Below are positions 1-64,000 of a DNA stretch of 64,000 bases, piece by piece. The position numbers and the translations under genes are program-made. The notes beneath the pieces were generated by a model. The model saw nothing but the letters and a program-made list of their open reading frames with translations. It was not told the origin of the DNA and searched no databases. The DNA is from Fimbriimonadia bacterium (lineage in GTDB: Bacteria > Armatimonadota > Fimbriimonadia > Fimbriimonadales > JABRVX01): contig JABRVX010000041.1 in NCBI GenBank assembly GCA_039961735.1, positions 1 to 64,000 on the forward strand, written 5' to 3'. The number at the start of each line of letters is the position of its first letter. Within the stretch, counting starts at the first letter, position 1.

Positions 1-2
1 AC

Positions 3-119
3 CTGGTGTTGACCCGCATCGGTGAGACCGGCTCCGGAGATCTGAACTGGGACGGTGTGGTTGCCCTCTCGGACCTGAACATCGTACTGGTGAACTTCGG
101 CCTAACCGGGATGCCGTAG
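3..119 (+). CDS. C-terminal end of a dockerin-like secreted protein (partial)
   Basis: Only the last 38 residues are inside the window; the gene begins upstream. They contain one Ca-binding-loop-like repeat of dockerin type (GDLNWDGVVALSDLN) followed by IVLVNFGLTG and a stop. The same ending (GD-x-D/N...DLN-x-VL-x-NF-x-TG) occurs at the C termini of the proteins at 46909-47922 and 62356-63465, so this is very likely a third member of that secreted family. The catalytic or binding part cannot be seen. A strong 13-bp hairpin follows 35 bp after the stop. Confidence 0.75.
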   Translation: MVLTRIGETGSGDLNWDGVVALSDLNIVLVNFGLTGMP

Positions 120-128
120 CCGCCAGAG

Positions 129-148
129 CTTGAAACCACTTGAAACCA
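129..148. repeat. 10-bp tandem direct repeat
   Basis: CTTGAAACCA occurs twice head to tail (129-138 and 139-148), between the stop codon of the partial gene and the terminator hairpin. The repeat is exact. No function is evident. Confidence 0.5.
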
Positions 149-154
149 TAGGTT

Positions 155-182
155 CCGCGGGCCGGCAGATGCCGGCCCGCGG
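155..182 (+). terminator. Rho-independent-like terminator hairpin
   Basis: CCGCGGGCCGGCA (155-167) and TGCCGGCCCGCGG (170-182) are perfect 13-bp inverted arms with a 2-base centre, followed by CCTTATT. It sits 35 bp after the dockerin-like gene and probably ends its transcript. The rest of the stretch to 409 holds no gene I can support, only the leader of the protease gene. Confidence 0.7.
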
Positions 183-409
183 CCTTATTCCGCAAGTTGA
201 TTTTCCGAGATCCAATCCCCCTGTGCATTCGACCAGAAACTCGAACGCAACCCCCAGGAACTCTTTCGGCCCGAATCTTGTCGTATGCATAGCCGGCGGC
301 GGAAGGTTGGCGGAGTTCTTTTTGCGTGCGACCGGTGTCGCCGCGAAGCAGAACCCGTCCGACAGCCCATCTACGAGACCGCAGGGCAACTACGAAGGAG
401 AAGTGGGGA

Positions 410-2080
410 ATGAACTTTTTACGAATCGTCACCGCGCTGTGCGTTGCAGTCTCCGCGTGCATGGCGTCGGCCCAGTTGGCGGGAACGCCGATCGCCGTGG
501 ACAAGGACGGCAAGCCCTACTATAAGGGTCGGGTGCTCGTAGGCTTCAGAGAGGGTGCTGCTACCCCGGCCGTGCAGAAGGGCACTGCGATGTTCGGGGG
601 TGTGGTGGACGTATACATGCCCGAGATCAAGGTGGCAGTCGTCCTCTACCCTGAGGATACCGACATCTTCGCCAAGATCGCTCAGATCAGCAAGAGCCCG
701 CAGGTTCGCTTCGCCGAGCCGGACGGTGTAGTATATGCCGAGTTCACACCGAACGATACGTATTGGAGCCAGCAGTGGGGGCCCAAGAAGATCAACTGCG
801 AGACTGCATGGGACCTGCACAAGGGCGATGCGGGCACGGTCATCGCTATCGTGGACACCGGTATCAACTACAACCACCCCGACTTGAGCAGCAAGTACGT
901 CGGGGGCTACGACTACTACAACAACGATAGCAACCCCATGGACGATAACGGTCACGGCACGCACTGCGCGGGCATCGCCGCCGCTGCGACGAACAATGGA
1001 GTTGGTATCGCAGGCGTAGCGTTCAACTGCAAGCTGATGGCTGTGAAGGTGCTGGGAGCCGGCGGCTCCGGCAGTGACTCTACTGTCGCGCAGGGTATCA
1101 ACTACGCTACCAGCAACGGTGCGAAGGTCATCAGCCTCAGCCTCGGCTCTTCTTCGGGCAGCAGTACCATGCAGAGCGCGGTGAACAATGCCTGGAACAA
1201 CGGTGTCGTGGTGGCAGCTGCTGCTGGCAATAGCGGCACGACTCAGCAGTTCTATCCGGCGGCATACACCAACTGTATCGCGGTGGCTGCCAGCACGACC
1301 AGTGATACCCGTGCCTCGTTCTCGAACTACGGCGCGAGTTGGGTGGACGTTGCGGCGCCGGGAGTTAGCATTTACTCCACCTACGGCAGCTCGTACACGA
1401 ACCTCGACGGTACCTCGATGGCATGTCCGCACGTGGCAGGTGCCGCAGGCCTCGTCTACAGCAAGTACTCGGCAACCCGCTCGAACGCCAACGCCGTTGT
1501 GGTTCGAAACGCTATCGAGAGCACCTGTGTCAACGTCGGTAACTGGGTCGCCTACGGCCGGATCAACGTAGCTGCAGCACTTCAGTCGCTGCAGGGTCCT
1601 CCGTCCGAGTTCACCTATCAGGCGGAGTCGATTACTGTGCAACTGGGCATGTTCACGTATGGCAACGTGGCGTCGCTGCATGCTCTCGACGGGAACCGCC
1701 TCGGTACCGAGTCGGATGTCCTGTTCACATACATCATACCGGGGTTCCCAATCCGCGAGACCTACGGAACCGACTACTACGCGCAGTTCGACGTGGGGAC
1801 GGGGTCCAAGGTATCGGGGGTCATAGACCTCACCGCGTTCGCGACCAACCCGGGCATCCAGAGAGTACAGTTGTATAACTGGGCCTCTGCTAGGTGGGAG
1901 TACGCCCTCATCAGCTCCAACATCGGGCTGACTGAGAACACATGGGCTATCGACTTCCCGTCAGGGGTGTCGAGCTACATCTCGAGTTCGAACAAGGTTC
2001 GAGTTCGGCTTCTAACATCGAGCGCGCTACCGCACAACTACGCAGTGGATCGACTCCAGCTGCGAATGATGGGATACTAG
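410..2080 (+). CDS. Secreted subtilisin-family (S8) serine protease
   Basis: 556 aa. The start at 410 follows GAAGGAGAAG and opens a clear signal peptide (MNFLRIVTALCVAVSACMASA). An I9-like propeptide region (about 40-115, GRVLVGF...) precedes the S8 catalytic domain (about 120-395). The triad is visible as D149 (IVDTG), H182 (NGHGTHCAG) and S336 (GTSMACPHVAG), with oxyanion N274 (AAGNSG). The overall style is thermitase/fervidolysin-like. About 150 C-terminal residues form an extra domain, probably beta-rich, that I do not recognise. The protein should be exported and processed, with broad-specificity proteolysis outside the cell or in the periplasm. It converges with pilT across a shared hairpin. 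Confident on family; substrate unknown. Confidence 0.95.
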   Translation: MNFLRIVTALCVAVSACMASAQLAGTPIAVDKDGKPYYKGRVLVGFREGAATPAVQKGTAMFGGVVDVYMPEIKVAVVLYPEDTDIFAKIAQISKSPQVRFAEPDGVVYAEFTPNDTYWSQQWGPKKINCETAWDLHKGDAGTVIAIVDTGINYNHPDLSSKYVGGYDYYNNDSNPMDDNGHGTHCAGIAAAATNNGVGIAGVAFNCKLMAVKVLGAGGSGSDSTVAQGINYATSNGAKVISLSLGSSSGSSTMQSAVNNAWNNGVVVAAAAGNSGTTQQFYPAAYTNCIAVAASTTSDTRASFSNYGASWVDVAAPGVSIYSTYGSSYTNLDGTSMACPHVAGAAGLVYSKYSATRSNANAVVVRNAIESTCVNVGNWVAYGRINVAAALQSLQGPPSEFTYQAESITVQLGMFTYGNVASLHALDGNRLGTESDVLFTYIIPGFPIRETYGTDYYAQFDVGTGSKVSGVIDLTAFATNPGIQRVQLYNWASARWEYALISSNIGLTENTWAIDFPSGVSSYISSSNKVRVRLLTSSALPHNYAVDRLQLRMMGY

Positions 2081-2104
2081 TAGCACGTCGATACGTAAGT
2101 GCGA

Positions 2105-2132
2105 GGCCCGACCCCTTCCCGGGGGTCGGGCC
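2105..2132. terminator. Bidirectional terminator hairpin between the S8 protease and pilT
   Basis: GGCCCGACCCC (2105-2115) pairs perfectly with GGGGTCGGGCC (2122-2132) around a 6-base loop. It lies between two convergent genes, so it can serve both. There is no long T-run on either side. Confidence 0.65.
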
Positions 2133-2211
2133 TTCGAGGATGTCGCGGCACCCGTCGGTCCGCGGTCGAGGACTGCCTCGACAGGCGTCGTCGGCGCGCT
2201 TCGTTGGGCGC

Positions 2212-3423
2212 TCAGGCCGCCTTTGCCAATCTTACGAACGTCTCCTTGTCAATCGCCCTTCGGCTCGCCTCCTCGAAACTGATGTACCCCTGGCGGTGCA
2301 GTAGAGCGAGACTGTGATCCATTGTCTGCATCCCATACTCCGATCCAGTCTCGATGATGGAGTACATCTGGTGAGTCTTCGCCTCGCGAATGAGGTTTCG
2401 TATGGCCGCCGTTGCCACCATGATCTCGATGGCGGCGATGCGACCGCCTCCCAGCATCGGAAGTAGCTGCTGCGAGATAACTGCCTCGAGGGTATTGCTC
2501 AGCAAGACACGGATCTGCTCCTGCTGCTGAGGGGGAAAGACGTCAATCACGCGGTCTATGGTCTGTGGAGCGTTCCGCGTGTGTAGCGTTCCGAACACCA
2601 AGTGTCCCGTCTCCGCCAGCGTCAGGGCCGCCTGGATGGTCTCGAGGTCCCGCATCTCACCCACGAGGATGACGTCCGGATCCTCTCGCAGTACCGCGCG
2701 CAGCGCGTTGTGGAAGCCATCGGTATCTTGTCCCACCTCGCGCTGATTCACCATGCATCCTTTGTGCGTGTGTAGATACTCGATTGGGTCCTCGATGGTG
2801 ATAATGTGGCACGTACGAGTGGTGTTGATATCGTCAATCATCGTGGCAATGGTAGTCGACTTGCCGGACCCGGTAGGTCCTGTAACCAGAATCAACCCAC
2901 TGCTGCGTTTCGACAACTCCCGTATCACACTGGGCAAACGCAGATCCTCATAGGACGGTATGCGCGAGGGAATCACTCGCATGGCTGCCGCCACGGAGCC
3001 GCGTTGCATGTACACGTTGAAGCGGAAACGCGCGATTCCCCTCACTCCGTAGGCGAAATCCAGCTCGTGGGTCCGCTCGAAGGTCTGAAGCTGGTCGGTG
3101 GACAACACGTCGTAAACCAGTCGTCGCGTGTCATGCTCCTCTAGCCGGCGATACTGCAGATGCTGCAGCTCGCCGTCCACTCGAATCACGGGTGCAAGTC
3201 CAACTGTAAGATGCAGGTCCGAACCTTTTCGCTCGACGCACTCCCGCAGCAGGTCGTCTACATGAAGCTCCTCGACAGACGGTACCTCTGCGGGGTCATA
3301 GCCATGAGCTTTACGTATCAGCTCGCGCTCCACGTCCAGTTCGTTGCGAGCTTCGGACATCCCTTGAGTCGGGCACTCGATGTCCTGTGGAACGACTTTC
3401 TTCCAGTCGAAATACTGCGGCAT
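2212..3423 (-). CDS. pilT: Type IV pilus retraction ATPase PilT
   Basis: 403 aa secretion-ATPase (GspE/PilT superfamily) that powers pilus retraction and twitching from the cytoplasmic face of the pilus base. An N-terminal extension of about 50 residues precedes the PAS-like domain (LLRECVERKGSDLHL). Then follow Walker A GPTGSGKSTT, the Asp box region TIEDPIEYLH, Walker B ILVGEMRDLETI and the His box GHLVFGTLHT. The AIRNLIREAK motif typical of PilT, needed for retraction in known members, is present. An ideal ribosome site (TAGGAGGTA, complement of 3432-3440) supports the ATG at 3423. That site contains the stop codon of the upstream HDOD gene, so the two are probably co-translated. Confidence 0.95.
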   Translation of the reverse strand: MPQYFDWKKVVPQDIECPTQGMSEARNELDVERELIRKAHGYDPAEVPSVEELHVDDLLRECVERKGSDLHLTVGLAPVIRVDGELQHLQYRRLEEHDTRRLVYDVLSTDQLQTFERTHELDFAYGVRGIARFRFNVYMQRGSVAAAMRVIPSRIPSYEDLRLPSVIRELSKRSSGLILVTGPTGSGKSTTIATMIDDINTTRTCHIITIEDPIEYLHTHKGCMVNQREVGQDTDGFHNALRAVLREDPDVILVGEMRDLETIQAALTLAETGHLVFGTLHTRNAPQTIDRVIDVFPPQQQEQIRVLLSNTLEAVISQQLLPMLGGGRIAAIEIMVATAAIRNLIREAKTHQMYSIIETGSEYGMQTMDHSLALLHRQGYISFEEASRRAIDKETFVRLAKAA

Positions 3424-3437
3424 GATCTATCTACCTC

Positions 3438-4307
3438 CTAGAAAGCACCGTTAAAAGATGTCGAGTCGTCGATCGCCTTACAGCAGACCTCGTAGGCGGC
3501 CAGTGCCTGGTCGCTATCGATTCCGAGCGCCATCTGCGCCCACTCGGGGATGACGCCTACCGGGTCCGAACCTGCCATCTTGCAGTGAGAGAATGCGTCA
3601 CACAGCGCAACCAGCGCACAGAGCCTGGGATAGTCCATGTCCGGTCCAGGTACGTGATGGCACCCGATGGTCTCTGTCAGGGCTGCGGGGAAGCGCCAGA
3701 GCGTGGCGACCGCGACACCTACTTCGCAGTGATCCGCACCTAGCGTGCGCCGCTCTGCTTCCAGTATAGGCATGCCTGCCGAGATCAGCAGCTCTGTCTG
3801 ATCGTATCCTCCACCGATGTGCCGATCCAACATCGGCTTGCCTATGTCGTGTAGCAACGCTGCGGCGTGTGCCTCGTCGACATTCATATCAGGAAGCACG
3901 CGAGCCATAGCCCTGGCGGCCAACGCGGTATCCAGCGAGTGGCGCCACCAAACACGCCGCCGCATACTGCCCTTGTCGGTCTTTCCCATGAAGAGGTCGA
4001 ATGCACCTATCGTCATTGCCAGTTCGCGCAGAGCCCGAAAACCTAACAGCAGAACAGCTTCGCGTATCGAGCTCACCTGACGCGGGAGAGCGTAGTAAGC
4101 GGAGTTCACCACGCGCAGTATGCGCGCGCAGAAACCAGGGTCCACTTCGACAGCAGCTTCGATGTCCTTGGGGCTGGACACCTGGCTGCCAGTGATCTCG
4201 ATGACCTTGTAAACAACCTGCGGAAGCACGGCGATCTCCTTGACTTTGCCAAGGATCCGCTCCACGGTGCCTTTTGGTTGTGGGTATGCCGTCATGCCAC
4301 CGCTCAC
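3438..4307 (-). CDS. HDOD-domain protein between pilB and pilT
   Basis: 289 aa from a GTG whose GTGA overlaps the pilB stop; an ATG four codons in (4295) would give 285 aa. The HDOD domain spans roughly residues 15-210 (LPQVVYKVIEI, DPGFCARILRVVNSAYY, IREAVLLLGFRALREL) and contains LLHDIGKP, so the His-Asp pair is kept. HDOD proteins are non-catalytic or poorly characterised signalling relatives of HD-GYP proteins. They often affect motility, biofilm or pilus behaviour. Lying between the extension and retraction ATPase genes and coupled to both by overlap, it is a candidate regulator of pilus dynamics (inference). No receiver, GGDEF or EAL domain is attached. Confidence 0.9.
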   Translation of the reverse strand: MSGGMTAYPQPKGTVERILGKVKEIAVLPQVVYKVIEITGSQVSSPKDIEAAVEVDPGFCARILRVVNSAYYALPRQVSSIREAVLLLGFRALRELAMTIGAFDLFMGKTDKGSMRRRVWWRHSLDTALAARAMARVLPDMNVDEAHAAALLHDIGKPMLDRHIGGGYDQTELLISAGMPILEAERRTLGADHCEVGVAVATLWRFPAALTETIGCHHVPGPDMDYPRLCALVALCDAFSHCKMAGSDPVGVIPEWAQMALGIDSDQALAAYEVCCKAIDDSTSFNGAF

Positions 4308-6070
4308 CCGCTGTAGATCACGCGGACCACCTCGTCCAACGTGGTAGTCCCCCGCAACACCTTGGTCACGGCGTCGTCCTTCAGGTTGCGCATGCCCCGT
4401 TGCTCAGCTAGAATGCGTAACTTGTGTGAGGGCTCCTTTTTCAACACCATGTCACGCAGCTCGTCTGTTAGTTCCATCAGCTCGTGAACACCCGTGCGAC
4501 CCTTATAGCCCGTGCCCTTGCAGTAGTCGCAGCCCTTGCCTCGCTTCAGCGTGACCTTGCCGCCCGACTCGCGAACCACCTCCTCGGGAATCTCGAAACC
4601 GTATCGTCGGAAAGCGTCCAGACTCTCCTCGTACTCCTCCGCGCACTTGCGGCACACCACACGCACCAATCGCTGGGCGAGCACTCCGATGATGGACGAT
4701 GCGATAAGAAACGGCTCGACACCCATATCCAGTAGTCGGTTCGGCGCGCTGGGGGCGTCGTTGGTGTGCAAGGTGGAGAACACGAGGTGCCCCGTGAGAG
4801 CGGCCTCCATGGCAATGGTGGCAGTCTCCGTATCGCGCATCTCGCCTACCATGATGATGTCCGGGTCTTGCCGAAGCAGTGCGCGCAGGCCCGCGGCGAA
4901 AGTCATGCCTGCCCGAATATTCACACCGCATTGGTTGACCCCCGGCAGCTCGTACTCCACCGGGTCCTCGATGGTGGAGATGTTCGTCAAGCCCGTGTTG
5001 ACCTGGTTGAGGATTGAATACAGGGTCGTGGATTTGCCGGAGCCCGTCGGTCCCGTGACTAGCAGTATCCCGAACGTGTGCGAACACAGCCTCCTCAGCA
5101 GGCCGAGCGTGTCATCCAGGAAGCCTAGCTTCTCCAGGCCAATCGAGATGCTTTGCTTGTCCAACACGCGCAACACAATCTTCTCGCCGTGGATCAACGG
5201 AAGCGTGGAGACGCGAAAGTCGAACTCCCGACCGCCGATCACCGCTCCGATTCGGTTGTCTTGCGGAATGCGCTTCTCGGCGATGTCCATGTCCGCCATG
5301 ATCTTTAGGCGGCTGGAGAGCGGTGGAAACAGTTTCTTCGGCAGGTTCATCGCGTCTGTCAACACGCCGTCTATGCGGTATCGAACCTTCACCCCGTTGG
5401 CATGCGGCTCGACGTGAATATCGCTGGCTCCGTCCGCGATCGCTTGGGTGATAATCAGGTTGGCCAGGCGGACGACGGGAGCTTCTTCTCCCATTTCGCG
5501 CAGTTCGTCTACCGAAACGTCCTCGTCACCGCCGGCATCCGTCACCAGGATGTCGTCCTCGAACTGCGAGATCACACCCTTCAGTGCGGTGTGAACGTCC
5601 GCATCGGCCTTGTACATCGCCTCGATGCAGGCGGAGATCTCCTCCTCGGAGGCGATCATCGGCTCCACATCCATCTCCACGATGGAGCGCACCTCGTCGA
5701 TGGCGAACACGTCCAGCGGATTCGCCATCGCCAGGTGCAGCGAGCCGTCGCTGAGGCTGACGGGAATGCTCTTGAGCTTCCTGGCGATCCTTCCCGGGAT
5801 CAGCATCGCTGCTTCGGGAGAGGGCGGGCGCTCAGATAGGTCGGCGAAGGGAACGCCCCACATCTTGCCCATGCAGCGAAGCCGGTCCTTATCAGAGATG
5901 GCGCCGAGTTTCACCAGTACACGCGCGATGGTGTCCGAGCCGCCCGACTCGCGCTGCACCTGCAACGCGTGTTCGAGTTGCTCGGGAGTGATGAGCCCTT
6001 CCTGTACGAAGATTTCGCCGGTATGCATAGCAAAACGCACGGGCAGCGCGCGAACGCCCCGTGTGTTCAT
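4304..6070 (-). CDS. pilB: Type IV pilus assembly ATPase PilB (GspE family)
   Basis: About 588 aa. It drives pilus extension. The N-terminal MshEN domain (IFVQEGLITPEQLEHALQVQ) is followed by the GspE ATPase: Walker A GPTGSGKSTTL, Asp box TIEDPVEYELPG, Walker B IIMVGEMRDTETA, His box GHLVFSTLHTNDA. A Zn-binding tetracysteine pair (CRKC ... CDYC) precedes a GRTGVHE segment. The start is uncertain. I prefer the ATG at 6070 (preceded by GGAATGTGGA); the ATG at 6028 opens the first conserved segment, and the longest reading frame reaches 6187 but runs into the divergent promoter region. Neighbours: HDOD gene (4-bp overlap) and pilT. No pilC follows, which is unusual for a pilB cluster. Confidence 0.93.
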   Translation of the reverse strand: MNTRGVRALPVRFAMHTGEIFVQEGLITPEQLEHALQVQRESGGSDTIARVLVKLGAISDKDRLRCMGKMWGVPFADLSERPPSPEAAMLIPGRIARKLKSIPVSLSDGSLHLAMANPLDVFAIDEVRSIVEMDVEPMIASEEEISACIEAMYKADADVHTALKGVISQFEDDILVTDAGGDEDVSVDELREMGEEAPVVRLANLIITQAIADGASDIHVEPHANGVKVRYRIDGVLTDAMNLPKKLFPPLSSRLKIMADMDIAEKRIPQDNRIGAVIGGREFDFRVSTLPLIHGEKIVLRVLDKQSISIGLEKLGFLDDTLGLLRRLCSHTFGILLVTGPTGSGKSTTLYSILNQVNTGLTNISTIEDPVEYELPGVNQCGVNIRAGMTFAAGLRALLRQDPDIIMVGEMRDTETATIAMEAALTGHLVFSTLHTNDAPSAPNRLLDMGVEPFLIASSIIGVLAQRLVRVVCRKCAEEYEESLDAFRRYGFEIPEEVVRESGGKVTLKRGKGCDYCKGTGYKGRTGVHELMELTDELRDMVLKKEPSHKLRILAEQRGMRNLKDDAVTKVLRGTTTLDEVVRVIYSG

Positions 6071-6207
6071 TCCACATTCCGGACCGAGAACGAAAGACGG
6101 AAGCGGCGATTGCGCCCCCTGGGCAGCGAACCTGCTAGACGAGCGGGCACAGTACCCTGCTAACCGACACAGGACCTCCCAGACCAAACCGCGAACGATC
6201 CGGCGGG

Positions 6208-8649
6208 ATGCGATGCGTTTGTGCCTGCCTCTGGCTCGTTCTGGCGAGCTTCCTTGTCAGCCCTACGTGGGCCGACGAGGAGGTCGTGCGGCTGCGAATG
6301 CTAGGGGGCATCGGGGCCTGGGGCATCCCGCCTAAGGAAGCCAGCGACCCTCGCTCTAATGCGAGCCGCGCCGTGTTCGATGCTTTCCACAAAGCCCATC
6401 CCGACATCCGCATCGAGGCCATCGGCGGGCTGATGATCCGGGGGCCAGCAAGCGAAGCCAACTTTCTGATGTCCATGGCAGGCGACGTCGCTCCGGACGT
6501 GTTTTATGTGAACTTCCGGCAGCTCTGGAACTTCTACGAGCAGGGCTTCATGTACCCGCTGGACGAGTACATCGCGAAGGACCCCGACGTCTGGAAAACC
6601 GTCCACCCCACTATTCGCGAGGTTCTCACCCTCGACGGGCACGTATACTGCCTGCCATGGTTCCAGGTGTGCATGGCGCTGTACTATCGCAAGGATCTGT
6701 TCGCATCGGTCGGCTTGGACCCCGACCGCCCGCCCCGGGACTGGGACGAGTTCATCGAATACGGCCGCAGGCTCACCCGGAAGAACCCGCGAATGTATGG
6801 GTTCATGTTCGACCAAGCGCCCCAGGGCAAGTCGTGGTTCTGGACCAACTTCCTTTGGGGCGCCGGGGGCGAAGTGCTGAAGCGTGGGCCGGACGGGCAG
6901 TTCCGGGCAGCGTTCAACACCGATGCGGGCGTGAAGACCCTCGACTTCTATAAGCGCCTCACCACGGAGACCTGGCGAGGGCCCAACGGGGAGGTGATGG
7001 GGCCTATCGCCCCCACCAACATGCCGCTGTGGGAGAACGTGAACGCCGGACGCGTCGCCATGTGGCTTTCCTACTCCAGCGATGTGATGGTGAACATGTC
7101 CGAGCTGAACCCCGAGCTGCTGGGCATCGCGCCTATTCCCAAGGGGCCGGCCGGATGGGGCAATGAGATCAACGCCGGCAGTTGGGCCATCAATGCCACG
7201 ATCAAGGATAAGCGTAAGCGCGACGCCGCGTGGCAGTTCATCAAGTTCATGGCGGGCGAAGAGGCACAACGCGTTCAGACCGAAGCCTTCGTAAAGCAGG
7301 GCTTTGCCAAGCTGATCAATCCATATCACCTGAAGAAGTTCGGTTACGAACGCTACGTCCGGGAGGTGGATCCGCAGTGGGTGGCGGCAAACGAGCAAAT
7401 GTTCCGCTATGGCCATCCAGAAGTGAATGGCAAGAACACCCAGCTGGTCTATCTGCTACTGGACACGCCACTCGAGCGCGCGGTGCAGAACCCGAAGCTG
7501 GACTCGCGTATGCTGCTCGACGACGCAGCTGCCGAGATGAATCGCAAGATGCTCAACTACGTGCCGCCAAAGGTGATGGAAGCGCGGCGACGGTGGGCTT
7601 GGAGCATCCTCGCGGGCGTGTTAGTGATCGTCGCCGCTCTCGTGATAAGATGGGTGGTACGCAGGAAACCGACCGACGACGGACCGGTCAGCCGCCCGGC
7701 AGGCACGCGGGGCCCACTGCAGTGGGCTACCGCTTGGCTGCTGATGCTTCCCGCCGTCGTGACCATAGCAGTATGGGCGTACTATCCGCTTGCCCGTGGC
7801 CTGGTGATCGCGTTCCAGGACTACAAGATACTGCTTCCACCCAAGTGGGCGGGCATGGATAACTTCATCGAGGTGTTCTTCTCCGACACCTTCTGGATAT
7901 CACTGTGGAACAGCACTTTGTATACGGCGATGTCACTGGCCATCGGCTTCTTCGCACCCTTGGTACTAGCCATCGGTCTGAATGAGATTCCGCGTGGTAA
8001 GATGCTTTTCCGCACCCTCTACTACCTACCCGCCGTCACGAGCGGCATCGTCATCATGCTCGTGTGGCGTGACTTCTATGACGCCGCAGAAACCGGCTTG
8101 GTCAACACCCTGTTAGCTCCGGTGTTCCATGGGTTGAACGCTCTGATCTCGAGCATCAATAGCGCACTCGGCACTTCCCTCGGGCAGGTTGCCGTTACCC
8201 AGGATTGGTTGGGCAACCCGAACCTCGCCATGCTGTCCGTAGTCATCGTGGCAGTGTGGGCGGGAGCTGGCCCGGGAAGCATCATCTACCTTGCAGCCAT
8301 GAAGAACATCTCCGAGGAGGCGTACGAGGCCGCGGACCTCGACGGCGCGGGCATCTGGCACAAGATCCGACATATCACCTTGCCTGGGCTGAAGCCGCTC
8401 ATCCTCATCAACCTGGTAGGTGTGTTCATCGCCAGTTTCAAGGCGATGGAAAACATCTTCGTAATGACCGGCGGAGGGCCACTGAACGCGACACGCGTGC
8501 TCGGGCTGGAGGTGTGGTACAACGCCTTTATGTACCTGAAGTTCGGCTATGCCACCGCAGCGGCATGGGTGATGGGCTCGCTGCTCATTGGCTTCACCGT
8601 ATTACAGATTCGCAACCTGCTCAAGATGCGGTTCTCGACCGCCGGTTAG
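6208..8649 (+). CDS. Fused ABC sugar transporter: extracellular solute-binding domain plus MalF-type permease
   Basis: 813 aa, two transporter parts in one chain. A signal sequence (MRCVCACLWLVLASFLVSPTWA) leads into a family-1 solute-binding domain (about 25-450: VFDAFHKAHPDIRIEAIGG, DVAPDVFYVNF, WQFIKFMAGEEAQ). One membrane span (about 463-484) and a short charged linker connect it to a MalF-like permease domain (about 500-810). The permease carries an EAA loop near 700-725 (EEAYEAADLDGAGIWHKI). The likely role is binding and import of oligosaccharides or glycosides. There is no lipobox. No second permease (MalG type) and no ATPase lie beside it; the next gene converges 1 bp away, so partners must be encoded elsewhere. 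Start codon context is weak (GGCGGG upstream). Fusion is read directly; substrate unknown. Confidence 0.9.
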   Translation: MRCVCACLWLVLASFLVSPTWADEEVVRLRMLGGIGAWGIPPKEASDPRSNASRAVFDAFHKAHPDIRIEAIGGLMIRGPASEANFLMSMAGDVAPDVFYVNFRQLWNFYEQGFMYPLDEYIAKDPDVWKTVHPTIREVLTLDGHVYCLPWFQVCMALYYRKDLFASVGLDPDRPPRDWDEFIEYGRRLTRKNPRMYGFMFDQAPQGKSWFWTNFLWGAGGEVLKRGPDGQFRAAFNTDAGVKTLDFYKRLTTETWRGPNGEVMGPIAPTNMPLWENVNAGRVAMWLSYSSDVMVNMSELNPELLGIAPIPKGPAGWGNEINAGSWAINATIKDKRKRDAAWQFIKFMAGEEAQRVQTEAFVKQGFAKLINPYHLKKFGYERYVREVDPQWVAANEQMFRYGHPEVNGKNTQLVYLLLDTPLERAVQNPKLDSRMLLDDAAAEMNRKMLNYVPPKVMEARRRWAWSILAGVLVIVAALVIRWVVRRKPTDDGPVSRPAGTRGPLQWATAWLLMLPAVVTIAVWAYYPLARGLVIAFQDYKILLPPKWAGMDNFIEVFFSDTFWISLWNSTLYTAMSLAIGFFAPLVLAIGLNEIPRGKMLFRTLYYLPAVTSGIVIMLVWRDFYDAAETGLVNTLLAPVFHGLNALISSINSALGTSLGQVAVTQDWLGNPNLAMLSVVIVAVWAGAGPGSIIYLAAMKNISEEAYEAADLDGAGIWHKIRHITLPGLKPLILINLVGVFIASFKAMENIFVMTGGGPLNATRVLGLEVWYNAFMYLKFGYATAAAWVMGSLLIGFTVLQIRNLLKMRFSTAG

Positions 8650-8650
8650 G

Positions 8651-9682
8651 CTATCCTTGCCAGTTAGGATTGAATAGAATCAGCCAAGTCCAATCCACCA
8701 TTGCATGCATCACGGCCCCTGCGGCCAACCTACCCGTGTTGTAGTACGCCCAACCGTAGAACGCACCCGCCAGCCCAGCGAATACCATGTACATGGCTAG
8801 GTAGAACGGCTCGTGCTGCCCCCTAGAGTGCACGACGCCGAACAGGAGGGCAGAGCAGACCAGCGCCACGAGCGGCGCCCGGAGAGTGCGGCCCAACAGA
8901 TTTTGCACGATGCCGCGAAACAGCGCTTCCTCCGGCACGGCAACCGTGAAGTAGAGCCCGAACGGAAGCAGTGCGTACAGAAACGGCAGAAACGGTCCCA
9001 CCTCGTTCGACAGACCATATGTATGATGCAACGTGAACGGTCTCCACTCCAGGAAGCCTGTCAGCAAACCGAGCGGCAGCATAACCACGGCAAACACCGC
9101 GAAGAGCTTCAGGCCGTATTTCAAGTCGCTCCGTGGCACGGTTAGCGGAAGGTGGAAACCCTCGAGCCTGCGCACGACGAGCAGGGTCCAGAATGCGATG
9201 GTAACAGCGACGAGCACCTCGGTAGGCAGGCCGCCATTCTCCAGCGGCATCTGAGGCAAGCTGAGCGCCTTCACTTGCACCGGCCACCACAGGCATACCG
9301 CGATGAGCCAGTCCGCCCAAAGCCGTCGCAGCGTGGCCAGGGCCACCGGCACGAAGGCGTAACCTAACAGCGTCGAGAACTCCCACAGTCGCACCTGCTG
9401 GGTCGGTACAGCGAACGCGAGGTAGAGAAGTACTACTAGGCATGGATAGGTCCAGATCAGTGCGGGGTTCGCATCAACGCGCTCGCGCCATCTTGCCACC
9501 ACGCGTGCCGACCCCAGTGTCAGCGCGGCGTACAGGAACGCGTAAATGATCGGAACCGAGAGCGTCATCTTGAGCGGCAGCTCTGCACGCTCCGCAAGCG
9601 GCCGAGAGAGCGCGAACACGTACCCCGCTGCGCACGTGAGGAGAAAGGCACCCGCCGCAACGAGTGTGCTCGGGCGCAGCAA
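8651..9682 (-). CDS. CPBP-family intramembrane metalloprotease (CAAX/Abi-like)
   Basis: 343 aa, about eight hydrophobic segments. The C-terminal third carries the CPBP motifs: EEALFRGIVQNLLGR (EExxxR), then a His in LFGVVHSRG, and HAMVDWTW (HxxxD). This class (Rce1-like) cleaves membrane proteins or peptides in the inner membrane; bacterial substrates are mostly unknown. The start is probably the TTG at 9682, because it precedes the first membrane span and no in-frame ATG or GTG lies upstream before a stop; no clear Shine-Dalgarno is seen. It converges with the ABC fusion gene with 1 bp between stops. Confidence 0.88.
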   Translation of the reverse strand: MLRPSTLVAAGAFLLTCAAGYVFALSRPLAERAELPLKMTLSVPIIYAFLYAALTLGSARVVARWRERVDANPALIWTYPCLVVLLYLAFAVPTQQVRLWEFSTLLGYAFVPVALATLRRLWADWLIAVCLWWPVQVKALSLPQMPLENGGLPTEVLVAVTIAFWTLLVVRRLEGFHLPLTVPRSDLKYGLKLFAVFAVVMLPLGLLTGFLEWRPFTLHHTYGLSNEVGPFLPFLYALLPFGLYFTVAVPEEALFRGIVQNLLGRTLRAPLVALVCSALLFGVVHSRGQHEPFYLAMYMVFAGLAGAFYGWAYYNTGRLAAGAVMHAMVDWTWLILFNPNWQG

Positions 9683-10003
9683 TCCGTATGATCGAAGATA
9701 CGCTACCGTAGCGTTCAGTGCGAGTCACCTCGAGAACGGCACTCTAGCCCGATGCGGTAGCGACCGGACGTACCGTGGGACCCAGCCGGCCCTTGGACGC
9801 TCGTTCGCGGGTAGGTCCGCTGGTGTGTACCGCAGGACTGTCGCCGCGACGACGCAGCAACTGTCCGTGATGGCGAAGGTATCGGCGTCGAGCACAACAC
9901 GGGCCAAGTGATACCCTACTCGCGACGGGCCATGCCGTTGGGCAAGGAAAGTGGGCCTCCGACCTCGAACTGCACCAACGGGTCTCACGTGAGGAGAGGT
10001 GGG
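9683..10003. other. Divergent intergenic region, no gene
   Basis: This 321-bp stretch lies between the divergent starts of the CPBP protease and the large glycoside hydrolase. Short open frames exist on both strands but none has a ribosome site or a recognisable product. It probably holds the promoters for both genes; I see no convincing consensus hexamer pair. GAGGAGAGGT (9991-10000) is the ribosome site of the downstream gene. Confidence 0.5.
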
Positions 10004-12844
10004 ATGGTGAGCAGGCAGATCCGAAGTCGTGTCGTTGCCGCCTTGACGGCGGTCCTTGCAGGAGGTTATGCCGTGGCTGGGGACCCGGTGGACCGCTACA
10101 ACGTCGTCTGGGACTCACCCAGCACTGGTTCCTCCGGCTCGATGCCCTTGGGGAACGGAGACATCGGGCTCAACGCTTGGGTGGAGGCGGATGGAGACCT
10201 GCTGTTCTACATCAGCAAGACGGACGCATGGGATGCTTATGCGCGTTTGCTGAAACTGGGCCGAATAAGGGTTGCCATTCACCCAAATCCATTCGCCAAC
10301 GGCCTGCCTTTTCGACAAGAACTGAGACTGCGTGACGGTGAGATGGTGGTCGAGGCGGGGCGTCCCGGGGAGAGGGTCTCGCTACGTCTTTGGGTGGATG
10401 CCAACCGTCCCGTCATCAGGCTGGATGGCAAGAGTGAGAAGCCGGTGCATGTGAGAGCTACGCTGGAGAACTGGCGCCGACGTGAACGGCCCCTGGACCA
10501 AGAGGGTGAGATGTTCGGCGTGGACACATTCTACAAGGGCGAGATTGCCATCTCGTATCCGGACGTCGTGCTTACCGGGCGCCAGGAAGACGTTGTGTGG
10601 TATCACCGCAACGAGAAGTCCCTCTGGGAGGCCTCGCTCCGCCACCAGGGGCTGACCGAGCTCCTGGATCGCCAAGACGACCCATTGCTCAATCGCACAT
10701 TCGGCGCAATCATGCGTGGGGACGGTCTCGTGCGACACTCGGACACCACCCTCGTGACTGCAGAACCATCGCGATCCTTCGCGCTTCGCATCTACCCCCT
10801 AACAGCGACGACCCCGACGCCGGAGGAGTGGGTACGCCGCGCAGAGGAGACTGTTCGCGCGGCCAGTGCGATGGATAGCTCTCGCGCTCTCGGCGAACAT
10901 CGCAAATGGTGGCATGAGTTCTGGGATCGCAGTTGGATCAGGATCACCGACTCGCATCCGCGCCTTCGTGCAGTTCCAATGGAGACCAACGACCTGCCAC
11001 TTCGCATCGGTGCGGACAGCGAAGGGGACAACCGCTTCGTAGGTCAGATGCGTGGGGTGCGCGTGTACTCGCGTGCTTTGGACAAGGACGAGGTGAAGCG
11101 ACTTGCAGGGGGCGGCGATGTACCCCCCGGCTGCGTGGTGGAGGTGGGCGGTGCCCTAGGTGGCACGGCAATAGATGTGATCGGCGATGTGGAGACCGCC
11201 GCCGACGTGCTCAGCTTCTCGGGACGAGGCTATCTGCAGGTCGCGGACTCCGGATCCCTGGACCTCAGCGACGCGATCACGCTGGAGGCGTGGGTGAAGC
11301 CTGGGGCGCTGCCGCCTGGCGGGGGCCGCATCGTAGACAAGTCCAAGGCAGGCACGCAGAACGGATACCTGCTGGACACGTACCCAGGCTCGTCTCTGCG
11401 ACTGATCACGGCTCACGGCGTGTTGATCCACGATGCCAAGCTACCCACTGACCAGTGGACACACGTGGTAGGTGTGTTCGACGCGCAGAAGGGGGATCAG
11501 TGCCTGTATGTCAATGGCGGTGTGGTAGCAGTCGAGAGAGCTGAGGCAGACGAGCACGAGGTGGTCACGCGGGGCTACGTGCTTCAACGATACATGACAG
11601 CTTGCGCTGGTAGAGGCGCGTATCCGATCAAGTTCAACGGATCCATCTTCACGGTGGACGTCCAAGGTAAGTACGATCCGGACTATCGGCGCTGGGGCGG
11701 CGCGTACTGGTTCCAAAACACCCGTCTGCCCTATTGGCCCTTGCTGGCATCGGGCGACCATGAGATGATGCTCCCGCTCTTTCGCATGTATAGGAACGCT
11801 CTGGAACTCGCGCGCATCCGGACAAAGCTGTACTTCGGCCACGAGGGAGCCTGTTTTCCAGAGACGATCCATTTCTGGGGCACATATCACAACGGCGACA
11901 TGGGCTATGGATGGGACCGCGAGGGCCTGGGGCTGTGGCCACCACTGAACCACTACATCGGCAACTACATGTCCGGTGGACTCGAGCTGAGTGCGATGAT
12001 GTTGGACTACTACCACTTCACCGGGGACGAGGGTTTCCTGCGTGATACGATGCTGCCGCTAGTTGATGACATCGTCCGTTACTTCGCCGAGCACTATCCC
12101 GAGGACGATAACGGGAAGATACGATTCCATCCTGCACAAGCGCTGGAGACCTGGTGGGACTGCGTCAACCCACTGCCGGAGGTCGCCGGTCTGCGCTTCG
12201 TGCTACAGCAGGCGCTGAAGCTGCCAGAGGGTGCCGTCGGAGCCGACCGGAAGAGGTACTGGACTAGCGTGCTCGAAAAGTTGCCACCGATACCCACGCG
12301 TACAGAGGACGGGCTGCCGATGCTGGCCCCGGCCGACACCTTCGCGCAACTCAGCAACGTGGAGAACCCCGAGCTGTACGCGATCTTTCCCTATCGGCTG
12401 TATGGAGTGGGCAAGCCAGATCTCGAGGTGGCGCGGCGTGCGATCGAACACAGGAGGTTCAAGGGCTACTGGGGTTGGCAGCAAGACGAGACGCAGATGG
12501 CTTTTGTCGGGATGGCGGATGAAGCCAAGCAGTACCTGGTGAAGCGCTTCGGCATGAAGGACGAGGGGAGCCGGTTTCCCGCATTCTGGGGTCCGAACTT
12601 CGACTGGATACCGGACCAGGACCATGGGGGCAACGGGATGATGGCGCTGCAGACGATGCTGATGCAGTGGGACGACGACAAAATCCTGTTGCTGCCTGCG
12701 TGGCCAAAGGAGTGGGACGTCGAGTTCAAACTGTGTGCTCCAAAGAAGACTACCGTGGAGGGTGTATATAAGGGAGGCAAGTTGCTGCGTCTCGACGTCA
12801 GGCCGCGGGAGCGCCGCGAGGATGTCGTTCTGCCACCATTCTGA
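10004..12844 (+). CDS. Secreted DUF5703-like glycoside hydrolase with an inserted LamG domain
   Basis: 946 aa. The ATG at 10004 follows GAGGAGAGGTGGG and opens a signal peptide (MVSRQIRSRVVAALTAVLAG). The N-terminal beta domain (about 28-310; VVWDSPSTGSSGSMPLGNGD) resembles DUF5703, which is related to GH95/GH65-type clan proteins. Residues about 320-520 form a LamG/concanavalin-like module (DAITLEAWVKPGALPPGGG, WTHVVGVFDAQKG). The rest resembles an alpha/alpha barrel with GNGMMALQTMLMQW and LLPAWPKEWDVEFKL, motifs typical of GH95-like C termini. It is probably extracellular and acts on plant or algal glycans, possibly fucosides or rhamnosides. The LamG appears to interrupt the hydrolase rather than sit at an end. 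Family is reasonably sure; activity is inference. Confidence 0.82.
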   Translation: MVSRQIRSRVVAALTAVLAGGYAVAGDPVDRYNVVWDSPSTGSSGSMPLGNGDIGLNAWVEADGDLLFYISKTDAWDAYARLLKLGRIRVAIHPNPFANGLPFRQELRLRDGEMVVEAGRPGERVSLRLWVDANRPVIRLDGKSEKPVHVRATLENWRRRERPLDQEGEMFGVDTFYKGEIAISYPDVVLTGRQEDVVWYHRNEKSLWEASLRHQGLTELLDRQDDPLLNRTFGAIMRGDGLVRHSDTTLVTAEPSRSFALRIYPLTATTPTPEEWVRRAEETVRAASAMDSSRALGEHRKWWHEFWDRSWIRITDSHPRLRAVPMETNDLPLRIGADSEGDNRFVGQMRGVRVYSRALDKDEVKRLAGGGDVPPGCVVEVGGALGGTAIDVIGDVETAADVLSFSGRGYLQVADSGSLDLSDAITLEAWVKPGALPPGGGRIVDKSKAGTQNGYLLDTYPGSSLRLITAHGVLIHDAKLPTDQWTHVVGVFDAQKGDQCLYVNGGVVAVERAEADEHEVVTRGYVLQRYMTACAGRGAYPIKFNGSIFTVDVQGKYDPDYRRWGGAYWFQNTRLPYWPLLASGDHEMMLPLFRMYRNALELARIRTKLYFGHEGACFPETIHFWGTYHNGDMGYGWDREGLGLWPPLNHYIGNYMSGGLELSAMMLDYYHFTGDEGFLRDTMLPLVDDIVRYFAEHYPEDDNGKIRFHPAQALETWWDCVNPLPEVAGLRFVLQQALKLPEGAVGADRKRYWTSVLEKLPPIPTRTEDGLPMLAPADTFAQLSNVENPELYAIFPYRLYGVGKPDLEVARRAIEHRRFKGYWGWQQDETQMAFVGMADEAKQYLVKRFGMKDEGSRFPAFWGPNFDWIPDQDHGGNGMMALQTMLMQWDDDKILLLPAWPKEWDVEFKLCAPKKTTVEGVYKGGKLLRLDVRPRERREDVVLPPF

Positions 12845-12862
12845 GCCGCGGATGCTGCGACG

Positions 12863-13807
12863 ATGATGAGTGACCAAGACCGCTACATCGCCCGTGAGTT
12901 CCGCCCGGCGTACCTGTCGTTGGCCGAGAGTGGCGAGCTGGAGCGCCGAGCCGTGGCGGCACGCGAGATGCTCGCGGACTGCCGCACATGCCCACGTGCG
13001 TGCAGAGTGGATCGCGCCCAAGAAACCGGCACATGCGGAATCGGGAGGCACGCTAAGGTCTCCAGCTATGGCCCCCATCACGGCGAAGAGCGGTGCCTTA
13101 GCGGTACGCGCGGCAGCGGGACCGTGTTCTTCGCAGGATGCAACCTCCGCTGCGTGTTCTGTCAGAACTTCGACATCAGCCATGGCGAGGAGGGGGTCGA
13201 GGTGTCCGCCGAGCGCCTGGCGCGCATCTTCCTCGCCGTGCAGGAATATGGGTGCCACAACCTCAACCTGGTTACTCCCAGCCACGTGGTGCCGCACATC
13301 CTGGAGGCGCTGCCCATCGCGGTGGCCAAGGGTTTCTGCCTGCCGATCGTGTACAACACCTCGGCCTACGACTCCCTCGAGTCGCTGCGCCTACTGGATG
13401 GTATCGTGGACATCTACATGCCGGACTTCAAGCTGTGGGACAAAGATGCTGCAGAGCGATACCTAACAGCACCGAACTACCCACAAGCGGCCCGCGAAGC
13501 GATCCGTGAGATGCATAGGCAGGTAGGAGTGTTACGGTTCGACGAGCGAGGCCTCGCCGTGCGTGGCGTGCTCGTTCGGCACTTGGTGATGCCTGGGCGT
13601 GGAGACGACACCACGGCAATTCTTCGTTTCCTGGCAACCGAGATCGCGCCGGATACCTACGTCAACGTGATGGCGCAATACCGGCCCGCAGGTCTCGTGT
13701 CGCTCCGCAGCTTCCCTGAGATCTACCGCCGCATCAGCGATGCCGAGTACCGAGAAGCGCTCCGCCTAGCCGGTGAACTGGGCCTACGGCTAGATCATGG
13801 CAGTTAG
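12863..13807 (+). CDS. PflA-like radical SAM protein
   Basis: 314 aa. The radical SAM cluster motif CX3CX2C is visible as C93, C97 and C100 (GCNLRCVFCQN). Further cysteines at 40, 43, 47 and 58 (CRTCPRACRVD...TCGIG) probably ligate an auxiliary cluster or zinc. This layout matches the COG1313 group, annotated as putative pyruvate-formate-lyase-activating enzymes, whose real substrates are mostly unknown. No glycyl-radical enzyme lies nearby. The start is either of two adjacent ATGs (12863 or 12866), without a strong ribosome site. It follows the glycoside hydrolase by 18 bp and overlaps the convergent ECF ATPase gene by 4 bp. Confidence 0.88.
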   Translation: MMSDQDRYIAREFRPAYLSLAESGELERRAVAAREMLADCRTCPRACRVDRAQETGTCGIGRHAKVSSYGPHHGEERCLSGTRGSGTVFFAGCNLRCVFCQNFDISHGEEGVEVSAERLARIFLAVQEYGCHNLNLVTPSHVVPHILEALPIAVAKGFCLPIVYNTSAYDSLESLRLLDGIVDIYMPDFKLWDKDAAERYLTAPNYPQAAREAIREMHRQVGVLRFDERGLAVRGVLVRHLVMPGRGDDTTAILRFLATEIAPDTYVNVMAQYRPAGLVSLRSFPEIYRRISDAEYREALRLAGELGLRLDHGS

Positions 13808-14526
13808 TACAGAGCCTGGTCAGGGAACTCCAATCCATGCCGTTGCAATAGGTCCGAGTGCGTGAGTATTTCACGAGTGGGCCCGCTGGCCACGATCCTG
13901 CCACCGTCCATGACGAGCATTCTCTCGCACAGGTCGCGTACCAAGTACAGGTCGTGCGTCGCGATCAGCTTGGATTCTGGCAGTGCCGAGAGGAGGCGGA
14001 TCAATTGCCTGCGCGACCGAGGGTCCAGACCGGACGACGGCTCATCGAGCAGCAGCAAGTCAGGTTTCATGGCCAAGACGCCTGCCAGTGCGACCCTTTT
14101 TCGTTCACCTGCGCTCAATTTGTCTGGCGAGCGAGCTTTGGCAAAACTCATCCCTACCGCCTCCAGTGCCTGCTCGGCAATGCTGCGTGCTTTCTGTGGG
14201 GATGCGCCCAAGTTGAGTGGTCCGAAGGCCACGTCATCCAACACGGTCGACAGGAACAACTGATCGTCCGGGTCTTGAAACAGAATGCCTACCTTCCGCA
14301 TGGCCGCTCTGCCCTCCCTATCTGTCAGATCGACGTCACCTACTCGTACCTTGCCGGAAGCAGGTAGGATGCCTGCGATGCACAGCAGAAGCGTGGATTT
14401 GCCGGCGCCGTTCGGCCCGACAAGGGCGACGGTCTCTCCCTCTCGGATGCTGAATGTGATGCCGTCCAACACCGTATCATCCGAGGTGTATGCATAGGTC
14501 AGTTCTTCAACTCGCAGCAATTCCAT
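13804..14526 (-). CDS. ECF transporter ATP-binding subunit (CbiO/EcfA-like)
   Basis: 240 aa. The energising ATPase of an energy-coupling-factor importer: Walker A GPNGAGKSTLL, Q-loop LFQDPDDQLF, ABC signature LSAGERKRVALAG, Walker B LLLLDEPSSGLD, and a switch His in LIATHDLYLV. The ATG at 14526 shares its A with the TAA stop of the upstream T-component gene (TAATG), indicating translational coupling. A much longer open frame exists upstream but it lies inside the T gene and is not real. Only one ATPase gene is present, so it presumably works as a homodimer. Confidence 0.93.
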   Translation of the reverse strand: MELLRVEELTYAYTSDDTVLDGITFSIREGETVALVGPNGAGKSTLLLCIAGILPASGKVRVGDVDLTDREGRAAMRKVGILFQDPDDQLFLSTVLDDVAFGPLNLGASPQKARSIAEQALEAVGMSFAKARSPDKLSAGERKRVALAGVLAMKPDLLLLDEPSSGLDPRSRRQLIRLLSALPESKLIATHDLYLVRDLCERMLVMDGGRIVASGPTREILTHSDLLQRHGLEFPDQALY

Positions 14527-15188
14527 TAGCCTAGAAACCACACGGCTACTAGCACTATCAATGACAGCAGAGCCGCTAGCAATCCCGACAGTGACATCGG
14601 AGGCAGGGGCAGAACACGGAATGTGCCGTCGTAGCCCCTCGCTACCATCGCATCGGCAATGCGCTCGGACCTTAGGTAGGCTCGCAAAGCCAGAGATCCG
14701 CTCAGTCTGGCACCGACTACTACGGCTCGGGCTACTCCGGGAGGTGGGCGGCGGGCGGCGTAAGCACGCGCCATGCTGGTGGCCTCGGCTCCCAGCACCG
14801 ACAGGAAGCGACAGGCGAGTGCGGCGATTGCCACCATGACGCCCGGCCCCCTGAACCATGCCATCGCTGCTACCGTCTCGGCGAAGGGTGTAGTCCACGT
14901 GTATGCGAGAGCGCACAGTGCTATCAGCACAGCCCGTAACCAGAGTGTCAGCAGACTGGCAGGGTCGGCGCCGAACAACACACCAATGCACCCGAATGGC
15001 AGGAGGACGAGGAACGGTAATAGTCTCCACGCCAGCCACCGCAGCGAAACACGCCCTGCCAAGACGACCGACACGACTAAAACAGAATAACCTATCAGCG
15101 ATGCGGTGCGCGTCGTCGGCGTCAGACCAACGCAGAGGATGAGGCCGGTCAGGAATAGTAGCCGCACTCGTACGTCGAGGCGACTCAC
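14526..15188 (-). CDS. ECF transporter transmembrane T component (CbiQ/EcfT-like)
   Basis: 220 aa from a GTG whose GTGA overlaps the stop of the S-component gene. About five membrane spans (for example LLFLTGLILCVGLTP, WLAWRLLPFLVLLPFGCIGV). Two cytoplasmic arginine motifs match those EcfT uses to grip the ATPases: RAYAARRPP and AMVARGYDG. It should couple ATP hydrolysis on the adjacent CbiO-like subunit to toppling of the S component. The order S-T-A with 4-bp and 1-bp overlaps is a typical dedicated ECF cassette. Confidence 0.9.
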   Translation of the reverse strand: MSRLDVRVRLLFLTGLILCVGLTPTTRTASLIGYSVLVVSVVLAGRVSLRWLAWRLLPFLVLLPFGCIGVLFGADPASLLTLWLRAVLIALCALAYTWTTPFAETVAAMAWFRGPGVMVAIAALACRFLSVLGAEATSMARAYAARRPPPGVARAVVVGARLSGSLALRAYLRSERIADAMVARGYDGTFRVLPLPPMSLSGLLAALLSLIVLVAVWFLG

Positions 15189-15712
15189 GATTTCGACCAC
15201 GAACGTCGCAGCACGGCGAGAGCGACCGTGGGCGCCACTGCTATCTGCAGCACCACACCAGGCAATCCGGAAATGACCGCGGCCGAGGCTGTGATGTCCG
15301 GTGGCAGGCTCAGCAGGCTTGACAGCCACGCAACCACACCGTACGTCACAGCGATTCTCAGTAGCAGAGCGACGGCAGCAGCTATCCATACGGAGGCTCC
15401 CACATGTCGCAACACCGAAGCAGAGATGACCAGCACGCCCAGCTCGATGGTCATGAGCAGAGCAAACGGTAGCGGGGGCATGCCGGTCAGGCCCATGGAT
15501 ACCCATGGCATCAACACGGCGGCACTCAGAGCGCTAGCAGGTGACAGCAGCAATCCAGCCAACAGGGCGGGGAGATGCATCGGGAGCAGCGTCGCGCCTT
15601 GACCAACAAGATGGAAAAGCTGAGGTAGTACTACTCCAAGTGCACATAGCACTGCGGCCAGAGACACCTCTCTCGCACGCTGCCTGGCTGCCGCTACGGA
15701 CGTGCTATTCAC
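15185..15712 (-). CDS. Predicted ECF transporter substrate-specific (S) component
   Basis: 175 aa from the GTG at 15712 (VNSTSVAAARQ). Six hydrophobic segments fill the protein, with a pattern typical of S components (FHLVGQGATLLPMHLPALL, AALCALGVVLPQ). The N-terminal ARQRAREVSLAAV is the usual cytoplasmic entry. I cannot assign it to BioY, ThiT, FolT, RibU or CbiM by motif, so the ligand is open. It overlaps the FmdE gene by 8 bp and the T gene by 4 bp. A longer frame to 15766 is possible but would add a non-conserved arginine-rich head. Confidence 0.75.
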   Translation of the reverse strand: MNSTSVAAARQRAREVSLAAVLCALGVVLPQLFHLVGQGATLLPMHLPALLAGLLLSPASALSAAVLMPWVSMGLTGMPPLPFALLMTIELGVLVISASVLRHVGASVWIAAAVALLLRIAVTYGVVAWLSSLLSLPPDITASAAVISGLPGVVLQIAVAPTVALAVLRRSWSKS

Positions 15713-16157
15713 CGGCCTTCGTCTCGACCACCTCATATAGCATCGAGGGTTCGGCAGCATACACACGATAGGCGGTCTCGTCCTCGCCCACTGCCTGGTA
15801 CCACTCGTCGAACAGGCGTTCTGCCTCGGGGCGCAGGTGGAACTCCAAGCCCTCGCCGCTCTCCGTGTTCACCGTGCGCACACACACGGTGTCCGAATGC
15901 TTTGCCTCTATGTTCCGCTTGCCATAGGTGGCGCCCGTTCCTAGCTGCAGCCCGTCCAGCAGGCAGGAGACTGGAGGCTCTAGTGTGCACTCGGCTTTCA
16001 CATCGAGGCCCCAGTGCGGCTCCGCGTTCAGTCGCCTAACAGCCTCGTGACCGATTTTCAGACCCAGCGCTAACCACGGCCCCAGGTGACCGTGAAACGA
16101 CCGTGCCACCTCCCAGTTCACTTCGGCAGTCATCGGTGCAGCGTGCGTGCAGTCCAT
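15705..16157 (-). CDS. FmdE-domain protein coupled to an ECF transporter
   Basis: 150 aa. It matches the FmdE family (named after formylmethanofuran dehydrogenase subunit E): FHGHLGPWLALGLKIG and LDGLQLGTGATYGKRNI, with conserved His and Cys residues likely to bind metal (C55 and C63 in CTLEPPVSC). Bacterial homologues occur without any methanofuran pathway, and their role is unknown. Here the gene is first in an overlapping FmdE-S-T-A cassette, so it probably processes or carries the transported compound or metal (inference). A GAGGAGGA sequence upstream supports the ATG at 16157; an alternative ATG lies at 16133. Confidence 0.87.
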   Translation of the reverse strand: MDCTHAAPMTAEVNWEVARSFHGHLGPWLALGLKIGHEAVRRLNAEPHWGLDVKAECTLEPPVSCLLDGLQLGTGATYGKRNIEAKHSDTVCVRTVNTESGEGLEFHLRPEAERLFDEWYQAVGEDETAYRVYAAEPSMLYEVVETKAGE

Positions 16158-16267
16158 CTCGCAGGGTCCTCCTCCACGTCTGCCAGCACTCGCAACCGGA
16201 AGGCGCGAAGGTGCCGGGTGAAACGATTCTACCGGTCGCGGAGCGGCGGGGCCAGGCCAGGGGGCCC

Positions 16268-16947
16268 TTAGGCATGATCGCGGACGACGGACTTCACCTC
16301 GGGCAGTGCGGCGAGGCGGTCAATCACCGAGTGGAGGTCCGCGCGCGAACCCGCAAGCGTGAGGTCCAACACGGCGCCGTCGTGCCGGCTGGAGCGTTGG
16401 GATCGCATCAGCTCGATGCCGGACTCCTCGAGTAGGGCGAACACCGATGCAGCAGGCGCGCCGACCTGAAGCGTCACCTCCAAGTCGCAGTGGGCGCGGT
16501 TCCCGAAGGCGCGATCGGTCAACACGTCCACCACTCCAAGTGTCAGCAGGGCAAGCAGAGTCGCAGCGACGGCAATCAAGTAATACTCGCCTCCTACCCC
16601 TACCGCCATACCAATAGCGGCAGAGATCCACACACTCGCAGCGGTAGTAAGGCCGCGAATCTCGCCCCCTCGACGCATGATTGCCCCCGCGCCCAGAAAG
16701 CCGACGCCGGTCACGATCTGTGCGGCCACCCGCGAGTTGTCGGTACCGCTCCCGAACTGGGCCGAGAGCTCGGTGAAAAGAGTGCAGCCCAAGACGATGA
16801 GCATGTGGGTGCGCACACCTGCCGGTCGTCCCGCGCGCTCGCGCTCCCACCCGATCACCCCGCCGAGGAGCGCGGACAAACCGAGCTTCGCCAGGATCTC
16901 CAGGAAGTCGGGGACGTCCTGTATGAGTGCTATTGCAGTCGGCATCA

Positions 16948-16948
<1 letters not shown>
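16268..16948 (-). CDS. MgtC/SapB-family membrane protein
   Basis: 226 aa. Four to five membrane spans in the first 145 residues with the MgtC signature (GGVIGWERERAGRPAGVRTH, GVGFLGAGAIMRRGGEIRGL), then a soluble domain of about 80 residues resembling an ACT fold (DLEVTLQVGAPAASVFALLE). Characterised MgtC proteins affect Mg homeostasis, ATP synthase or stress survival; the function here is not proven. Its ATG shares one base with the ligA stop (TGATG), so translation is coupled to ligA. A second ATG follows at once (16945). Confidence 0.9.
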
Positions 16949-19819
<2,871 letters not shown>

Positions 19820-19831
19820 GACGGCCTCGAC

Positions 19832-20830
19832 TTACTTCGTTCGATTCAGCGTGATCTTCGTCTTCGAGTCGCTGCTCTGCTTGACTTTCTTGCCCTCGCC
19901 CATCGTTTGCTCGACGTTGGACTTAGAAGCTTGGACGATACTGGCACTCAACACCTGCGCCGTCTTCGGGTCCACGATGTAGTCCATCGTGAACTGGAGC
20001 GAGATGTCGACATGCCCCGGTCCGGGGGTGCCCGCGGTACCTTCCTTTACGTCCAGCGTGAGCTTGTCTCCCGCAGTGGCGCGCACTTTGAGCCCCTTGT
20101 CGGTAACTCCGACTACTTGATATGCAATCTTCATCGTGTCGGCGACTTTGAGGCCCATCATGGCGAGCTGTGGGAACGCCTTCAGCGGGTGCTGAATACT
20201 CGCAGTCCACTTGTCGTTCAGCTTCACGGGCTTGTCCGGGCAATGGATCGCAGCGAGCGGCAACGAGGCGAGCATTCGGTCGCGAGGGTCCTTCGACTCC
20301 CCCTCCGCCTTCGAGTTACCCTTGCTGTCGACCGACACTACGAGCGTCGTCGGTTTCTCTGCTTCTGCGCCCTTCTTCTTGGGAGTGACTTTGTACTCGA
20401 CCTTGGCCGACTTGTCACTCGCCTCGAGGGCCTTTACCGAGATGGTAGCTTCGTCGGTCATCTGCTGTGGCGGCATGGGGTCGCCCTCGCCCATCTTGAC
20501 GCTGACCGAGCTGTCGCTCTTGATGGAATAGGTGTGTGCCTCGCCCTTCTTAAACCGGACCCTCAGGTCCCACGGGCCGACTTTCGCCGGGTCCTCTGTG
20601 GCTTTCTCGACCGCCGGTTCGGTAACCGTGCCAGGGTCTGCCGGCTCGGCGGTGGCGACGACGTCCGACTTGGGTTGGATATCATCCGCCTTTGGTTCGG
20701 TCTTGGCTGTGGACTGCTTGCCGTTCTCGCCTTCACCCGTCTGTGCGGGCTCCGCCGTGCAGCCGGCCAGCATTGCTAGTAGCGCGAATATGCCGAGGAG
20801 CGAGCCTACGGCGCGTGTTTTCTTTGACAT
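19832..20830 (-). CDS. Lipoprotein of the same secreted family (unknown function)
   Basis: 332 aa. Lipobox LAGC after a hydrophobic stretch (GIFALLAMLAGC) marks a lipoprotein. A charged low-complexity linker (about 25-85) leads to a domain with VRFKKGEAHTYSIKSD near the start, a central KWTASIQHPL, and a final segment of beta strands ending QSSDSKTKITLNRTK. This layout resembles DUF6263-type proteins, but I cannot confirm that without a search. AAGGA lies 7 bases before the ATG. Confidence 0.78.
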   Translation of the reverse strand: MSKKTRAVGSLLGIFALLAMLAGCTAEPAQTGEGENGKQSTAKTEPKADDIQPKSDVVATAEPADPGTVTEPAVEKATEDPAKVGPWDLRVRFKKGEAHTYSIKSDSSVSVKMGEGDPMPPQQMTDEATISVKALEASDKSAKVEYKVTPKKKGAEAEKPTTLVVSVDSKGNSKAEGESKDPRDRMLASLPLAAIHCPDKPVKLNDKWTASIQHPLKAFPQLAMMGLKVADTMKIAYQVVGVTDKGLKVRATAGDKLTLDVKEGTAGTPGPGHVDISLQFTMDYIVDPKTAQVLSASIVQASKSNVEQTMGEGKKVKQSSDSKTKITLNRTK

Positions 20831-20977
20831 TCTGCGTCCTTCTTCCCCGTTCTACGTGCCCTCAGGCCGCTCCGGTCAATCACGAGCGGGCCTCCGTGCG
20901 TCCTCGTCGCGCTGGCTAGTCACAGTTCGCCCGCCTGTCGCGCACAGAGGCCGAGTCCCGTATCAATCGCAGCGAAC

Positions 20978-21883
20978 CTATTTCGTCTCGATCTGCTCGA
21001 CCGACCCCTTACCCGCCATCTTGATCTTCATCTCCATCTCGGTCATACCTTGGACGGTGATGGTCATATCGGCCTGCGAGTCGAAGGTCTGTTTGGCGAG
21101 CGCGCAGGTGTCCTTGTTCAGCCACACCACGCCCTTGATTTTGGACGTGCCGGTGGACTTGACGGAGGTGTCTTCACCGCCTCCGCCGCCCATCATGCCG
21201 CTCATGTCCATATCCACCGGGAAGTCGAGGTCGAAGCTGATGCGGTAGCAGTCCACGTCCTTCAGCTTCTCTATGGCCTCCAGCTTAGACACGATCTTCA
21301 GGTCCGGGAGCTTCATTTTTTGGGCGCGCTCGCCCATCGTAGCGAGCATTGGGTTCTTGACGACCGATGTCCAGCTCTCGCCGATCTGTATGGGATTCTC
21401 GGGGAACACGGGCATCAGAGCCATCATGTTGAAGTTCATGCCGCCCGTCATACTCATGCCTGCCATCGACTCCGGCAGGCCTTCGAATTTGGTCTCGACG
21501 ATCTCACCGCGCTCGTTGATGCGGGACGTAATAACGATCTTCTCTACCTGGTCCTTGTCGGCTCCGGCGAACTGGGAGATGTCCATACCACCCATGGTCA
21601 TCTCGATGTCGAAGTCCTTGAAGGTGGTGATGAAGGTACCGATGTTCTCCTTGACCCCCGCCAGCTTGTGGCGCATCACCATCGTCTGCTTGATCACCAT
21701 TTCCTGGGCCTGGTCCCCGCCCATCATGCCACCGCTCATGGTGCCGTTCATGTTGTTGGTGACCTTGTATGACGTAATCACGCCGGGCTCGAGCTTGAGT
21801 CGAAGCAGATAGCCATCCTGTGCGACCGCGGCGGCAACTAGCGCACAGGCTACAGAAATGGCCGGAAGGTGCAGTAGTCTCAC
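20978..21883 (-). CDS. Secreted protein of the same family, Met/Gly-rich (unknown function)
   Basis: 301 aa from a GTG at 21883 preceded by an ideal AAGGAGG; a longer frame to 21928 lacks a site. Signal peptide (LLHLPAISVACALVAAAVAQ). Then LKLEPGVITSYKVTNNMNG, a central ESWTSVVKNPML, and the late GVVWLNKDTCALAKQTFDSQ. Methionine and glycine clusters (MNGTMSGGMMGGD, MDMSGMMGGGGG) are unusual and could be flexible or metal-binding (inference). Same plan as the two genes downstream; 147 bp separate it from the lipoprotein gene. Confidence 0.78.
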   Translation of the reverse strand: MRLLHLPAISVACALVAAAVAQDGYLLRLKLEPGVITSYKVTNNMNGTMSGGMMGGDQAQEMVIKQTMVMRHKLAGVKENIGTFITTFKDFDIEMTMGGMDISQFAGADKDQVEKIVITSRINERGEIVETKFEGLPESMAGMSMTGGMNFNMMALMPVFPENPIQIGESWTSVVKNPMLATMGERAQKMKLPDLKIVSKLEAIEKLKDVDCYRISFDLDFPVDMDMSGMMGGGGGEDTSVKSTGTSKIKGVVWLNKDTCALAKQTFDSQADMTITVQGMTEMEMKIKMAGKGSVEQIETK

Positions 21884-21917
21884 GAAATCCTCCTTAGTTA
21901 CCCTACGTTGGGATGAT

Positions 21918-21953
21918 CGTCGGCTCACCTGCGAGCCGACGCGGGCTAACCCG
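21918..21953. terminator. Hairpins downstream of lon
   Basis: CGTCGGCTC (21918-21926) and GAGCCGACG (21933-21941) are perfect 9-bp arms with a 6-base loop, followed by a second small dyad GCGGG/CCCGC (21941-21953). The position between the lon stop and the next minus-strand gene suits a terminator for the clp-lon transcript. No T-run. Confidence 0.5.
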
Positions 21954-22042
21954 CATTCGACTCCAATACGCCAGGGGTCCCTCGTGGGTTGCCGAGCGGC
22001 ATTGTACTCAGGACCGTAAGTCGGACAACCGGGCGGGAGTGC

Positions 22043-24412
22043 CTAGACCAGCGCAAGGCGTAGGGCCTCGTCCACCGTCGAGACCAAGTGAAAGTGCATC
22101 GTCTCGCGCACCACCTCGGGCAAGTCGGCGAGGTCGGCATCGTTGTCCTTCGGCAGGATCACGTTGGACATGCCCGCTCGGTGGGCCGCGAGCATCTTCT
22201 CTTTGATGCCCCCGACCGGAAGCACTTTGCCCCGAAGCGTGATCTCCCCGGTCATCACCATGTCCCGATGCACCCGCCGACCGGTCACCGCGCTGGCCAA
22301 AGCAACCGCGATGGTGATGCCCGCGCTCGGCCCGTCCTTCGGCACCGCTCCAGCAGGGACATGAATGTGCAGGTCGTGCTTTCGGAACAACTCCGCGTTC
22401 CCGCCGAGCCGCTCCACCCGAGACTTCACAAACGTGAGAGCGGCATGAGCCGACTCCTTCATCACGTCGCCGAGCTGTCCCGTCAGCAACAGATTCTTGC
22501 CCTCGCCCGGCACGAAGCTAACCTCGATCGTGATGATGTCACCGCCAAACTCCGTGTACACCAGGCCGGTGGCGGCGGCCACCTGATCTTCCGCCTCCGC
22601 GACACCGTAGCGGTACCGCCGTCGTCCCAGGTAGTCGGCGAGGTTCTTGGTGCGAACGGTGGTGGAGCGCGTGGTTCCCTCGGCGACTTTGCGCGCGACC
22701 TTACGGCAGACCCGCGCAATCTCCCTTTCCAGCCCGCGCACGCCCGCCTCGCGAGTGTAGCTGCGGATTACCATCAGCAGTGCGGCGTCGTCCATCTTCA
22801 GCTTGCTCGGGGTGAGGCCGTGCTCGGCAAGGTTCTGCGGAAGCAAGAAGCCCTTGGCGATGGCCAGCTTCTCCTCTTCCGTGTAGCCTGGGAAACGGAT
22901 CGTCTCCATGCGGTCTTGGAGGGCGGGTGGCACGGTGTCCAAGATGTTCGCGGTCATGATGAACATCACGTTGGACAGATCGAACGGCACTTCCAGATAA
23001 TGGTCCGAGAAACGGTCGTTCTGCTCGGGGTCCAGGGCTTCTAGAAGCGCTGCCGTCGGATCCCCTCGGAAGTCCATCCCGAGCTTATCAATCTCGTCCA
23101 GCATGAAGACGGGATTGCGAGTGCCGCACTGCTTGATGCCTTGAATGATTCGCCCGGGCATTGCGCCGATGTACGTGCGGCGATGGCCTCGTATTTCCGC
23201 CTCGTCCCGCACTCCGCCCAGCGAGACCCGCACGAACTTGCGTCCCATACTTCGTGCGATACTGCGCCCGATCGAGGTCTTTCCCACGCCAGGAGGTCCG
23301 ACGAAACACAAGATCGGACCCTTCTGACGCGACGTAAGCTGTCGGACCGCCAGGAACTCGATGATGCGTTCTTTCACGTTCTGTAGACCGTAGTGGTCCT
23401 CGTCCAGAATCCGGTGCGCGACCCGAATGTCCACGGTGTCGTCCGTCTCCACCGCCCATGGCAATCCGCACAGCCAGTCCAGGTAGGTGCGGATCACGAC
23501 GCCTTCCGGCGCTGCGCTCGGCATCTTTTCGAGTCGTCGGATCTCATGCTCGGCGTGCTCTGCGACTTCTTCCGGCATCTTCGCGCGGGCGATTCGTTCG
23601 GCGTAATCCTCGATCTCGCTTCCGCGCTCGTCTCGCTCGTTCAGCTCTTGCTGAATGACGCGGAGCTGCTCGCGAAGGTAATACTCGCGCTGGGTGTCGC
23701 CCATCTCGCGCTCGACGCGACTGCGGATGTCCTGCTGCACCTGCAGCACCTCGAGCTCGCTCAGCAGGAGGCGAATCACCACGTCCAGCCGCTCCCTCGT
23801 GTCCGCAGCTTCCAGCACCTGCTGTTTCAGTGCAGGCTTCACCGGCAGGTGGTGAGCCACCGCATCCGCCAATCGGCCGGGGCGTTCGATGTACATGACC
23901 GAGGTGACAGCTTCCGCCGGGACCTGCTTGCTCATCTGAGCGACTCGCTCGAAGAGGCTCGCGCACTCGCGCATGAGTGCTTCCATCTCCGAGGAGTGCG
24001 TCTCGGTCACCTCGATCGGCTTTATGGCGGCTAAAGCGAAGGGGTGAGACGACACGATCTCTGCAATCTCGGCTCGACGCTGGCCTCGGAGCACTACACG
24101 CATGGTGCCGTCTGGGACCGGCAGCGCTTGCACCGCTTCAGACACCACGCCCACACGATACAGGTCGCTCGGTTCCGGCTCGTCGATGGCCACGTCCTTT
24201 TGGGCCACGACGAGCAATAACCGGTCGGTCTTCAGGGCCCGGTCCAGCGCTCTCAGGGATTTCTCGCGCCCGACGAGCAGTGTCGAGAGTTCATCCGGAA
24301 AGTGCACCGCGTCGCGGATGGGAAGAACCGGCAGTGTGGAAAGGCCACCGTCGCGTTCGCCGCTGCGTCGCCGTCGCGTTGAACTCCGCTGAGCCGTTTC
24401 GCGCACGCGCAT
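22043..24412 (-). CDS. lon: ATP-dependent protease Lon
   Basis: 789 aa. Degrades damaged and regulatory proteins in the cytoplasm. N-terminal LON substrate domain (LPVLPIRDAVHFPDELSTLL), coiled region, AAA+ domain (Walker A GPPGVGKTSIG, Walker B FMLDEIDKLG), and the S16 protease domain with the Ser-Lys dyad S696 (KDGPSAG) and K739 (GGIKEK). The N-terminal 30 residues are Arg-rich and not conserved, so the true start might lie slightly downstream. It follows clpX by 15 bp, so clpP-clpX-lon is one operon. Confidence 0.97.
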   Translation of the reverse strand: MRVRETAQRSSTRRRRSGERDGGLSTLPVLPIRDAVHFPDELSTLLVGREKSLRALDRALKTDRLLLVVAQKDVAIDEPEPSDLYRVGVVSEAVQALPVPDGTMRVVLRGQRRAEIAEIVSSHPFALAAIKPIEVTETHSSEMEALMRECASLFERVAQMSKQVPAEAVTSVMYIERPGRLADAVAHHLPVKPALKQQVLEAADTRERLDVVIRLLLSELEVLQVQQDIRSRVEREMGDTQREYYLREQLRVIQQELNERDERGSEIEDYAERIARAKMPEEVAEHAEHEIRRLEKMPSAAPEGVVIRTYLDWLCGLPWAVETDDTVDIRVAHRILDEDHYGLQNVKERIIEFLAVRQLTSRQKGPILCFVGPPGVGKTSIGRSIARSMGRKFVRVSLGGVRDEAEIRGHRRTYIGAMPGRIIQGIKQCGTRNPVFMLDEIDKLGMDFRGDPTAALLEALDPEQNDRFSDHYLEVPFDLSNVMFIMTANILDTVPPALQDRMETIRFPGYTEEEKLAIAKGFLLPQNLAEHGLTPSKLKMDDAALLMVIRSYTREAGVRGLEREIARVCRKVARKVAEGTTRSTTVRTKNLADYLGRRRYRYGVAEAEDQVAAATGLVYTEFGGDIITIEVSFVPGEGKNLLLTGQLGDVMKESAHAALTFVKSRVERLGGNAELFRKHDLHIHVPAGAVPKDGPSAGITIAVALASAVTGRRVHRDMVMTGEITLRGKVLPVGGIKEKMLAAHRAGMSNVILPKDNDADLADLPEVVRETMHFHLVSTVDEALRLALV

Positions 24413-24427
24413 AATCTATCCGCCGCC

Positions 24428-25699
24428 CTAGCTAGCCTGCTTGATCTCGTCCGCAGTCAGCATTCGCGGCTGCTGGCCCTCACTGAACGGCTTCGGCGGG
24501 ATGACCACCTTCTTGATGCTCGGCGTGGACGGAGCCTCGTACATCACGTTGACCATGATGGTCTCAATGATTGCCCGAAGCGCCCTAGCGCCGGTGCCCC
24601 TCTTCATCGCCTCCCGCGCTATCTCCTGAAGGGCCCCCTCCTCGAATTCCAGCTCCACGCCATCAATGTCGAAGAACTTCTGATACTGCTTGACGAGCGC
24701 GTTCTTAGGCTCGACTAAGATGCGCACCAAGGTTGCTTCGTCCAGCGGATCCAGAGTGGCGATCACTGGCAGTCGCCCGATGAACTCCGGAATCAACCCG
24801 AAGCGAAGCAGGTCTTCGGGAAGCAAGTGAGGCAAAAGGCTCTGCGCAGGCTTGGACTTGCTAGCAGGCTTTGCTCGGAAGCCCATCGAATTATCGCGCA
24901 GGCGTCGTGCGATGATGTTCTCCACTCCCTCGAACGTCCCGCCGCAGATGAACAGGATGTTCGAGGTGTCCATCTGGATGTACTCCTGATGGGGGTGCTT
25001 GCGGCCTCCCTGCGGCGGCACGTTCGCGATCGTCCCCTCCAGGATCTTGAGCAGCGCTTGCTGGACACCCTCTCCGGACACGTCGCGCGTGATCGAAGGG
25101 TTGTCGGACTTGCGCCCGATCTTGTCCACCTCGTCCACATAGATGATTCCGCGCTCCGCCGCCTCCACCGTGGTCTTCGGGTCGCCGGTATCGGCCGCCT
25201 GGTACAGCTTCAGGAGGATGTTCTCGACGTCCTCGCCCACGTAACCCGCCTCGGTTAGGGACGTGGCATCGGCGATGGCAAAAGGAACGTTGAGGATCTT
25301 GGCCAAGGTTTGGGCTAGCAGTGTTTTGCCGCTACCGGTCGGCCCTACCAGCATGATGTTGCTCTTCTGCAGCTCCACGTCGGAGCCTGGGCTCATCCGA
25401 ACGCGCTTGTAGTGGTTGTAAACCGCGACGGAGAGGGTTCGCTTTGCCGCCTCCTGCCCCACCACGTACTGACAGAGGAACTCGTATATCTCTCTCGGCT
25501 TGGGAATGGTCTCTACGAACGTGCGGCCGACCGGTTTCTGGGTCTTTGGCGGCTCGGTCCGCATGATGTCCAGGCACAGGTCAATGCATTCCGAGCATAC
25601 GCCCCCGTATAGGCCGACGATCAGCTTCCGTACCTGATCGCGAGACTTACCACACAGAACGCACCGGCCGTCAAGACGCTCCATTCCCATCTTCGCCAC
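24428..25699 (-). CDS. clpX: ClpX, ATPase subunit of the ClpXP protease
   Basis: 423 aa. AAA+ unfoldase that feeds ClpP. Zinc-binding domain CVLCG...CSEC at the N terminus, Walker [17 protein letters not shown], Walker [12 protein letters not shown], sensor and [14 protein letters not shown] segments all present. A GTG at 25699, 8 bases after AGGGAGG, is the best start; ATG 25690 is possible. It starts 13 bp after clpP. Confidence 0.97.
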
Positions 25700-25712
25700 T
25701 CCGATGTCCTCC

Positions 25713-26300
25713 CTAGCGACCGCCTCGGTCGAGCACCTGATCGATGAGACCGTATTCCTTCGCCTCTTCGGCGGACATGAAGTAGTCCCGCTCCGTGTCC
25801 TTGGAGACTTTCTCGATGGGCTGCTTCGTGTGCCGAGCGAGGATCTGCTTCAGGTATTCCATGTTGCGGTCGATTTCTCGGGCCTGAATGTTGATGTCTA
25901 TGGCCGTACCCTGAAAGCCTCCATGGACCTGATGGATCATGATTCGAGCGTGCGGCAAGGCATACCTCTTGCCCTCGGTGCCTCCGCACAGCAAGACGGC
26001 TCCCATGCTCGCGGCTTGCCCGACGCAGATGGTGGCGACGTCGCACTTCAGTATCTGCATCGTGTCGTAGATCGCCAGCCCAGCGGCAACTACTCCACCC
26101 GGAGTATTGATGTATAGCTCTATGTCCTTATCCGGGTCTTCCTTCTCCAGGAACAGCATCTCGGCGATGATCAGGTTGGCGACATGGTCGTCAACGGGCT
26201 CGCCCAAGAAGACGATGCGGTCCTTCAGAAGCCGCGAATAGATATCGTACGCACGCTCTCCGCGTGCCGTCTGCTCCACCACCATGGGGACCAGGCTCAT
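25713..26300 (-). CDS. clpP: ClpP, proteolytic subunit
   Basis: 195 aa, normal length. Serine peptidase that forms the ClpXP barrel. Triad S98 (GQAASMGA), H123 (MIHQVHGG) and D172 ([12 protein letters not shown]) are in place. The substrate loop reads [11 protein letters not shown] instead of the common INSPGG, a mild variant. AGGGAGG lies upstream of the ATG. No trigger-factor gene precedes it; the upstream region carries repeats. Confidence 0.97.
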
Positions 26301-26512
26301 GAACCACCCTCCCTAACGACGCCGCCCATGGCGTCGTTGTTGATTATCGGCGCAATCTGCCTAATTGTCGGCACGCGACGCAGCAAAAGCTCGCACGTCT
26401 GTTGGGAGTGCCGGACTTTCGCAGGGCTTCGCTAGCGTACCCGCAGACCGGCACTGGCCTGCACGCAACCCGGTAACTGGACCATATGCTGCCATCCCGC
26501 AGCCCAGACCCC

Positions 26513-26557
26513 GTCACGCTGAGCCCGTCGAAGCGTGACACCTTCCGCCGCGTGCCA
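26513..26557 (+). repeat. Palindromic interspersed repeat, copy 1
   Basis: Stem arms GTCACGCT (26513-26520) and AGCGTGAC (26532-26539) around GAGCCCGTCGA. A flank ending GCCGCGTGCCA is shared with copy 2 (2 mismatches over 45 bp). It belongs to the same family as the copies at 34.4 kb, in which the stem has T:A instead of C:G at the same pair. Confidence 0.8.
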
Positions 26558-26584
26558 GGGCCCGAGGTGCGATGCCTCCCGGCC

Positions 26585-26629
26585 GTCACGCTGAGCCCGT
26601 CGAAGCGTGACACCTCCTGCCGCGTGCCA
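26585..26629 (+). repeat. Palindromic interspersed repeat, copy 2
   Basis: Starts 72 bp after the start of copy 1, in the same orientation, with an identical 27-bp palindrome (GTCACGCT...AGCGTGAC, 26585-26611) and nearly identical flank. Same family as the 34.4 kb repeats. Confidence 0.8.
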
Positions 26630-26643
26630 TGCACTTCGAACAG

Positions 26644-26832
26644 CTACCTCTCCTCGAGCCGTCGGACCCGCTGCTCCAACTCCGTCAGCCGCTGCTCCAC
26701 TTGGACCAACACCTCGTCGAACATGCTCACGACCACGTCCGCTATATGGTTCGCATCCAACGGCGTCGCTTTGAGCCGCGATTTCACGGCATGAACCAGG
26801 TGCTGAGGGTCAGGCCTTCCTATGAGTTCCAT
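26644..26832 (-). CDS. Small coiled-coil protein (unknown function)
   Basis: 62 aa. A GGAGAGG sequence about 7 bases before the ATG supports it. The C-terminal half has heptad spacing (VLVQVEQRLTELEQRVRRLE), a likely coiled coil that would oligomerise. The start lies 12 bp after the stop of the thiamine-binding-protein gene, so the two are probably one operon. No family recognised; the N-terminal half is neutral and uncharacterised. Confidence 0.6.
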   Translation of the reverse strand: MELIGRPDPQHLVHAVKSRLKATPLDANHIADVVVSMFDEVLVQVEQRLTELEQRVRRLEER

Positions 26833-26844
26833 CCCTATCCTCTC

Positions 26845-27144
26845 CTATTCCAATCTACGCTGAACCGCCGCGGCCTTGTCTCCAACGTGGACCTCCTTGT
26901 CCATCCGCTGATCCAGCTTGATCGTGGTGACCACCCTTTTCGCCCCGGCCTCGAAGGGTGCGGCATGAATACGCGCAGCCAGAGCCAGCAGTTCCGCAGG
27001 CTCGCCTTCGATGACCGTGCCGAACTCACCCAGCACGTACGGCAGGCCCGACTGCACCGCCACCCGATGCGCAGCAGCCACATAGTCGCCAATCGAAGGG
27101 CTTGCGGTGCCCACAGGCACCACCGATATCTCCATCAACGCCAT
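26845..27144 (-). CDS. MTH1187-family thiamine-binding protein
   Basis: 99 aa. Ferredoxin-like YkoF/MTH1187 fold (UPF0045): MEISVVPVGTASPSIGDYVA, GTVIEGEPAELLALA, KRVVTTIKLDQRMDKE. Members bind thiamine or related pyrimidines in the cytoplasm; physiological role is unclear. The ATG at 27144 follows GGAGGAGG; the upstream open frame is not needed. Divergent from the pilus operon. Confidence 0.88.
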   Translation of the reverse strand: MALMEISVVPVGTASPSIGDYVAAAHRVAVQSGLPYVLGEFGTVIEGEPAELLALAARIHAAPFEAGAKRVVTTIKLDQRMDKEVHVGDKAAAVQRRLE

Positions 27145-27320
27145 CGCGTCCTCCTCCATCCAGTTCCCACCTCCGTCACGGCGAGCGGAGGCACCTAGCA
27201 AGGTTACCCGGAGCCTCCCTCTACGCTCAAAACCGCGCGCAAGGAAACCTGGAGCGCGCCTATAGGTTTGCCGGGTCGGTGACGATAATTGCAGCGTGAG
27301 TCCCGCCGGGAGGAACTGAA

Positions 27321-28136
27321 TTGTATGAGCAGTACTGGGGGCTGCTAGAGCCTCCGTTTAGCCTCACGCCCGACCCGCGCTTCTTGTACCTGAGCCGAAA
27401 GCACGAGGATGCGCTGATGATGTTGCATTACGCCATCACGCGCAACAAGGGGGCCGGTCTGCTGACCGGTGACATCGGTTACGGCAAGACAACGGTCAGC
27501 AGGAAGCTTCTCGAGCTCCTGGACCCAGTGAACTACAAGGTGGTCATGATCGTCGACCCGTTGCTGTCGCCGGCCCAGATGCTGCGGGAGATTCTCGACC
27601 AGCTGGGGGCCGAGTGTACGGGTCGCACGCGCCAAGCCATGGTCAGCGCGCTCCACGGAACCCTCCTGAGTGCCTACGAACGAGGCCAGCGGGTGGTGCT
27701 CCTCGTGGACGAAGCCCACCTCATCAAGTCTTCGCAGACCTTCGAGGAGTTGAGGCTGCTGCTGAACTGCCAAATGAACGACCAGTTCCTGATGAACTTG
27801 TTGCTGATGGGCCAGCTGGAACTTCGGCAACGCCTGGAGAAGGTCCCAGCACTGAAGCAGCGCATCGCCGTCAAATACGAGCTAAAAGCGCTCGATCCCC
27901 AGGAAACCGGCGAGATGATCGCCCATCGCATGAGGGTGGCAGGCTATGCCAACGGGCAGTCTCCCTTTACGCCGGACGCGGTGTTCGAAATTCATCGGGT
28001 CAGCGGAGGTACGCCTAGGCTCGTCAGCCAGCTCGCAGACAACGCGCTGATGGTCGGCATGGCACAGGGGCTAAAGCTCATAGACGGCGTGACCATGCAC
28101 TCGATCACCGAGGACTACGAGGAGAGGGCAGCCTAG
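27321..28136 (+). CDS. ExeA/GspA-like AAA ATPase at the head of the pilus operon
   Basis: 271 aa, TTG start with GGGAGGA 6 bases upstream. Fits the ExeA-type ATPases (YWGLLEPPFSLTPDPRFLYLS), with Walker A GDIGYGKTTVS, Walker B VVLLVDEAHLI, and a C-terminal helical lid (SGGTPRLVSQLADNAL). It lacks the C-terminal peptidoglycan-binding part of full ExeA. In Aeromonas, ExeAB helps the secretin cross peptidoglycan, so a role in assembling the PilQ secretin encoded in the same operon is plausible (inference). Relatives also occur in transposons (TniB-like), but no transposase is near. Confidence 0.88.
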   Translation: MYEQYWGLLEPPFSLTPDPRFLYLSRKHEDALMMLHYAITRNKGAGLLTGDIGYGKTTVSRKLLELLDPVNYKVVMIVDPLLSPAQMLREILDQLGAECTGRTRQAMVSALHGTLLSAYERGQRVVLLVDEAHLIKSSQTFEELRLLLNCQMNDQFLMNLLLMGQLELRQRLEKVPALKQRIAVKYELKALDPQETGEMIAHRMRVAGYANGQSPFTPDAVFEIHRVSGGTPRLVSQLADNALMVGMAQGLKLIDGVTMHSITEDYEERAA

Positions 28137-28137
28137 A

Positions 28138-28596
28138 ATGCAGCTTGTAGACGCCATCAGACAAGCCGCCAAGAACCCTACACCGGTGGCAGATCCCGTC
28201 TTAGTGCCGGAGTCTCCGCCCGTCGCGCCGCCCTCCTCGGCGACGGCGGGGACCCGACCGGTGCACGTGGCGCAGCCGGCACCGCCAGCAACCAGTGTCT
28301 TCGGCGGCAGCGTGGTCCGGCTCGAGCTTTTCCTAAGCCCCGATCAGCTCAGCGTCTTGTTCCGCGGGATCATCGGCGGAGCGCATTCCGTTCTGACCCT
28401 GCGCGAAGCCGCGAAGTACGTCAGGCTCTCCGCTGCAGAGCTCGAGCAGCTCTGCGAGACGCACCAGGTGCCAGCGTTCCGATTGCAGGGGAAGTGGCGA
28501 TTCCCGAAGGCCGCCCTTGACGATTGGCTGGCGGCACAATCGCTGGACCCGGTGCTTGCCGAAGCGGACTCAGAGGAGGACTCGGATGGGTCTTAA
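28138..28596 (+). CDS. Excisionase-type helix-turn-helix protein in the pilus operon
   Basis: 152 aa. Begins 1 bp after the ExeA-like stop. N-terminal 65 residues are Pro/Ala-rich. A MerR/excisionase-type HTH lies at about 85-135 (LTLREAAKYVRLSAAELEQL, VPAFRLQGKWRFPKAALDDWL), followed by an acidic tail. It could be a DNA-binding regulator, but in this setting the HTH may bind a protein partner. Its end overlaps pilM by 11 bp. Confidence 0.8.
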   Translation: MQLVDAIRQAAKNPTPVADPVLVPESPPVAPPSSATAGTRPVHVAQPAPPATSVFGGSVVRLELFLSPDQLSVLFRGIIGGAHSVLTLREAAKYVRLSAAELEQLCETHQVPAFRLQGKWRFPKAALDDWLAAQSLDPVLAEADSEEDSDGS

Positions 28597-29689
28597 GCTT
28601 TTCAGCCGAGACACGTTCGTCGGCGTAGACATCGGGAGCTACTCGATAAAGGTCGCTCAGGTCGAGCCGTCCGGCGATCGGTTGCTGGTCAGCCACTACG
28701 CCAAGGCCGCGACGCCCGAAGAGACAGTGCGCGATGGCGTCGTCGTGGACCCGGAGAGGCTCGGCGATGCCTTGCGCGACCTACTTCGGCGTTCAGGAGT
28801 CGGAGCTACCGCCGCCAACATCGCGGTCGCCGGCTCGTCGGTCATCGTCCGCTCCATCAAGCTGCCCAAGATGAACGAGGCGGCTCTCCGCAAGTCCATC
28901 AAGTTCGAAGCCGGCAAGTACGTACCATCCTCCGTGGATGACAGCTACATCGAGTTCGACATGATGGGCGACGTCGCGGATGGAAAGATGGACGTTCTGG
29001 TCGTTGCTGCTCCGAAGGACATGGTCGAGAGTCGCGTTGCCGCGGTGCACCGCGCGGGCCTCGAGACCGAGGTAGTGGACATCGAAGGTTTTGCCCTCTA
29101 CCGGGCCCTCATCGAGGCGAGGCGCGACGAAGCCTACACCGACCGCACGATGGCCTTGATCGACATGGGAGCGGCGCACACCCACATCAGCGTCGTCGCA
29201 AATGGGCAGTTCTCTCTCACCCGCTCCATTCCAATCGCCGGAGAGACCTTGACAGATGCCCTCAAGACTTTCTTCCGGACCGATGAGGAAGTTGCGAGAG
29301 AATCGAAGCACTCGCTCGATTTCTCGCCGCTCATCGGGTCAGAACTGAATACCGACGCGCCCCCTCAGCTGCGCCTGATCCAACCCATCATTGACGAACT
29401 CGTACGGGAGCTTCGTCGCTCGATCAACTACTACCAGACCCAGCAGTCCGAAGGGTCTTCGGCCTCGCCCGTGTCGGTTCTACTGCTTAGCGGCGGAGCG
29501 GCCCGAATGAAGGGAATCGCGGATTACCTCGGCTTCAAACTCGGCCTTCCCTGTCAGTTCCTCAGCGTATGGGAGAACCCGCGATTCCTCATGGGAGGGG
29601 ACAACGTGGACCCGGAGGAGGGCTCGGAATACGGAGTGGCGACGGGTTTGGCCATGCGACGCGCCGGTCGCCAGGCGATGGTGGCTTAG
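28586..29689 (+). CDS. pilM: Pilus assembly protein PilM
   Basis: 367 aa. Actin-like cytoplasmic component (FVGVDIGSYSIKVAQVE; phosphate loops MALIDMGAAHTH and LLSGGAARMKGIADYL) that binds the N terminus of PilN and connects the alignment subcomplex to the ATPases. GAGGAGGA precedes the ATG at 28586; a longer frame upstream lies inside the HTH gene. Followed by pilN after 14 bp. Confidence 0.95.
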   Translation: MGLKLFSRDTFVGVDIGSYSIKVAQVEPSGDRLLVSHYAKAATPEETVRDGVVVDPERLGDALRDLLRRSGVGATAANIAVAGSSVIVRSIKLPKMNEAALRKSIKFEAGKYVPSSVDDSYIEFDMMGDVADGKMDVLVVAAPKDMVESRVAAVHRAGLETEVVDIEGFALYRALIEARRDEAYTDRTMALIDMGAAHTHISVVANGQFSLTRSIPIAGETLTDALKTFFRTDEEVARESKHSLDFSPLIGSELNTDAPPQLRLIQPIIDELVRELRRSINYYQTQQSEGSSASPVSVLLLSGGAARMKGIADYLGFKLGLPCQFLSVWENPRFLMGGDNVDPEEGSEYGVATGLAMRRAGRQAMVA

Positions 29690-29703
29690 GAGGTGAGTTC
29701 AGC

Positions 29704-30306
29704 GTGCCATTAGTCAACCTGATCTCAGAACAGAGAACCCAGAAGCGGGTGGCCATCCGCAAGACGCGCGCGTCCATGCTCGCGTGGGTCATCTCACTAG
29801 GTGCTGGTGTGGCCGCCGTCGGAGCACTGATGTGGCAGGTGGACCGTCAGAGTGACCGACTCGCTGAGTTGAAGTCCAAGAGCGCCGGCATGCAACCCTA
29901 TCAGCACGCCATCGCAGAAGGTCAGAAGGAGCTGGCGGTTCTTCGTCCGAAGCTGACCACGCTCCAAGCCGCGAGCCGCGCAACAGAGACTTGGCATCGC
30001 CTACTCGGCCACGTGGCATCGCGTATGCCCGAGGGCACCTGGCTGACCTCGGTCCGCGCCCAAGAGGCCAAGGCACCTAGTCAAGGCGTGGAGGTTCGGT
30101 TCATCGGTTACGCACAGGACCAGAGCCTGGTCGGAATGGTCATGCAACGCCTCAACGAGTGCCCCGACCTCGCTCAGGTGGACCTCAAGTACACCAAGGA
30201 AAAGGAGTCGGGCAACAACGTCGGCGTCGAGTTCGAAGTCGTCGCGATGCTCGCTGTTCCGAAGGACGCCAGAGCGAAGGAAGGAGGCAAGGCCGTTGGC
30301 TCATGA
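29704..30306 (+). CDS. pilN: Pilus assembly protein PilN
   Basis: 200 aa. Short cytoplasmic N terminus with the PilM-binding LVNLISEQR motif (cf. IN/NLL), one membrane span (about 25-45), then a periplasmic ferredoxin-like domain with a coiled-coil. GTG at 29704 follows AGGAGGTGAG. Overlaps pilO by 11 bp. Confidence 0.9.
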   Translation: MPLVNLISEQRTQKRVAIRKTRASMLAWVISLGAGVAAVGALMWQVDRQSDRLAELKSKSAGMQPYQHAIAEGQKELAVLRPKLTTLQAASRATETWHRLLGHVASRMPEGTWLTSVRAQEAKAPSQGVEVRFIGYAQDQSLVGMVMQRLNECPDLAQVDLKYTKEKESGNNVGVEFEVVAMLAVPKDARAKEGGKAVGS

Positions 30307-31003
30307 TGCACTCGCCAAGTCGCAGCGTGTGTTCCTGCTGCTGACCGTTATTACCCTGATCCTAGCCGGCGGACTGAGCTACATGCAAATTACCGAGTGG
30401 CGCACAATCAAGTCCGAAGCCGACAAGATCGCCAAGGAACTCGACAACCCGGATGCGCTGCGCAGACAGGTTTCGGAGGTCCGCAACGCGATGGTATCCA
30501 GCCGACTAGCGGTAGCTCACTTGGAACTCAACCTTCCCACGCGTGACTACGTCCCGACCATGCTCCGCGAGCTGGAGGCGATGGGCCACGCATCCGGGCT
30601 CCGCATCACCGGCGTTCGTCCCGTCCCGAAGAAGGAGAAGCCGAAGGCCGTAGACGGGGAGAAGGACAAAGCCGCTCCCGGCGCACCGAAGGACGATTCC
30701 AAGAAGAAAGAAGAGCGGAAGCCTTACGAGGAGATGGACTTCGACATCCAGGCCACCGGCCAGTACATGCAGATTCTCAAGTTCCTCGAAATGGTCAGCG
30801 GATTCCCGAAGATCATTGCAGTGAGGTCCGTGTCCATCAACGCCACGCCGAACCCGAGAGACGTAGGTCCGCCGAAGCTGACCGCAACCTTCGGCGTGCG
30901 TGCGTACATCTTCCCGACGAGGCCGCAGAACCTCGCGGAGTCCCCATCCCGAGCTTCCACGGAACGGTCGAGCTCTACGCAGGGGGTGAGCGGTGGCGGA
31001 TAA
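30296..31003 (+). CDS. pilO: Pilus assembly protein PilO
   Basis: 235 aa, TTG start with AGGAGG upstream. A single span (VFLLLTVITLILAGGLSYM) precedes a coiled coil and a PilO-type periplasmic domain, with a Lys/Glu-rich insertion (about 105-140). Forms the inner-membrane alignment complex with PilN. Overlaps pilN and pilP by 11 bp each. Confidence 0.9.
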   Translation: MAHDALAKSQRVFLLLTVITLILAGGLSYMQITEWRTIKSEADKIAKELDNPDALRRQVSEVRNAMVSSRLAVAHLELNLPTRDYVPTMLRELEAMGHASGLRITGVRPVPKKEKPKAVDGEKDKAAPGAPKDDSKKKEERKPYEEMDFDIQATGQYMQILKFLEMVSGFPKIIAVRSVSINATPNPRDVGPPKLTATFGVRAYIFPTRPQNLAESPSRASTERSSSTQGVSGGG

Positions 31004-31577
31004 GAAAGTTCTCATCGTCGGCGCGTTGGCAGTCGTGTTGCTCGGAGTGGGTGCCCTGCAGTTCATGGGAGGGCCCAAAAACGAGCCACGTCCGGAGCCT
31101 AAGAAGCCGAAGCAGGCCGAAAAGCAGACGGCAGAGCAGGCAGAAGATATCCCGCTGCCCGACGGCGTCCGTGTGGGCCCGGCTCGAGACCCCTTTGCAA
31201 AGCCCGGGGGCATCGCATCGGCTACGGAGACAGGCCCTGGTCAGCGCACGCGGTTCGAGCCGACGGAGGCCGAGCTTCCGACGCAGAAGACCTCTCCACC
31301 CAAGCTCGGGCCGCTAGACGGAGGATCAGTGCCGACGCTGTCGGTGAGGCAGGCCATGAACGGCTGTGGCTGGGAGGCCGTGGGTGTGGTGATAGGTCCC
31401 GTGCCCATCGTCGTCTTGCGCGACGCCACGGGAGAACAAGTGCTGGTTCGCGAGGGCCACATGGCGGACGACGCAACTCGAATCCTGAAGGTGACACCTC
31501 GTTCCGTGACCGTACGGCATCTCAAACAGACCGTGACTTTGGCAATCGGAGGGGGCGTTGTTGAAGACAAGAAATAG
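30993..31577 (+). CDS. PilP-like pilus assembly protein
   Basis: 194 aa. One N-terminal span (VLIVGALAVVLLGVGALQF), a charged disordered linker with RDPFAKPGG (the DPF motif typical of PilP/GspC linkers), and a small C-terminal beta domain (about 120-190, GWEAVGVVIGPVPIVVLRD). Position between pilO and pilQ fits a PilP that links the inner membrane to the secretin. There is no lipobox, unlike PilP of Pseudomonas. GTG start. Confidence 0.83.
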   Translation: MADKKVLIVGALAVVLLGVGALQFMGGPKNEPRPEPKKPKQAEKQTAEQAEDIPLPDGVRVGPARDPFAKPGGIASATETGPGQRTRFEPTEAELPTQKTSPPKLGPLDGGSVPTLSVRQAMNGCGWEAVGVVIGPVPIVVLRDATGEQVLVREGHMADDATRILKVTPRSVTVRHLKQTVTLAIGGGVVEDKK

Positions 31578-34128
31578 CTTCGTTGTCCTGGGAGTCGGCC
31601 TGCTACTCACCGGCATGGCTTGGGCAGGACCGACCATCACCAAAGTAACCGTGACCAAACAGGGCGACGGTGCGGTCGTTCGCGTGCAAGGCACCGACCT
31701 CCCGCAGCCCACGTTCTCACGATCGAACGCCGGCAAGGCATGGATCGCCTCCTTCAAGGCGTCGCTCGCAGTGAAGCCGCAGTACGTCTCTCTCAAGCAG
31801 CCCAAGGTCCGGTATGTCCAGTACGGATGGTTCTCGGCGAAGCCGCCGGTGGTCAACGTGCTCGCCTGGATCGACTCGGGCGTCCAGCCCGTGGTCGAAC
31901 AGGGGTCCAACGGGGACTGGCTCATCTGGCTAGGAGTGGCTTCTCCCACGGCACCTGCTGTCGAGCAGAAGCCTGCGGTCGCTCCCAAACCGGTTCTCCA
32001 GCCTCAGAAGCCCGTCGACGCGGTACGGGAGAACAATTACGAAGGGAAGGCCGACCTAGCCGAGCAGCAGCGGCAGCGTGAGGCTCAGCAAGGGCGTGTC
32101 CGTGCGGCGGCTCCCCAAGCAGCCCAACGCCCGCCTTTGCCGGATGTCAAGGTCTCGCTCGAGTTCCCGAAGGCAGACGTGGTCGTCATCCTGCGTGCGC
32201 TCGCCCAGAACGCCGGCGTGAACATCGTTACTGCACCGGATGTAAGGGGTGAGATCACCGTCTCGATGCGCGACGAGAACGTGCGAACCGCCCTCGAATT
32301 GATCACCACGATGGCTGGGTATCGCTACGCGCTGGTTGGTCGCACCTACGTGGTAGGGACCGAAGACTTCCTGAAGCGGTTCGCAACCGCCGAGGCGCCT
32401 CCCGGTCAGCAGGATGTCCCGCTGCAGGATGTCACCGAGTTCGTGCCGGTGACCGGTTCGCCGCAGGAGATCGCCGAGTCCTTACAGGCGCTGATGCCGA
32501 GTGTCAAGGTGATGCCTGGCCCCGCCGGTGGTGCCCCCGTCGTTGCTATTCGCGGTCCGGCCCCGGAGGTGCAGCGCGCGCGGATGCTGCTCACTGCGCA
32601 CCTCTCGCAGGATGAGGTCATCGAGGTCTACACCGCGCGTCACCGCGACGCTCACGACCTGAAGACCTACTTCCAGGGAGCGAAGAACCTGGTGCCGGGT
32701 GTGCTGGCGATGGTCGGCCCGTCCGCCCTCGGCATGGCCGCCAAGCAGCAGGCCAAGGGTGCCCAGACCGGTTCGACTGCAGCCAAGACGAAGGATACGG
32801 AGCAAGCGGCTGCCGCAAAGACTACTAGCGGCGCCGTGCCCGATGAACTCCAGGAAGCCGCAGGCGCCATGCAGGAAGAAGGCGGCAAAGCAGAGACGAA
32901 GCCCGCCGGCGGCGGCGACACCGGTCCTGCGAGCGGCGACGATCGCAAGTTGGTTCTCAAGGGACCGCGCGCGGCGGTGGACAAGGCTCTCGAGATCCTC
33001 GCCGTTCTCGACGTGCCGTTCGATCAAGTCACCGAGGTCTACGTCGCCAAACACCTCAGCAGCCGCTCACTCCAATCGCTGTTCTCAGGCGGAACCGACG
33101 CTGGAGGAAAGTCCGGAGACGGGTCGGCCAGCCTCGTGCCTGGGGTGAAGGTCACCGAAGGGCCGATGTCCATCGTGCCTGCAGGACTGCGGCCCCAGCA
33201 GCGTGAGCCCGAGCCCTCGCGGCACCTGTTAGTCACAGGTCCCAGGGATCAGGTGGCGCAGGCTCTTCACCTGTTGGCGCAGCTCGACATGCCGGAGCCG
33301 CAGGTGATTATCGAAGCCAAAGTGATGGACGTGCTGCGTGACGACTTGGACAAGCTGGGTGTCAAGTGGGACCTCTTCGACAACGGTGTGATCAACGTTC
33401 AGAACATCGAACGTGCCAGTACCGGCGAGACTCAGCAGAACGTCCGAGATGGTAACTCGCAGACAAACGACAAGGTGGGGAACAACACCTTCGAACAGAG
33501 GAACCAGTATAACACCACCAACGATTGGCAGCGGACCTTCGAGACGCTCGGTGACCCCATCGTAAACACCTTCAACATGTCGTTCAACCCGAAGACGTTC
33601 ATTGGATCGATCAACGGCATCTTGGACGCACTAGTGGTAAGCAAGCGATCGAAGTTGCTGGCCAGCCCGAAGGTGTCTGCTCTCGATGGTAGGCCGGCGA
33701 GGATCTTTATCGGCGATATCGTCAAGTATGTCGAGCAGATATCGCAGACTACCACCGGTCCTACCATCACCATTGGAGAAGTCCAGGCGGGCATCCTGCT
33801 CAATGCCACGCCGCGTGTAGCGCCCGACAATAGCGTGACACTCTCGCTGGCGACCGACGTGAGTCTGATCACCGCCTTCAACGACGTACCAGGTGGTGGA
33901 AAGTTGCCTCAGGTGGCCTCGCGCAACGTGGACACGAACATCCGCATGAGGGATGGTGAGACCATCGTCATCGGCGGCCTGATCCGTGAGGAAGAGCTGA
34001 TGACGATGACCAAGGTTCCGCTGCTGGGTGATCTGCCATTCCTGGGCCAACTCTTCCGCCACCGTTCGAAGACCAAAACCGGGTCGGAGGTTGTGCTGTT
34101 CCTGACAGTACGAGTGGTTCAGGAGTAG
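31558..34128 (+). CDS. pilQ: Type IV pilus secretin PilQ
   Basis: 856 aa. Signal peptide, AMIN-like domain (about 20-125), secretin/TonB N0 domain (SLEFPKADVVVILRALAQN), N1-type repeats separated by Ala/Lys/Thr-rich low-complexity linkers (about 390-465), and a C-terminal secretin barrel (about 590-856) ending GSEVVLFLTVRVVQ. It forms the outer-membrane pore for the pilus, so the cell has an outer membrane. Two adjacent TTG codons (31558, 31561) are possible starts, overlapping pilP by about 20 bp. The long linkers are larger than in the Pseudomonas protein. Confidence 0.95.
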   Translation: MLKTRNSFVVLGVGLLLTGMAWAGPTITKVTVTKQGDGAVVRVQGTDLPQPTFSRSNAGKAWIASFKASLAVKPQYVSLKQPKVRYVQYGWFSAKPPVVNVLAWIDSGVQPVVEQGSNGDWLIWLGVASPTAPAVEQKPAVAPKPVLQPQKPVDAVRENNYEGKADLAEQQRQREAQQGRVRAAAPQAAQRPPLPDVKVSLEFPKADVVVILRALAQNAGVNIVTAPDVRGEITVSMRDENVRTALELITTMAGYRYALVGRTYVVGTEDFLKRFATAEAPPGQQDVPLQDVTEFVPVTGSPQEIAESLQALMPSVKVMPGPAGGAPVVAIRGPAPEVQRARMLLTAHLSQDEVIEVYTARHRDAHDLKTYFQGAKNLVPGVLAMVGPSALGMAAKQQAKGAQTGSTAAKTKDTEQAAAAKTTSGAVPDELQEAAGAMQEEGGKAETKPAGGGDTGPASGDDRKLVLKGPRAAVDKALEILAVLDVPFDQVTEVYVAKHLSSRSLQSLFSGGTDAGGKSGDGSASLVPGVKVTEGPMSIVPAGLRPQQREPEPSRHLLVTGPRDQVAQALHLLAQLDMPEPQVIIEAKVMDVLRDDLDKLGVKWDLFDNGVINVQNIERASTGETQQNVRDGNSQTNDKVGNNTFEQRNQYNTTNDWQRTFETLGDPIVNTFNMSFNPKTFIGSINGILDALVVSKRSKLLASPKVSALDGRPARIFIGDIVKYVEQISQTTTGPTITIGEVQAGILLNATPRVAPDNSVTLSLATDVSLITAFNDVPGGGKLPQVASRNVDTNIRMRDGETIVIGGLIREEELMTMTKVPLLGDLPFLGQLFRHRSKTKTGSEVVLFLTVRVVQE

Positions 34129-34199
34129 CCGTGATCAGCTAACGCCGTGACAGCGACACACTAAGCGGCTACGAGCAACTATTCGAGAACATAGATGCA

Positions 34200-34222
34200 A
34201 GAGGGAGGGGTCCCCTCCCTCT
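34200..34222 (+). terminator. Terminator-like hairpin after pilQ
   Basis: AGAGGGAGGGG (34200-34210) and CCCCTCCCTCT (34212-34222) are perfect 11-bp arms around one base, followed by GCTTTCTG. It lies 71 bp after the pilQ stop and is the likely end of the pilus operon transcript. Confidence 0.65.
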
Positions 34223-34375
34223 GCTTTCTGAGTCGAGCGTTCAGGCTAGGGCTGCCTACGTTCCCCCTTCGCTCGGGAGTCTTCCTCCCGATGTGTGCCA
34301 TGTTGCCGGACCGCAGTCTGCCGTCGGCGCTGAGGCGTTACGATGGCGTGGTGATCCACGCCATCCACTCGAGCC

Positions 34376-34397
34376 GTCATGCTGAGCCCGTCGAAGC
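34376..34397 (+). repeat. Palindromic interspersed repeat, half copy
   Basis: GTCATGCTGAGCCCGTCGAAGC at 34376-34397 matches the left arm and loop of the family but then departs (TAACG), so the right stem arm is lost. It lies 4 bp before a complete copy. Confidence 0.7.
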
Positions 34398-34401
34398 TAA
34401 C

Positions 34402-34427
34402 GTCATGCTGAGCTTGTCGAAGCATGC
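34402..34427 (+). repeat. Palindromic interspersed repeat, complete copy
   Basis: Left arm GTCATGCT, loop GAGCTTGTCGA, right arm AGCATG (34402-34426). The copy at 34481-34506 is its exact inverse over about 25 bp, so the two can also form a large stem with a 54-base loop. Confidence 0.8.
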
Positions 34428-34480
34428 AACCGGAAGCCGCGAACGTGGCACCTGAAGACGATAGCGTTCGGCACGTCCCG

Positions 34481-34506
34481 TCATGCTTCGACAAGCTCAG
34501 CATGAC
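34481..34506 (-). repeat. Palindromic interspersed repeat, inverted copy
   Basis: The complement of this segment is GTCATGCT-GAGCTTGTCGA-AGCATGA, the same element as at 34402-34427 in the opposite orientation. Confidence 0.8.
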
Positions 34507-34706
34507 GCGCAGGTGCACTCCCCCTTGGTCGTACTCCATGCCATGACGGTTCGGCGCGGCTACGAGCTGCATATCCGGACGACTCGGCAACGTCCGGAAT
34601 CAGCCTGACACCTTGCAGCATATCGAGGGGACCGTCGGGGCCTCGATACCGCACCGGGACTGCCTTGACGGGCAGAGACAGGTGTCGAGCCAAGCATGGG
34701 TTCACC

Positions 34707-37700
34707 CTACCGGATGTTGAAGTAACGTGCCTCCGGGTGGTGGCAGATGATGGCCGACGTGGATTGCTCAGGGACCATGTGGCACTCCTCGGTCAGTTCC
34801 ACGCCGATGCGTCTGGGATCGAGCAGATCGAACAGCAAGCGCTGATCCTCCAGGTTCGGGCAAGCCGGATACCCGAAGCTGTAACGCGCCCCCTGGTAGC
34901 TCATGCTGAAAAGCAGTCGGATCTCTTTAGCATCCTTGTCCGCGATCCCCAGTTCCTCTCGCACCCTCTTATGCCAGTACTCTGCTAGGCCCTCCGCCGT
35001 CTCCACTCCCATACCGTGAAGGTACAGGTACTCTTGATAGTCTCCGGCGTCAAAGCGCTCTCTTTCGTACTCCGAGATCCGGCTGCCCACCGTAACACAC
35101 GTGAAGCACGCGACGTCCATTTTCCCCGACTCTCTTGGCGCGAAGAAGTCGGCAAGGCAGAGCCTGCGATCGGACGGCTGTCGTGGGAAGGTGAACCGCA
35201 CGCGCTCTGTCTTTTTGTCCTCTTGATACACGATCAAGTCATTGCCCTCGGACTGGGCCGGGAAGTAGCCGTATACTACCTTTGGCACTAACAGACGCTC
35301 CTCTGCACACTGCTTTTTCAGTCGCTCGTACGTCGGTCGCGCCACCTCTTCGAGCAGCCGCTCGAATTCCGCCTTGGATAGCTTGCCTCTTCGCATCTGC
35401 CACTGCCCACGAAACAGCGCAACCTCCGAGTTAACGTAGGGGTACACGTCCCATACGTCTATGTCATCCACCACTCTGACTCCCCAGAAGGGTGGCTCTG
35501 GAATCGGCACTTCGGTGGACACGTCGCTGCGACGGGTATCGGTTGTCTGCACCGTCACGTTGGGGAGCGTGGCTTCCGCACGCGGTGTGGGGGAGGGTCT
35601 GCGATAGAGCTCTTCCATCGCGGCTGGCCCCTTCATCACCTCGCCCATCAGGTACAGCCCCTCGAAGGCGTCCTGAGCGTAGAACACCTTTCCATGGTAG
35701 ATGTTACGAAGCTCGTTTTCCACGTAGCTTCGTGTCAGTGCCGCTCCACCCAACAGGACCGGTGCGCCAAACAGACCGAGCCGGTTCATCTCCTCCAGAT
35801 TCTCGCGCATGATCAGTGTAGATTTCACTAACAGTCCGCTCATCCCAATCGCATCTGCCCCCGTTTCCTCATAGGCTTTGAGGATGTTAGCGATTGGCTG
35901 CTTGATTCCGAGATTGACCACCTCGTAACCGTTGTTGCTCAGGATGATGTCCACCAGGTTCTTGCCGATGTCGTGGACGTCTCCCGCGACGGTGGCCAGC
36001 ACCAACTTGCCACGAGAGGTCCCTTCCACCTTCTTCATCTTCGGTTGAAGGTACGCAACGGCGCGCTTCATCACCTCGGCGCTCTGCAGCACGAACGGAA
36101 GTTGCATCTCGCCAGAGGCGAACAGTTCACCCACCGTCTTCATCCCCTGCAGCAGGATGTCGTTGATGATGGCGAGTGGCTCGTAGCGCAGGAGCGCCTC
36201 ATCGAGGGATGCCTCGAGCGACGTCTTGACACCATCCACGATGTGCCGTTGCAGACGCTCTTCTACGGGAAGGGTTGTTAGGTCTCCGACTGTCGGTTCG
36301 ACTGCAGTATCTTCACGAAACAGCGCCATAAGAGCGTGCAGCGGGTCTTCACCATCCACCCTCTCGTCGAAGACGAGCCGCCGAGCGATTTCCCGAATCT
36401 CTGGCTCGATGCGGTTCAAGGGCACGATCTTTCCCGCATGCACGATGGCGGCGTCCAGGCCGGCTTCCAGTGCATAGTGAAGGAAAACCGAGTTGAGCGC
36501 CGTCCTCGCAGCAGGTTTCAGCCCGAAGGAGATGTTACTAACACCTAGCAGCGTGTTGCACTCCGGCCAGCGTCGCTTGATCTCACGAACGGCGGTGATG
36601 GTCTCAACACCTGCCCCGCGAAACTCCTCGTCCCCACTACCCAGTGTGAACGTAAGCGCATCGAAGAAGATGTCCTCGGGTGAGATGCCGAACTCCTCCG
36701 TGGCGATGCGGTGAAGCCGCTCGGCGACCTGCAGCTTACGGTCCACGGTCTTCGCCATACCCTCTTCGTCGATGGTGAGGGCTACTACGGCAGCTCCGTA
36801 CTTGCGACACATGGCCAACACTCTGCGCAGTCGCTCGCCTCCATCCTCCAGGTTCACGGAGTTCACGATGGGCTTGCCGGAGATGAGCTTCAGCGCAGCC
36901 TCCATCACCTCCGGCTGCGTGGAGTCGATCATGATGGGGATCGTGGCCTGCTGGTTGATCAGTGGTATCAGTGTGGTGACGTCGGCCACCTCGTCGCGTC
37001 CCACGTATGCCATGCACACGTCCAGCACATGGGCACCCTCGCGCTCCTGGTCGCGAGCCATCTGCGCCATCTCGTCCCAGTCTTCTGCAAGCAGCAGGTC
37101 GCGGAACTTCCGACTTCCGTTCGCGTTGGTCCTCTCGCCCACGATCAGGAAGCTGGTATCTTGGCGATAGGGTACCTGCTGGTACAGGCTCGCGCATGCT
37201 GGCACATGATGAGGATTACGTCGCGCCGGGGTTGCGCCTGCCAGTGCCTGTGACACGGCACGAATGTGTTCCGTGGTAGTGCCACAGCAACCTCCCACGA
37301 TGTTCACGCCGAACTCGTGAACGAACAGCGAGTGGTATTCCACCATCTCTTCGGGGGTTAGTGGATAGTGTGCCTTGCCTGCCACCATTTGCGGAAGCCC
37401 GGCATTCGGCAGCACGCTGATCGGTTTTCGCGAATGCGCACTCAGGTACCGGACGTGTGCTACCATCTCTTGCGGCCCCGTCGCGCAGTTCAGGCCGATG
37501 ATATCCACCTCCGGAAACGCTTCCAGAGTGGTGAGCGCCGCACCTATCTCGGTGCCCAGCAGCATCTTGCCGTTGCTTTCCATGGTCACCGAAACAATGA
37601 GCGGCAACTTGCCTCCCGACTCCGTGAAGGCATCACATGCCGCAATCACCGCACACTTGGCTTGGAGAAGGTCCTGGCAGGTCTCGATCATCAGCGCGTC

Positions 37701-38156
37701 GGCACCGCCTTCGATCAGTCCCAGTGCGTTCTCACGATAGCTAACTAGCAGTTCATCAAAACCGATCATGCCCATCGTGACCAGTTTCGTCCCGGGGCCC
37801 ATCGAGCCGACCACGAAGCGTGGCCTGTCTGGGGTCGAGAACTCGGCTGCCACCTCTTTCGCTATGGACGCAGCCAGCCTGCTCAGTTCGCGCGTCCTGT
37901 CGGCGATGCCGTACTCCCCCAGGTTCATGCAGTTGGCGCCGAAGGTATTGGTCTCCACGGCATCTGCGCCTGCCTCGAAGTACCCCCGCGCCAGAGATGC
38001 CACCACGTCCGGTCGAGTGGCGTTGAGTATCTCGTTGCAACCCTCCAGGCCGTCGAAGTCGGCAGCCGTCAGCCCCGCGGCCTGCAGCGACGTGCCGGTC
38101 GCGCCGTCGAAGATCATCAAGCGCTTGTGCAGCGTCTCCAAGAACAGGGAATTCAT
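34707..38156 (-). CDS. metH: Cobalamin-dependent methionine synthase MetH
   Basis: 1149 aa, full length. Transfers the methyl group from methyltetrahydrofolate to homocysteine through B12. Domains in order: homocysteine-binding barrel (FDGATGTSLQAAGL; zinc ligands in GLNCATGP and GGCCGTT), pterin-binding domain (SFLIVGERTNANGSRKFRDL), helical cap, cobalamin domain with DVHDIGKNLVDIIL (His axial ligand), and the C-terminal SAM/activation domain (FSMSYQGARYSFGYPACP). No cobalamin riboswitch is visible in the short upstream region. It diverges from ylxR-infB. Confidence 0.97.
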   Translation of the reverse strand: MNSLFLETLHKRLMIFDGATGTSLQAAGLTAADFDGLEGCNEILNATRPDVVASLARGYFEAGADAVETNTFGANCMNLGEYGIADRTRELSRLAASIAKEVAAEFSTPDRPRFVVGSMGPGTKLVTMGMIGFDELLVSYRENALGLIEGGADALMIETCQDLLQAKCAVIAACDAFTESGGKLPLIVSVTMESNGKMLLGTEIGAALTTLEAFPEVDIIGLNCATGPQEMVAHVRYLSAHSRKPISVLPNAGLPQMVAGKAHYPLTPEEMVEYHSLFVHEFGVNIVGGCCGTTTEHIRAVSQALAGATPARRNPHHVPACASLYQQVPYRQDTSFLIVGERTNANGSRKFRDLLLAEDWDEMAQMARDQEREGAHVLDVCMAYVGRDEVADVTTLIPLINQQATIPIMIDSTQPEVMEAALKLISGKPIVNSVNLEDGGERLRRVLAMCRKYGAAVVALTIDEEGMAKTVDRKLQVAERLHRIATEEFGISPEDIFFDALTFTLGSGDEEFRGAGVETITAVREIKRRWPECNTLLGVSNISFGLKPAARTALNSVFLHYALEAGLDAAIVHAGKIVPLNRIEPEIREIARRLVFDERVDGEDPLHALMALFREDTAVEPTVGDLTTLPVEERLQRHIVDGVKTSLEASLDEALLRYEPLAIINDILLQGMKTVGELFASGEMQLPFVLQSAEVMKRAVAYLQPKMKKVEGTSRGKLVLATVAGDVHDIGKNLVDIILSNNGYEVVNLGIKQPIANILKAYEETGADAIGMSGLLVKSTLIMRENLEEMNRLGLFGAPVLLGGAALTRSYVENELRNIYHGKVFYAQDAFEGLYLMGEVMKGPAAMEELYRRPSPTPRAEATLPNVTVQTTDTRRSDVSTEVPIPEPPFWGVRVVDDIDVWDVYPYVNSEVALFRGQWQMRRGKLSKAEFERLLEEVARPTYERLKKQCAEERLLVPKVVYGYFPAQSEGNDLIVYQEDKKTERVRFTFPRQPSDRRLCLADFFAPRESGKMDVACFTCVTVGSRISEYERERFDAGDYQEYLYLHGMGVETAEGLAEYWHKRVREELGIADKDAKEIRLLFSMSYQGARYSFGYPACPNLEDQRLLFDLLDPRRIGVELTEECHMVPEQSTSAIICHHPEARYFNIR

Positions 38157-38240
38157 GCCTGTGGGCTATTATGCCTTTCCTGAGTTGACGGGCGGCCATC
38201 TAGGCCCATGTTCAAAGCCGGCAATCCCACCGTTCGCGGG

Positions 38241-38246
38241 TATAAT
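38241..38246 (+). promoter_or_regulatory. Candidate -10 element for ylxR-infB
   Basis: A perfect TATAAT lies 51 bp before the ylxR start, in the divergent region facing metH. No good -35 hexamer is found at 16-18 bp, so this is a partial call. Confidence 0.4.
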
Positions 38247-38297
38247 CTTGTGTTATCCCGGGATCGTATGCCGCGCAGCGGCGCGAACGGATGCAAG

Positions 38298-38600
38298 ATG
38301 GGCAACGGTAGAAGTCATGTACCGATCCGCACATGTGTGGGCTGTGCACGCAAGGCTGCGAAAGGCGATCTGGTTCGGTTGGCCCTCGATCCGGACGGCC
38401 GACTGCTGCGGGACCAGCGCAACCGCTTGCCCGGTCGAGGCGCTTACGTGTGTGGCGCAGCGTGCGCGCGAGTGGCGGCGAAGTACGGCAGGTTCGAAAG
38501 AGCCTATCGCCGCTCGGTAGCCAAGAATGCTATTGAGGAGTGTCTGGCGACCTGGGAAAACGAGGTGAGTATTGGCGGTAACGAAACTGAAACTGAGTGA
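38298..38600 (+). CDS. ylxR: YlxR/RnpM-family RNA-binding protein
   Basis: 100 aa. DUF448 signature RTCVGCARKAAKGDLVRLAL and LPGRGAYVCGAACAR. In Bacillus and Clostridium relatives bind RNase P RNA or nucleoid DNA. It normally sits between nusA and infB; here it is followed by infB with a 29-bp overlap, but nusA is missing upstream, because metH diverges directly. Start choice between ATG 38298 and ATG 38268; neither has a strong ribosome site. Confidence 0.88.
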   Translation: MGNGRSHVPIRTCVGCARKAAKGDLVRLALDPDGRLLRDQRNRLPGRGAYVCGAACARVAAKYGRFERAYRRSVAKNAIEECLATWENEVSIGGNETETE

Positions 38601-40515
38601 CCTGGCAAAAGAACTGGGCATCCTGCCGCACCAACTTCTTCGCGTCCTGCAACAGGTTGGTGTCGAAGTCAAGACCGACGACCCTGAGCTTACCGAAGAT
38701 GTAATCGAGGCCGCCAGAGAACTCGTTCAGGACGAGTCGTTCGACAACGACAGGGTGTACGTCAAGCCCAACCAGACGGTGCGGTCGCTCGCCAAGGTGT
38801 TCGACAGTAAGGCGGAGGACCTCCAGAAGCGGCTGATGGAAGACGGCCTTTTGGTCGGCCTGACACAGCGCCTCAAGCCGGAGGTCGTGGAGCAGCTCGC
38901 CGACGAACTCGGCTACATCCTGGAGTGGGACGAGGGCACCACACCCGTCGCTCCCCCCAAACCCGCCGCTCACAAGCCGAATAAGTCAAAGACGGGAGTG
39001 CAACCTCGTCCTCCCATCGTCACCATCCTCGGCCACGTGGACCACGGCAAGACCACGCTGCTCGACCACATCCGCCACTCGGCGGTGGCCGCAGGAGAGG
39101 CGGGCGGCATCACGCAGCACATCGGCGCCTACCAGGTAGAGGTGGCTGGGCGCAAGATCACTTTCCTGGACACCCCCGGCCACGAGGCATTTACCGCGAT
39201 GCGTGCGCGAGGCGCGCAGGTCACCGATATTGCTATCCTGGTAGTGGCTGCCGAGGACGGCATCATGCCGCAGACTCGCGAGGCCATTGACCACGCAAAG
39301 AGCGCCGGGGTGCCTATCATCGTAGCCATCAACAAGTGCGACAAGCCCGACGCGAACCCGGAGCGTGTAAAGCAGCAGCTCACCGAGCACGGGCTGGTGC
39401 CAGAAGACTGGGGTGGCGACACTATCGTCTGCAACATCTCGGCCCTCACGGGCGAAGGCGTGCCGCATCTGCTCGAAATGATCCTGCTCGTGGCCGATGT
39501 CGCGGAGATTGCCGCCGATCCGAAGGCGCCGCTCGATGCGGTGGTGATCGAGGCCCGGTTGGACAAAGGCCGAGGGCCGCTGGCTACCGTGCTCGTCCAT
39601 GAGGGCACGTTGCGCCGAGGCGACGCCATTCAGGTGTCACGGGCGTACGGCAGCGTGCGGGCCATGAACGACTTCGAAGGCAAGCCGGTTGCCGAGGCGG
39701 GTCCTGGTATGCCGGTCGAGGTGCTTGGTCTTTCGGAGCCGCCGGAAGCCGGGGACAAGGTAGTTGCCTGCAAGAACGAGCGAGAGGCGCGCGCCAAAGC
39801 CGAAGCGGTGAAGACGGCCTTGCGCGAGCAGAGCATGGCCCCTACACCCCACCATCGGGCCAGCCTCCAAGACCTCCTGCGTTCCATGGCCGAGAGCGAG
39901 ACCAAAGAGCTGAACATAATCCTCCGCGCCGACGTGAAGGGGTCGGTGGAGGCAATCGCCGAGCAGCTCAACAAGCTGCAGTTCGAAGACGTTAGGGTGA
40001 AGGTGATTTCGCAGGGCGTCGGTTCCATCACCGAAAACGACATTCTTCTCGCCCGAGCCGCATCCGCGGTATGCGTGGCCTTCAATACGGGTATCGAGCC
40101 AGGGGCGAAGAGGGCGGCCAAGGACCAGAACATAGACGTTCGCTATTACAACATCATCTACGAGCTGCTCGAAGACATGGAGTTGGCAGCCAAGGGCTTG
40201 CTCGCTCCGAAATTCGAGGAAACTCTACACGGAGTCGCCGAGATTCGAAGGGTGTTCAAGCTCTCGAAGGGCTACACCGTCGCCGGGTGCTACGTCACCG
40301 AGGGCAAGATACTCCGGAGCGCCCGCGCACGAGTTCGGCGGCCTGGCGTGGAAGAGCCGCTGTTCGACGGCGCAATCGCCTCGCTAAAACACATCAAAGA
40401 TGACGTGCGGGAGATGGCGGCGGGCTTCGAGTGCGGCATCCAGCTCGAGGGGTTCACTGGGTACGCAGAAGGCGATCTGATCGAGTGCTACTCGCTCGAG
40501 CAGGTCGGGCTCTAG
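38572..40515 (+). CDS. infB: Translation initiation factor IF-2
   Basis: 647 aa, compact (no long Lys/Pro-rich linker). GTPase that brings initiator tRNA to the 30S subunit. Two IF2-N-like modules ([38 protein letters not shown]), then G1 [12 protein letters not shown]3 DTPGHEAF, G4 NKCDKP, domains II-IV to the end. TTG start preceded by GAGGTGAG inside ylxR. No rbfA or truB follows. Confidence 0.96.
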
Positions 40516-40527
40516 CGGAAACTCCCG

Positions 40528-41370
40528 TCAGTCCCAGCAAACGACAGCCGCCATGGGGACCAGCAACAGTCGCATGCTGCGCTTTGGTTCCAGAGGCAAC
40601 ACTTCTAGGGTCATGGTGAAGCTATGGCGGAAGGGCAACTCCGACGAGGTGGACTCCAGCGTTAGGGTCTCCGTGCCCGTGTTCTTCAGCAGGCGGCCAT
40701 CGGCAGGGCGTAACCACATCGTGTAGCGCAGTTCGCGACGTATTCGAAGGTCAATCTTCGGGCCCTCGTTTCCGAGTCCCGCATCACTGACTTGCTCGAA
40801 CGCGGCCACAGCGCCGACTTTCAGGGTCGGCTTGTCCGCGAGGTCCTCTATCCCCTCGAACTTGTAGGATATCTTCGGAGTGCCCACGGGCCGCAACGCG
40901 GGCGAGAGGTCTGCGGGATAAGGCTCGTCCCAGGCGTCCCCCGGCTCGACAGGCTTGGGCGGCAGGGCGGCGAGCATCACATCCCGATACCACTGCATCG
41001 AAGCCTCGAATCCTCCGGGAGCAGCCGTGTCGCCCGTAACCTCGAGCTTCCCATCCTTACGGACCAGCACCTGGACCTGAGAGGAGCGCTTCATCTGCTG
41101 CAGCACGTCGTCGCTGAGCGCCGGCGAGCCCTCGGCGTCCAGCTTGACGGTGGTCCGTGTCAGCTGTAGCCGGGTCTCGTCCGGGTGGACCGACAGCACT
41201 TCGAGGTCCACGCGCCATGTGCCGCCCGAACCCTTCATCACCGCATCCGCATCCTTCTGCTTGCGGATGACCACGTACGAGGCCTTCTCGCCCTGTCGGA
41301 AGCTTCGAACGATCTCGACGGGCTCGGCCACTATGGGAGAAAACGCGGCAAGAAGGCACACTTCGATCAT
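40528..41370 (-). CDS. Secreted protein, fourth member of the 19-22 kb family
   Basis: 280 aa from ATG 41370 (a TTG 10 codons upstream is also open). Signal peptide (MIEVCLLAAFSPIVA). Opens with SFRQGEKASYVVIRKQ, central GDAWDEPYPADLSP, and a late 'LRPADGRLLKNTGTETLTLE'. The spacing matches the secreted proteins at 18980-21883. Located alone, convergent with infB and divergent from prfA. Function unknown. Confidence 0.75.
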   Translation of the reverse strand: MIEVCLLAAFSPIVAEPVEIVRSFRQGEKASYVVIRKQKDADAVMKGSGGTWRVDLEVLSVHPDETRLQLTRTTVKLDAEGSPALSDDVLQQMKRSSQVQVLVRKDGKLEVTGDTAAPGGFEASMQWYRDVMLAALPPKPVEPGDAWDEPYPADLSPALRPVGTPKISYKFEGIEDLADKPTLKVGAVAAFEQVSDAGLGNEGPKIDLRIRRELRYTMWLRPADGRLLKNTGTETLTLESTSSELPFRHSFTMTLEVLPLEPKRSMRLLLVPMAAVVCWD

Positions 41371-41451
41371 ACGTTTGCACCGTTGGGCAACCGGGAACAA
41401 CCCAATGCCGATACTACGCCATGGCCGGAACCGGTTCCCGCTGGTATTCTT

Positions 41452-42516
41452 ATGTCCGTGCTAGAGAAACTGAAACAGGTAGAGGAACGCTATGAAGAGG
41501 CAGAGCGTCTCCTTTCAGACCCAGCTGTTGCCTCGGACCCCAAGGAACTGCAGCGCCTTGGAAAGATCCGTGCCGAGTTGCAGGACGTTGTGGGTGTGTA
41601 TCGTGCATACCGAGAAGCCCATGAGCAGCTCGCGGAGGCGCGCGCCTTGGTGGACGACCCCGAAATGAGAGACATGGCCCTCGACGAGATGGATCGCCTA
41701 CGCGCCGAGATCGCCGCATACGAGGACAAGCTGCGCGTCATGCTGCTGCCGAAGGACCCCAATGACGAGAAGAACGTCGTGATCGAGATCCGTGCGGGGG
41801 TAGGCGGCGAGGAAGCTGCACTGTTTGCTCGAGATCTCTATACGATGTACGCCCGATTCGCCGAACGCAAAGGCTGGAAAACCGAGCTGGTCGACTACGA
41901 GGACTCGGATATGGGTGGTGCCAGCCTAATCACCTTCAACATCGAGGGCAAGGGTGCTTACAGCCAGTTGAAGCACGAAAGCGGCGTTCACCGAGTGCAG
42001 AGGGTCCCGGCTACCGAAAGCAGCGGAAGAATCCATACCAGTGCCGCAAGCGTGGTAGTGATTCCTGAAGCTGATGAGGTGGACGTCGAGATCAATCCAG
42101 CGGACATCGAATGGGAGAGTTTCCGGGCGAGCAGCGCCGGCGGCCAGCACATGCAGAAGAACGAGACTGCCGTGCGCCTGGTGCACAAGCCTTCGGGCAT
42201 CGTGGTGCAGTGTCAGGACGAGCGGTCGCAGGCACAGAACAAGTACAAGGCGATGAAGGTGCTGCGCGCGAAGCTGTATGAGCGTGAACTGGCGGCGCAG
42301 ACGGCCAGTGCCGACGCCTCGCGTAAGGCTGCCATCGGCACAGGGGATAGGAGCGACAAGATACGCACCTACAACTACCCCCAGAACCGCGTGACCGACC
42401 ACCGGATCAACCTGACGATCACGAACCTATCAGGCATCATGGACGGCGATATCCAGGCCCTCTGCGATGCCCTCATCGCAGACCATCAGGCCAAGCTCCT
42501 CGCCGCCACACAGTAA
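41452..42516 (+). CDS. prfA: Peptide chain release factor 1
   Basis: 354 aa, normal length. Releases peptides at UAA/UAG. The stop-codon motif PAT ([13 protein letters not shown]) identifies RF1, and the GGQ motif ([16 protein letters not shown]) is the catalytic loop. ATG at 41452 opens the conserved N terminus ([19 protein letters not shown]). The prmC methyltransferase gene that often follows is absent. Confidence 0.97.
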
Positions 42517-42519
42517 TCC

Positions 42520-42546
42520 TTCCCTCTCCCCGCCTCGCGGAGGGAA
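42520..42546. terminator. Hairpin between prfA and the SPFH gene
   Basis: TTCCCTC (42520-42526) pairs with GAGGGAA (42540-42546), and a nested CCGC/GCGG lies within. It stands between convergent genes, directly after the prfA stop. Modest stability and no T-run. Confidence 0.4.
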
Positions 42547-42634
42547 TGATATACACCAACTCCGTAGGAACACATGCCTCCACGGAGACCCTCCCCTTGA
42601 GCGCGCCGATCTCAAACCGCACGCAGTACCGGTC

Positions 42635-43552
42635 CTATTCGCCCGATTTCTGTTCGCCGACGGTGTTGGCGAGGGCGGTCATGCCCATTGCACCTCCCAG
42701 TCCCATCGACTCCACCGCTGTGCTCGGCACCACGATCAGCGCGCCTTTCTCCTTCAGCCCTTCGTACAGCATGTTCATCGCCCGCAGGTGCAGCGCGATC
42801 GGGTTGCTTTCGTACTGCTCGCCGGCACGAACGAAACTCTCGGCGATCTGTCGCTCAGCATCGCCCAAGATCACCCGAGCCTGGCGCTCGCGTTCGGCCT
42901 GTGCCTGCCTCGACATTGCATCCTGAAGCTCCGCCGGGATCACGATGTCCCGAATCTCGACCGACTCCACGGTGATGCCCCACGGGGTGGTCTCGCGGTC
43001 AATCATGGCTTGCAGCTTTTCGCCCAACTGCTTGCGCCCGATGAGCAGTTCTGCCAGCATGGACTCGCCGATGATGTCTCGTAGGTTCGTCTGCGCTTTG
43101 TAGAAGATGGCGCGCTGGTACTCGTTGACTTCGAGTGTGGCCTTCTGCGCATCCCACACGTGCCAAAACAGCACGGCGTCCACGTCCACCGGGACGGTGT
43201 CCTTGGTCAGCGTCTGCTGTGCGCTGAACGACGTGGTCTGCACCCGATGGTCAACCCACTGCACCACCTGATCCACGAAAGGCAGAATCCAAAAAGGCCC
43301 ACGCTGATAAGCCTTGTGAAAGTGGCCCGCCCGCAGCACGACCGCTTTCTCCCATTGCTCGGCGACCCGCAGTCCCGAAGCGAAATAGAAGGCTACGATA
43401 CCAGCGATTACGGTGGGCACCACGGCCTGCCCGGCAATGAAGAAGGTGGCGGCCGTCACTCCCGCAGCGGCCAGGTACGCGATGAACTGAAGCGGGTGGG
43501 GTGAATGCTGCGATGCCATTTTGTGTACACCCATATCCGAACGTGTGATCAT
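42635..43552 (-). CDS. SPFH/Band 7 (slipin-like) membrane protein
   Basis: 305 aa. Two N-terminal hydrophobic segments (about 20-60), then an SPFH domain (GLRVAEQWEKAVVLRAGHFH, RGPFWILPFVDQVVQWVDHR, TKDTVPVDVDAVLFW) and a C-terminal coiled part with a Gly/Met-rich tail. Slipins form membrane scaffolds or microdomains. ATG overlaps the GntR gene stop by 4 bp (ATGA), with GGAGGAGAG upstream, so the regulator and the membrane protein are one unit, and the regulator probably controls it. Confidence 0.9.
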   Translation of the reverse strand: MITRSDMGVHKMASQHSPHPLQFIAYLAAAGVTAATFFIAGQAVVPTVIAGIVAFYFASGLRVAEQWEKAVVLRAGHFHKAYQRGPFWILPFVDQVVQWVDHRVQTTSFSAQQTLTKDTVPVDVDAVLFWHVWDAQKATLEVNEYQRAIFYKAQTNLRDIIGESMLAELLIGRKQLGEKLQAMIDRETTPWGITVESVEIRDIVIPAELQDAMSRQAQAERERQARVILGDAERQIAESFVRAGEQYESNPIALHLRAMNMLYEGLKEKGALIVVPSTAVESMGLGGAMGMTALANTVGEQKSGE

Positions 43553-43929
43553 CTTCTCTCCTCCGAGGCCTCTTGCTCGATAGCCTCGATCAGCTGCTCA
43601 GACCGGAAGCCGATGGCGGCGGCCTCCTGCAAAGCAGTCCGGGCGAGACCGCGCAGCCGCTCCTGGCGCGCGCGGTCCGACACGGCCGATGAGATGTCCT
43701 TGACGAAGGTGCCGACTCCTTGTTTCGTGTCAATCAAGCCTGCGCGGTGCAGCTCCATGTAGGCTCGCCCGACGGTATTGGTGTTGACCGAGAGGTCCAC
43801 CGCAAGTTCCCGCACTGTCGGTAACTGGTCGCCCACGCGCAGCTCTCCCGACAGAATGGCGAGGCGGATCTGATGGACGATCTGCGCGTACATCGGCATC
43901 ATGTCGTCGGGTCTGACCGTGATTTTCAT
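43549..43929 (-). CDS. YtrA-type GntR-family transcriptional regulator
   Basis: 126 aa. Winged HTH at about 15-80 (PMYAQIVHQIRLAILSGEL, LPTVRELAVDLSVNTNTVGRAY, GLIDTKQGVGTFV) and a short C-terminal helical part (about 45 residues) of the YtrA subfamily, used for dimerisation. Such regulators usually repress transport or membrane-protein operons. A perfect dyad 24 bp upstream of the ATG is a candidate operator. Start at ATG 43929; the longer frame to 43968 runs across the dyad. Confidence 0.9.
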   Translation of the reverse strand: MKITVRPDDMMPMYAQIVHQIRLAILSGELRVGDQLPTVRELAVDLSVNTNTVGRAYMELHRAGLIDTKQGVGTFVKDISSAVSDRARQERLRGLARTALQEAAAIGFRSEQLIEAIEQEASEERR

Positions 43930-43952
43930 CGTACCGCCGCGTTCCGATGTTC

Positions 43953-43965
43953 TACTACAGTAGTA
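43953..43965. promoter_or_regulatory. Candidate operator for the GntR regulator
   Basis: TACTAC-A-GTAGTA, a perfect 6+6 dyad around a single base, lies 24 bp upstream of the regulator's start codon, where a repressor would block its own promoter. Assignment to the regulator is inferred from position. Confidence 0.45.
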
Positions 43966-44049
43966 CAATCTCGCTTGGCGCTGCGTTGCGCTCGACAGGG
44001 CCTGTCCCGCGCATGCGACCTACATCGGCACTCAGCGGGGCACGAGAGC

Positions 44050-44223
44050 CTAGCCGGTGGGCGGCGCCGGAACTGGAGCGCCGGGCGGAGCGGGCGGGTT
44101 CGGCCTATCGTCAGGACCGGGCCGTGGCGGCTCACGCAGCACGAAGTACCCGACGACGGCGATCACGATGACCGCAATGGCAATCACGATCCAAGACAGC
44201 GCTGCGGGTACCTGCTTTTTCAC
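44050..44223 (-). CDS. Small single-span membrane protein with proline-rich tail
   Basis: 57 aa, GTG start 6 bases after an ideal AAGGAGG. Sequence plan: MKKQVPAALSW, one hydrophobic span of about 17 residues (VIAIAVIVIAVVGYFVL), then a Pro/Gly tail ending APPTG. It lies 45 bp after the prepilin gene. Similar small proteins commonly follow prepilin-like genes in Armatimonadota and relatives (my recollection, not checked). No enzymatic domain; a possible partner in prepilin export or anchoring (inference). Confidence 0.72.
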   Translation of the reverse strand: MKKQVPAALSWIVIAIAVIVIAVVGYFVLREPPRPGPDDRPNPPAPPGAPVPAPPTG

Positions 44224-44268
44224 CGTGCTCCTCCTTGTACTCCCAATCCATACTTAGGTGCTGCAGGC

Positions 44269-45081
44269 CTATCGGCTCTTGCTGACATCGTCGCCCCAGA
44301 ACGCCTTCTTGTCTGGATCCCAGTTGGCCCAGTCGTTGTAGGTAGTGTTCGGCCCGAGGTACACGTTCGATCCCCCGGAGATGGTTTTAGAGTGGCTGTC
44401 CGCATACGCGACACAGAGTCGCTCTCGATGGTACCGCTGCGCCGCCCACACGTTGTTGCGCCAGTAGTAGGTGTTCTGGTCGGCGTTGGGGTCCGTCATC
44501 GGTCGGGCGGCTTCGAAGTTGACGTAGATGAAACTGCCCCACATATGGTCGCGAGGGTCGCGGGTGGTCAAGAGCATGGAACGCTCCACCAGACGCTCCT
44601 GTGCCGCGAGCTTCCTGCTCGGGTGGAAGATCCACCCGCCGTTCCACTCCCACCAACCGAAGAGGCCCCGCTCATTTGCGGCCATCGTGGCCCAGCCAAA
44701 CCAGTTGAACCGGTCCCTGCCAGACGCGTCCTTCGAACCAGGTGGATGGAAGTAGGCGGGTGGAAGCTGCGCTGCGTCGTTCATCACCTCCCCGCTTTTC
44801 ACGTAGCGGTACACCGCGACACTCCAGGTGACGAAGGTCCAGTTCACGTCCGGCCAGCCGGCAAACCATTCGCCGTACCACGGCTGAGGAGTGCGCTGGT
44901 CTACGTCGTCTGCGTACATGAGCACAGAGGTGGCGACTTGCTTCAGGTTCGAGAGGGTCTTGGTGGTCTTGACGGCTTTTCGTGCCGAGGCAAAAACAGG
45001 AAAGAGGATGGCGGCCAGGATCGCAATGATGGCGATGACCACCAAGAGCTCTATGAGAGTGAACCCACGACGCAACGTCAT
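44269..45081 (-). CDS. Prepilin-like protein (type II pseudopilin, DUF1559-like style)
   Basis: 270 aa. Class III signal: RRGFTLIELLVVIAI, with the cleavage G and the +5 Glu, continuing to ILFPVFASARK. The globular part is Trp-rich (FGWWEWNGGWIF) and ends with YADSHSKTISGG, a variant of the C-terminal H-x-DG-like motif seen in this family. It would be processed by prepilin peptidase and assembled or surface-displayed. GGGAGGT precedes the ATG at 45081. Not part of either pilus gene block; followed by the small membrane protein gene. Confidence 0.88.
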   Translation of the reverse strand: MTLRRGFTLIELLVVIAIIAILAAILFPVFASARKAVKTTKTLSNLKQVATSVLMYADDVDQRTPQPWYGEWFAGWPDVNWTFVTWSVAVYRYVKSGEVMNDAAQLPPAYFHPPGSKDASGRDRFNWFGWATMAANERGLFGWWEWNGGWIFHPSRKLAAQERLVERSMLLTTRDPRDHMWGSFIYVNFEAARPMTDPNADQNTYYWRNNVWAAQRYHRERLCVAYADSHSKTISGGSNVYLGPNTTYNDWANWDPDKKAFWGDDVSKSR

Positions 45082-45279
45082 CTGGTACCTCCCGGCGTTT
45101 GACAAAATCGCCAAGCGCACAGGCCATTGTATCACGGAAGGCGGCTCTGCGAGCCGTCGTGTTCCCGCCACTTGTTCCGAATCGGAATGCGGCGACAGGG
45201 CATTGGCCCGGCTCGGTTCACTGCGGTTCCCGCCCGGTGCTACACTCGGCTCAGACAACGCGCGAAACGGAGGAGTTCG

Positions 45280-46824
45280 ATGGTACTTCCCTATCGGCCT
45301 GAGCCATATGTAGACTTCTCGCAACCCGAGCCCGTGGCCAAGATGCGCGAGGCTCTCGCCCTGGTTGCGGAGCAACTCGGCAGGGACTACCCCAACTGGA
45401 TTGGCGGGCGAGAAGTCCGCACCGAAGACCAGATGGTGTCCATCAATCCGGGCAACACCGAGCAGGTGATTGGTCGGTTTCCGAAGGTCGATGCCAAGCT
45501 TGCGGACGAAGCGGTACGCGCGGCGGCTGCGAGCTTCGAGCACTGGAGCCGCTTCCCATACGATGCCAGGGCGAAGATCCTGTTCCGGGTCGCCGCAATT
45601 ATGCGACGACGCATCTACGAGCTGTGTGCGTGGATGGTATACGAGGTTAGCAAGTCGTATGCCGAGGCGTACGCCGAGGTTGCCGAAGCGATCGACTTTG
45701 CCGAGTGGTACGGAAGGGAGATGCTGCGAATCGGCGGGTCACAGCCCACAGTGCCATTTCCTGGAGAAGACAACGAGCTGCGGTACATTCCGCTCGGGGT
45801 AGGCGTGGTGATTCCACCCTGGAACTTCCCGCTGGCGATCTGCTCCGGCATGACGGACGCTGCGATCGTCACCGGCAACACCGTCGTGCTCAAACCAGCC
45901 AGCACCTCGCCGGTCATCGCGTACAAGTACCTCGAGATCCTGCACGAGGCTGGCCTGCCGAAAGACGTGGTGAACTTCGTGACCGGACCCGGCGGGCTGA
46001 TGGGCGACACGCTGACGTCACATCCGTTGACGCGGTTCATCGCCTTCACAGGGTCGGCCGAGGTGGGCCTCCACATTAACCAGCTCGCTGCAACGCCCAA
46101 CCCCGAGTGCAAGTGGATCAAGCGCACGATCCTGGAGATGGGCGGCAAGGACTTCGTGGCGGTGGACGACAGTGCCGACCTCGATCTCGCTTCGACCGAA
46201 GCCGTCACGTCGGCATTCGGCTTCCAAGGCCAGAAGTGTTCGGCGGGTTCGCGCTTGATCGTGCACCAGGCAGTCTACGACGCGCTGGTGCCGATGGTGG
46301 TGGAGAAGGCTCGGAAGCTGTCCGTCGGCAACCCATCCGAGGGGAACATCATTGGCGCGGTGATAGACAAGAACGCATACAACCGCATTTGGGAGTATAT
46401 CGAGGTTGGCAAGGGCGAGGGCAAGCTGTTGCTGGGAGGCGAGAAGCTGGACCTGCCTGGGTACTACATTCCGCCGACGATTTTCGGCGATGTACCGGAG
46501 AACGCGCGGATCGCACAAGAGGAGATCTTCGGCCCGGTGCTGAGCATCATCAAGGCGCGGGATTTCGACCATATCATCGAGATCGCTAACGGGACCAACT
46601 ACGGCCTAACGGGCGCGCTGATATCCAAGAATCGCGAGCACCTAGAGCGAGGTCGGCACGAGTTGCACTGCGGCAACCTGTATCTCAACAGGAAGTGCAC
46701 CGGCGCACTCGTCGGTGTGCAGCCGTTCGGTGGCTTCAACATGTCGGGAACCGATTCGAAGGCCGGCGGCTCGGACTACCTGCTGTTGTTCACGCAGGCA
46801 AAGTCCATTACTGAGCGGTTCTGA
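45280..46824 (+). CDS. L-glutamate gamma-semialdehyde dehydrogenase (delta-1-pyrroline-5-carboxylate dehydrogenase)
   Basis: 514 aa. NAD-dependent oxidation of glutamate semialdehyde to glutamate, the last step of proline breakdown. Aldehyde dehydrogenase fold with catalytic C320 (FQGQKCSAGSR) and general base E286 (LEMGGKD); VIPPWNFPLAI and the C-terminal VGVQPFGGFNMSGTDSKAGG match the RocA-type group. GGAGGA lies just before the ATG at 45280. No proline dehydrogenase gene adjoins it; the RocA-type subgroup works as a separate enzyme. Confidence 0.9.
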   Translation: MVLPYRPEPYVDFSQPEPVAKMREALALVAEQLGRDYPNWIGGREVRTEDQMVSINPGNTEQVIGRFPKVDAKLADEAVRAAAASFEHWSRFPYDARAKILFRVAAIMRRRIYELCAWMVYEVSKSYAEAYAEVAEAIDFAEWYGREMLRIGGSQPTVPFPGEDNELRYIPLGVGVVIPPWNFPLAICSGMTDAAIVTGNTVVLKPASTSPVIAYKYLEILHEAGLPKDVVNFVTGPGGLMGDTLTSHPLTRFIAFTGSAEVGLHINQLAATPNPECKWIKRTILEMGGKDFVAVDDSADLDLASTEAVTSAFGFQGQKCSAGSRLIVHQAVYDALVPMVVEKARKLSVGNPSEGNIIGAVIDKNAYNRIWEYIEVGKGEGKLLLGGEKLDLPGYYIPPTIFGDVPENARIAQEEIFGPVLSIIKARDFDHIIEIANGTNYGLTGALISKNREHLERGRHELHCGNLYLNRKCTGALVGVQPFGGFNMSGTDSKAGGSDYLLLFTQAKSITERF

Positions 46825-46832
46825 ACGTGTTC

Positions 46833-46867
46833 GGGCCTCGGCGCGAGCAGTACTCGCGCCGGGGCCC
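46833..46867. terminator. Bidirectional terminator hairpin
   Basis: GGGCCTCGGCGCGAG (46833-46847) and CTCGCGCCGGGGCCC (46853-46867) form a 15-bp stem with one G-T pair around a 5-base loop, between the convergent dehydrogenase and dockerin-like genes. Confidence 0.7.
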
Positions 46868-46908
46868 CTCACTTCCGTGCCTGGTGCCTGGCCCCCGCAG
46901 TCGTGGCG

Positions 46909-47922
46909 TTACTGCGCTCCAGACTGGCCGAAGAAGGTGAGCACCGTATTCAGGTCCACCAGGTTCACCTGGCCCGACCCGTCCACGTCAGCGTGCGCTG
47001 CGTTGGTTTTGGCGAAGTTGATCAGGACGGTGTTCAGGTCATCGAGACCGATTGCGTTATCGAGGCTGACGTCCCCGTTCCTCGGAAGGCTCCAGTTGAG
47101 CTGCGTGGCACCGCCTATCGTGACCCCCGTCTTTTTTTCGGACAGCCAGCGTGCCACGCGAGCCACTACATCGAAGGTGCCGACATTATGCACGGTGACA
47201 CTGTACGCTCCGAAGGCGTCCAACGGAGCCGTGACGGTCTCCACTACTTGGCCACCGCTTTTCAGTGTAAGCTCCACCGATAGCTGGCTGGTGTCACCGA
47301 CCCACGAGCCGAGTTGCACTTGACCGGCGATGTCGGCTGATTGCCCCACGTACTCGCAGATCACGCGGATCACGAGGTCACCGCTGATACCGAGGATACA
47401 GCCATTAGTCCAGCCGATACTCGGGTCATAGATGAGGTTCTTTCCCGACTGACAACCGTTGGTATCCGTCACCAGGCTCGGCCCCAAGAGGGGGTTCACG
47501 GGATTCACGAAGAGCAGGCCAACCGCGAACGGCCCATTGTTGAACACGATGTTCTCGCCGCTCACGTCGAACTCGTTGAGGCCGCCGTCGCGCATTATAG
47601 GTCCGCCCAGGGACCGCACGAGGATGGGTGTCGGCGGGTTCTCTGCGCCACCCTGATAGAAGTTGATTGCGCCCTGCTCTTGGTCCGCCTGGGGGGGATT
47701 GAGCGAGTACCACATGATCTGTACCCGCTTGATCTTCAGCGGGAAGTTGGAGGGCGACGTGTTGAATACGGCCGCGCCGATGTCCCCTGGGGCGAATCCG
47801 GCTTGGATTGCGCCGGTTGCTCCGTCCACCAAACTGTCGTTCCGAAGCTCGAACTCCTGCGCGATTGCGGTACCTGCTAGTGCGGTGAGTACGGAGAGTC
47901 CGAGCAAACGTGCTGTCTTCAT
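46909..47922 (-). CDS. Secreted protein with C-terminal dockerin-like module
   Basis: 337 aa. Signal peptide (MKTARLLGLSVLTALAGTAIAQ). Residues about 25-205 are a domain of unknown type (FELRNDSLVDGATGAIQAGF). A beta-sandwich of about 75 residues (IAGQVQLGSWVGDTSQLSVE ... GAYSVTVHNVGTFDVVARVARWLSEKKTGV) follows. The dockerin-like pair of Ca loops is GDVSLDNAIGLDDLNTVL and ADVDGSGQVNLVDLNTVL. The sandwich plus loop pair recurs in the 62356-63465 protein. The start at 47922 removes a non-signal N-terminal extension. Confidence 0.85.
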   Translation of the reverse strand: MKTARLLGLSVLTALAGTAIAQEFELRNDSLVDGATGAIQAGFAPGDIGAAVFNTSPSNFPLKIKRVQIMWYSLNPPQADQEQGAINFYQGGAENPPTPILVRSLGGPIMRDGGLNEFDVSGENIVFNNGPFAVGLLFVNPVNPLLGPSLVTDTNGCQSGKNLIYDPSIGWTNGCILGISGDLVIRVICEYVGQSADIAGQVQLGSWVGDTSQLSVELTLKSGGQVVETVTAPLDAFGAYSVTVHNVGTFDVVARVARWLSEKKTGVTIGGATQLNWSLPRNGDVSLDNAIGLDDLNTVLINFAKTNAAHADVDGSGQVNLVDLNTVLTFFGQSGAQ

Positions 47923-47942
47923 CGAGTAAGCCCCCGGTTTCG

Positions 47943-47969
47943 CTGCAGATGCTGCAAGATGCCGCAGAT
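47943..47969. repeat. Three imperfect 9-10 bp tandem repeats upstream of the dockerin-like gene
   Basis: GCTGCAGAT, GCTGCAAGAT and GCCGCAGAT follow one another, one helical turn apart, 20-50 bp upstream of the start at 47922. Could be a binding site or chance; low confidence. Confidence 0.3.
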
Positions 47970-48014
47970 ACACTCATGAGTATACTGCGCTTCCCTTGTT
48001 TTGACACCGCTACA

Positions 48015-48041
48015 CGCTGCCAGGTTCCGCACCTGGCAGCG
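48015..48041. terminator. Hairpin downstream of der
   Basis: CGCTGCCAGGT (48015-48025) and ACCTGGCAGCG (48031-48041) are perfect 11-bp arms with a 5-base loop, placed 17 bp after the der stop. Likely ends the der transcript. Confidence 0.6.
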
Positions 48042-48057
48042 CGGCACCGGGGTGCCC

Positions 48058-49413
48058 TTACGGCTTACGTTGGTGGGAAGCGCGAAAGTCCAGCACCAGG
48101 GGAGAGCCTTCGAGTGGATACTCCTTGCGGAGCCGGTTGTGCAGGTAGCGACGATAGGAGAAGTGGACCAGCTTGGGGTCGTTGACGAAGACCGCAATCG
48201 TCGGCGGGCGTGTGCGAGTCATGGTGGCGTAGTAGGCCTTGAGCGCGCGGCCTTTGACGGTCAGGGGTCTCTCGAAGGTGGCGTCGTGGATGATGCGGTT
48301 CAACACCCCGGTAGTGATGCGGAAGCTGTAGTTCTCATAAGCCTCGATGCAGGTGTCCATCAGCGCTTCGATGCCCGTTCCCCGGGTCGCGCTGGTGAAG
48401 CAGATGGGAGCGAACGCCTGCTCCGGAGCATCCCGCTGAACGGTGCGAGCGAAATCGCGTTTGGCCTGCGATCTCTTCGTCGGCCGCCCGTCGGGTGGTT
48501 CGACTTCGTCCCACTTGTTCGCTACCCAAACCAGGGCCTTCTTGGCTTCGTAGGCAATCGAGCCGACGCGCTTGTCGCCGTCGGTGAAGCCTTCTGAGGC
48601 ATCGATCACGACCACGCAGATGTCCGCCCGCTCGGCCGCCCGCGTGGCGCGGAGAGCCATGTAATACTCCACGGAGCCCTGAACCTTTCCGGGCCTGCGC
48701 AGTCCGGCGGTATCCACCAGTGTCAGCGGCTCGCCCCTCCAGGCAAAGGGAGTGTCTACGGCATCCCGAGTAGTTCCGGGGATATCGCTGACGATGGCGC
48801 GCGGTTGTCCGAGGATGGCATTCAGCAAAGAGCTCTTCCCCACGTTGGGACGCCCGAGGATTGCCAACGAGATCGGCTCTGGTTCTTCCGGCACGGGCTC
48901 GGGGGTGGGCAGCAGGTCCACGACTTCGTCAAGCAGGTCGGCAACACCGCGCCCGTGCAGCGAAGAGATGGGGCGTGGTTCCCCAAACCCCAACGCGTAG
49001 AACTCGTCTGCGTATTCTTCGCGCCTTGGGTTGTCGGCCTTGTTGACCACGAGCAGGACCGGCACCTTCAGGGGCCGCAGCTCGTCGGCCAGTTCCCTAT
49101 CGGCGGGGCATAAGCCGTCGCAGGCGTCCACTAGGAATAGCACGACGTCGGCTTCTTGAAGTGCTATCGTGGCCTGAAGTCGTATCTGCTCCCACAGCAC
49201 TTCGGGCTCGGTGGTGAGGCCACCCGTATCCACCACCGTGAACCGTCGCCCTCGCCAGTCTGCTTCTGCGTAGAGACGATCGCGGGTGATCCCGGGCGTA
49301 TCCTCGACCACGGCGATGCGTCGCCCGACGATCCGATTGAACAGCGTGGACTTGCCGACGTTGGGCCGGCCTGCGATCACTACGGTGGGAAGTCGTGCGA
49401 CGGGCTCGCTCAT
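48058..49413 (-). CDS. der: Ribosome-assembly GTPase Der (EngA)
   Basis: 451 aa. Two tandem G domains (GRPNVGKSTLFN ... VVNKAD; GRPNVGKSSLLN ... VANKWD) and a KH-like C terminus (PPTIAVFVNDPKLVHFSYRR), the diagnostic Der layout. Acts in 50S subunit maturation. ATG at 49413 opens SEPVARLPTVVIAGRP; an ATG at 49431 is possible. It diverges from the next secreted gene. Confidence 0.96.
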   Translation of the reverse strand: MSEPVARLPTVVIAGRPNVGKSTLFNRIVGRRIAVVEDTPGITRDRLYAEADWRGRRFTVVDTGGLTTEPEVLWEQIRLQATIALQEADVVLFLVDACDGLCPADRELADELRPLKVPVLLVVNKADNPRREEYADEFYALGFGEPRPISSLHGRGVADLLDEVVDLLPTPEPVPEEPEPISLAILGRPNVGKSSLLNAILGQPRAIVSDIPGTTRDAVDTPFAWRGEPLTLVDTAGLRRPGKVQGSVEYYMALRATRAAERADICVVVIDASEGFTDGDKRVGSIAYEAKKALVWVANKWDEVEPPDGRPTKRSQAKRDFARTVQRDAPEQAFAPICFTSATRGTGIEALMDTCIEAYENYSFRITTGVLNRIIHDATFERPLTVKGRALKAYYATMTRTRPPTIAVFVNDPKLVHFSYRRYLHNRLRKEYPLEGSPLVLDFRASHQRKP

Positions 49414-49529
49414 GGTCACCGATTCTGGCATAAGGCGCTCGGGGCTGAACGACCGTCCCGGCAATGGTGCTGTGGGCTGCGGAGCACGATCAGAGGAACA
49501 ATGTCGGTAGCTCTCACTGTGGGTGAACC

Positions 49530-51527
49530 ATGATCATGCCGCGAGACATCATCCGGGCCCTCATCATACTCCTGGTGCTGACGGTGGCCTGCTGCGCTTC
49601 GGTCGCCCAAGGTTCACCCAGTCAGTTCAACATGCTCGAAGGCATCGGCAGCTTCGAGGACGATTGGGACGGCGACGGCTTCGCGAACTGGTGGGGCACC
49701 ATCATCGACCCCGTAACCAAGCAACCGGTCTACAACAAGTCTGTGTTTACCGTAGGGCTCTCCTCGCAGAGCCCGGCGCACGGGGTTCGCTCCCAACGGG
49801 TAGCAATCAGCAAGAACGACGGGTCGAGCTACGGCCTCACATTCTGGGCCCAAGTCAAGGTCTCAGACGGAGTGCTGCGCCCGGGTTCCCGTGTCGTCCT
49901 CAACTTCAAGTACCGAACCAGCGAGACGGTCCAGAACGTCCAGTGGAAGGTCTGGTATCGCAGTGTGCTGCCGTCGGACCCCAACGTGGGCTACGGGGAG
50001 TTTCAAAGAAGCACGATCCTTACTCCTGAGCTAACATGGCGCGAGTGGCAAGGTGAGGTGTTCGTGCCCGAGGACCGCACGGAGCTACACATCGGTTTTC
50101 ACATCATGGCCACGGCCGGCAACTCGAGCGGCACCATTTGGCTGGACGATCTTCGGCTGACGGATGGCCGCGTCCACGAGCCGCCCTTCGAGAAGCCCAT
50201 CAAGCTGTTCTATATGTACCGCTTGTACAAGAACTGGGTAGAGACTGCGCGACGTGCAGATGCTGCGGGCCAGCATGAATACCACAATGCACCGGGCATC
50301 AAAGCGCTGCGACCTGACTTTTTGAACGTTCACTGGATGCGTGTGGCGTACACGGCTGATGAGGACCACTACTCGCTGGAAAACCTCTTTCCTTTCAGTT
50401 GGGTGCAATCTAACCACCCCGAGTGGTTCCTTCGGGACGATGAAGGCAACCTGATGCAGGGGGACAACGCCACGAGCCTGGACCTCGGGAACACGGAATA
50501 CCAGGACCACCTATTAGCCCGCATTCTGGAGCTGGCACCGCGCGAGAAGTGGGACTCGCTCTTGGTGGAGTTCCTTCACCAGAACCGAAGCTTGAACACC
50601 CTCAATCAACGCAACCCCGCAGGATACGCGACGGACGCGGAATGGCAAGCGGCCGTCACCGGGTTCTTACAGAAGCTGCAGCCGCTGAGGCAGATGGGCA
50701 TCAAGTTGATCCCGAACATGGGCTGCACTGGCATTCTCGAAGAGCCTGGGGCGACGTGGATTCAACTCTGCGACGGCTTCATCTTCGAGTGGGGCTTCGC
50801 GATGCAGGAGAAAGACGGAAGCGTCTTCTACTCCGACTGGAACAGCTGGCGATACAAGTTCCTGTCGCTCGTGAATGCGGGCTCGAAGATCATTATTGTC
50901 GGCCATCGGCTTCCCGACTCGTGGGTAGGTGTGCGACGCTACTCGCTCGCCTCCTACCTGTGCGGAATGTCGGACAATACCTACTTCGGATTTGCCACTC
51001 CGGAGACCGATGCAGCCTGGTTCGACGAGTTTGCCGCTCCGCTGGGAAGACCGACGCAGACCTACAAGGTGGTCGCCGGTAACATGAGCACCGGGGCGCT
51101 GATCGAGCGAGCGTTCGAGAACGGATTGGTCGTTGTCAACCCGGCGGAGAACCAAACGTTCACCTGGAGCTGTCCCGGTGTTTACCAGGATCTAGACGGA
51201 GGCATAGTCGAGCCAGGAACGAAATCGTTGCCGCCGCGTACGGGTCTGATCCTACTGAATGCACCCAAACTGGTGATGAGCATGACTGCGAGCCCTGCTA
51301 CCCCGGCGCCGGGCGAGCTAGTGACCTATCGGGTGGAGTTCAACAATGTTGGCACCGCCTCGGCTCTCAACGCCTACGTTAGTGCCCCGGTGCCTGCTTA
51401 CACCACCTTCTCTTCCGCACAGAACGGCGGGGTGTACGACATCGTGCAGAATCGTGTCGTCTGGAACGTCGGAACGGTCAATCCCGGTGCCAGCGGGACT
51501 CTAACGTTCCGAGTTCGGGTGCAGTAA
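49530..51527 (+). CDS. Secreted glycoside-hydrolase-like protein with DUF11-like tail (paralogue 1)
   Basis: 665 aa. Signal peptide, then a carbohydrate-binding-like beta domain (about 30-215, FEDDWDGDGFANWWGT, IWLDDLRLTDG). A TIM-barrel-like domain resembling the GHL15 group of putative glycoside hydrolases follows (about 225-570; DFLNVHWMRVAYTADEDHY, LLVEFLHQNRSLN, FIFEWGFAM). Candidate acid residues are the E in VEFLH and the E in EWGF, both kept in paralogue 2 as D and E. A DUF11/CARDB-like domain (about 590-665, TPAPGELVTYRVEFNNVGTA) ends the protein. Activity unknown; probably extracellular glycan processing (inference). Confidence 0.83.
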   Translation: MIMPRDIIRALIILLVLTVACCASVAQGSPSQFNMLEGIGSFEDDWDGDGFANWWGTIIDPVTKQPVYNKSVFTVGLSSQSPAHGVRSQRVAISKNDGSSYGLTFWAQVKVSDGVLRPGSRVVLNFKYRTSETVQNVQWKVWYRSVLPSDPNVGYGEFQRSTILTPELTWREWQGEVFVPEDRTELHIGFHIMATAGNSSGTIWLDDLRLTDGRVHEPPFEKPIKLFYMYRLYKNWVETARRADAAGQHEYHNAPGIKALRPDFLNVHWMRVAYTADEDHYSLENLFPFSWVQSNHPEWFLRDDEGNLMQGDNATSLDLGNTEYQDHLLARILELAPREKWDSLLVEFLHQNRSLNTLNQRNPAGYATDAEWQAAVTGFLQKLQPLRQMGIKLIPNMGCTGILEEPGATWIQLCDGFIFEWGFAMQEKDGSVFYSDWNSWRYKFLSLVNAGSKIIIVGHRLPDSWVGVRRYSLASYLCGMSDNTYFGFATPETDAAWFDEFAAPLGRPTQTYKVVAGNMSTGALIERAFENGLVVVNPAENQTFTWSCPGVYQDLDGGIVEPGTKSLPPRTGLILLNAPKLVMSMTASPATPAPGELVTYRVEFNNVGTASALNAYVSAPVPAYTTFSSAQNGGVYDIVQNRVVWNVGTVNPGASGTLTFRVRVQ

Positions 51528-51579
51528 ACGTTTCTCTCTCGCTCAGTCCGGGATTTCCACACCTCGCAGGCAAAATAGC

Positions 51580-51608
51580 TTGCCTAGAATTTGATCCTGC
51601 TGTATTAT
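51580..51608 (+). promoter_or_regulatory. Candidate sigma-70 promoter for paralogue 2
   Basis: TTGCCT (51580-51585), a 17-bp spacer and TATTAT (51603-51608), 44 bp before the start codon. Spacing is ideal and the hexamers match consensus at 4 and 5 of 6 positions. Confidence 0.5.
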
Positions 51609-51651
51609 GTGCGGTAAAGCACGGTGCTGAGACAGCTAGGTGGCTGTCGCT

Positions 51652-53829
51652 ATGCCCGAGATTGGTGGCGGCAGGATGTGTTTTCGTTTCGTTGTTTGCG
51701 CGACTGTGCTGCTAGGGATTATTGCTGGCTTCTTGGCAGAAAGTACACTTGCCCAGGCTGCAGTCACCCGGCTGAACTTGCTAGAGTACGCCGGCAACTT
51801 CGAAGATGACCAAGATCTACCTGGGGACGATCAGAGGTGTCACAGTAAGAGCTCAGAAGGCATTGCCAACCACTGGGGGCCGATGAACGACACCTACGAG
51901 AAAGCGGTTTTTAGGCCTGAAGTCCGGCGGGACGGGCCGTTCCGAGGCCGAGGTTACCAGCGGATCGCGGTCACGGCGGCTCCCAGCAACCAGAAGGTCA
52001 TCAACCTCGGTGCGGACGTGAGGAGTGCCGAGAGCGGCTGGGTGCCTGGGCTTCGGCTCGAGGTGAGCATCGCGGTCCGCTCCGGGCCTGCAACGAGGGG
52101 CTTGCGCTGGAAGGTGTGGTGTAGCTGCGGCTCAGAGAATAACCAGGTTTATACGGACGTCATCCCGCTGCAGGCACCGGCCAGCACCGACTGGACCGTC
52201 ATTTCCGGCGAAGTCACTCCGCCCGCCGACGCCACGAAACTTAAGTTCTGGCTTCATGTCGAGGCGAGCGAGGGAGCACAGGGATGGATCGACTTCGACG
52301 ATCTTCGGGTGGAGGACCTGCGACCGTTGCCACCCGCTGTTGACAAGCCGATCAAGTTGTTGTGGATGTACAAGCCGCTCACGAGTTGGGTGGAAACGGC
52401 TCAAAGAGCCGATGCCGTTGGTCTCCACAAATACCATAAATCAGGCACTTATGTTGCGCTGAAACCCGATTTCCTCAACCTGCACTGGGTACGTGTGGCT
52501 TACACGGATTGCTGCACAAATGATGACCCCTATTGCAATCTCGGAATTGTGAACTTGTTCGACGCATGCAGCATCCAAGCGAGCCATCCAGACTGGATCC
52601 TGTGCTTGAATGGGGTGAGCGACTCCTGCTGCAAGGGGCATATCTCGCTAGACGTCGGCAATCCTGGGTATCAAGAGGCGGTGCTGGCTGCACTTCTTCA
52701 GCACGCCGGGCGCGAACATTGGGGCGCCTTGATGCTAGATTACTTTCACCCGAACCGTGCGCTGAATAACGTCTGTTCAACGCCTGGCGATCCCAAGTAT
52801 CCATGCAACTATCCCGACGACCCAGCATGGCATGCAGCGGTGAGCCAGTTCCTACAGAAGCTTCAGCCTTTGCGCCAGAGGGGCATCAAGCTGATACCGA
52901 ATATGGGCTTTAGTAGTCCGGATCAGGCTCCATGGGTACCGTGGATGTCCCTAGTAGATGGCGCTATCATCGAGTGGGGATTCGTAATGAGGCACGCGGA
53001 TGGCTCCGGCAACTGCGTACTAGACTACTTTGACAATCCTGACTTTCCGGCGGATCCCCAGTGGTGGCGGAGCTGGCGGGGCAAGGTTCGTCTGCTTCAG
53101 AACTCCACCGGATCCGACTTGGGTGACAAGTACATCATGATGAATCATCGCCTCTTTGAAGACGACCACCTACCGAGGCGCTTTGCGTTGGCCTCCTACC
53201 TGTGCGCCATGACCGACTTTACGTACTTCGGTTTATCGACGGCCTACGATTGTCAGGCTGGTTCTCAAGCGGAGCCGATTTGGCACGATGACTTCCTGGT
53301 ACCAATCGGGAATCCGACTGGTCCCTTATATCGCCTGGACGAACGATTGGTCAAGCACTCAGACATCCCTGAAGCTATTGACGATACCTCGACGATTGCG
53401 GTGTGTCGTGACTTCGAGAACGGCCTAGTCGTAGTCAACCCGCACCGGCAGAACTACGCTTATTGGCGTTGCACGACAACTCTCGTCGGACTTGACGGAA
53501 AGCGCTACTCTCCAGGCATTCACAGCGTGGCACCACGCGAAGGCCTGATTCTTCGGTATGCTGCGCGTCCTCGTGTCGAGGTAAAGATTTCAGCAGTACC
53601 GGTACTCGTGGTTCCAGGCGGCCTGGTGACGTTTGTTGTCACGTACCAAAACGTAGGGGAAGCAACCGCTGAGGATATTGTCGTCAGTGCGCGAGTACCC
53701 GACAAGTGGTGCACTTTCCACTCCGCATCGGACGGAGGCGTCTTGATAGGCAATGAAGTTCAGTGGAGTGTCGGGAACATTCCGCCTGGTGGAAAGGGGG
53801 AGCGCGCGTTCTCCGTCAGAACTCACTAA
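51652..53829 (+). CDS. Secreted glycoside-hydrolase-like protein, Cys-rich (paralogue 2)
   Basis: 725 aa. The ATG at 51652 has AGGTGG 8 bases upstream; signal peptide with VLLGIIAGFLAESTLAQ. Same order as paralogue 1: binding-like beta domain, barrel domain (DFLNLHWVRVAYTDCC, LMLDYFHPNRALN, AIIEWGFVM), DUF11-like tail (LVTFVVTYQNVGEATAEDIV). It has many more cysteines (DCCTNDDPYC, SDSCCKG, CSCG) than its neighbour, suggesting disulfides or metal binding, and appears slightly less GC-rich. Tandem duplication with divergence is the simplest account; transfer of one copy is possible. Confidence 0.83.
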   Translation: MPEIGGGRMCFRFVVCATVLLGIIAGFLAESTLAQAAVTRLNLLEYAGNFEDDQDLPGDDQRCHSKSSEGIANHWGPMNDTYEKAVFRPEVRRDGPFRGRGYQRIAVTAAPSNQKVINLGADVRSAESGWVPGLRLEVSIAVRSGPATRGLRWKVWCSCGSENNQVYTDVIPLQAPASTDWTVISGEVTPPADATKLKFWLHVEASEGAQGWIDFDDLRVEDLRPLPPAVDKPIKLLWMYKPLTSWVETAQRADAVGLHKYHKSGTYVALKPDFLNLHWVRVAYTDCCTNDDPYCNLGIVNLFDACSIQASHPDWILCLNGVSDSCCKGHISLDVGNPGYQEAVLAALLQHAGREHWGALMLDYFHPNRALNNVCSTPGDPKYPCNYPDDPAWHAAVSQFLQKLQPLRQRGIKLIPNMGFSSPDQAPWVPWMSLVDGAIIEWGFVMRHADGSGNCVLDYFDNPDFPADPQWWRSWRGKVRLLQNSTGSDLGDKYIMMNHRLFEDDHLPRRFALASYLCAMTDFTYFGLSTAYDCQAGSQAEPIWHDDFLVPIGNPTGPLYRLDERLVKHSDIPEAIDDTSTIAVCRDFENGLVVVNPHRQNYAYWRCTTTLVGLDGKRYSPGIHSVAPREGLILRYAARPRVEVKISAVPVLVVPGGLVTFVVTYQNVGEATAEDIVVSARVPDKWCTFHSASDGGVLIGNEVQWSVGNIPPGGKGERAFSVRTH

Positions 53830-53845
53830 CAGTAGTATCGCTCGA

Positions 53846-55156
53846 CTATCCTCGAGACGACTCCGCAGAACGCCACCGACACAGTACCACGCAGAACCCG
53901 GCAAGGAACACCGGAGCCAACGGGAGGAGGTAGCGGGAGGTGCCACCGAAGACGGTCACGGCCAGGAAGATGGTGAGCGCCATCAACGTGAAGGGTATCA
54001 GCTCGGCCCAGTACCTTCGCAGTGCCCTACCCAGTCCCCACACGCACACCGCGAGATAGGCAAAAAATACCGCATCGGCGAGCTTTTGCAGCTTGGAGCT
54101 GGCCTGCCAAGGCCGCTGAGAGGTCGGAACGCCTGTGCCCAGTGGCGAGAGGGTGTTGTAGTACTTGTTAGGAATCTGCGCCAACGTGTGTCCAGGGTTC
54201 TCCATCACCCACCGGAGCGCGGTGCGGCCGTAGAACTTGTCAATCTCGTAGAGCGACTTGCCTTTGGTCTCGGCCCACACATCCACCACCGTCCCGTCCT
54301 TCATCGGCCATAGGTGAAACGTGGGTGGCATCTTGCCATAGGACTCGGGGCTGTTGAACCCTGCGAATACACCACCGGCCATGCTAATCGGCACGAACGC
54401 GCCATGTACGTTGTAGTTCCGGTACGTCCAAGGAGAGATGACGACAAGCGCCGGCAGTACGACGGCTCCCAGAACCGCGAGCCGTCGGCCTCTCGGCAAC
54501 CGGAAGAGCATCCACAGCACATAGAGCGCCAGCATCGGCAAGAACGTGGGGCGAGTGAGGGAAAGCAGCCCGAAGAGCACGCCCACGATGACAGCAGCTC
54601 GCACCTCCCAATCGGTCCGAAGCGCTGCTAGGTGTGCGACGAAGAGCGCACCTACTAACAAGAGTACGAGGTTCTCGGAGTAGAGCCACCCCGTCACGTG
54701 TAACAACTGCGGCTGAAGCAACATCAGCACAAGGAAGCACAGCCCGACCCTGCTCCCAAATAGCGCCCGGAATCCGACCAGATAAAACAGCGCAGCGAAT
54801 GGCGTCATCAAGGCCTGCAATACGCGCACGGCATCCGGCTGGTGGCCCACCACGGCGTACACGCCCGCCATCATCAGTCCGTGCAGGGGCGCACGATGCA
54901 CTTCGAGGTCGAACCCCTTGCCGGTGACCAGGCTCCATGCGGCGTGGTCGAACGGCTTGGCATCACCGTAGAGGGGGTCTTTCTTAAGGAACGGGTCAAT
55001 TTGCCCGGCGACCAGGACGTAGGCTAGCCGAGTTACTAGGATAGCGACGAGGAGCCATACCTCGGCTCGGGAGAGCCTCCAGTCGAGCACTGCGGTAGGA
55101 ACCTTCTCGGAGGAGTTAGTTCTGCCCACGGCGGCGCAGTGTACCCCGGCAATCAT
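53846..55156 (-). CDS. Membrane glycosyltransferase, GT39/ArnT-like
   Basis: 436 aa, about 10-11 spans. The first loop has the acidic residues expected for GT39-type enzymes (KDPLYGDAKPFDHAAW), where an Asp pairs with the lipid-linked sugar donor. They transfer sugars from polyprenyl phosphate to proteins or envelope glycans at the outer face of the inner membrane. ATG 55156 is used; GTG 55129 is an alternative. It converges with paralogue 2 (16 bp) and diverges from the GT2 gene. Confidence 0.82.
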   Translation of the reverse strand: MIAGVHCAAVGRTNSSEKVPTAVLDWRLSRAEVWLLVAILVTRLAYVLVAGQIDPFLKKDPLYGDAKPFDHAAWSLVTGKGFDLEVHRAPLHGLMMAGVYAVVGHQPDAVRVLQALMTPFAALFYLVGFRALFGSRVGLCFLVLMLLQPQLLHVTGWLYSENLVLLLVGALFVAHLAALRTDWEVRAAVIVGVLFGLLSLTRPTFLPMLALYVLWMLFRLPRGRRLAVLGAVVLPALVVISPWTYRNYNVHGAFVPISMAGGVFAGFNSPESYGKMPPTFHLWPMKDGTVVDVWAETKGKSLYEIDKFYGRTALRWVMENPGHTLAQIPNKYYNTLSPLGTGVPTSQRPWQASSKLQKLADAVFFAYLAVCVWGLGRALRRYWAELIPFTLMALTIFLAVTVFGGTSRYLLPLAPVFLAGFCVVLCRWRSAESSRG

Positions 55157-55271
55157 CCTCGAGCAAAGGGCTCGATAGCCGAGAATCCGTGGTAATATGT
55201 TGTTTTGAGAAAGGCACCGGCGTCTTCGGGGGGAAATGAAGGATGCCGGCGACGCTTTTTATGGGGGAACC

Positions 55272-56060
55272 ATGGTAAACGGCGTCAGCATCTCCGTTGT
55301 TATTCCATGCTACAACGAGGCTGCAGGGATTGGAGAGACTCTGCGCGGCATTCCGGACTACGTAGACGAGATTATCTGCGTGGACAACAACTCGACGGAC
55401 AACACGGTGGAGATTGCCCGCGCGGCAGGTGCAGTCGTTGTGCCCGAGCCCAATCAAGGCTACGGCCATGCCCTGTTGGGTGGGTTCCGAGCCGCAACCA
55501 AAGATGTCATCGTGACTATGGACGGCGACGGCACCTATCCTGCCGTGCAGATCGCCGAACTGGTGGACACTCTGCTGTGCGAGGACCTAGATTTCATCAC
55601 CTGCTCGCGGTTCCCGCTGAAGCGGAAGGACTCGATGCGCTTCCGAAACGTCGTTGGGAACTACGCGCTCTCCCTCATCTTCGGGCTGCTCTACGGCAAG
55701 TGGCTACGGGACTCCCAGTCGGGTATGTGGGTGTTCCGGAGGAGCATCTTACCGCTGATGCACCTGGAAGGCGGAAGCTGGGAGTTCAGCGGGCAGATCA
55801 AGATCGAGGCCGGCACCAACCCCTACATCCAGTTTCGGGAAGTGCCGGTGGACTTCTATCCGCGCTACGGGAAGTCCCACTTCCACGGATGGCTGGCCGC
55901 GATCAAGGTGGGGATTCACGACATCCGGTGGATGATTAGCCAGCGTTTCGTCAACCGCAAGGCACGCCAGAAAGCGGCCTACGAGGCCTTGGCCGGCACG
56001 CACGTTGCACCAGTGCCCCTGGCCACTGTCCCAGAGCCGTCCGACGCCAGTGGCCAATAA
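55272..56060 (+). CDS. GT2-family glycosyltransferase (dolichyl-phosphate sugar synthase-like)
   Basis: 262 aa from ATG 55272 (an ATG at 55236 also open). GT-A fold: SVVIPCYNEAAGIGETL, DNNSTDNT, the DXD motif in MDGDGTYP, and SQSGMWVFRR. Closest in style to DPM1-like enzymes that attach sugar to polyprenyl phosphate, without a C-terminal membrane domain. It could supply the lipid-linked donor for the divergently encoded GT39-like enzyme (inference). Confidence 0.88.
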   Translation: MVNGVSISVVIPCYNEAAGIGETLRGIPDYVDEIICVDNNSTDNTVEIARAAGAVVVPEPNQGYGHALLGGFRAATKDVIVTMDGDGTYPAVQIAELVDTLLCEDLDFITCSRFPLKRKDSMRFRNVVGNYALSLIFGLLYGKWLRDSQSGMWVFRRSILPLMHLEGGSWEFSGQIKIEAGTNPYIQFREVPVDFYPRYGKSHFHGWLAAIKVGIHDIRWMISQRFVNRKARQKAAYEALAGTHVAPVPLATVPEPSDASGQ

Positions 56061-56550
56061 TTGCCACTCTGTGCGGAGCTTCACCGAACTCGCCGAAGCC
56101 CACCGTGAGCTGAACGCGCTCTTCCGGCGTCACCAGGAAGCGTTGGTGCTTCGCGAGACTCCCCAGGCTCTAGCGGCTCTCCATGAGTTTCGGGCAGCTC
56201 TGGGCGCCCACATGCGCGCCGAAGACGAGGTGCTGCTGCCGCTGTACGAGCAGGTAGGCGGTTCGGTGGAGGGCGGGCGACCGGAGCAGTTCGATGCCGA
56301 GCACCGCAAGATCGCGGCCGATATTGAGCGCATCGCCAACACGCTGAAGATTCTGGCGGCGCAGCCCACAATCGAGCCCGCCGAGGTCATCGAGCTGCTG
56401 GACGAAGAGTACCGGTTCAAGCACCTGATGGACCACCACGAGAGGCGCGAGGAGAAGTTCTTATTCCCACGCCTGGATGCCCTGCTCTCTCCCGAGGCCC
56501 GTGCGAAGGCTTGGGAGTCATACACCATGACTCTCTGCCAATCCCAATAG
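56050..56550 (+). CDS. Hemerythrin-like HHE domain protein
   Basis: 166 aa from GTG 56050 (GTG 56071 possible); it overlaps the GT2 gene end by 11 bp. HHE-type helices: HRELNALFRRHQEAL, HMRAEDEVLLPLYE, EHRKIAADIERI, HHERREEKFLFPRLD, with His and Glu residues spaced for a di-iron site. Such proteins sense or store oxygen or iron, or protect against nitric oxide; which applies here is unknown. Confidence 0.85.
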   Translation: MANNCHSVRSFTELAEAHRELNALFRRHQEALVLRETPQALAALHEFRAALGAHMRAEDEVLLPLYEQVGGSVEGGRPEQFDAEHRKIAADIERIANTLKILAAQPTIEPAEVIELLDEEYRFKHLMDHHERREEKFLFPRLDALLSPEARAKAWESYTMTLCQSQ

Positions 56551-56947
56551 ATATCCACAACCATCATCCGCCATCTGCGGATGATGGTTGGCGGACGCGT
56601 TGCAATCTCAGTACGCGATAGTGTGACCCGCCAAGCACCCCCCAATCATCCCGAGCGTAGCGAGGGAACCCTTTCTGCCGCCCCGCAGCGTCCAGCGCGA
56701 GGGAGCCTGCGGCGAAAAGCGAGAGCCGGAGGCATCAGAAAACCATCCCTCGGTCGCGAGCGATCGCGCGTGCCAGCGGAGGTCCTCCGCCGCTCCCTCG
56801 GGATGACAGAGTGGGCGCCGTGAGGGATGGATGGGCAAACAATGCGTGCGTTATGGTCGTTCCCCTCAACGCCCGGGTTCTCATGGAGGCCGAGGGGGGG
56901 CACAGCGCTCATCGGCAGGACGCCGAGGCTGGGGGCGGTAAGGAGGG
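56551..56947. other. Gene-free region holding an interspersed repeat
   Basis: About 400 bp between the hemerythrin-like gene and a small basic-protein gene. It carries a 161-bp repeat-like element with inverted ends (listed separately) and a short GC-rich dyad close to the hemerythrin stop (CATCATCCGCC/GGATGATGG, 56561-56588) that may end its transcript. No coding frame convincing. Confidence 0.55.
56646..56806. repeat. Repeat-like element with 10-bp inverted ends
   Basis: Starts TCATCCCGAG (56646-56655, continuing CGTAGCGAGGGA) and ends CTCGGGATGA (56797-56806), perfect inverted ends. Inside are further dyads such as GCGGAGG/CCTCCGC (56776-56790). 'ATCCCGAGCGTAGCGAGGG' resembles a repeat I recall as common in environmental bacterial genomes. 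Only one copy is in this window. Confidence 0.6.
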
Positions 56948-57115
56948 TTAGTCCTCGCGGTCTCTGGGGATATCGCGTTGCATGGGCTCGTTGCCGGCCT
57001 TGTCCAGATCCCTCAGGGTCCGCTTCAGCGCGCCCTTCAGGTCCAGCTCCTTGGCTTCCTCGATCACCTTCTTGATGGCGCTGGGCTTCGCTTTCTTCGG
57101 CTTCGGCAGCTTCAT
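56948..57115 (-). CDS. Small highly charged protein (unknown function)
   Basis: 55 aa. The ATG at 57115 has GGAGGTGG upstream. Lys-rich head (MKLPKPKKAKPSAIKK) and mixed-charge helical rest (ELDLKGALKRTLRDLDK), ending in acidic/basic alternation. No family recognised. Could bind nucleic acid or be a structural adaptor; unassigned. Divergent from the zinc-ribbon gene. Confidence 0.6.
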   Translation of the reverse strand: MKLPKPKKAKPSAIKKVIEEAKELDLKGALKRTLRDLDKAGNEPMQRDIPRDRED

Positions 57116-57287
57116 CGTTCCACCACCTCCGCCTTGAATACGCACCAGAGTTGCTACAGGATGCACGCCGGGGAGTTGTGCGCAGCCAATGGCAGCGCAT
57201 GGCGCGGGATTCTAGGGGATACAAACGGACTCCAGATGCGTTAGAATGGCGTTGCCGCCCCTCGAGTGCGGCAGCAAAGGGACGGAT

Positions 57288-57896
57288 ATGACGGGCCCGG
57301 ATCGGTTTCAGTGCCCCAACTGCGGGGCGAACAACATGACAGGTGCCGCGGCCTGCTGGCAGTGTCGTATGCCGTTCGGGCAGGCGGCGCCACAGCCCGG
57401 CATGCCGTACCCGTTCTACGCCGCCCGCCAGCCTCGCCGCATGAGCTGCGGTCTCGCGGTGGCCTTGGCCCTGTTCTTTATGCTTGCCGGGGCTGGTCTA
57501 ACCGCCTACTTTCTCATCCGCAAGTCATCGCTCGCCGTTACGCCTCCCGAAGACCCCATCGAGCATTCGGTACGGGACGCGCTGGGGCTTTCGCCCACGG
57601 AACGCGCCTTGCGCGACCTGAAGCAGAGCCAACCATCCGGCAACGGTGCGACTGCCATCTCCGGCATCATGGAGGGGCACACCAAAGAGGACGTACGAGA
57701 GCGACTGGGTGAACCGCAGAGCATCGAGCGTGGCTACCTGATCACGGAAGACAACCGCGAACTGCCACGCGAGGTGTGGCGCTACTCGTACGGGTGGGTG
57801 ATGTTTCGCTACGAGAAGGTAGACAAGACGGGGCGCGGCGATCCACCCATCCTACGGCCCCAACCGGTGTACTCTCCGAATGGGGGGTACCGATGA
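57288..57896 (+). CDS. Zinc-ribbon membrane protein with SmpA/BamE-like C terminus
   Basis: 202 aa. Zinc ribbon at the N terminus (FQCPNCGAN ... CWQCRMPF), Pro/Gln linker, one span (CGLAVALALFFMLAGAGLTAYFLI), and a C-terminal domain with HTKEDVRERLGEPQSIERGY, resembling the small SmpA/OmlA-type repeat. The orientation would place the zinc ribbon in the cytoplasm and the C-terminal domain outside. Its stop overlaps the next gene (ATGA). Role unknown. Confidence 0.75.
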   Translation: MTGPDRFQCPNCGANNMTGAAACWQCRMPFGQAAPQPGMPYPFYAARQPRRMSCGLAVALALFFMLAGAGLTAYFLIRKSSLAVTPPEDPIEHSVRDALGLSPTERALRDLKQSQPSGNGATAISGIMEGHTKEDVRERLGEPQSIERGYLITEDNRELPREVWRYSYGWVMFRYEKVDKTGRGDPPILRPQPVYSPNGGYR

Positions 57897-58273
57897 TCTC
57901 GCGCGAGCACTGGGATCGCTGGGCGCCGGGCGAGCGGCTGGTGGTCGCGATAGTGACCGCTTGCCTGATGATGGCCGCTGCGTTCATCGCCTTTCGTACG
58001 CCCCCCGCCGAACAGAAGACCCCATCGAAGCCCCAGCCGCCGTCAACAATCGGCAGAGTGACGCAGCCATCGCCCAAGGTTGGTCCAGTCAGCATCAACA
58101 CCGCCGGGCAGGCCGAGTTGGAGACGCTGCCGGGCATCGGACCGGACCTGGCGCGCGAGATCGTGCAGGATCGTATTCGTAACGGACCATTCTTCTCCGT
58201 TGACCAACTGAAGAGGGTGAAAGGGATTGGTCCCCGAAAGCTAGAAGAACTGCGCAGTCGGATACGACTGTAG
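57893..58273 (+). CDS. ComEA-like helix-hairpin-helix protein
   Basis: 126 aa. N-terminal span (LVVAIVTACLMMAAAFIAF), Pro-rich linker, and a ComEA-type HhH domain (VSINTAGQAELETLPGIGPD, KGIGPRKLEELRSRI). ComEA proteins bind DNA outside the membrane in competence. Together with type IV pili this would fit DNA uptake, though comEC is not in the window. Starts inside the stop of the previous gene (ATGA). Confidence 0.88.
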   Translation: MISREHWDRWAPGERLVVAIVTACLMMAAAFIAFRTPPAEQKTPSKPQPPSTIGRVTQPSPKVGPVSINTAGQAELETLPGIGPDLAREIVQDRIRNGPFFSVDQLKRVKGIGPRKLEELRSRIRL

Positions 58274-58302
58274 CCCTTGGTTTGCTTGAAAGGATAACCG
58301 CC

Positions 58303-58701
58303 ATGAGAGTGCTGTTGTGCTGCGCAGCCGCGGAGAGTGTCGCATCCACTGTGAAGTCCCTGCTGGACCGCGGACACGAAGTCGAAGTGTTCGACCGCTG
58401 GCCCGAGATGCTCCATGATGCCAGATCGCGTCCATGCGATGCGATGGTGTTGGAGCTGTCGGCCGCGTTAGGCCCGGATGGCACGATAGAGCCGTACGAG
58501 CGGTTTGCCGAGGAGAAGATGGGGGACCCGAGACTACGCACCGTGCCGCTGATCCTGATCGCACTTCCGCCGGACGAGGAAGCCGACCAGATGGTGGGCT
58601 GGCCGGGCTTCCTGTATGCCTACCTGCGGCATCCGATGGACCCCGATGCGGTCTTGCGAGTGCTGGGCCACCTGCGGGAGGGAGCCATAACCTCGGCGTG
58701 A
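58303..58701 (+). CDS. Receiver-like domain protein, phospho-Asp replaced
   Basis: 132 aa. Receiver-fold plan: MRVLLCCAAAESVASTVKSLL, then CDAMVLELS where the phosphorylated Asp usually stands, a strand with VPLILIALPP, and FLYAYLRHPMDPDAVL. The Glu of LEL occupies the phospho-Asp position, so it is probably not phosphorylated in the normal way. No output domain. AAGG before ATG 58303; 29 bp after the HhH gene. Confidence 0.65.
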   Translation: MRVLLCCAAAESVASTVKSLLDRGHEVEVFDRWPEMLHDARSRPCDAMVLELSAALGPDGTIEPYERFAEEKMGDPRLRTVPLILIALPPDEEADQMVGWPGFLYAYLRHPMDPDAVLRVLGHLREGAITSA

Positions 58702-58708
58702 TTCGGGT

Positions 58709-59692
58709 CTATCGGCGTTCGGGCAGGTTCATGTTGGTGGTGTGGCCGGGGAAGAGCGAGGCGCTGGGGTCAATCCGCGTCTTTGCATAGTTGACGGCCG
58801 TGCACACCTCGCCGACACCCGTGGCAATCAGTTTCAGTTTTCCCTCGTAGGAGGCGATGTCACCCGCAGCAAAGACCCCCGGCAGGTTCGTCTCTCTGCG
58901 TTCGTTTACGCGGATGCGGCTCCCGTCCAGGTCGAGTCCCCAGTCCTTGAGCGGGCCGATGTCGGCAACGAAACCGATGTTGACGCTGACTGCATCTGCT
59001 GGGACTTCCTCCATCTCGCCGGTTTTCGTGTGCTTCAGCGTGACGGACTGCAGGCGGTCCTCCCCGTGGAGCGCTGCGACCTCACGGAAGGTGAGCACCT
59101 CGACCGGACTCGCCAGCACCTGTTCCACCGTGTCTTCGTGGGCCGCGAACACGTCGCGCCGATGCACCAACAGGGTGCGCCCGGCATCCGGATGGAGCGC
59201 GAGTGCCCAGTCGAATGCGGAGTCTCCACCGCCCACGATGATCAGGTGTGGAACGGCAAAGTTAGACCGTTCTTTCACGCCGTAGTAGAGACCCTTGCCT
59301 AGGAAGCGCTCCTCCTCCGGCAGTCCAAGCCGTCTCGGCGTGAAGGAACCCACGCCCGCGGTGATGATGACAGTGCGTCCAGCGTGCTGCCTCTCTGCAG
59401 TGGTCAGGAGCCAGCCATCGGCGATCGGCTCCAGCGTCAAGCACTGCTCATCGAGGTACACCTCGGCGCCGAACTGGAGGCCCTGCTCGGACATGTTGGT
59501 CACCAGGTCGCGTGCGAGCACCTTCGGAAAGCCCGGCATGTCGTAGATATACTTCTCGGGGTAGAGCGCGGTGAGTTGCCCGCCGAGATCCGGCAAGCTG
59601 TCGATCAGCGTAACCGTCATCTTGCGTAAGCCCGCGTAGAACGCTCCGAATAACCCCACTGGGCCGCCGCCGATGATTAGCACGTCACGCAT
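58709..59692 (-). CDS. Ferredoxin-NADP reductase-like flavoprotein (thioredoxin-reductase fold)
   Basis: 327 aa. FAD motif VLIIGGGPVGLFGAFYAG, NADP motif LIIVGGGDSAFDWA, and NLPGVFAAGDIASYEGK. It lacks the redox CxxC of thioredoxin reductase and shows GGQLTALYPEKYIYDMPG, a pattern of the YumC/FNR2 group that reduces ferredoxin with NADPH. ATG 59692 is preceded by AAGGAA. Convergent with the receiver-like gene. Confidence 0.9.
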   Translation of the reverse strand: MRDVLIIGGGPVGLFGAFYAGLRKMTVTLIDSLPDLGGQLTALYPEKYIYDMPGFPKVLARDLVTNMSEQGLQFGAEVYLDEQCLTLEPIADGWLLTTAERQHAGRTVIITAGVGSFTPRRLGLPEEERFLGKGLYYGVKERSNFAVPHLIIVGGGDSAFDWALALHPDAGRTLLVHRRDVFAAHEDTVEQVLASPVEVLTFREVAALHGEDRLQSVTLKHTKTGEMEEVPADAVSVNIGFVADIGPLKDWGLDLDGSRIRVNERRETNLPGVFAAGDIASYEGKLKLIATGVGEVCTAVNYAKTRIDPSASLFPGHTTNMNLPERR

Positions 59693-59787
59693 GGCCAGTT
59701 CCTTTTCCCCTTTCCGCGGCTCGCCGCCACCCCGAGAGTTCAACGCACAGATGGCGACTCCCGTCGGCATGCCCCTAAGTCTGCGGC

Positions 59788-61068
59788 ATGCAACCGAGCG
59801 ACGTCTCGCACCATGCTGATGTAGAATCCCATACGTCTATCATGGATCAATCACTCCAGTTCGAGCCGGAAGCCGAGGGGAGGAAGTTCGACGAGCAGAC
59901 CGCCGAGCGCATCCTCTCTATTGCAGCGCGTCTACAGGAACGCGAGGGCGAGAAGTTGGACGAAGGACGCCTGAAGCGGATTGCCGAGGAGGCGGGGGTG
60001 CGCCCCGAGTACCTGGCGCTCGCCATGCAGTTGGTGGACAAGCAGGCCGAGACGGTGAAGCCGCCGAGGGGGAGCATCTGGCGTAGGCTTCGGGAGCCAT
60101 ACGACAGCGTGATGGGACCGAAGCGACGGGTGCTCGATGCCGGGCTGGTCGGGCTTTCAGGAGCGGTGCTGTCGGTCCTGTTCGGGGACATCGGACTGCC
60201 GGCGATCGGCACGGTGGCGGTCATCGCATCGGTCGCGGCTGGCTGCTGGAGCATGTTCAAGACGCACGCGGTGGGCTTCGGGACGCTGGCGGGGATGGCG
60301 TGGGGCGGCGCCTACGGGCTAGGGCACGCCCTGATGCATGGCACCTATGGCGGCGAGATCGTAGGCGGGTTGATGGGCGGTGCGCTGCTGGGTGTCATTG
60401 TCGGGGCAATCGGCTCCGGCTCTGCGCCCATCGCTCAGGCGGCACCGGCCCAGACAAGGATTTCGGCCCAGGCAACCACTACGGACCGGCAGGAGATGCT
60501 TCGGCAGCTTTACGAGCTACAGGACCGCTTGCGGCAGGGGACCCAGAACGCAACGTTCCTTTCGGTGGATGTCGTCGGCTCGACGCAGATGAAGTTGGGG
60601 GCCGATCCACTCGCGGTCGAGTATTCGTTCGGTGCGTATCATCAAGTGGTCGGGCAGATCGTCCGGGAATGCGGCGGTCAGGTGCATAACACCTCTGGTG
60701 ACGGCATTACTGCGGTGTTCGACCTGCCGGAGAGAGCTTTGTCCGCCGCACGGGCCATCCAGCGTGCCGTGCCCAAGCTGAACGCGGAGCAAAATCGTCT
60801 GGCCACGCCTTTCTCCGTCCGGTGTGGCATCCACTCCGGTGCGGTGGTCGCGCCGCACGGAGACTTGCGGGGCGTCGAGTTCGCACATGTGATCGATATC
60901 GCCGCCCACCTTCAGAAGGCCGCACCGCCGGGGGGAATCGTGATCAGCGAAGGATGTGCGGCCGAGGTGCACGATCCCCTGCTGCGATTGGGGCTGATCG
61001 AGACGGTGGTAGAGGGCGTATCCGCCCACGTGTTTCCGCCCATCCCCGAGGCCCCTGGCACCTCGTAG
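59788..61068 (+). CDS. Membrane protein with class III nucleotide cyclase-like domain
   Basis: 426 aa; ATG 59842 is an alternative start. A soluble N-terminal part (about 30-90, KFDEQTAERILSIAARL), a hydrophobic block of about four spans (115-215), and a class III cyclase fold (about 255-420). The two metal Asp are in LSVDVVGST and SGDGITAVF. At the position of the usual N-x3-R transition-state pair it reads D-IAA-H (VIDIAAHLQ), so activity or product may be altered. Would be a membrane signalling protein. No effector gene nearby. Confidence 0.8.
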   Translation: MQPSDVSHHADVESHTSIMDQSLQFEPEAEGRKFDEQTAERILSIAARLQEREGEKLDEGRLKRIAEEAGVRPEYLALAMQLVDKQAETVKPPRGSIWRRLREPYDSVMGPKRRVLDAGLVGLSGAVLSVLFGDIGLPAIGTVAVIASVAAGCWSMFKTHAVGFGTLAGMAWGGAYGLGHALMHGTYGGEIVGGLMGGALLGVIVGAIGSGSAPIAQAAPAQTRISAQATTTDRQEMLRQLYELQDRLRQGTQNATFLSVDVVGSTQMKLGADPLAVEYSFGAYHQVVGQIVRECGGQVHNTSGDGITAVFDLPERALSAARAIQRAVPKLNAEQNRLATPFSVRCGIHSGAVVAPHGDLRGVEFAHVIDIAAHLQKAAPPGGIVISEGCAAEVHDPLLRLGLIETVVEGVSAHVFPPIPEAPGTS

Positions 61069-61168
61069 CCTTTCCTGTTTGGCCTGACTGCACGCGATTT
61101 GGCCCGTCTTCCGCCATGTGCTCGGTGGCCCTTTCGAGGGACTCAGTGACGCAAGGAGCACATCGGGA

Positions 61169-62068
61169 ATGCATAGGAGACTGGCCCTTCTGAGCCTCAT
61201 CTCACTCTCCGTCGCAGCGACTGCGCAGTTTAGCGGGAACCTAGCAGACTATGGCGTAGACGTCGGCGGCAACCTGTTCAACGGCCCCATCGGCGGATCG
61301 TTCGCGGACCTTCAGCCGGGCGGCGGCGGCGCCGGCGCCAGCGCGGCATCGGCCGACGCGGGCGTGTCTGGCCTGATAAGCTGGTACGTCTGGGATGGCT
61401 TCGGGCCCCACGGCAATGCGGGCGTGGGCACCCACAAGAACCTCCGCGACTTCGGCGGCCAGCAGTTCGACGTAAAGGCCCTCTACCTGACCAATGACGC
61501 GACCTATCTGTACATCGCAATTGTTACGGGCTTCGACCCGGCGGGCACCGCCGACCCCTACGGGCGGTCGCGGACGTATCGGGTGGGCGACATAGCCATC
61601 AATCCGGACTGGGCGGCCAAGACCTCGCAGTACGGCATCATCCTGCCCACCGCTGCGGTCGGACATCTGGGAACCGCAAGCGTGATGGCGGGTGGCCTGT
61701 GGCACACGCCGGACAAGGACGTCGGCTTCGGGCCCGACCCCTACTCGAACTACAAGAGCGGCGGAACGCTGACCGGTATCGTGGCGGACGTGCGCTACTC
61801 GGGAGTGCTCTACAACGGCAATCCGGTTTTCTACAGCGATCCGGTTACCAACACCAACATCCCGCTTCGCCTTCTGGAGGCTCGGATTGCGTGGGCGGAC
61901 CTGGGTCTGAACTACGGGGACACCGTGAATGTGAGCTGGGCCGTGTCCTGCAACAACGACTCACTCGCGGGGGCTCACACGCTCGCCGTGCCGGAGCCTT
62001 CCACCGTCTCCGCGTTGCTCGCGGCAATGGGCTCGTTTGCAGCGATGGCGCGACGCCGCAGGCGGTAA
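61169..62068 (+). CDS. Secreted PEP-CTERM protein
   Basis: 299 aa. Signal peptide (MHRRLALLSLISLSVAATAQ), a Gly-rich stretch, and a beta-rich body (YGVDVGGNLFNGPIGG ... VGDIAINPDWAAK). The tail is a PEP-CTERM anchor: VPEPST, a hydrophobic run and RRRRR. It should be sorted by an exosortase (not in the window) to the surface. AAGGAG precedes ATG 61169. Function of the body unknown. Confidence 0.85.
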   Translation: MHRRLALLSLISLSVAATAQFSGNLADYGVDVGGNLFNGPIGGSFADLQPGGGGAGASAASADAGVSGLISWYVWDGFGPHGNAGVGTHKNLRDFGGQQFDVKALYLTNDATYLYIAIVTGFDPAGTADPYGRSRTYRVGDIAINPDWAAKTSQYGIILPTAAVGHLGTASVMAGGLWHTPDKDVGFGPDPYSNYKSGGTLTGIVADVRYSGVLYNGNPVFYSDPVTNTNIPLRLLEARIAWADLGLNYGDTVNVSWAVSCNNDSLAGAHTLAVPEPSTVSALLAAMGSFAAMARRRRR

Positions 62069-62092
62069 TCCGCGACGTACGGGAACCCAACG

Positions 62093-62116
62093 GGCCGAGA
62101 GCTGCCGCTCTCGGCC
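62093..62116 (+). terminator. Terminator hairpin after the PEP-CTERM gene
   Basis: GGCCGAGAGC (62093-62102) and GCTCTCGGCC (62107-62116) form a perfect 10-bp stem with loop TGCC, followed by TTCGCTGTT. It lies 25 bp after the stop. Confidence 0.65.
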
Positions 62117-62355
62117 TTCGCTGTTGGTGGGGTCTAAGGTAGTTTCGTCGTCCCGGCACTGATCCTCGGGCCGGAGGGAGGCCGGAATTACGTGTGCGAC
62201 GATACGGGGATTTTTAGCGATTCTAAGATTCCCGGCTTCTTACGGGCAAAGGTCGTGATATACTACTTTCGTCACCATGGCGCGAAGTCGTATCGCGCCA
62301 CGTTCTATTACGCGCCGCGTGACCGGCGCCACTCGTGAGCGAGGGAGAGGTTTTC

Positions 62356-63465
62356 ATGATCAAGAGCGCACTGGCCAGCCTGCTCGTATCGGTGTTCGCC
62401 GTGTCGCAGGCCGCTAACGTAGGCATCTTCGACGACACCCGCCTCTATAGCTCCATCTACAACCTGGAAACCGGCGCAGCGATGACGGAACTTCGGAGCA
62501 TCTACCAGGCTCGCGGTGCGGTGTTCCATCAGACCGACTCGCTGACGGCCGAGTTTCTGTCCGGGGTATCGGCGCTTCACATCGCCTCCATCTCGGCCCA
62601 GAACCTGAGCGCGTCCGAGAAGGCGAACCTGGTCAGCTGGGTTCAGAGCGGCGGAACGCTGCTCATCTTCGGGGAGTGCGGATGCTATGGCACTCAGGCG
62701 GCCTACAACAGCTTCCTGAACGAGTTCGGGGTGACTCTATCGGGGACGACTTCTTACGGGCCTGGCACGGTGGTTGCTTCCCACCCGATCACCCAGGGTC
62801 TGACTTCTGTGTACATCGGCAAGAACGGCACACTCGCTGGTCCATCGTCAGCCAAGAGCCTGATCAATGACCAGTACAACTATGTTGCCGCACTGGTGAT
62901 GGAGTACACGCAGCAGACGGGATCCGGGCGCGTGTTTGTGATGGGCGACGGCGACATGTTCACCGACGTGTACATGCAGGCGTATCCGAATAACAAGGTG
63001 CTCGCCGAAAACTTCGCCTCTTGGGCGCTCAACGCGATGCCGGTGCTCAGCGGCACGATCTCGTTGCCGGGGTACCTCGGCGAGGTCGCCGGATTGCCGC
63101 TCAGCGTGCAGTTGTTCGACGGTGTGAACCTGGTGGGCAGCTACAGCACCACGTTGGGTCCCGGCGGCGCGTACTCCGTGACCGTCTCGGAGCCGGGCAC
63201 GTGCGACGTTGTCGTGAAGCCCTATCGTTGGCTGAGCCGCAGGCAGACGAACGTTCTGATCGCCGGCAACACGGTGTTGGACTGGACCATGGCGTACAAC
63301 GGCGACGTGAACGGGGACAACATTGTTGACCTCATGGACCTGAACGGCGTGCTATTGCAGTTCGCCCAAACCGGCCCTCTGACGGGAGACCTGGACGGAG
63401 ACAGCCAGGTGGGGCTCAACGACTTGAACATCGTGCTGATCAACTTCACGAAGACGGGCGAGTAG
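62356..63465 (+). CDS. Secreted GATase1-like protein with dockerin-like module
   Basis: 369 aa. Signal peptide (MIKSALASLLVSVFAVSQA). N-terminal domain (about 25-230) resembles DUF4350/ThuA-like glutamine-amidotransferase folds: NVGIFDDTRLYSSIYNLET, VQSGGTLLIFGECGCYGT. Then the same beta-sandwich as in the 46909-47922 protein (SGTISLPGYLGEVAGLPLSV ... GAYSVTVSEPGTCDVVVKPY) and two Ca-loop repeats (GDVNGDNIVDLMDLN, GDLDGDSQVGLNDLN). GAGGGAGAGG precedes the ATG at 62356. Confidence 0.87.
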   Translation: MIKSALASLLVSVFAVSQAANVGIFDDTRLYSSIYNLETGAAMTELRSIYQARGAVFHQTDSLTAEFLSGVSALHIASISAQNLSASEKANLVSWVQSGGTLLIFGECGCYGTQAAYNSFLNEFGVTLSGTTSYGPGTVVASHPITQGLTSVYIGKNGTLAGPSSAKSLINDQYNYVAALVMEYTQQTGSGRVFVMGDGDMFTDVYMQAYPNNKVLAENFASWALNAMPVLSGTISLPGYLGEVAGLPLSVQLFDGVNLVGSYSTTLGPGGAYSVTVSEPGTCDVVVKPYRWLSRRQTNVLIAGNTVLDWTMAYNGDVNGDNIVDLMDLNGVLLQFAQTGPLTGDLDGDSQVGLNDLNIVLINFTKTGE

Positions 63466-63488
63466 CTCGTCGCTTAGATGGTCCTTCG

Positions 63489-63518
63489 GCGGTCCGGGCG
63501 GTACACCGCCCGGACCGC
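63489..63518. terminator. Bidirectional terminator hairpin
   Basis: GCGGTCCGGGCGG (63489-63501) and CCGCCCGGACCGC (63506-63518) are perfect 13-bp arms around TACA, between the convergent dockerin-like and HEAT-repeat genes. Confidence 0.7.
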
Positions 63519-63521
63519 TCG

Positions 63522-64000
63522 CTATTCACTCTTCTCGGGAGTGTTCGCAGGACGCAAAAGCTGAGTGGGCTCGACGTCCGGCTCGCCGTGTGCGGCGCGC
63601 AGCAGGGTCTCCGAGCCCTCGTCATAGGCACCCGACGCACGCAGCAAGGTAGCGGCGTCGCGCTGCAGCTCAATGCGCTTTTCGACCCTGTTCTTTGCCT
63701 CCTCGGCTTCCTTCCGGACTTCCTCCGGCCCGTCACGCAGCACCCGCTCGACCGGGCCGAGGGCAGGAGCCGCACCGAACATGCCTACTACTCGAAGTAG
63801 CCCACGCAGAAGCTTCGGCTCCTTGTGCGACAGCAGGGAGATCAGGGCGTTGCGCTGTGCGACATCGAAGCTCTCGACATGCCCCTGCTCGACGCGGGGC
63901 AACAGCTCGGTGAGCAGTGGGATGACGCTGGAGGCCAACTGCTTCTCGGACGCAGCGAGGGCGAGCGGCCCGACGGCACGCGGCTCGCTCAGGGAGGCGA
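63522..64000 (-). CDS. HEAT-repeat-like protein (partial at the window edge)
   Basis: About 159 residues visible, open to the edge; its start lies beyond 64000. Helical pairs typical of HEAT repeats (RAVGPLALAASEKQL, SSVIPLLTELLPRV, HKEPKLLRGLLRVVG, APALGPVERVLRDG), then a charged helical tail ending TPEKSE. A TTG at 63938 could be read as a start, but the frame is open upstream and continues the repeat pattern, so it is internal. Confidence 0.75.
   Translation of the reverse strand, partial: ASLSEPRAVGPLALAASEKQLASSVIPLLTELLPRVEQGHVESFDVAQRNALISLLSHKEPKLLRGLLRVVGMFGAAPALGPVERVLRDGPEEVRKEAEEAKNRVEKRIELQRDAATLLRASGAYDEGSETLLRAAHGEPDVEPTQLLRPANTPEKSE

Follow-up and report, generated by a model that had tools for sequence, protein, structure and literature searches.

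A CGTC-ended REP-like repeat family in a Fimbriimonadia genome and a stand-alone GIY-YIG endonuclease as its candidate partner

CGTC-tagged REPs are known from several phyla and apparently have no dedicated transposase, and the available parts of the study describing them leave their mobiliser open (Di Nocera et al. 2013, PMC3733652). Three stand-alone GIY-YIG proteins of Caulobacter have been discussed as possible repair enzymes (PMC1839093), and the accessible portion of a Moraxella paper names RayT and GIY-YIG genes separately, in its pangenome section and a gene table (PMC9465073). In the literature searched, we found no description of REPs flanking stand-alone GIY-YIG proteins, and text searches for the repeat sequence studied here returned only papers on other subjects.

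The window, i.e., the whole stretch of 64,000 nucleotides from a Fimbriimonadia bacterium, contains five palindrome copies, of which three retain the complete 8-bp stem and two, both at 34.4 kb, have a broken 3′ arm (Table 1). The pattern GTCACGCT...AGCGTGAC is found twice on the plus strand (26513-26539 and 26585-26611) and GTCATGCT...AGCATGAC once (34480-34506); these three matches compare with none in each of 100 dinucleotide shuffles. The predicted folding z-scores are -3.7 and -3.2 for full units, but only -0.6 and -1.5 for those with broken arms. Each of the five window copies is located between genes supported by Pfam. Both variants of the original prediction, C:G at 26.5 kb and T:A at 34.4 kb, are recovered, but two of the three copies at 34.4 kb carry the broken arms.

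Table 1. Repeat copies in the window and the genes next to them.
Feature	Position	Strand	Description
REP copy 1	26512..26539	+	C:G stem variant CGTCACGCT...AGCGTGAC, full 8-bp stem
REP copy 2	26584..26611	+	C:G stem variant with complete stem; direct repeat of copy 1 at a distance of 72 bp
REP copy 3	34375..34397	+	T:A variant; 3′ arm broken (AGCTAACG) at 26-bp tandem junction (AGCTAACGTC)
REP copy 4	34401..34426	+	T:A variant with broken outer 3′ arm (AGCATGCA); forms left half of doublet
REP copy 5	34480..34507	-	T:A variant with complete stem; forms right half of doublet, starts 78 bp apart
Head-to-head REP doublet, REPIN-like (copies 4+5)	34401..34507	.	CGTC ends point outward
ClpP gene	25713..26300	-	Adjoins the 26.5-kb copies (context)
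Thiamine-binding protein gene	26845..27201	-	Other flank of the 26.5-kb copies (context)
Secretin gene	31558..34128	+	Converges on the 34.4-kb copies (context)
B12-dependent methionine synthase gene	34707..38156	-	Converges on the 34.4-kb copies (context)

Genome-wide, 175 exact GCTGAGCYYGTCGAAGC cores stand against none for the reversed control; the predicted palindromic repeats are thus real and, as short palindromes in many dispersed copies, correspond to REPs. We analysed 165 elements (173 loop hits minus 8 with neither a 5′ GTC nor a 3′ AAGC), taken from stretches around 160 loop places, those listed among the 214 counted. The stem pair singled out by the original prediction is T:A in 139 of them, C:G in 18, and unpaired in 8, so that compensating changes do occur; at the loop-closing pair, 142 elements have T:A but 21 an uncompensated C.A. 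Watson-Crick pairing at the two outermost positions is limited to 70 and 63 of the 165 elements, with G-T in 7 and 13 more. This leaves a kept Watson-Crick stem of 5 bp (8 at most) around an 11-nt loop, which is variable (GAGCYYGTCGA) and not unchanging as had been claimed. At the CGTC end, G, T, and C are constant, while the first C is C in 144 and T in 7 of 152 elements that were partly chosen by their GTC; about half of the elements have lost the GAC opposite. No conserved tail follows AGCATG in the elements of this genome.

The stem was further analysed in 60 loop hits from other genomes, with the searched 27-mer itself left out and the kinship of the copies ignored. In this set, the hits with a Watson-Crick pair number 46, 48, 52, and 50 at pairs 5, 6, 7, and 8, all exceeding the respective maxima of 1000 permutations (36, 36, 44, and 47), while pairs 1 and 4 only reach their permutation maxima and pairs 2 and 3 fall short of theirs. 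Since the inner stem covaries well above permutations across phyla, the hairpin is kept and its outer edge not, which supports a REP-like family maintained in folded form with respect to the inner stem only. Stem changes without matching partners, named at the outset as speaking against such folding, are present in part of the stem, as the C.A changes and the loss of the two outermost pairs in about half of this genome's elements demonstrate; for the inner stem, the data from other phyla uphold the folding.

Head-to-head doublets are formed by many copies, with a spacer that is kept in length and not in sequence. Head-to-head at 78 bp is the commonest arrangement of neighbours around the 160 listed places (22 cases), and across 24 exact doublets identity is 93% at the ends, compared with 40-42% in the interiors and 26% for shuffled interiors. 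A folding of the whole doublet into one long hairpin was rejected, as mirror pairing of the interior (0.289) is lower than in permutations (0.397); an asymmetric interior present in both orientations might explain this low value. Among the matches listed, the exact 27-mer occurs in Bacteroidota, Eremiobacterota, Spirochaetota, Alphaproteobacteria, Nitrospinota, and further groups. All 35 27-mer-bearing genomes searched contain multiple exact copies (3-322 each), and 60 relatives from the same order have a core count of 0 or 1. A multi-copy insertion sequence behind the copies at contig ends was also discarded, because inspection by eye of the printed ORFs of contig 25 and of nine stretches from contigs 10, 29, 39, 42, 45, 46, 68, and 70 revealed no obvious transposase; of these ORFs, the Pfam search covered only the GIY-YIG frame of contig 45.

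This frame encodes a GIY-YIG endonuclease (PF01541, E 3e-12 in Pfam) with predicted nuclease activity, and the gene has the family's own repeats on both sides. Y7, Y17, G19, R27, and E64 are invariant in an alignment of 17 proteins, one of them UPF0213-like, and we take Y7, Y17, R27, and E64 to be the catalytic residues of the GIY-YIG core. The structure model of the contig-45 protein has a mean pLDDT of 78.6. Flanks of GIY-YIG genes were scored as repeat-bearing if any inverted or direct repeat exceeded the top score of 100 mononucleotide shuffles by more than 1. As the test counts any such repeat, it cannot by itself identify REPs, and inverted-only, core, and CGTC-hairpin counts are reported beside it; another GIY-YIG type, for instance, passes via direct repeats near tRNA genes, which are not REPs. 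Among loci that were best search matches or hand-picked from lists with no random draw, uncorrected for kinship and typed post hoc from motifs and trees with the data already seen, repeat-bearing flanks occur in 54 of 71 genes of the stand-alone group (41 inverted), leaving 17 without a flanking repeat, compared with 0/42 elsewhere (0/27 UvrC-like or other, 0/9 UPF0213-like, and 0/6 of a fourth type) and 1/82 shifted windows in the same loci. With a relaxed pattern, the core is on both sides in 12/71 versus 0/42, and one UPF0213-like locus (L289) has it on one side. In the phylum survey, 18 of 30 loci are flanked.

In a tree of 88 domains, all 40 flanked rows fall inside one supported clade of 55, but in a second tree, with 109 rows, flanked and UPF0213-like rows are not resolved from each other. 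Moreover, the repeat type follows the protein subgroup: the core-type repeat accompanies 17 of 24 members of subgroup A versus 2 of 47 of subgroup B (Fisher 4e-9, with kin genomes uncorrected and subgroups, like the types, set post hoc). In Azospirillum lipoferum 4B, a GIY-YIG gene and doublets are located between sufB and sufC and are absent in five relatives.

As repeats often lie on both sides of small GIY-YIG genes, the encoded nuclease is a candidate for the spreading enzyme. We consider it rather probable, as one joint reading, that a REP-like family with a CGTC end (CGTCAYGCTGAGCYYGTCGAAGC...) includes the window copies as non-autonomous members and has the stand-alone GIY-YIG endonuclease of contig 45 as its partner. 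The nuclease would recognise the folded REP and cut near its CGTC end, whereupon repair or copying would put doublets into new sites; on this view, the REP-flanked gene would be autonomous and the short doublets would be its non-autonomous counterpart. The chances appear about even for the broader proposition that stand-alone GIY-YIG nucleases are the missing dedicated enzymes of CGTC-type REPs and constitute a second, HUH-independent class of REP-spreading system, with REP-gene-REP units as autonomous elements and doublets as their miniature derivatives across many phyla.

GIY-YIG nucleases include homing endonucleases, and the gene could instead be a homing-type selfish gene that lands on existing REPs, which something else spreads. 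A group I intron endonuclease model is the best NCBIfam match for 5 of 8 scanned proteins, far below cut-off, and eight repeat-bearing genomes, several of them repeat-rich, have no stand-alone GIY-YIG match to the 17-row alignment: G222 (286 copies, 92% complete), G019 (36 copies, locus on a Hymenobacter record titled complete genome), G007 (22), G254 (17), G249 (16), G005 (13), G138 (7), and G030 (6). Only the UPF0213-like GIY-YIG type is present in G008, G014, G024, G027, and G029, and both sets of genomes weigh against the nuclease as partner of the repeats. We nevertheless regard this alternative as unlikely: all exact cores of G129 (5/5, 4.8-Mb genome) and G215 (6/6, 4.0-Mb genome) are at the GIY-YIG locus, so that the repeats appear to arrive with the gene. 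For G129, at least 10 cores had been predicted beforehand, a prediction that failed with the 5 found. Repeat type also tracks protein subgroup, but landing sites would predict this as well.

Still less probable is that the repeats are host elements acting as transcript ends, in mRNA stability, or as protein-binding sites, whose hairpins the GIY-YIG enzyme only trims or controls. The rigid doublet spacing and the position of the 34.4-kb copies between convergent genes and of the 26.5-kb copies in intergenic DNA would suit such a role; the scarcity of cores in the 60 relatives and the exact 27-mer shared, among the matches listed, by distant phyla argue against it, while the absence of Rfam hits at gathering scores in the window carries little weight. 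Spreading by a RAYT (TnpA-REP, a Y1/HUH transposase), as with GTAG REPs, is very improbable and we reject it: despite the doublet layout, REPIN-like by the accessible parts of PMC3116915, the genome's single detected Y1 transposase gene, on contig 59, carries an inverted repeat of its own that differs from the family's, and its 2-kb locus is free of the loop motif; no Y1_Tnp match was obtained in 18 of the 35 genomes with repeats, of which 9 have at least 30 copies; and the motif is near 0 of the 30 Y1 loci examined out of 61 Y1 matches, though flanks of 14 of 29 testable Y1 loci do contain repeats of some kind. The original prediction of a folded, RAYT-moved REP-like family is therefore partly supported, its mover being the part that fails.

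As CGTC-tagged REPs are reportedly without a dedicated transposase (PMC3733652), the GIY-YIG nuclease proposed here is a testable candidate, and a REP-flanked small nuclease with repeat type following subgroup makes the question of their mobiliser directly testable. Further, it suggests a role for a widespread small GIY-YIG group tentatively assigned to DNA repair (PMC1839093).

The contig-45 protein resembles stand-alone GIY-YIG proteins in its length of ~100 aa and its intact catalytic core. UPF0213 GIY-YIG proteins (PDB 1zg2, 1ywl) are the only solved sequence relatives at E up to 1 for the one query used, but UPF0213-like loci differ from the stand-alone group by their flanks, as mentioned above. 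The stand-alone proteins are presumably COG2827-like.

With CGTC-tagged REPs, as far as the available parts of PMC3733652 describe them, the family shares CGTC at one end, frequent head-to-head dimers, multi-phylum occurrence, and no Y1 association. The CGTC (or TGTC) end that is not kept as a pair, a mark of families 1-4, is found here, and the head-to-head dimers predominant there are matched by the 22 pairs at ±78 bp. In contrast, stems of 8-9 bp and loops of 4-5 nt differ from the 5-8 bp and 11 nt of our elements; agreement would require the G.A steps of TGAG/CGAA to be read as pairs. The 3-bp tail, mostly CCA, of CGTC-tagged REPs has no conserved equivalent here and the 26-bp tandem arrays are unlike them, a comparison made from the published description. 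With REPINs, according to the accessible parts of their description (Bertels and Rainey 2011, PMC3116915), the doublets share two inverted REPs at fixed spacing, conserved ends, and a spacer kept in length and weakly conserved in sequence. REPIN spacer halves pair with compensatory changes, whereas our doublets show no mirror covariation; and REPINs come with a RAYT, whereas here none was found and a GIY-YIG gene stands in its place.

The window contains five copies of the REP unit CGTCAYGCTGAGCYYGTCGAAGC, a short CGTC-ended hairpin with a stem of up to 8 bp (pairs numbered from the outermost, 1, to the loop-closing, 8) and an 11-nt loop. The palindromes of the original prediction are real, as a strict pattern matches three times in the window and never in 100 shuffles, although two of the three 34.4-kb copies have lost an intact stem (see table). 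Further, the 17-base core occurs 90 + 85 times in the window's own genome (77 contigs, 3.2 Mb), while the reversed control gives no match. The repeats are a real REP-like family, in which stem compensation is partial. The stretch separating the two REP sites holds parts of a type IV pilus or type II secretion cluster, and several own-genome contigs terminate close to REP copies.

Positions of repeats and genes in the window and in other contigs of its genome
Feature	Position	Description
REP copies, 26.5 kb		two copies; ACGCT:AGCGT, 8-bp stem complete
REP copies, 34.4 kb	34480-34506 (complete copy)	three copies; other two with broken 3' arm
Pilus/secretion cluster parts	window 27321-34128	AAA ATPase, PilM and secretin genes
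GIY-YIG open frame, contig 45	L270 3441-4097	continues through adjacent repeats (VMLSLSKH)
Stand-alone GIY-YIG gene, contig 48	85210-85928 (L287)	second such gene of the genome; subgroup B
Y1_Tnp gene, contig 59	L031 1-730	the one found in the genome

A compensated exchange between C:G and T:A had been proposed for one stem pair, with the loop GAGCYYGTCGA kept. Stretches around 160 of 214 counted (60 + 154) own-genome places of the loop motif, together with the window, yielded 173 loop matches, part of which are due to chance given 7 and 27 matches in the reversed controls; 165 were retained as elements. From pair 1 to pair 8, Watson-Crick pairing is found in 70, 63, 124, 122, 157, 160, 164, and 142 of these. 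The proposed exchange, at the fifth pair (T:A in 139, C:G in 18), is genuine, but the eighth pair, T:A in 142, carries an uncompensated C.A in 21, and the outer two pairs are not conserved. Perhaps the fifth-pair compensation arose in few events that were multiplied by copying. The C:G variant clusters among other repeated segments common to several contigs on contigs 25, 39, 42, and 70 (loci L252, L254, L256, and L258). In 26-bp tandem arrays, the outer 3' arm is mostly lost from the 35 units preceding another unit, with an A:T fourth pair in 4 of them; arrays of this period at loci L191, L238, L249, L268, and L270 show junctions (AGCAAACGTC, AGCTAACGTC, AGCACCCGTC) that disrupt the outer stem.

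Across other genomes, 60 loop matches other than the searched 27-mer were compared, a few of which resemble chance matches, with kinship ignored. Pairs 5 to 8 are Watson-Crick in 46, 48, 52, and 50 cases, above their permuted maxima of 36, 36, 44, and 47. Pairs 1 and 4 just reach theirs (38 and 40), and pairs 2 and 3 fall short. Variant arms include GTCATCCT/AGGATGAC and GTCACCCT/AGGGTGAC. The inner hairpin is conserved, and the 5' CGTC is conserved as sequence, not through pairing.

The exact 27-mer was detected in at least 113 stretches; the 80 matches listed include many from Hymenobacter as well as Eremiobacterota, Alphaproteobacteria, Nitrospinota, Spirochaetota, Smithella, Thermomicrobiales, Patescibacteria, and others. 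All 35 27-mer-bearing genomes searched hold the 15-base core in multiple copies (3 to 322). Among 60 relatives within the window's order, five have one match each and 55 have none, and of 201 genomes sampled from the phylum, the own genome among them, 54 match at least once and 9 more than 10 times. This scattered occurrence fits horizontal spread with local amplification.

The most valuable outcome lies outside the coordinates of the original prediction, namely a specific link, well supported in the loci tested, of CGTC-type REPs with a group of stand-alone GIY-YIG nucleases. On contig 45, a small GIY-YIG protein gene (PF01541, E 3e-12) has repeats on both sides; the extension of its open frame into them may mislead automatic annotation. 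A PF01541 search covered 23 repeat-bearing genomes, own included; at 6 of the 30 loci listed, the domain lies between exact core copies that are at most ~130 bp away. These six belong to proteobacterial genomes, Nitrospinota, and Eremiobacterota or WPS-2. Both flanks were then compared with shuffles in a model-free test, which accepts any inverted or direct repeat scoring more than 1 above the maximum of 100 mononucleotide shuffles and is not REP-specific by itself. Repeat-bearing flanks were found at 54 of 71 stand-alone loci (41 inverted), three further members having too short a flank. By batch, these are 19/21 and 6/6 in repeat-bearing genomes, 18/30 in a phylum sample not selected for the repeat, and 11/14 in a second phylum batch, for which 7 of 20 stretches were selected since their genomes contain the core (3 of the 11 flanked loci). 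No GIY-YIG control locus was flanked, be it UvrC-like and other (0/27), UPF0213-like (0/9), or of a fourth GIY-YIG type (0/6), and shifted windows at the same loci were repeat-bearing in 1 of 82.

A relaxed core motif lies on both sides of 12/71 stand-alone versus 0/42 other GIY-YIG genes and on either side of 19/71 versus 1/42; if a CGTC hairpin is accepted as well as the core, both sides carry one or the other in 20/71 versus 0/42. At 11 of the 12 core-both-sides loci, the nearest copies are arranged '+ gene -' with CGTC ends outward, L325 being reversed. An additional set of 30 loci, mostly from other genomes (27 testable, 7 already examined) and excluded from the count of 54/71, gave 15 with repeat-bearing flanks; seven of these represent other GIY-YIG types whose flanking repeats are all direct, and tRNA genes lie at each of the seven loci. 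These tRNA-adjacent small GIY-YIG loci are L412, L418, L419, L420, L423, L424, and L425 (genomes G032, G035, G002, and G021). A different tag (ATGGTGYCCTGAGC...) marks the core-type repeats that lie on one side of the GIY-YIG genes at L336, L337, and L338 (genomes G261, G141, and G237).

GIY-YIG types and subgroups were set from motifs and trees after the data had been seen. In an 88-domain tree, based on 74 columns only and with many forks open, all 40 flanked rows fall inside one supported group of 55 (98/90), together with 13 unflanked and 2 untestable rows, and 0/33 rows outside it are flanked; a second tree of 109 rows did not resolve the flanked group from UPF0213-like rows. The CTGAGC...GTCGAAG repeat occurs at 17/24 loci of subgroup A (..YT..RRPV..-like motif), 12 on both sides, versus 2/47 of subgroup B, none on both sides (Fisher 4e-9). 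The contig-48 gene is flanked by another, CGTC-1-like repeat, TGGATTCCCGC..GCGGGAATGAC, 4 of whose 12 own-genome copies surround it.

In two genomes, every exact core copy lies at the GIY-YIG locus, namely 5/5 in G129 (4.8 Mb) and 6/6 in G215 (4.0 Mb), in the latter all on one side of the gene. In Azospirillum lipoferum 4B, whose species is named in the CGTC REP survey (PMC3733652), the GIY-YIG gene sits between sufB and sufC with one CGTCATCCCCGCGAAGGCGGGGATCCAG-type doublet on each side; five relatives have a short sufB-sufC gap only, too diverged to fix exact ends. Six named loci were examined out of 32 matched plasmid-collection records. Repeat-bearing flanks are present at four of them (A. 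lipoferum, Sinorhizobium meliloti, Neisseria gonorrhoeae, and Aeromonas caviae) and absent at two, Photobacterium and Rhizobium tumorigenes. The Neisseria locus counts for little, since its gene lies inside a dense array of such repeats.

Some repeat-rich genomes lack such a gene. An alignment-based search found no stand-alone GIY-YIG in G222 (286 copies), Hymenobacter G019 (36 copies), G249, G254, G138, G007, G005, or G030, and five additional repeat-bearing genomes have the UPF0213-like type only. This absence could reflect gene loss, a repeat-associated assembly gap, or a gene that acts elsewhere, but a different mover of the repeats would account for it as well. The RAYT originally proposed as mover finds no counterpart in the data, as the sole Y1_Tnp gene found in the own genome is surrounded by its own inverted repeat of GGACCGCGCCGGGGC type, with the loop motif absent from the locus, and the motif is near none of 30 Y1 loci examined out of 61 matches in repeat-bearing genomes. 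Y1_Tnp is present in 17 of 35 such genomes and was not found in 18, nine of which hold at least 30 repeat copies. In the flank test, 14 of 29 Y1_Tnp loci are repeat-bearing, as expected for RAYTs having their own repeats.

The link of CGTC-type REPs with stand-alone GIY-YIG genes leads us to hypothesize a mechanism by which the nuclease may take part in REP spread. In the CGTC REP survey (PMC3733652), such REPs are described as apparently having no transposase of their own. PMC1839093 mentions three Caulobacter COG2827 genes whose products may act in repair, and an SOS box accompanies one of them. Among the matches listed from a partial literature, without preprints, no title or opening of an abstract connects GIY-YIG or COG2827 with REPs, palindromes, inverted repeats, RAYT, REPINs, or dRS3.

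The commonest arrangement of neighbouring units in the own genome is a head-to-head pair at a spacing of 78 bp (22 cases), followed by tandems at 26 bp (14 and 5 cases); doublet spacing differs elsewhere, for example 61 bp in one Hymenobacter. The ends of 24 exact doublets are 92.9% identical, while their 55-bp interiors share 42.1% identity on the same strand and 40.0% as reverse complement, versus 26.3% in shuffles, with no mirror likeness between left and right halves. REPINs, as described in PMC3116915, display the same contrast between conserved ends and a spacer kept in length.
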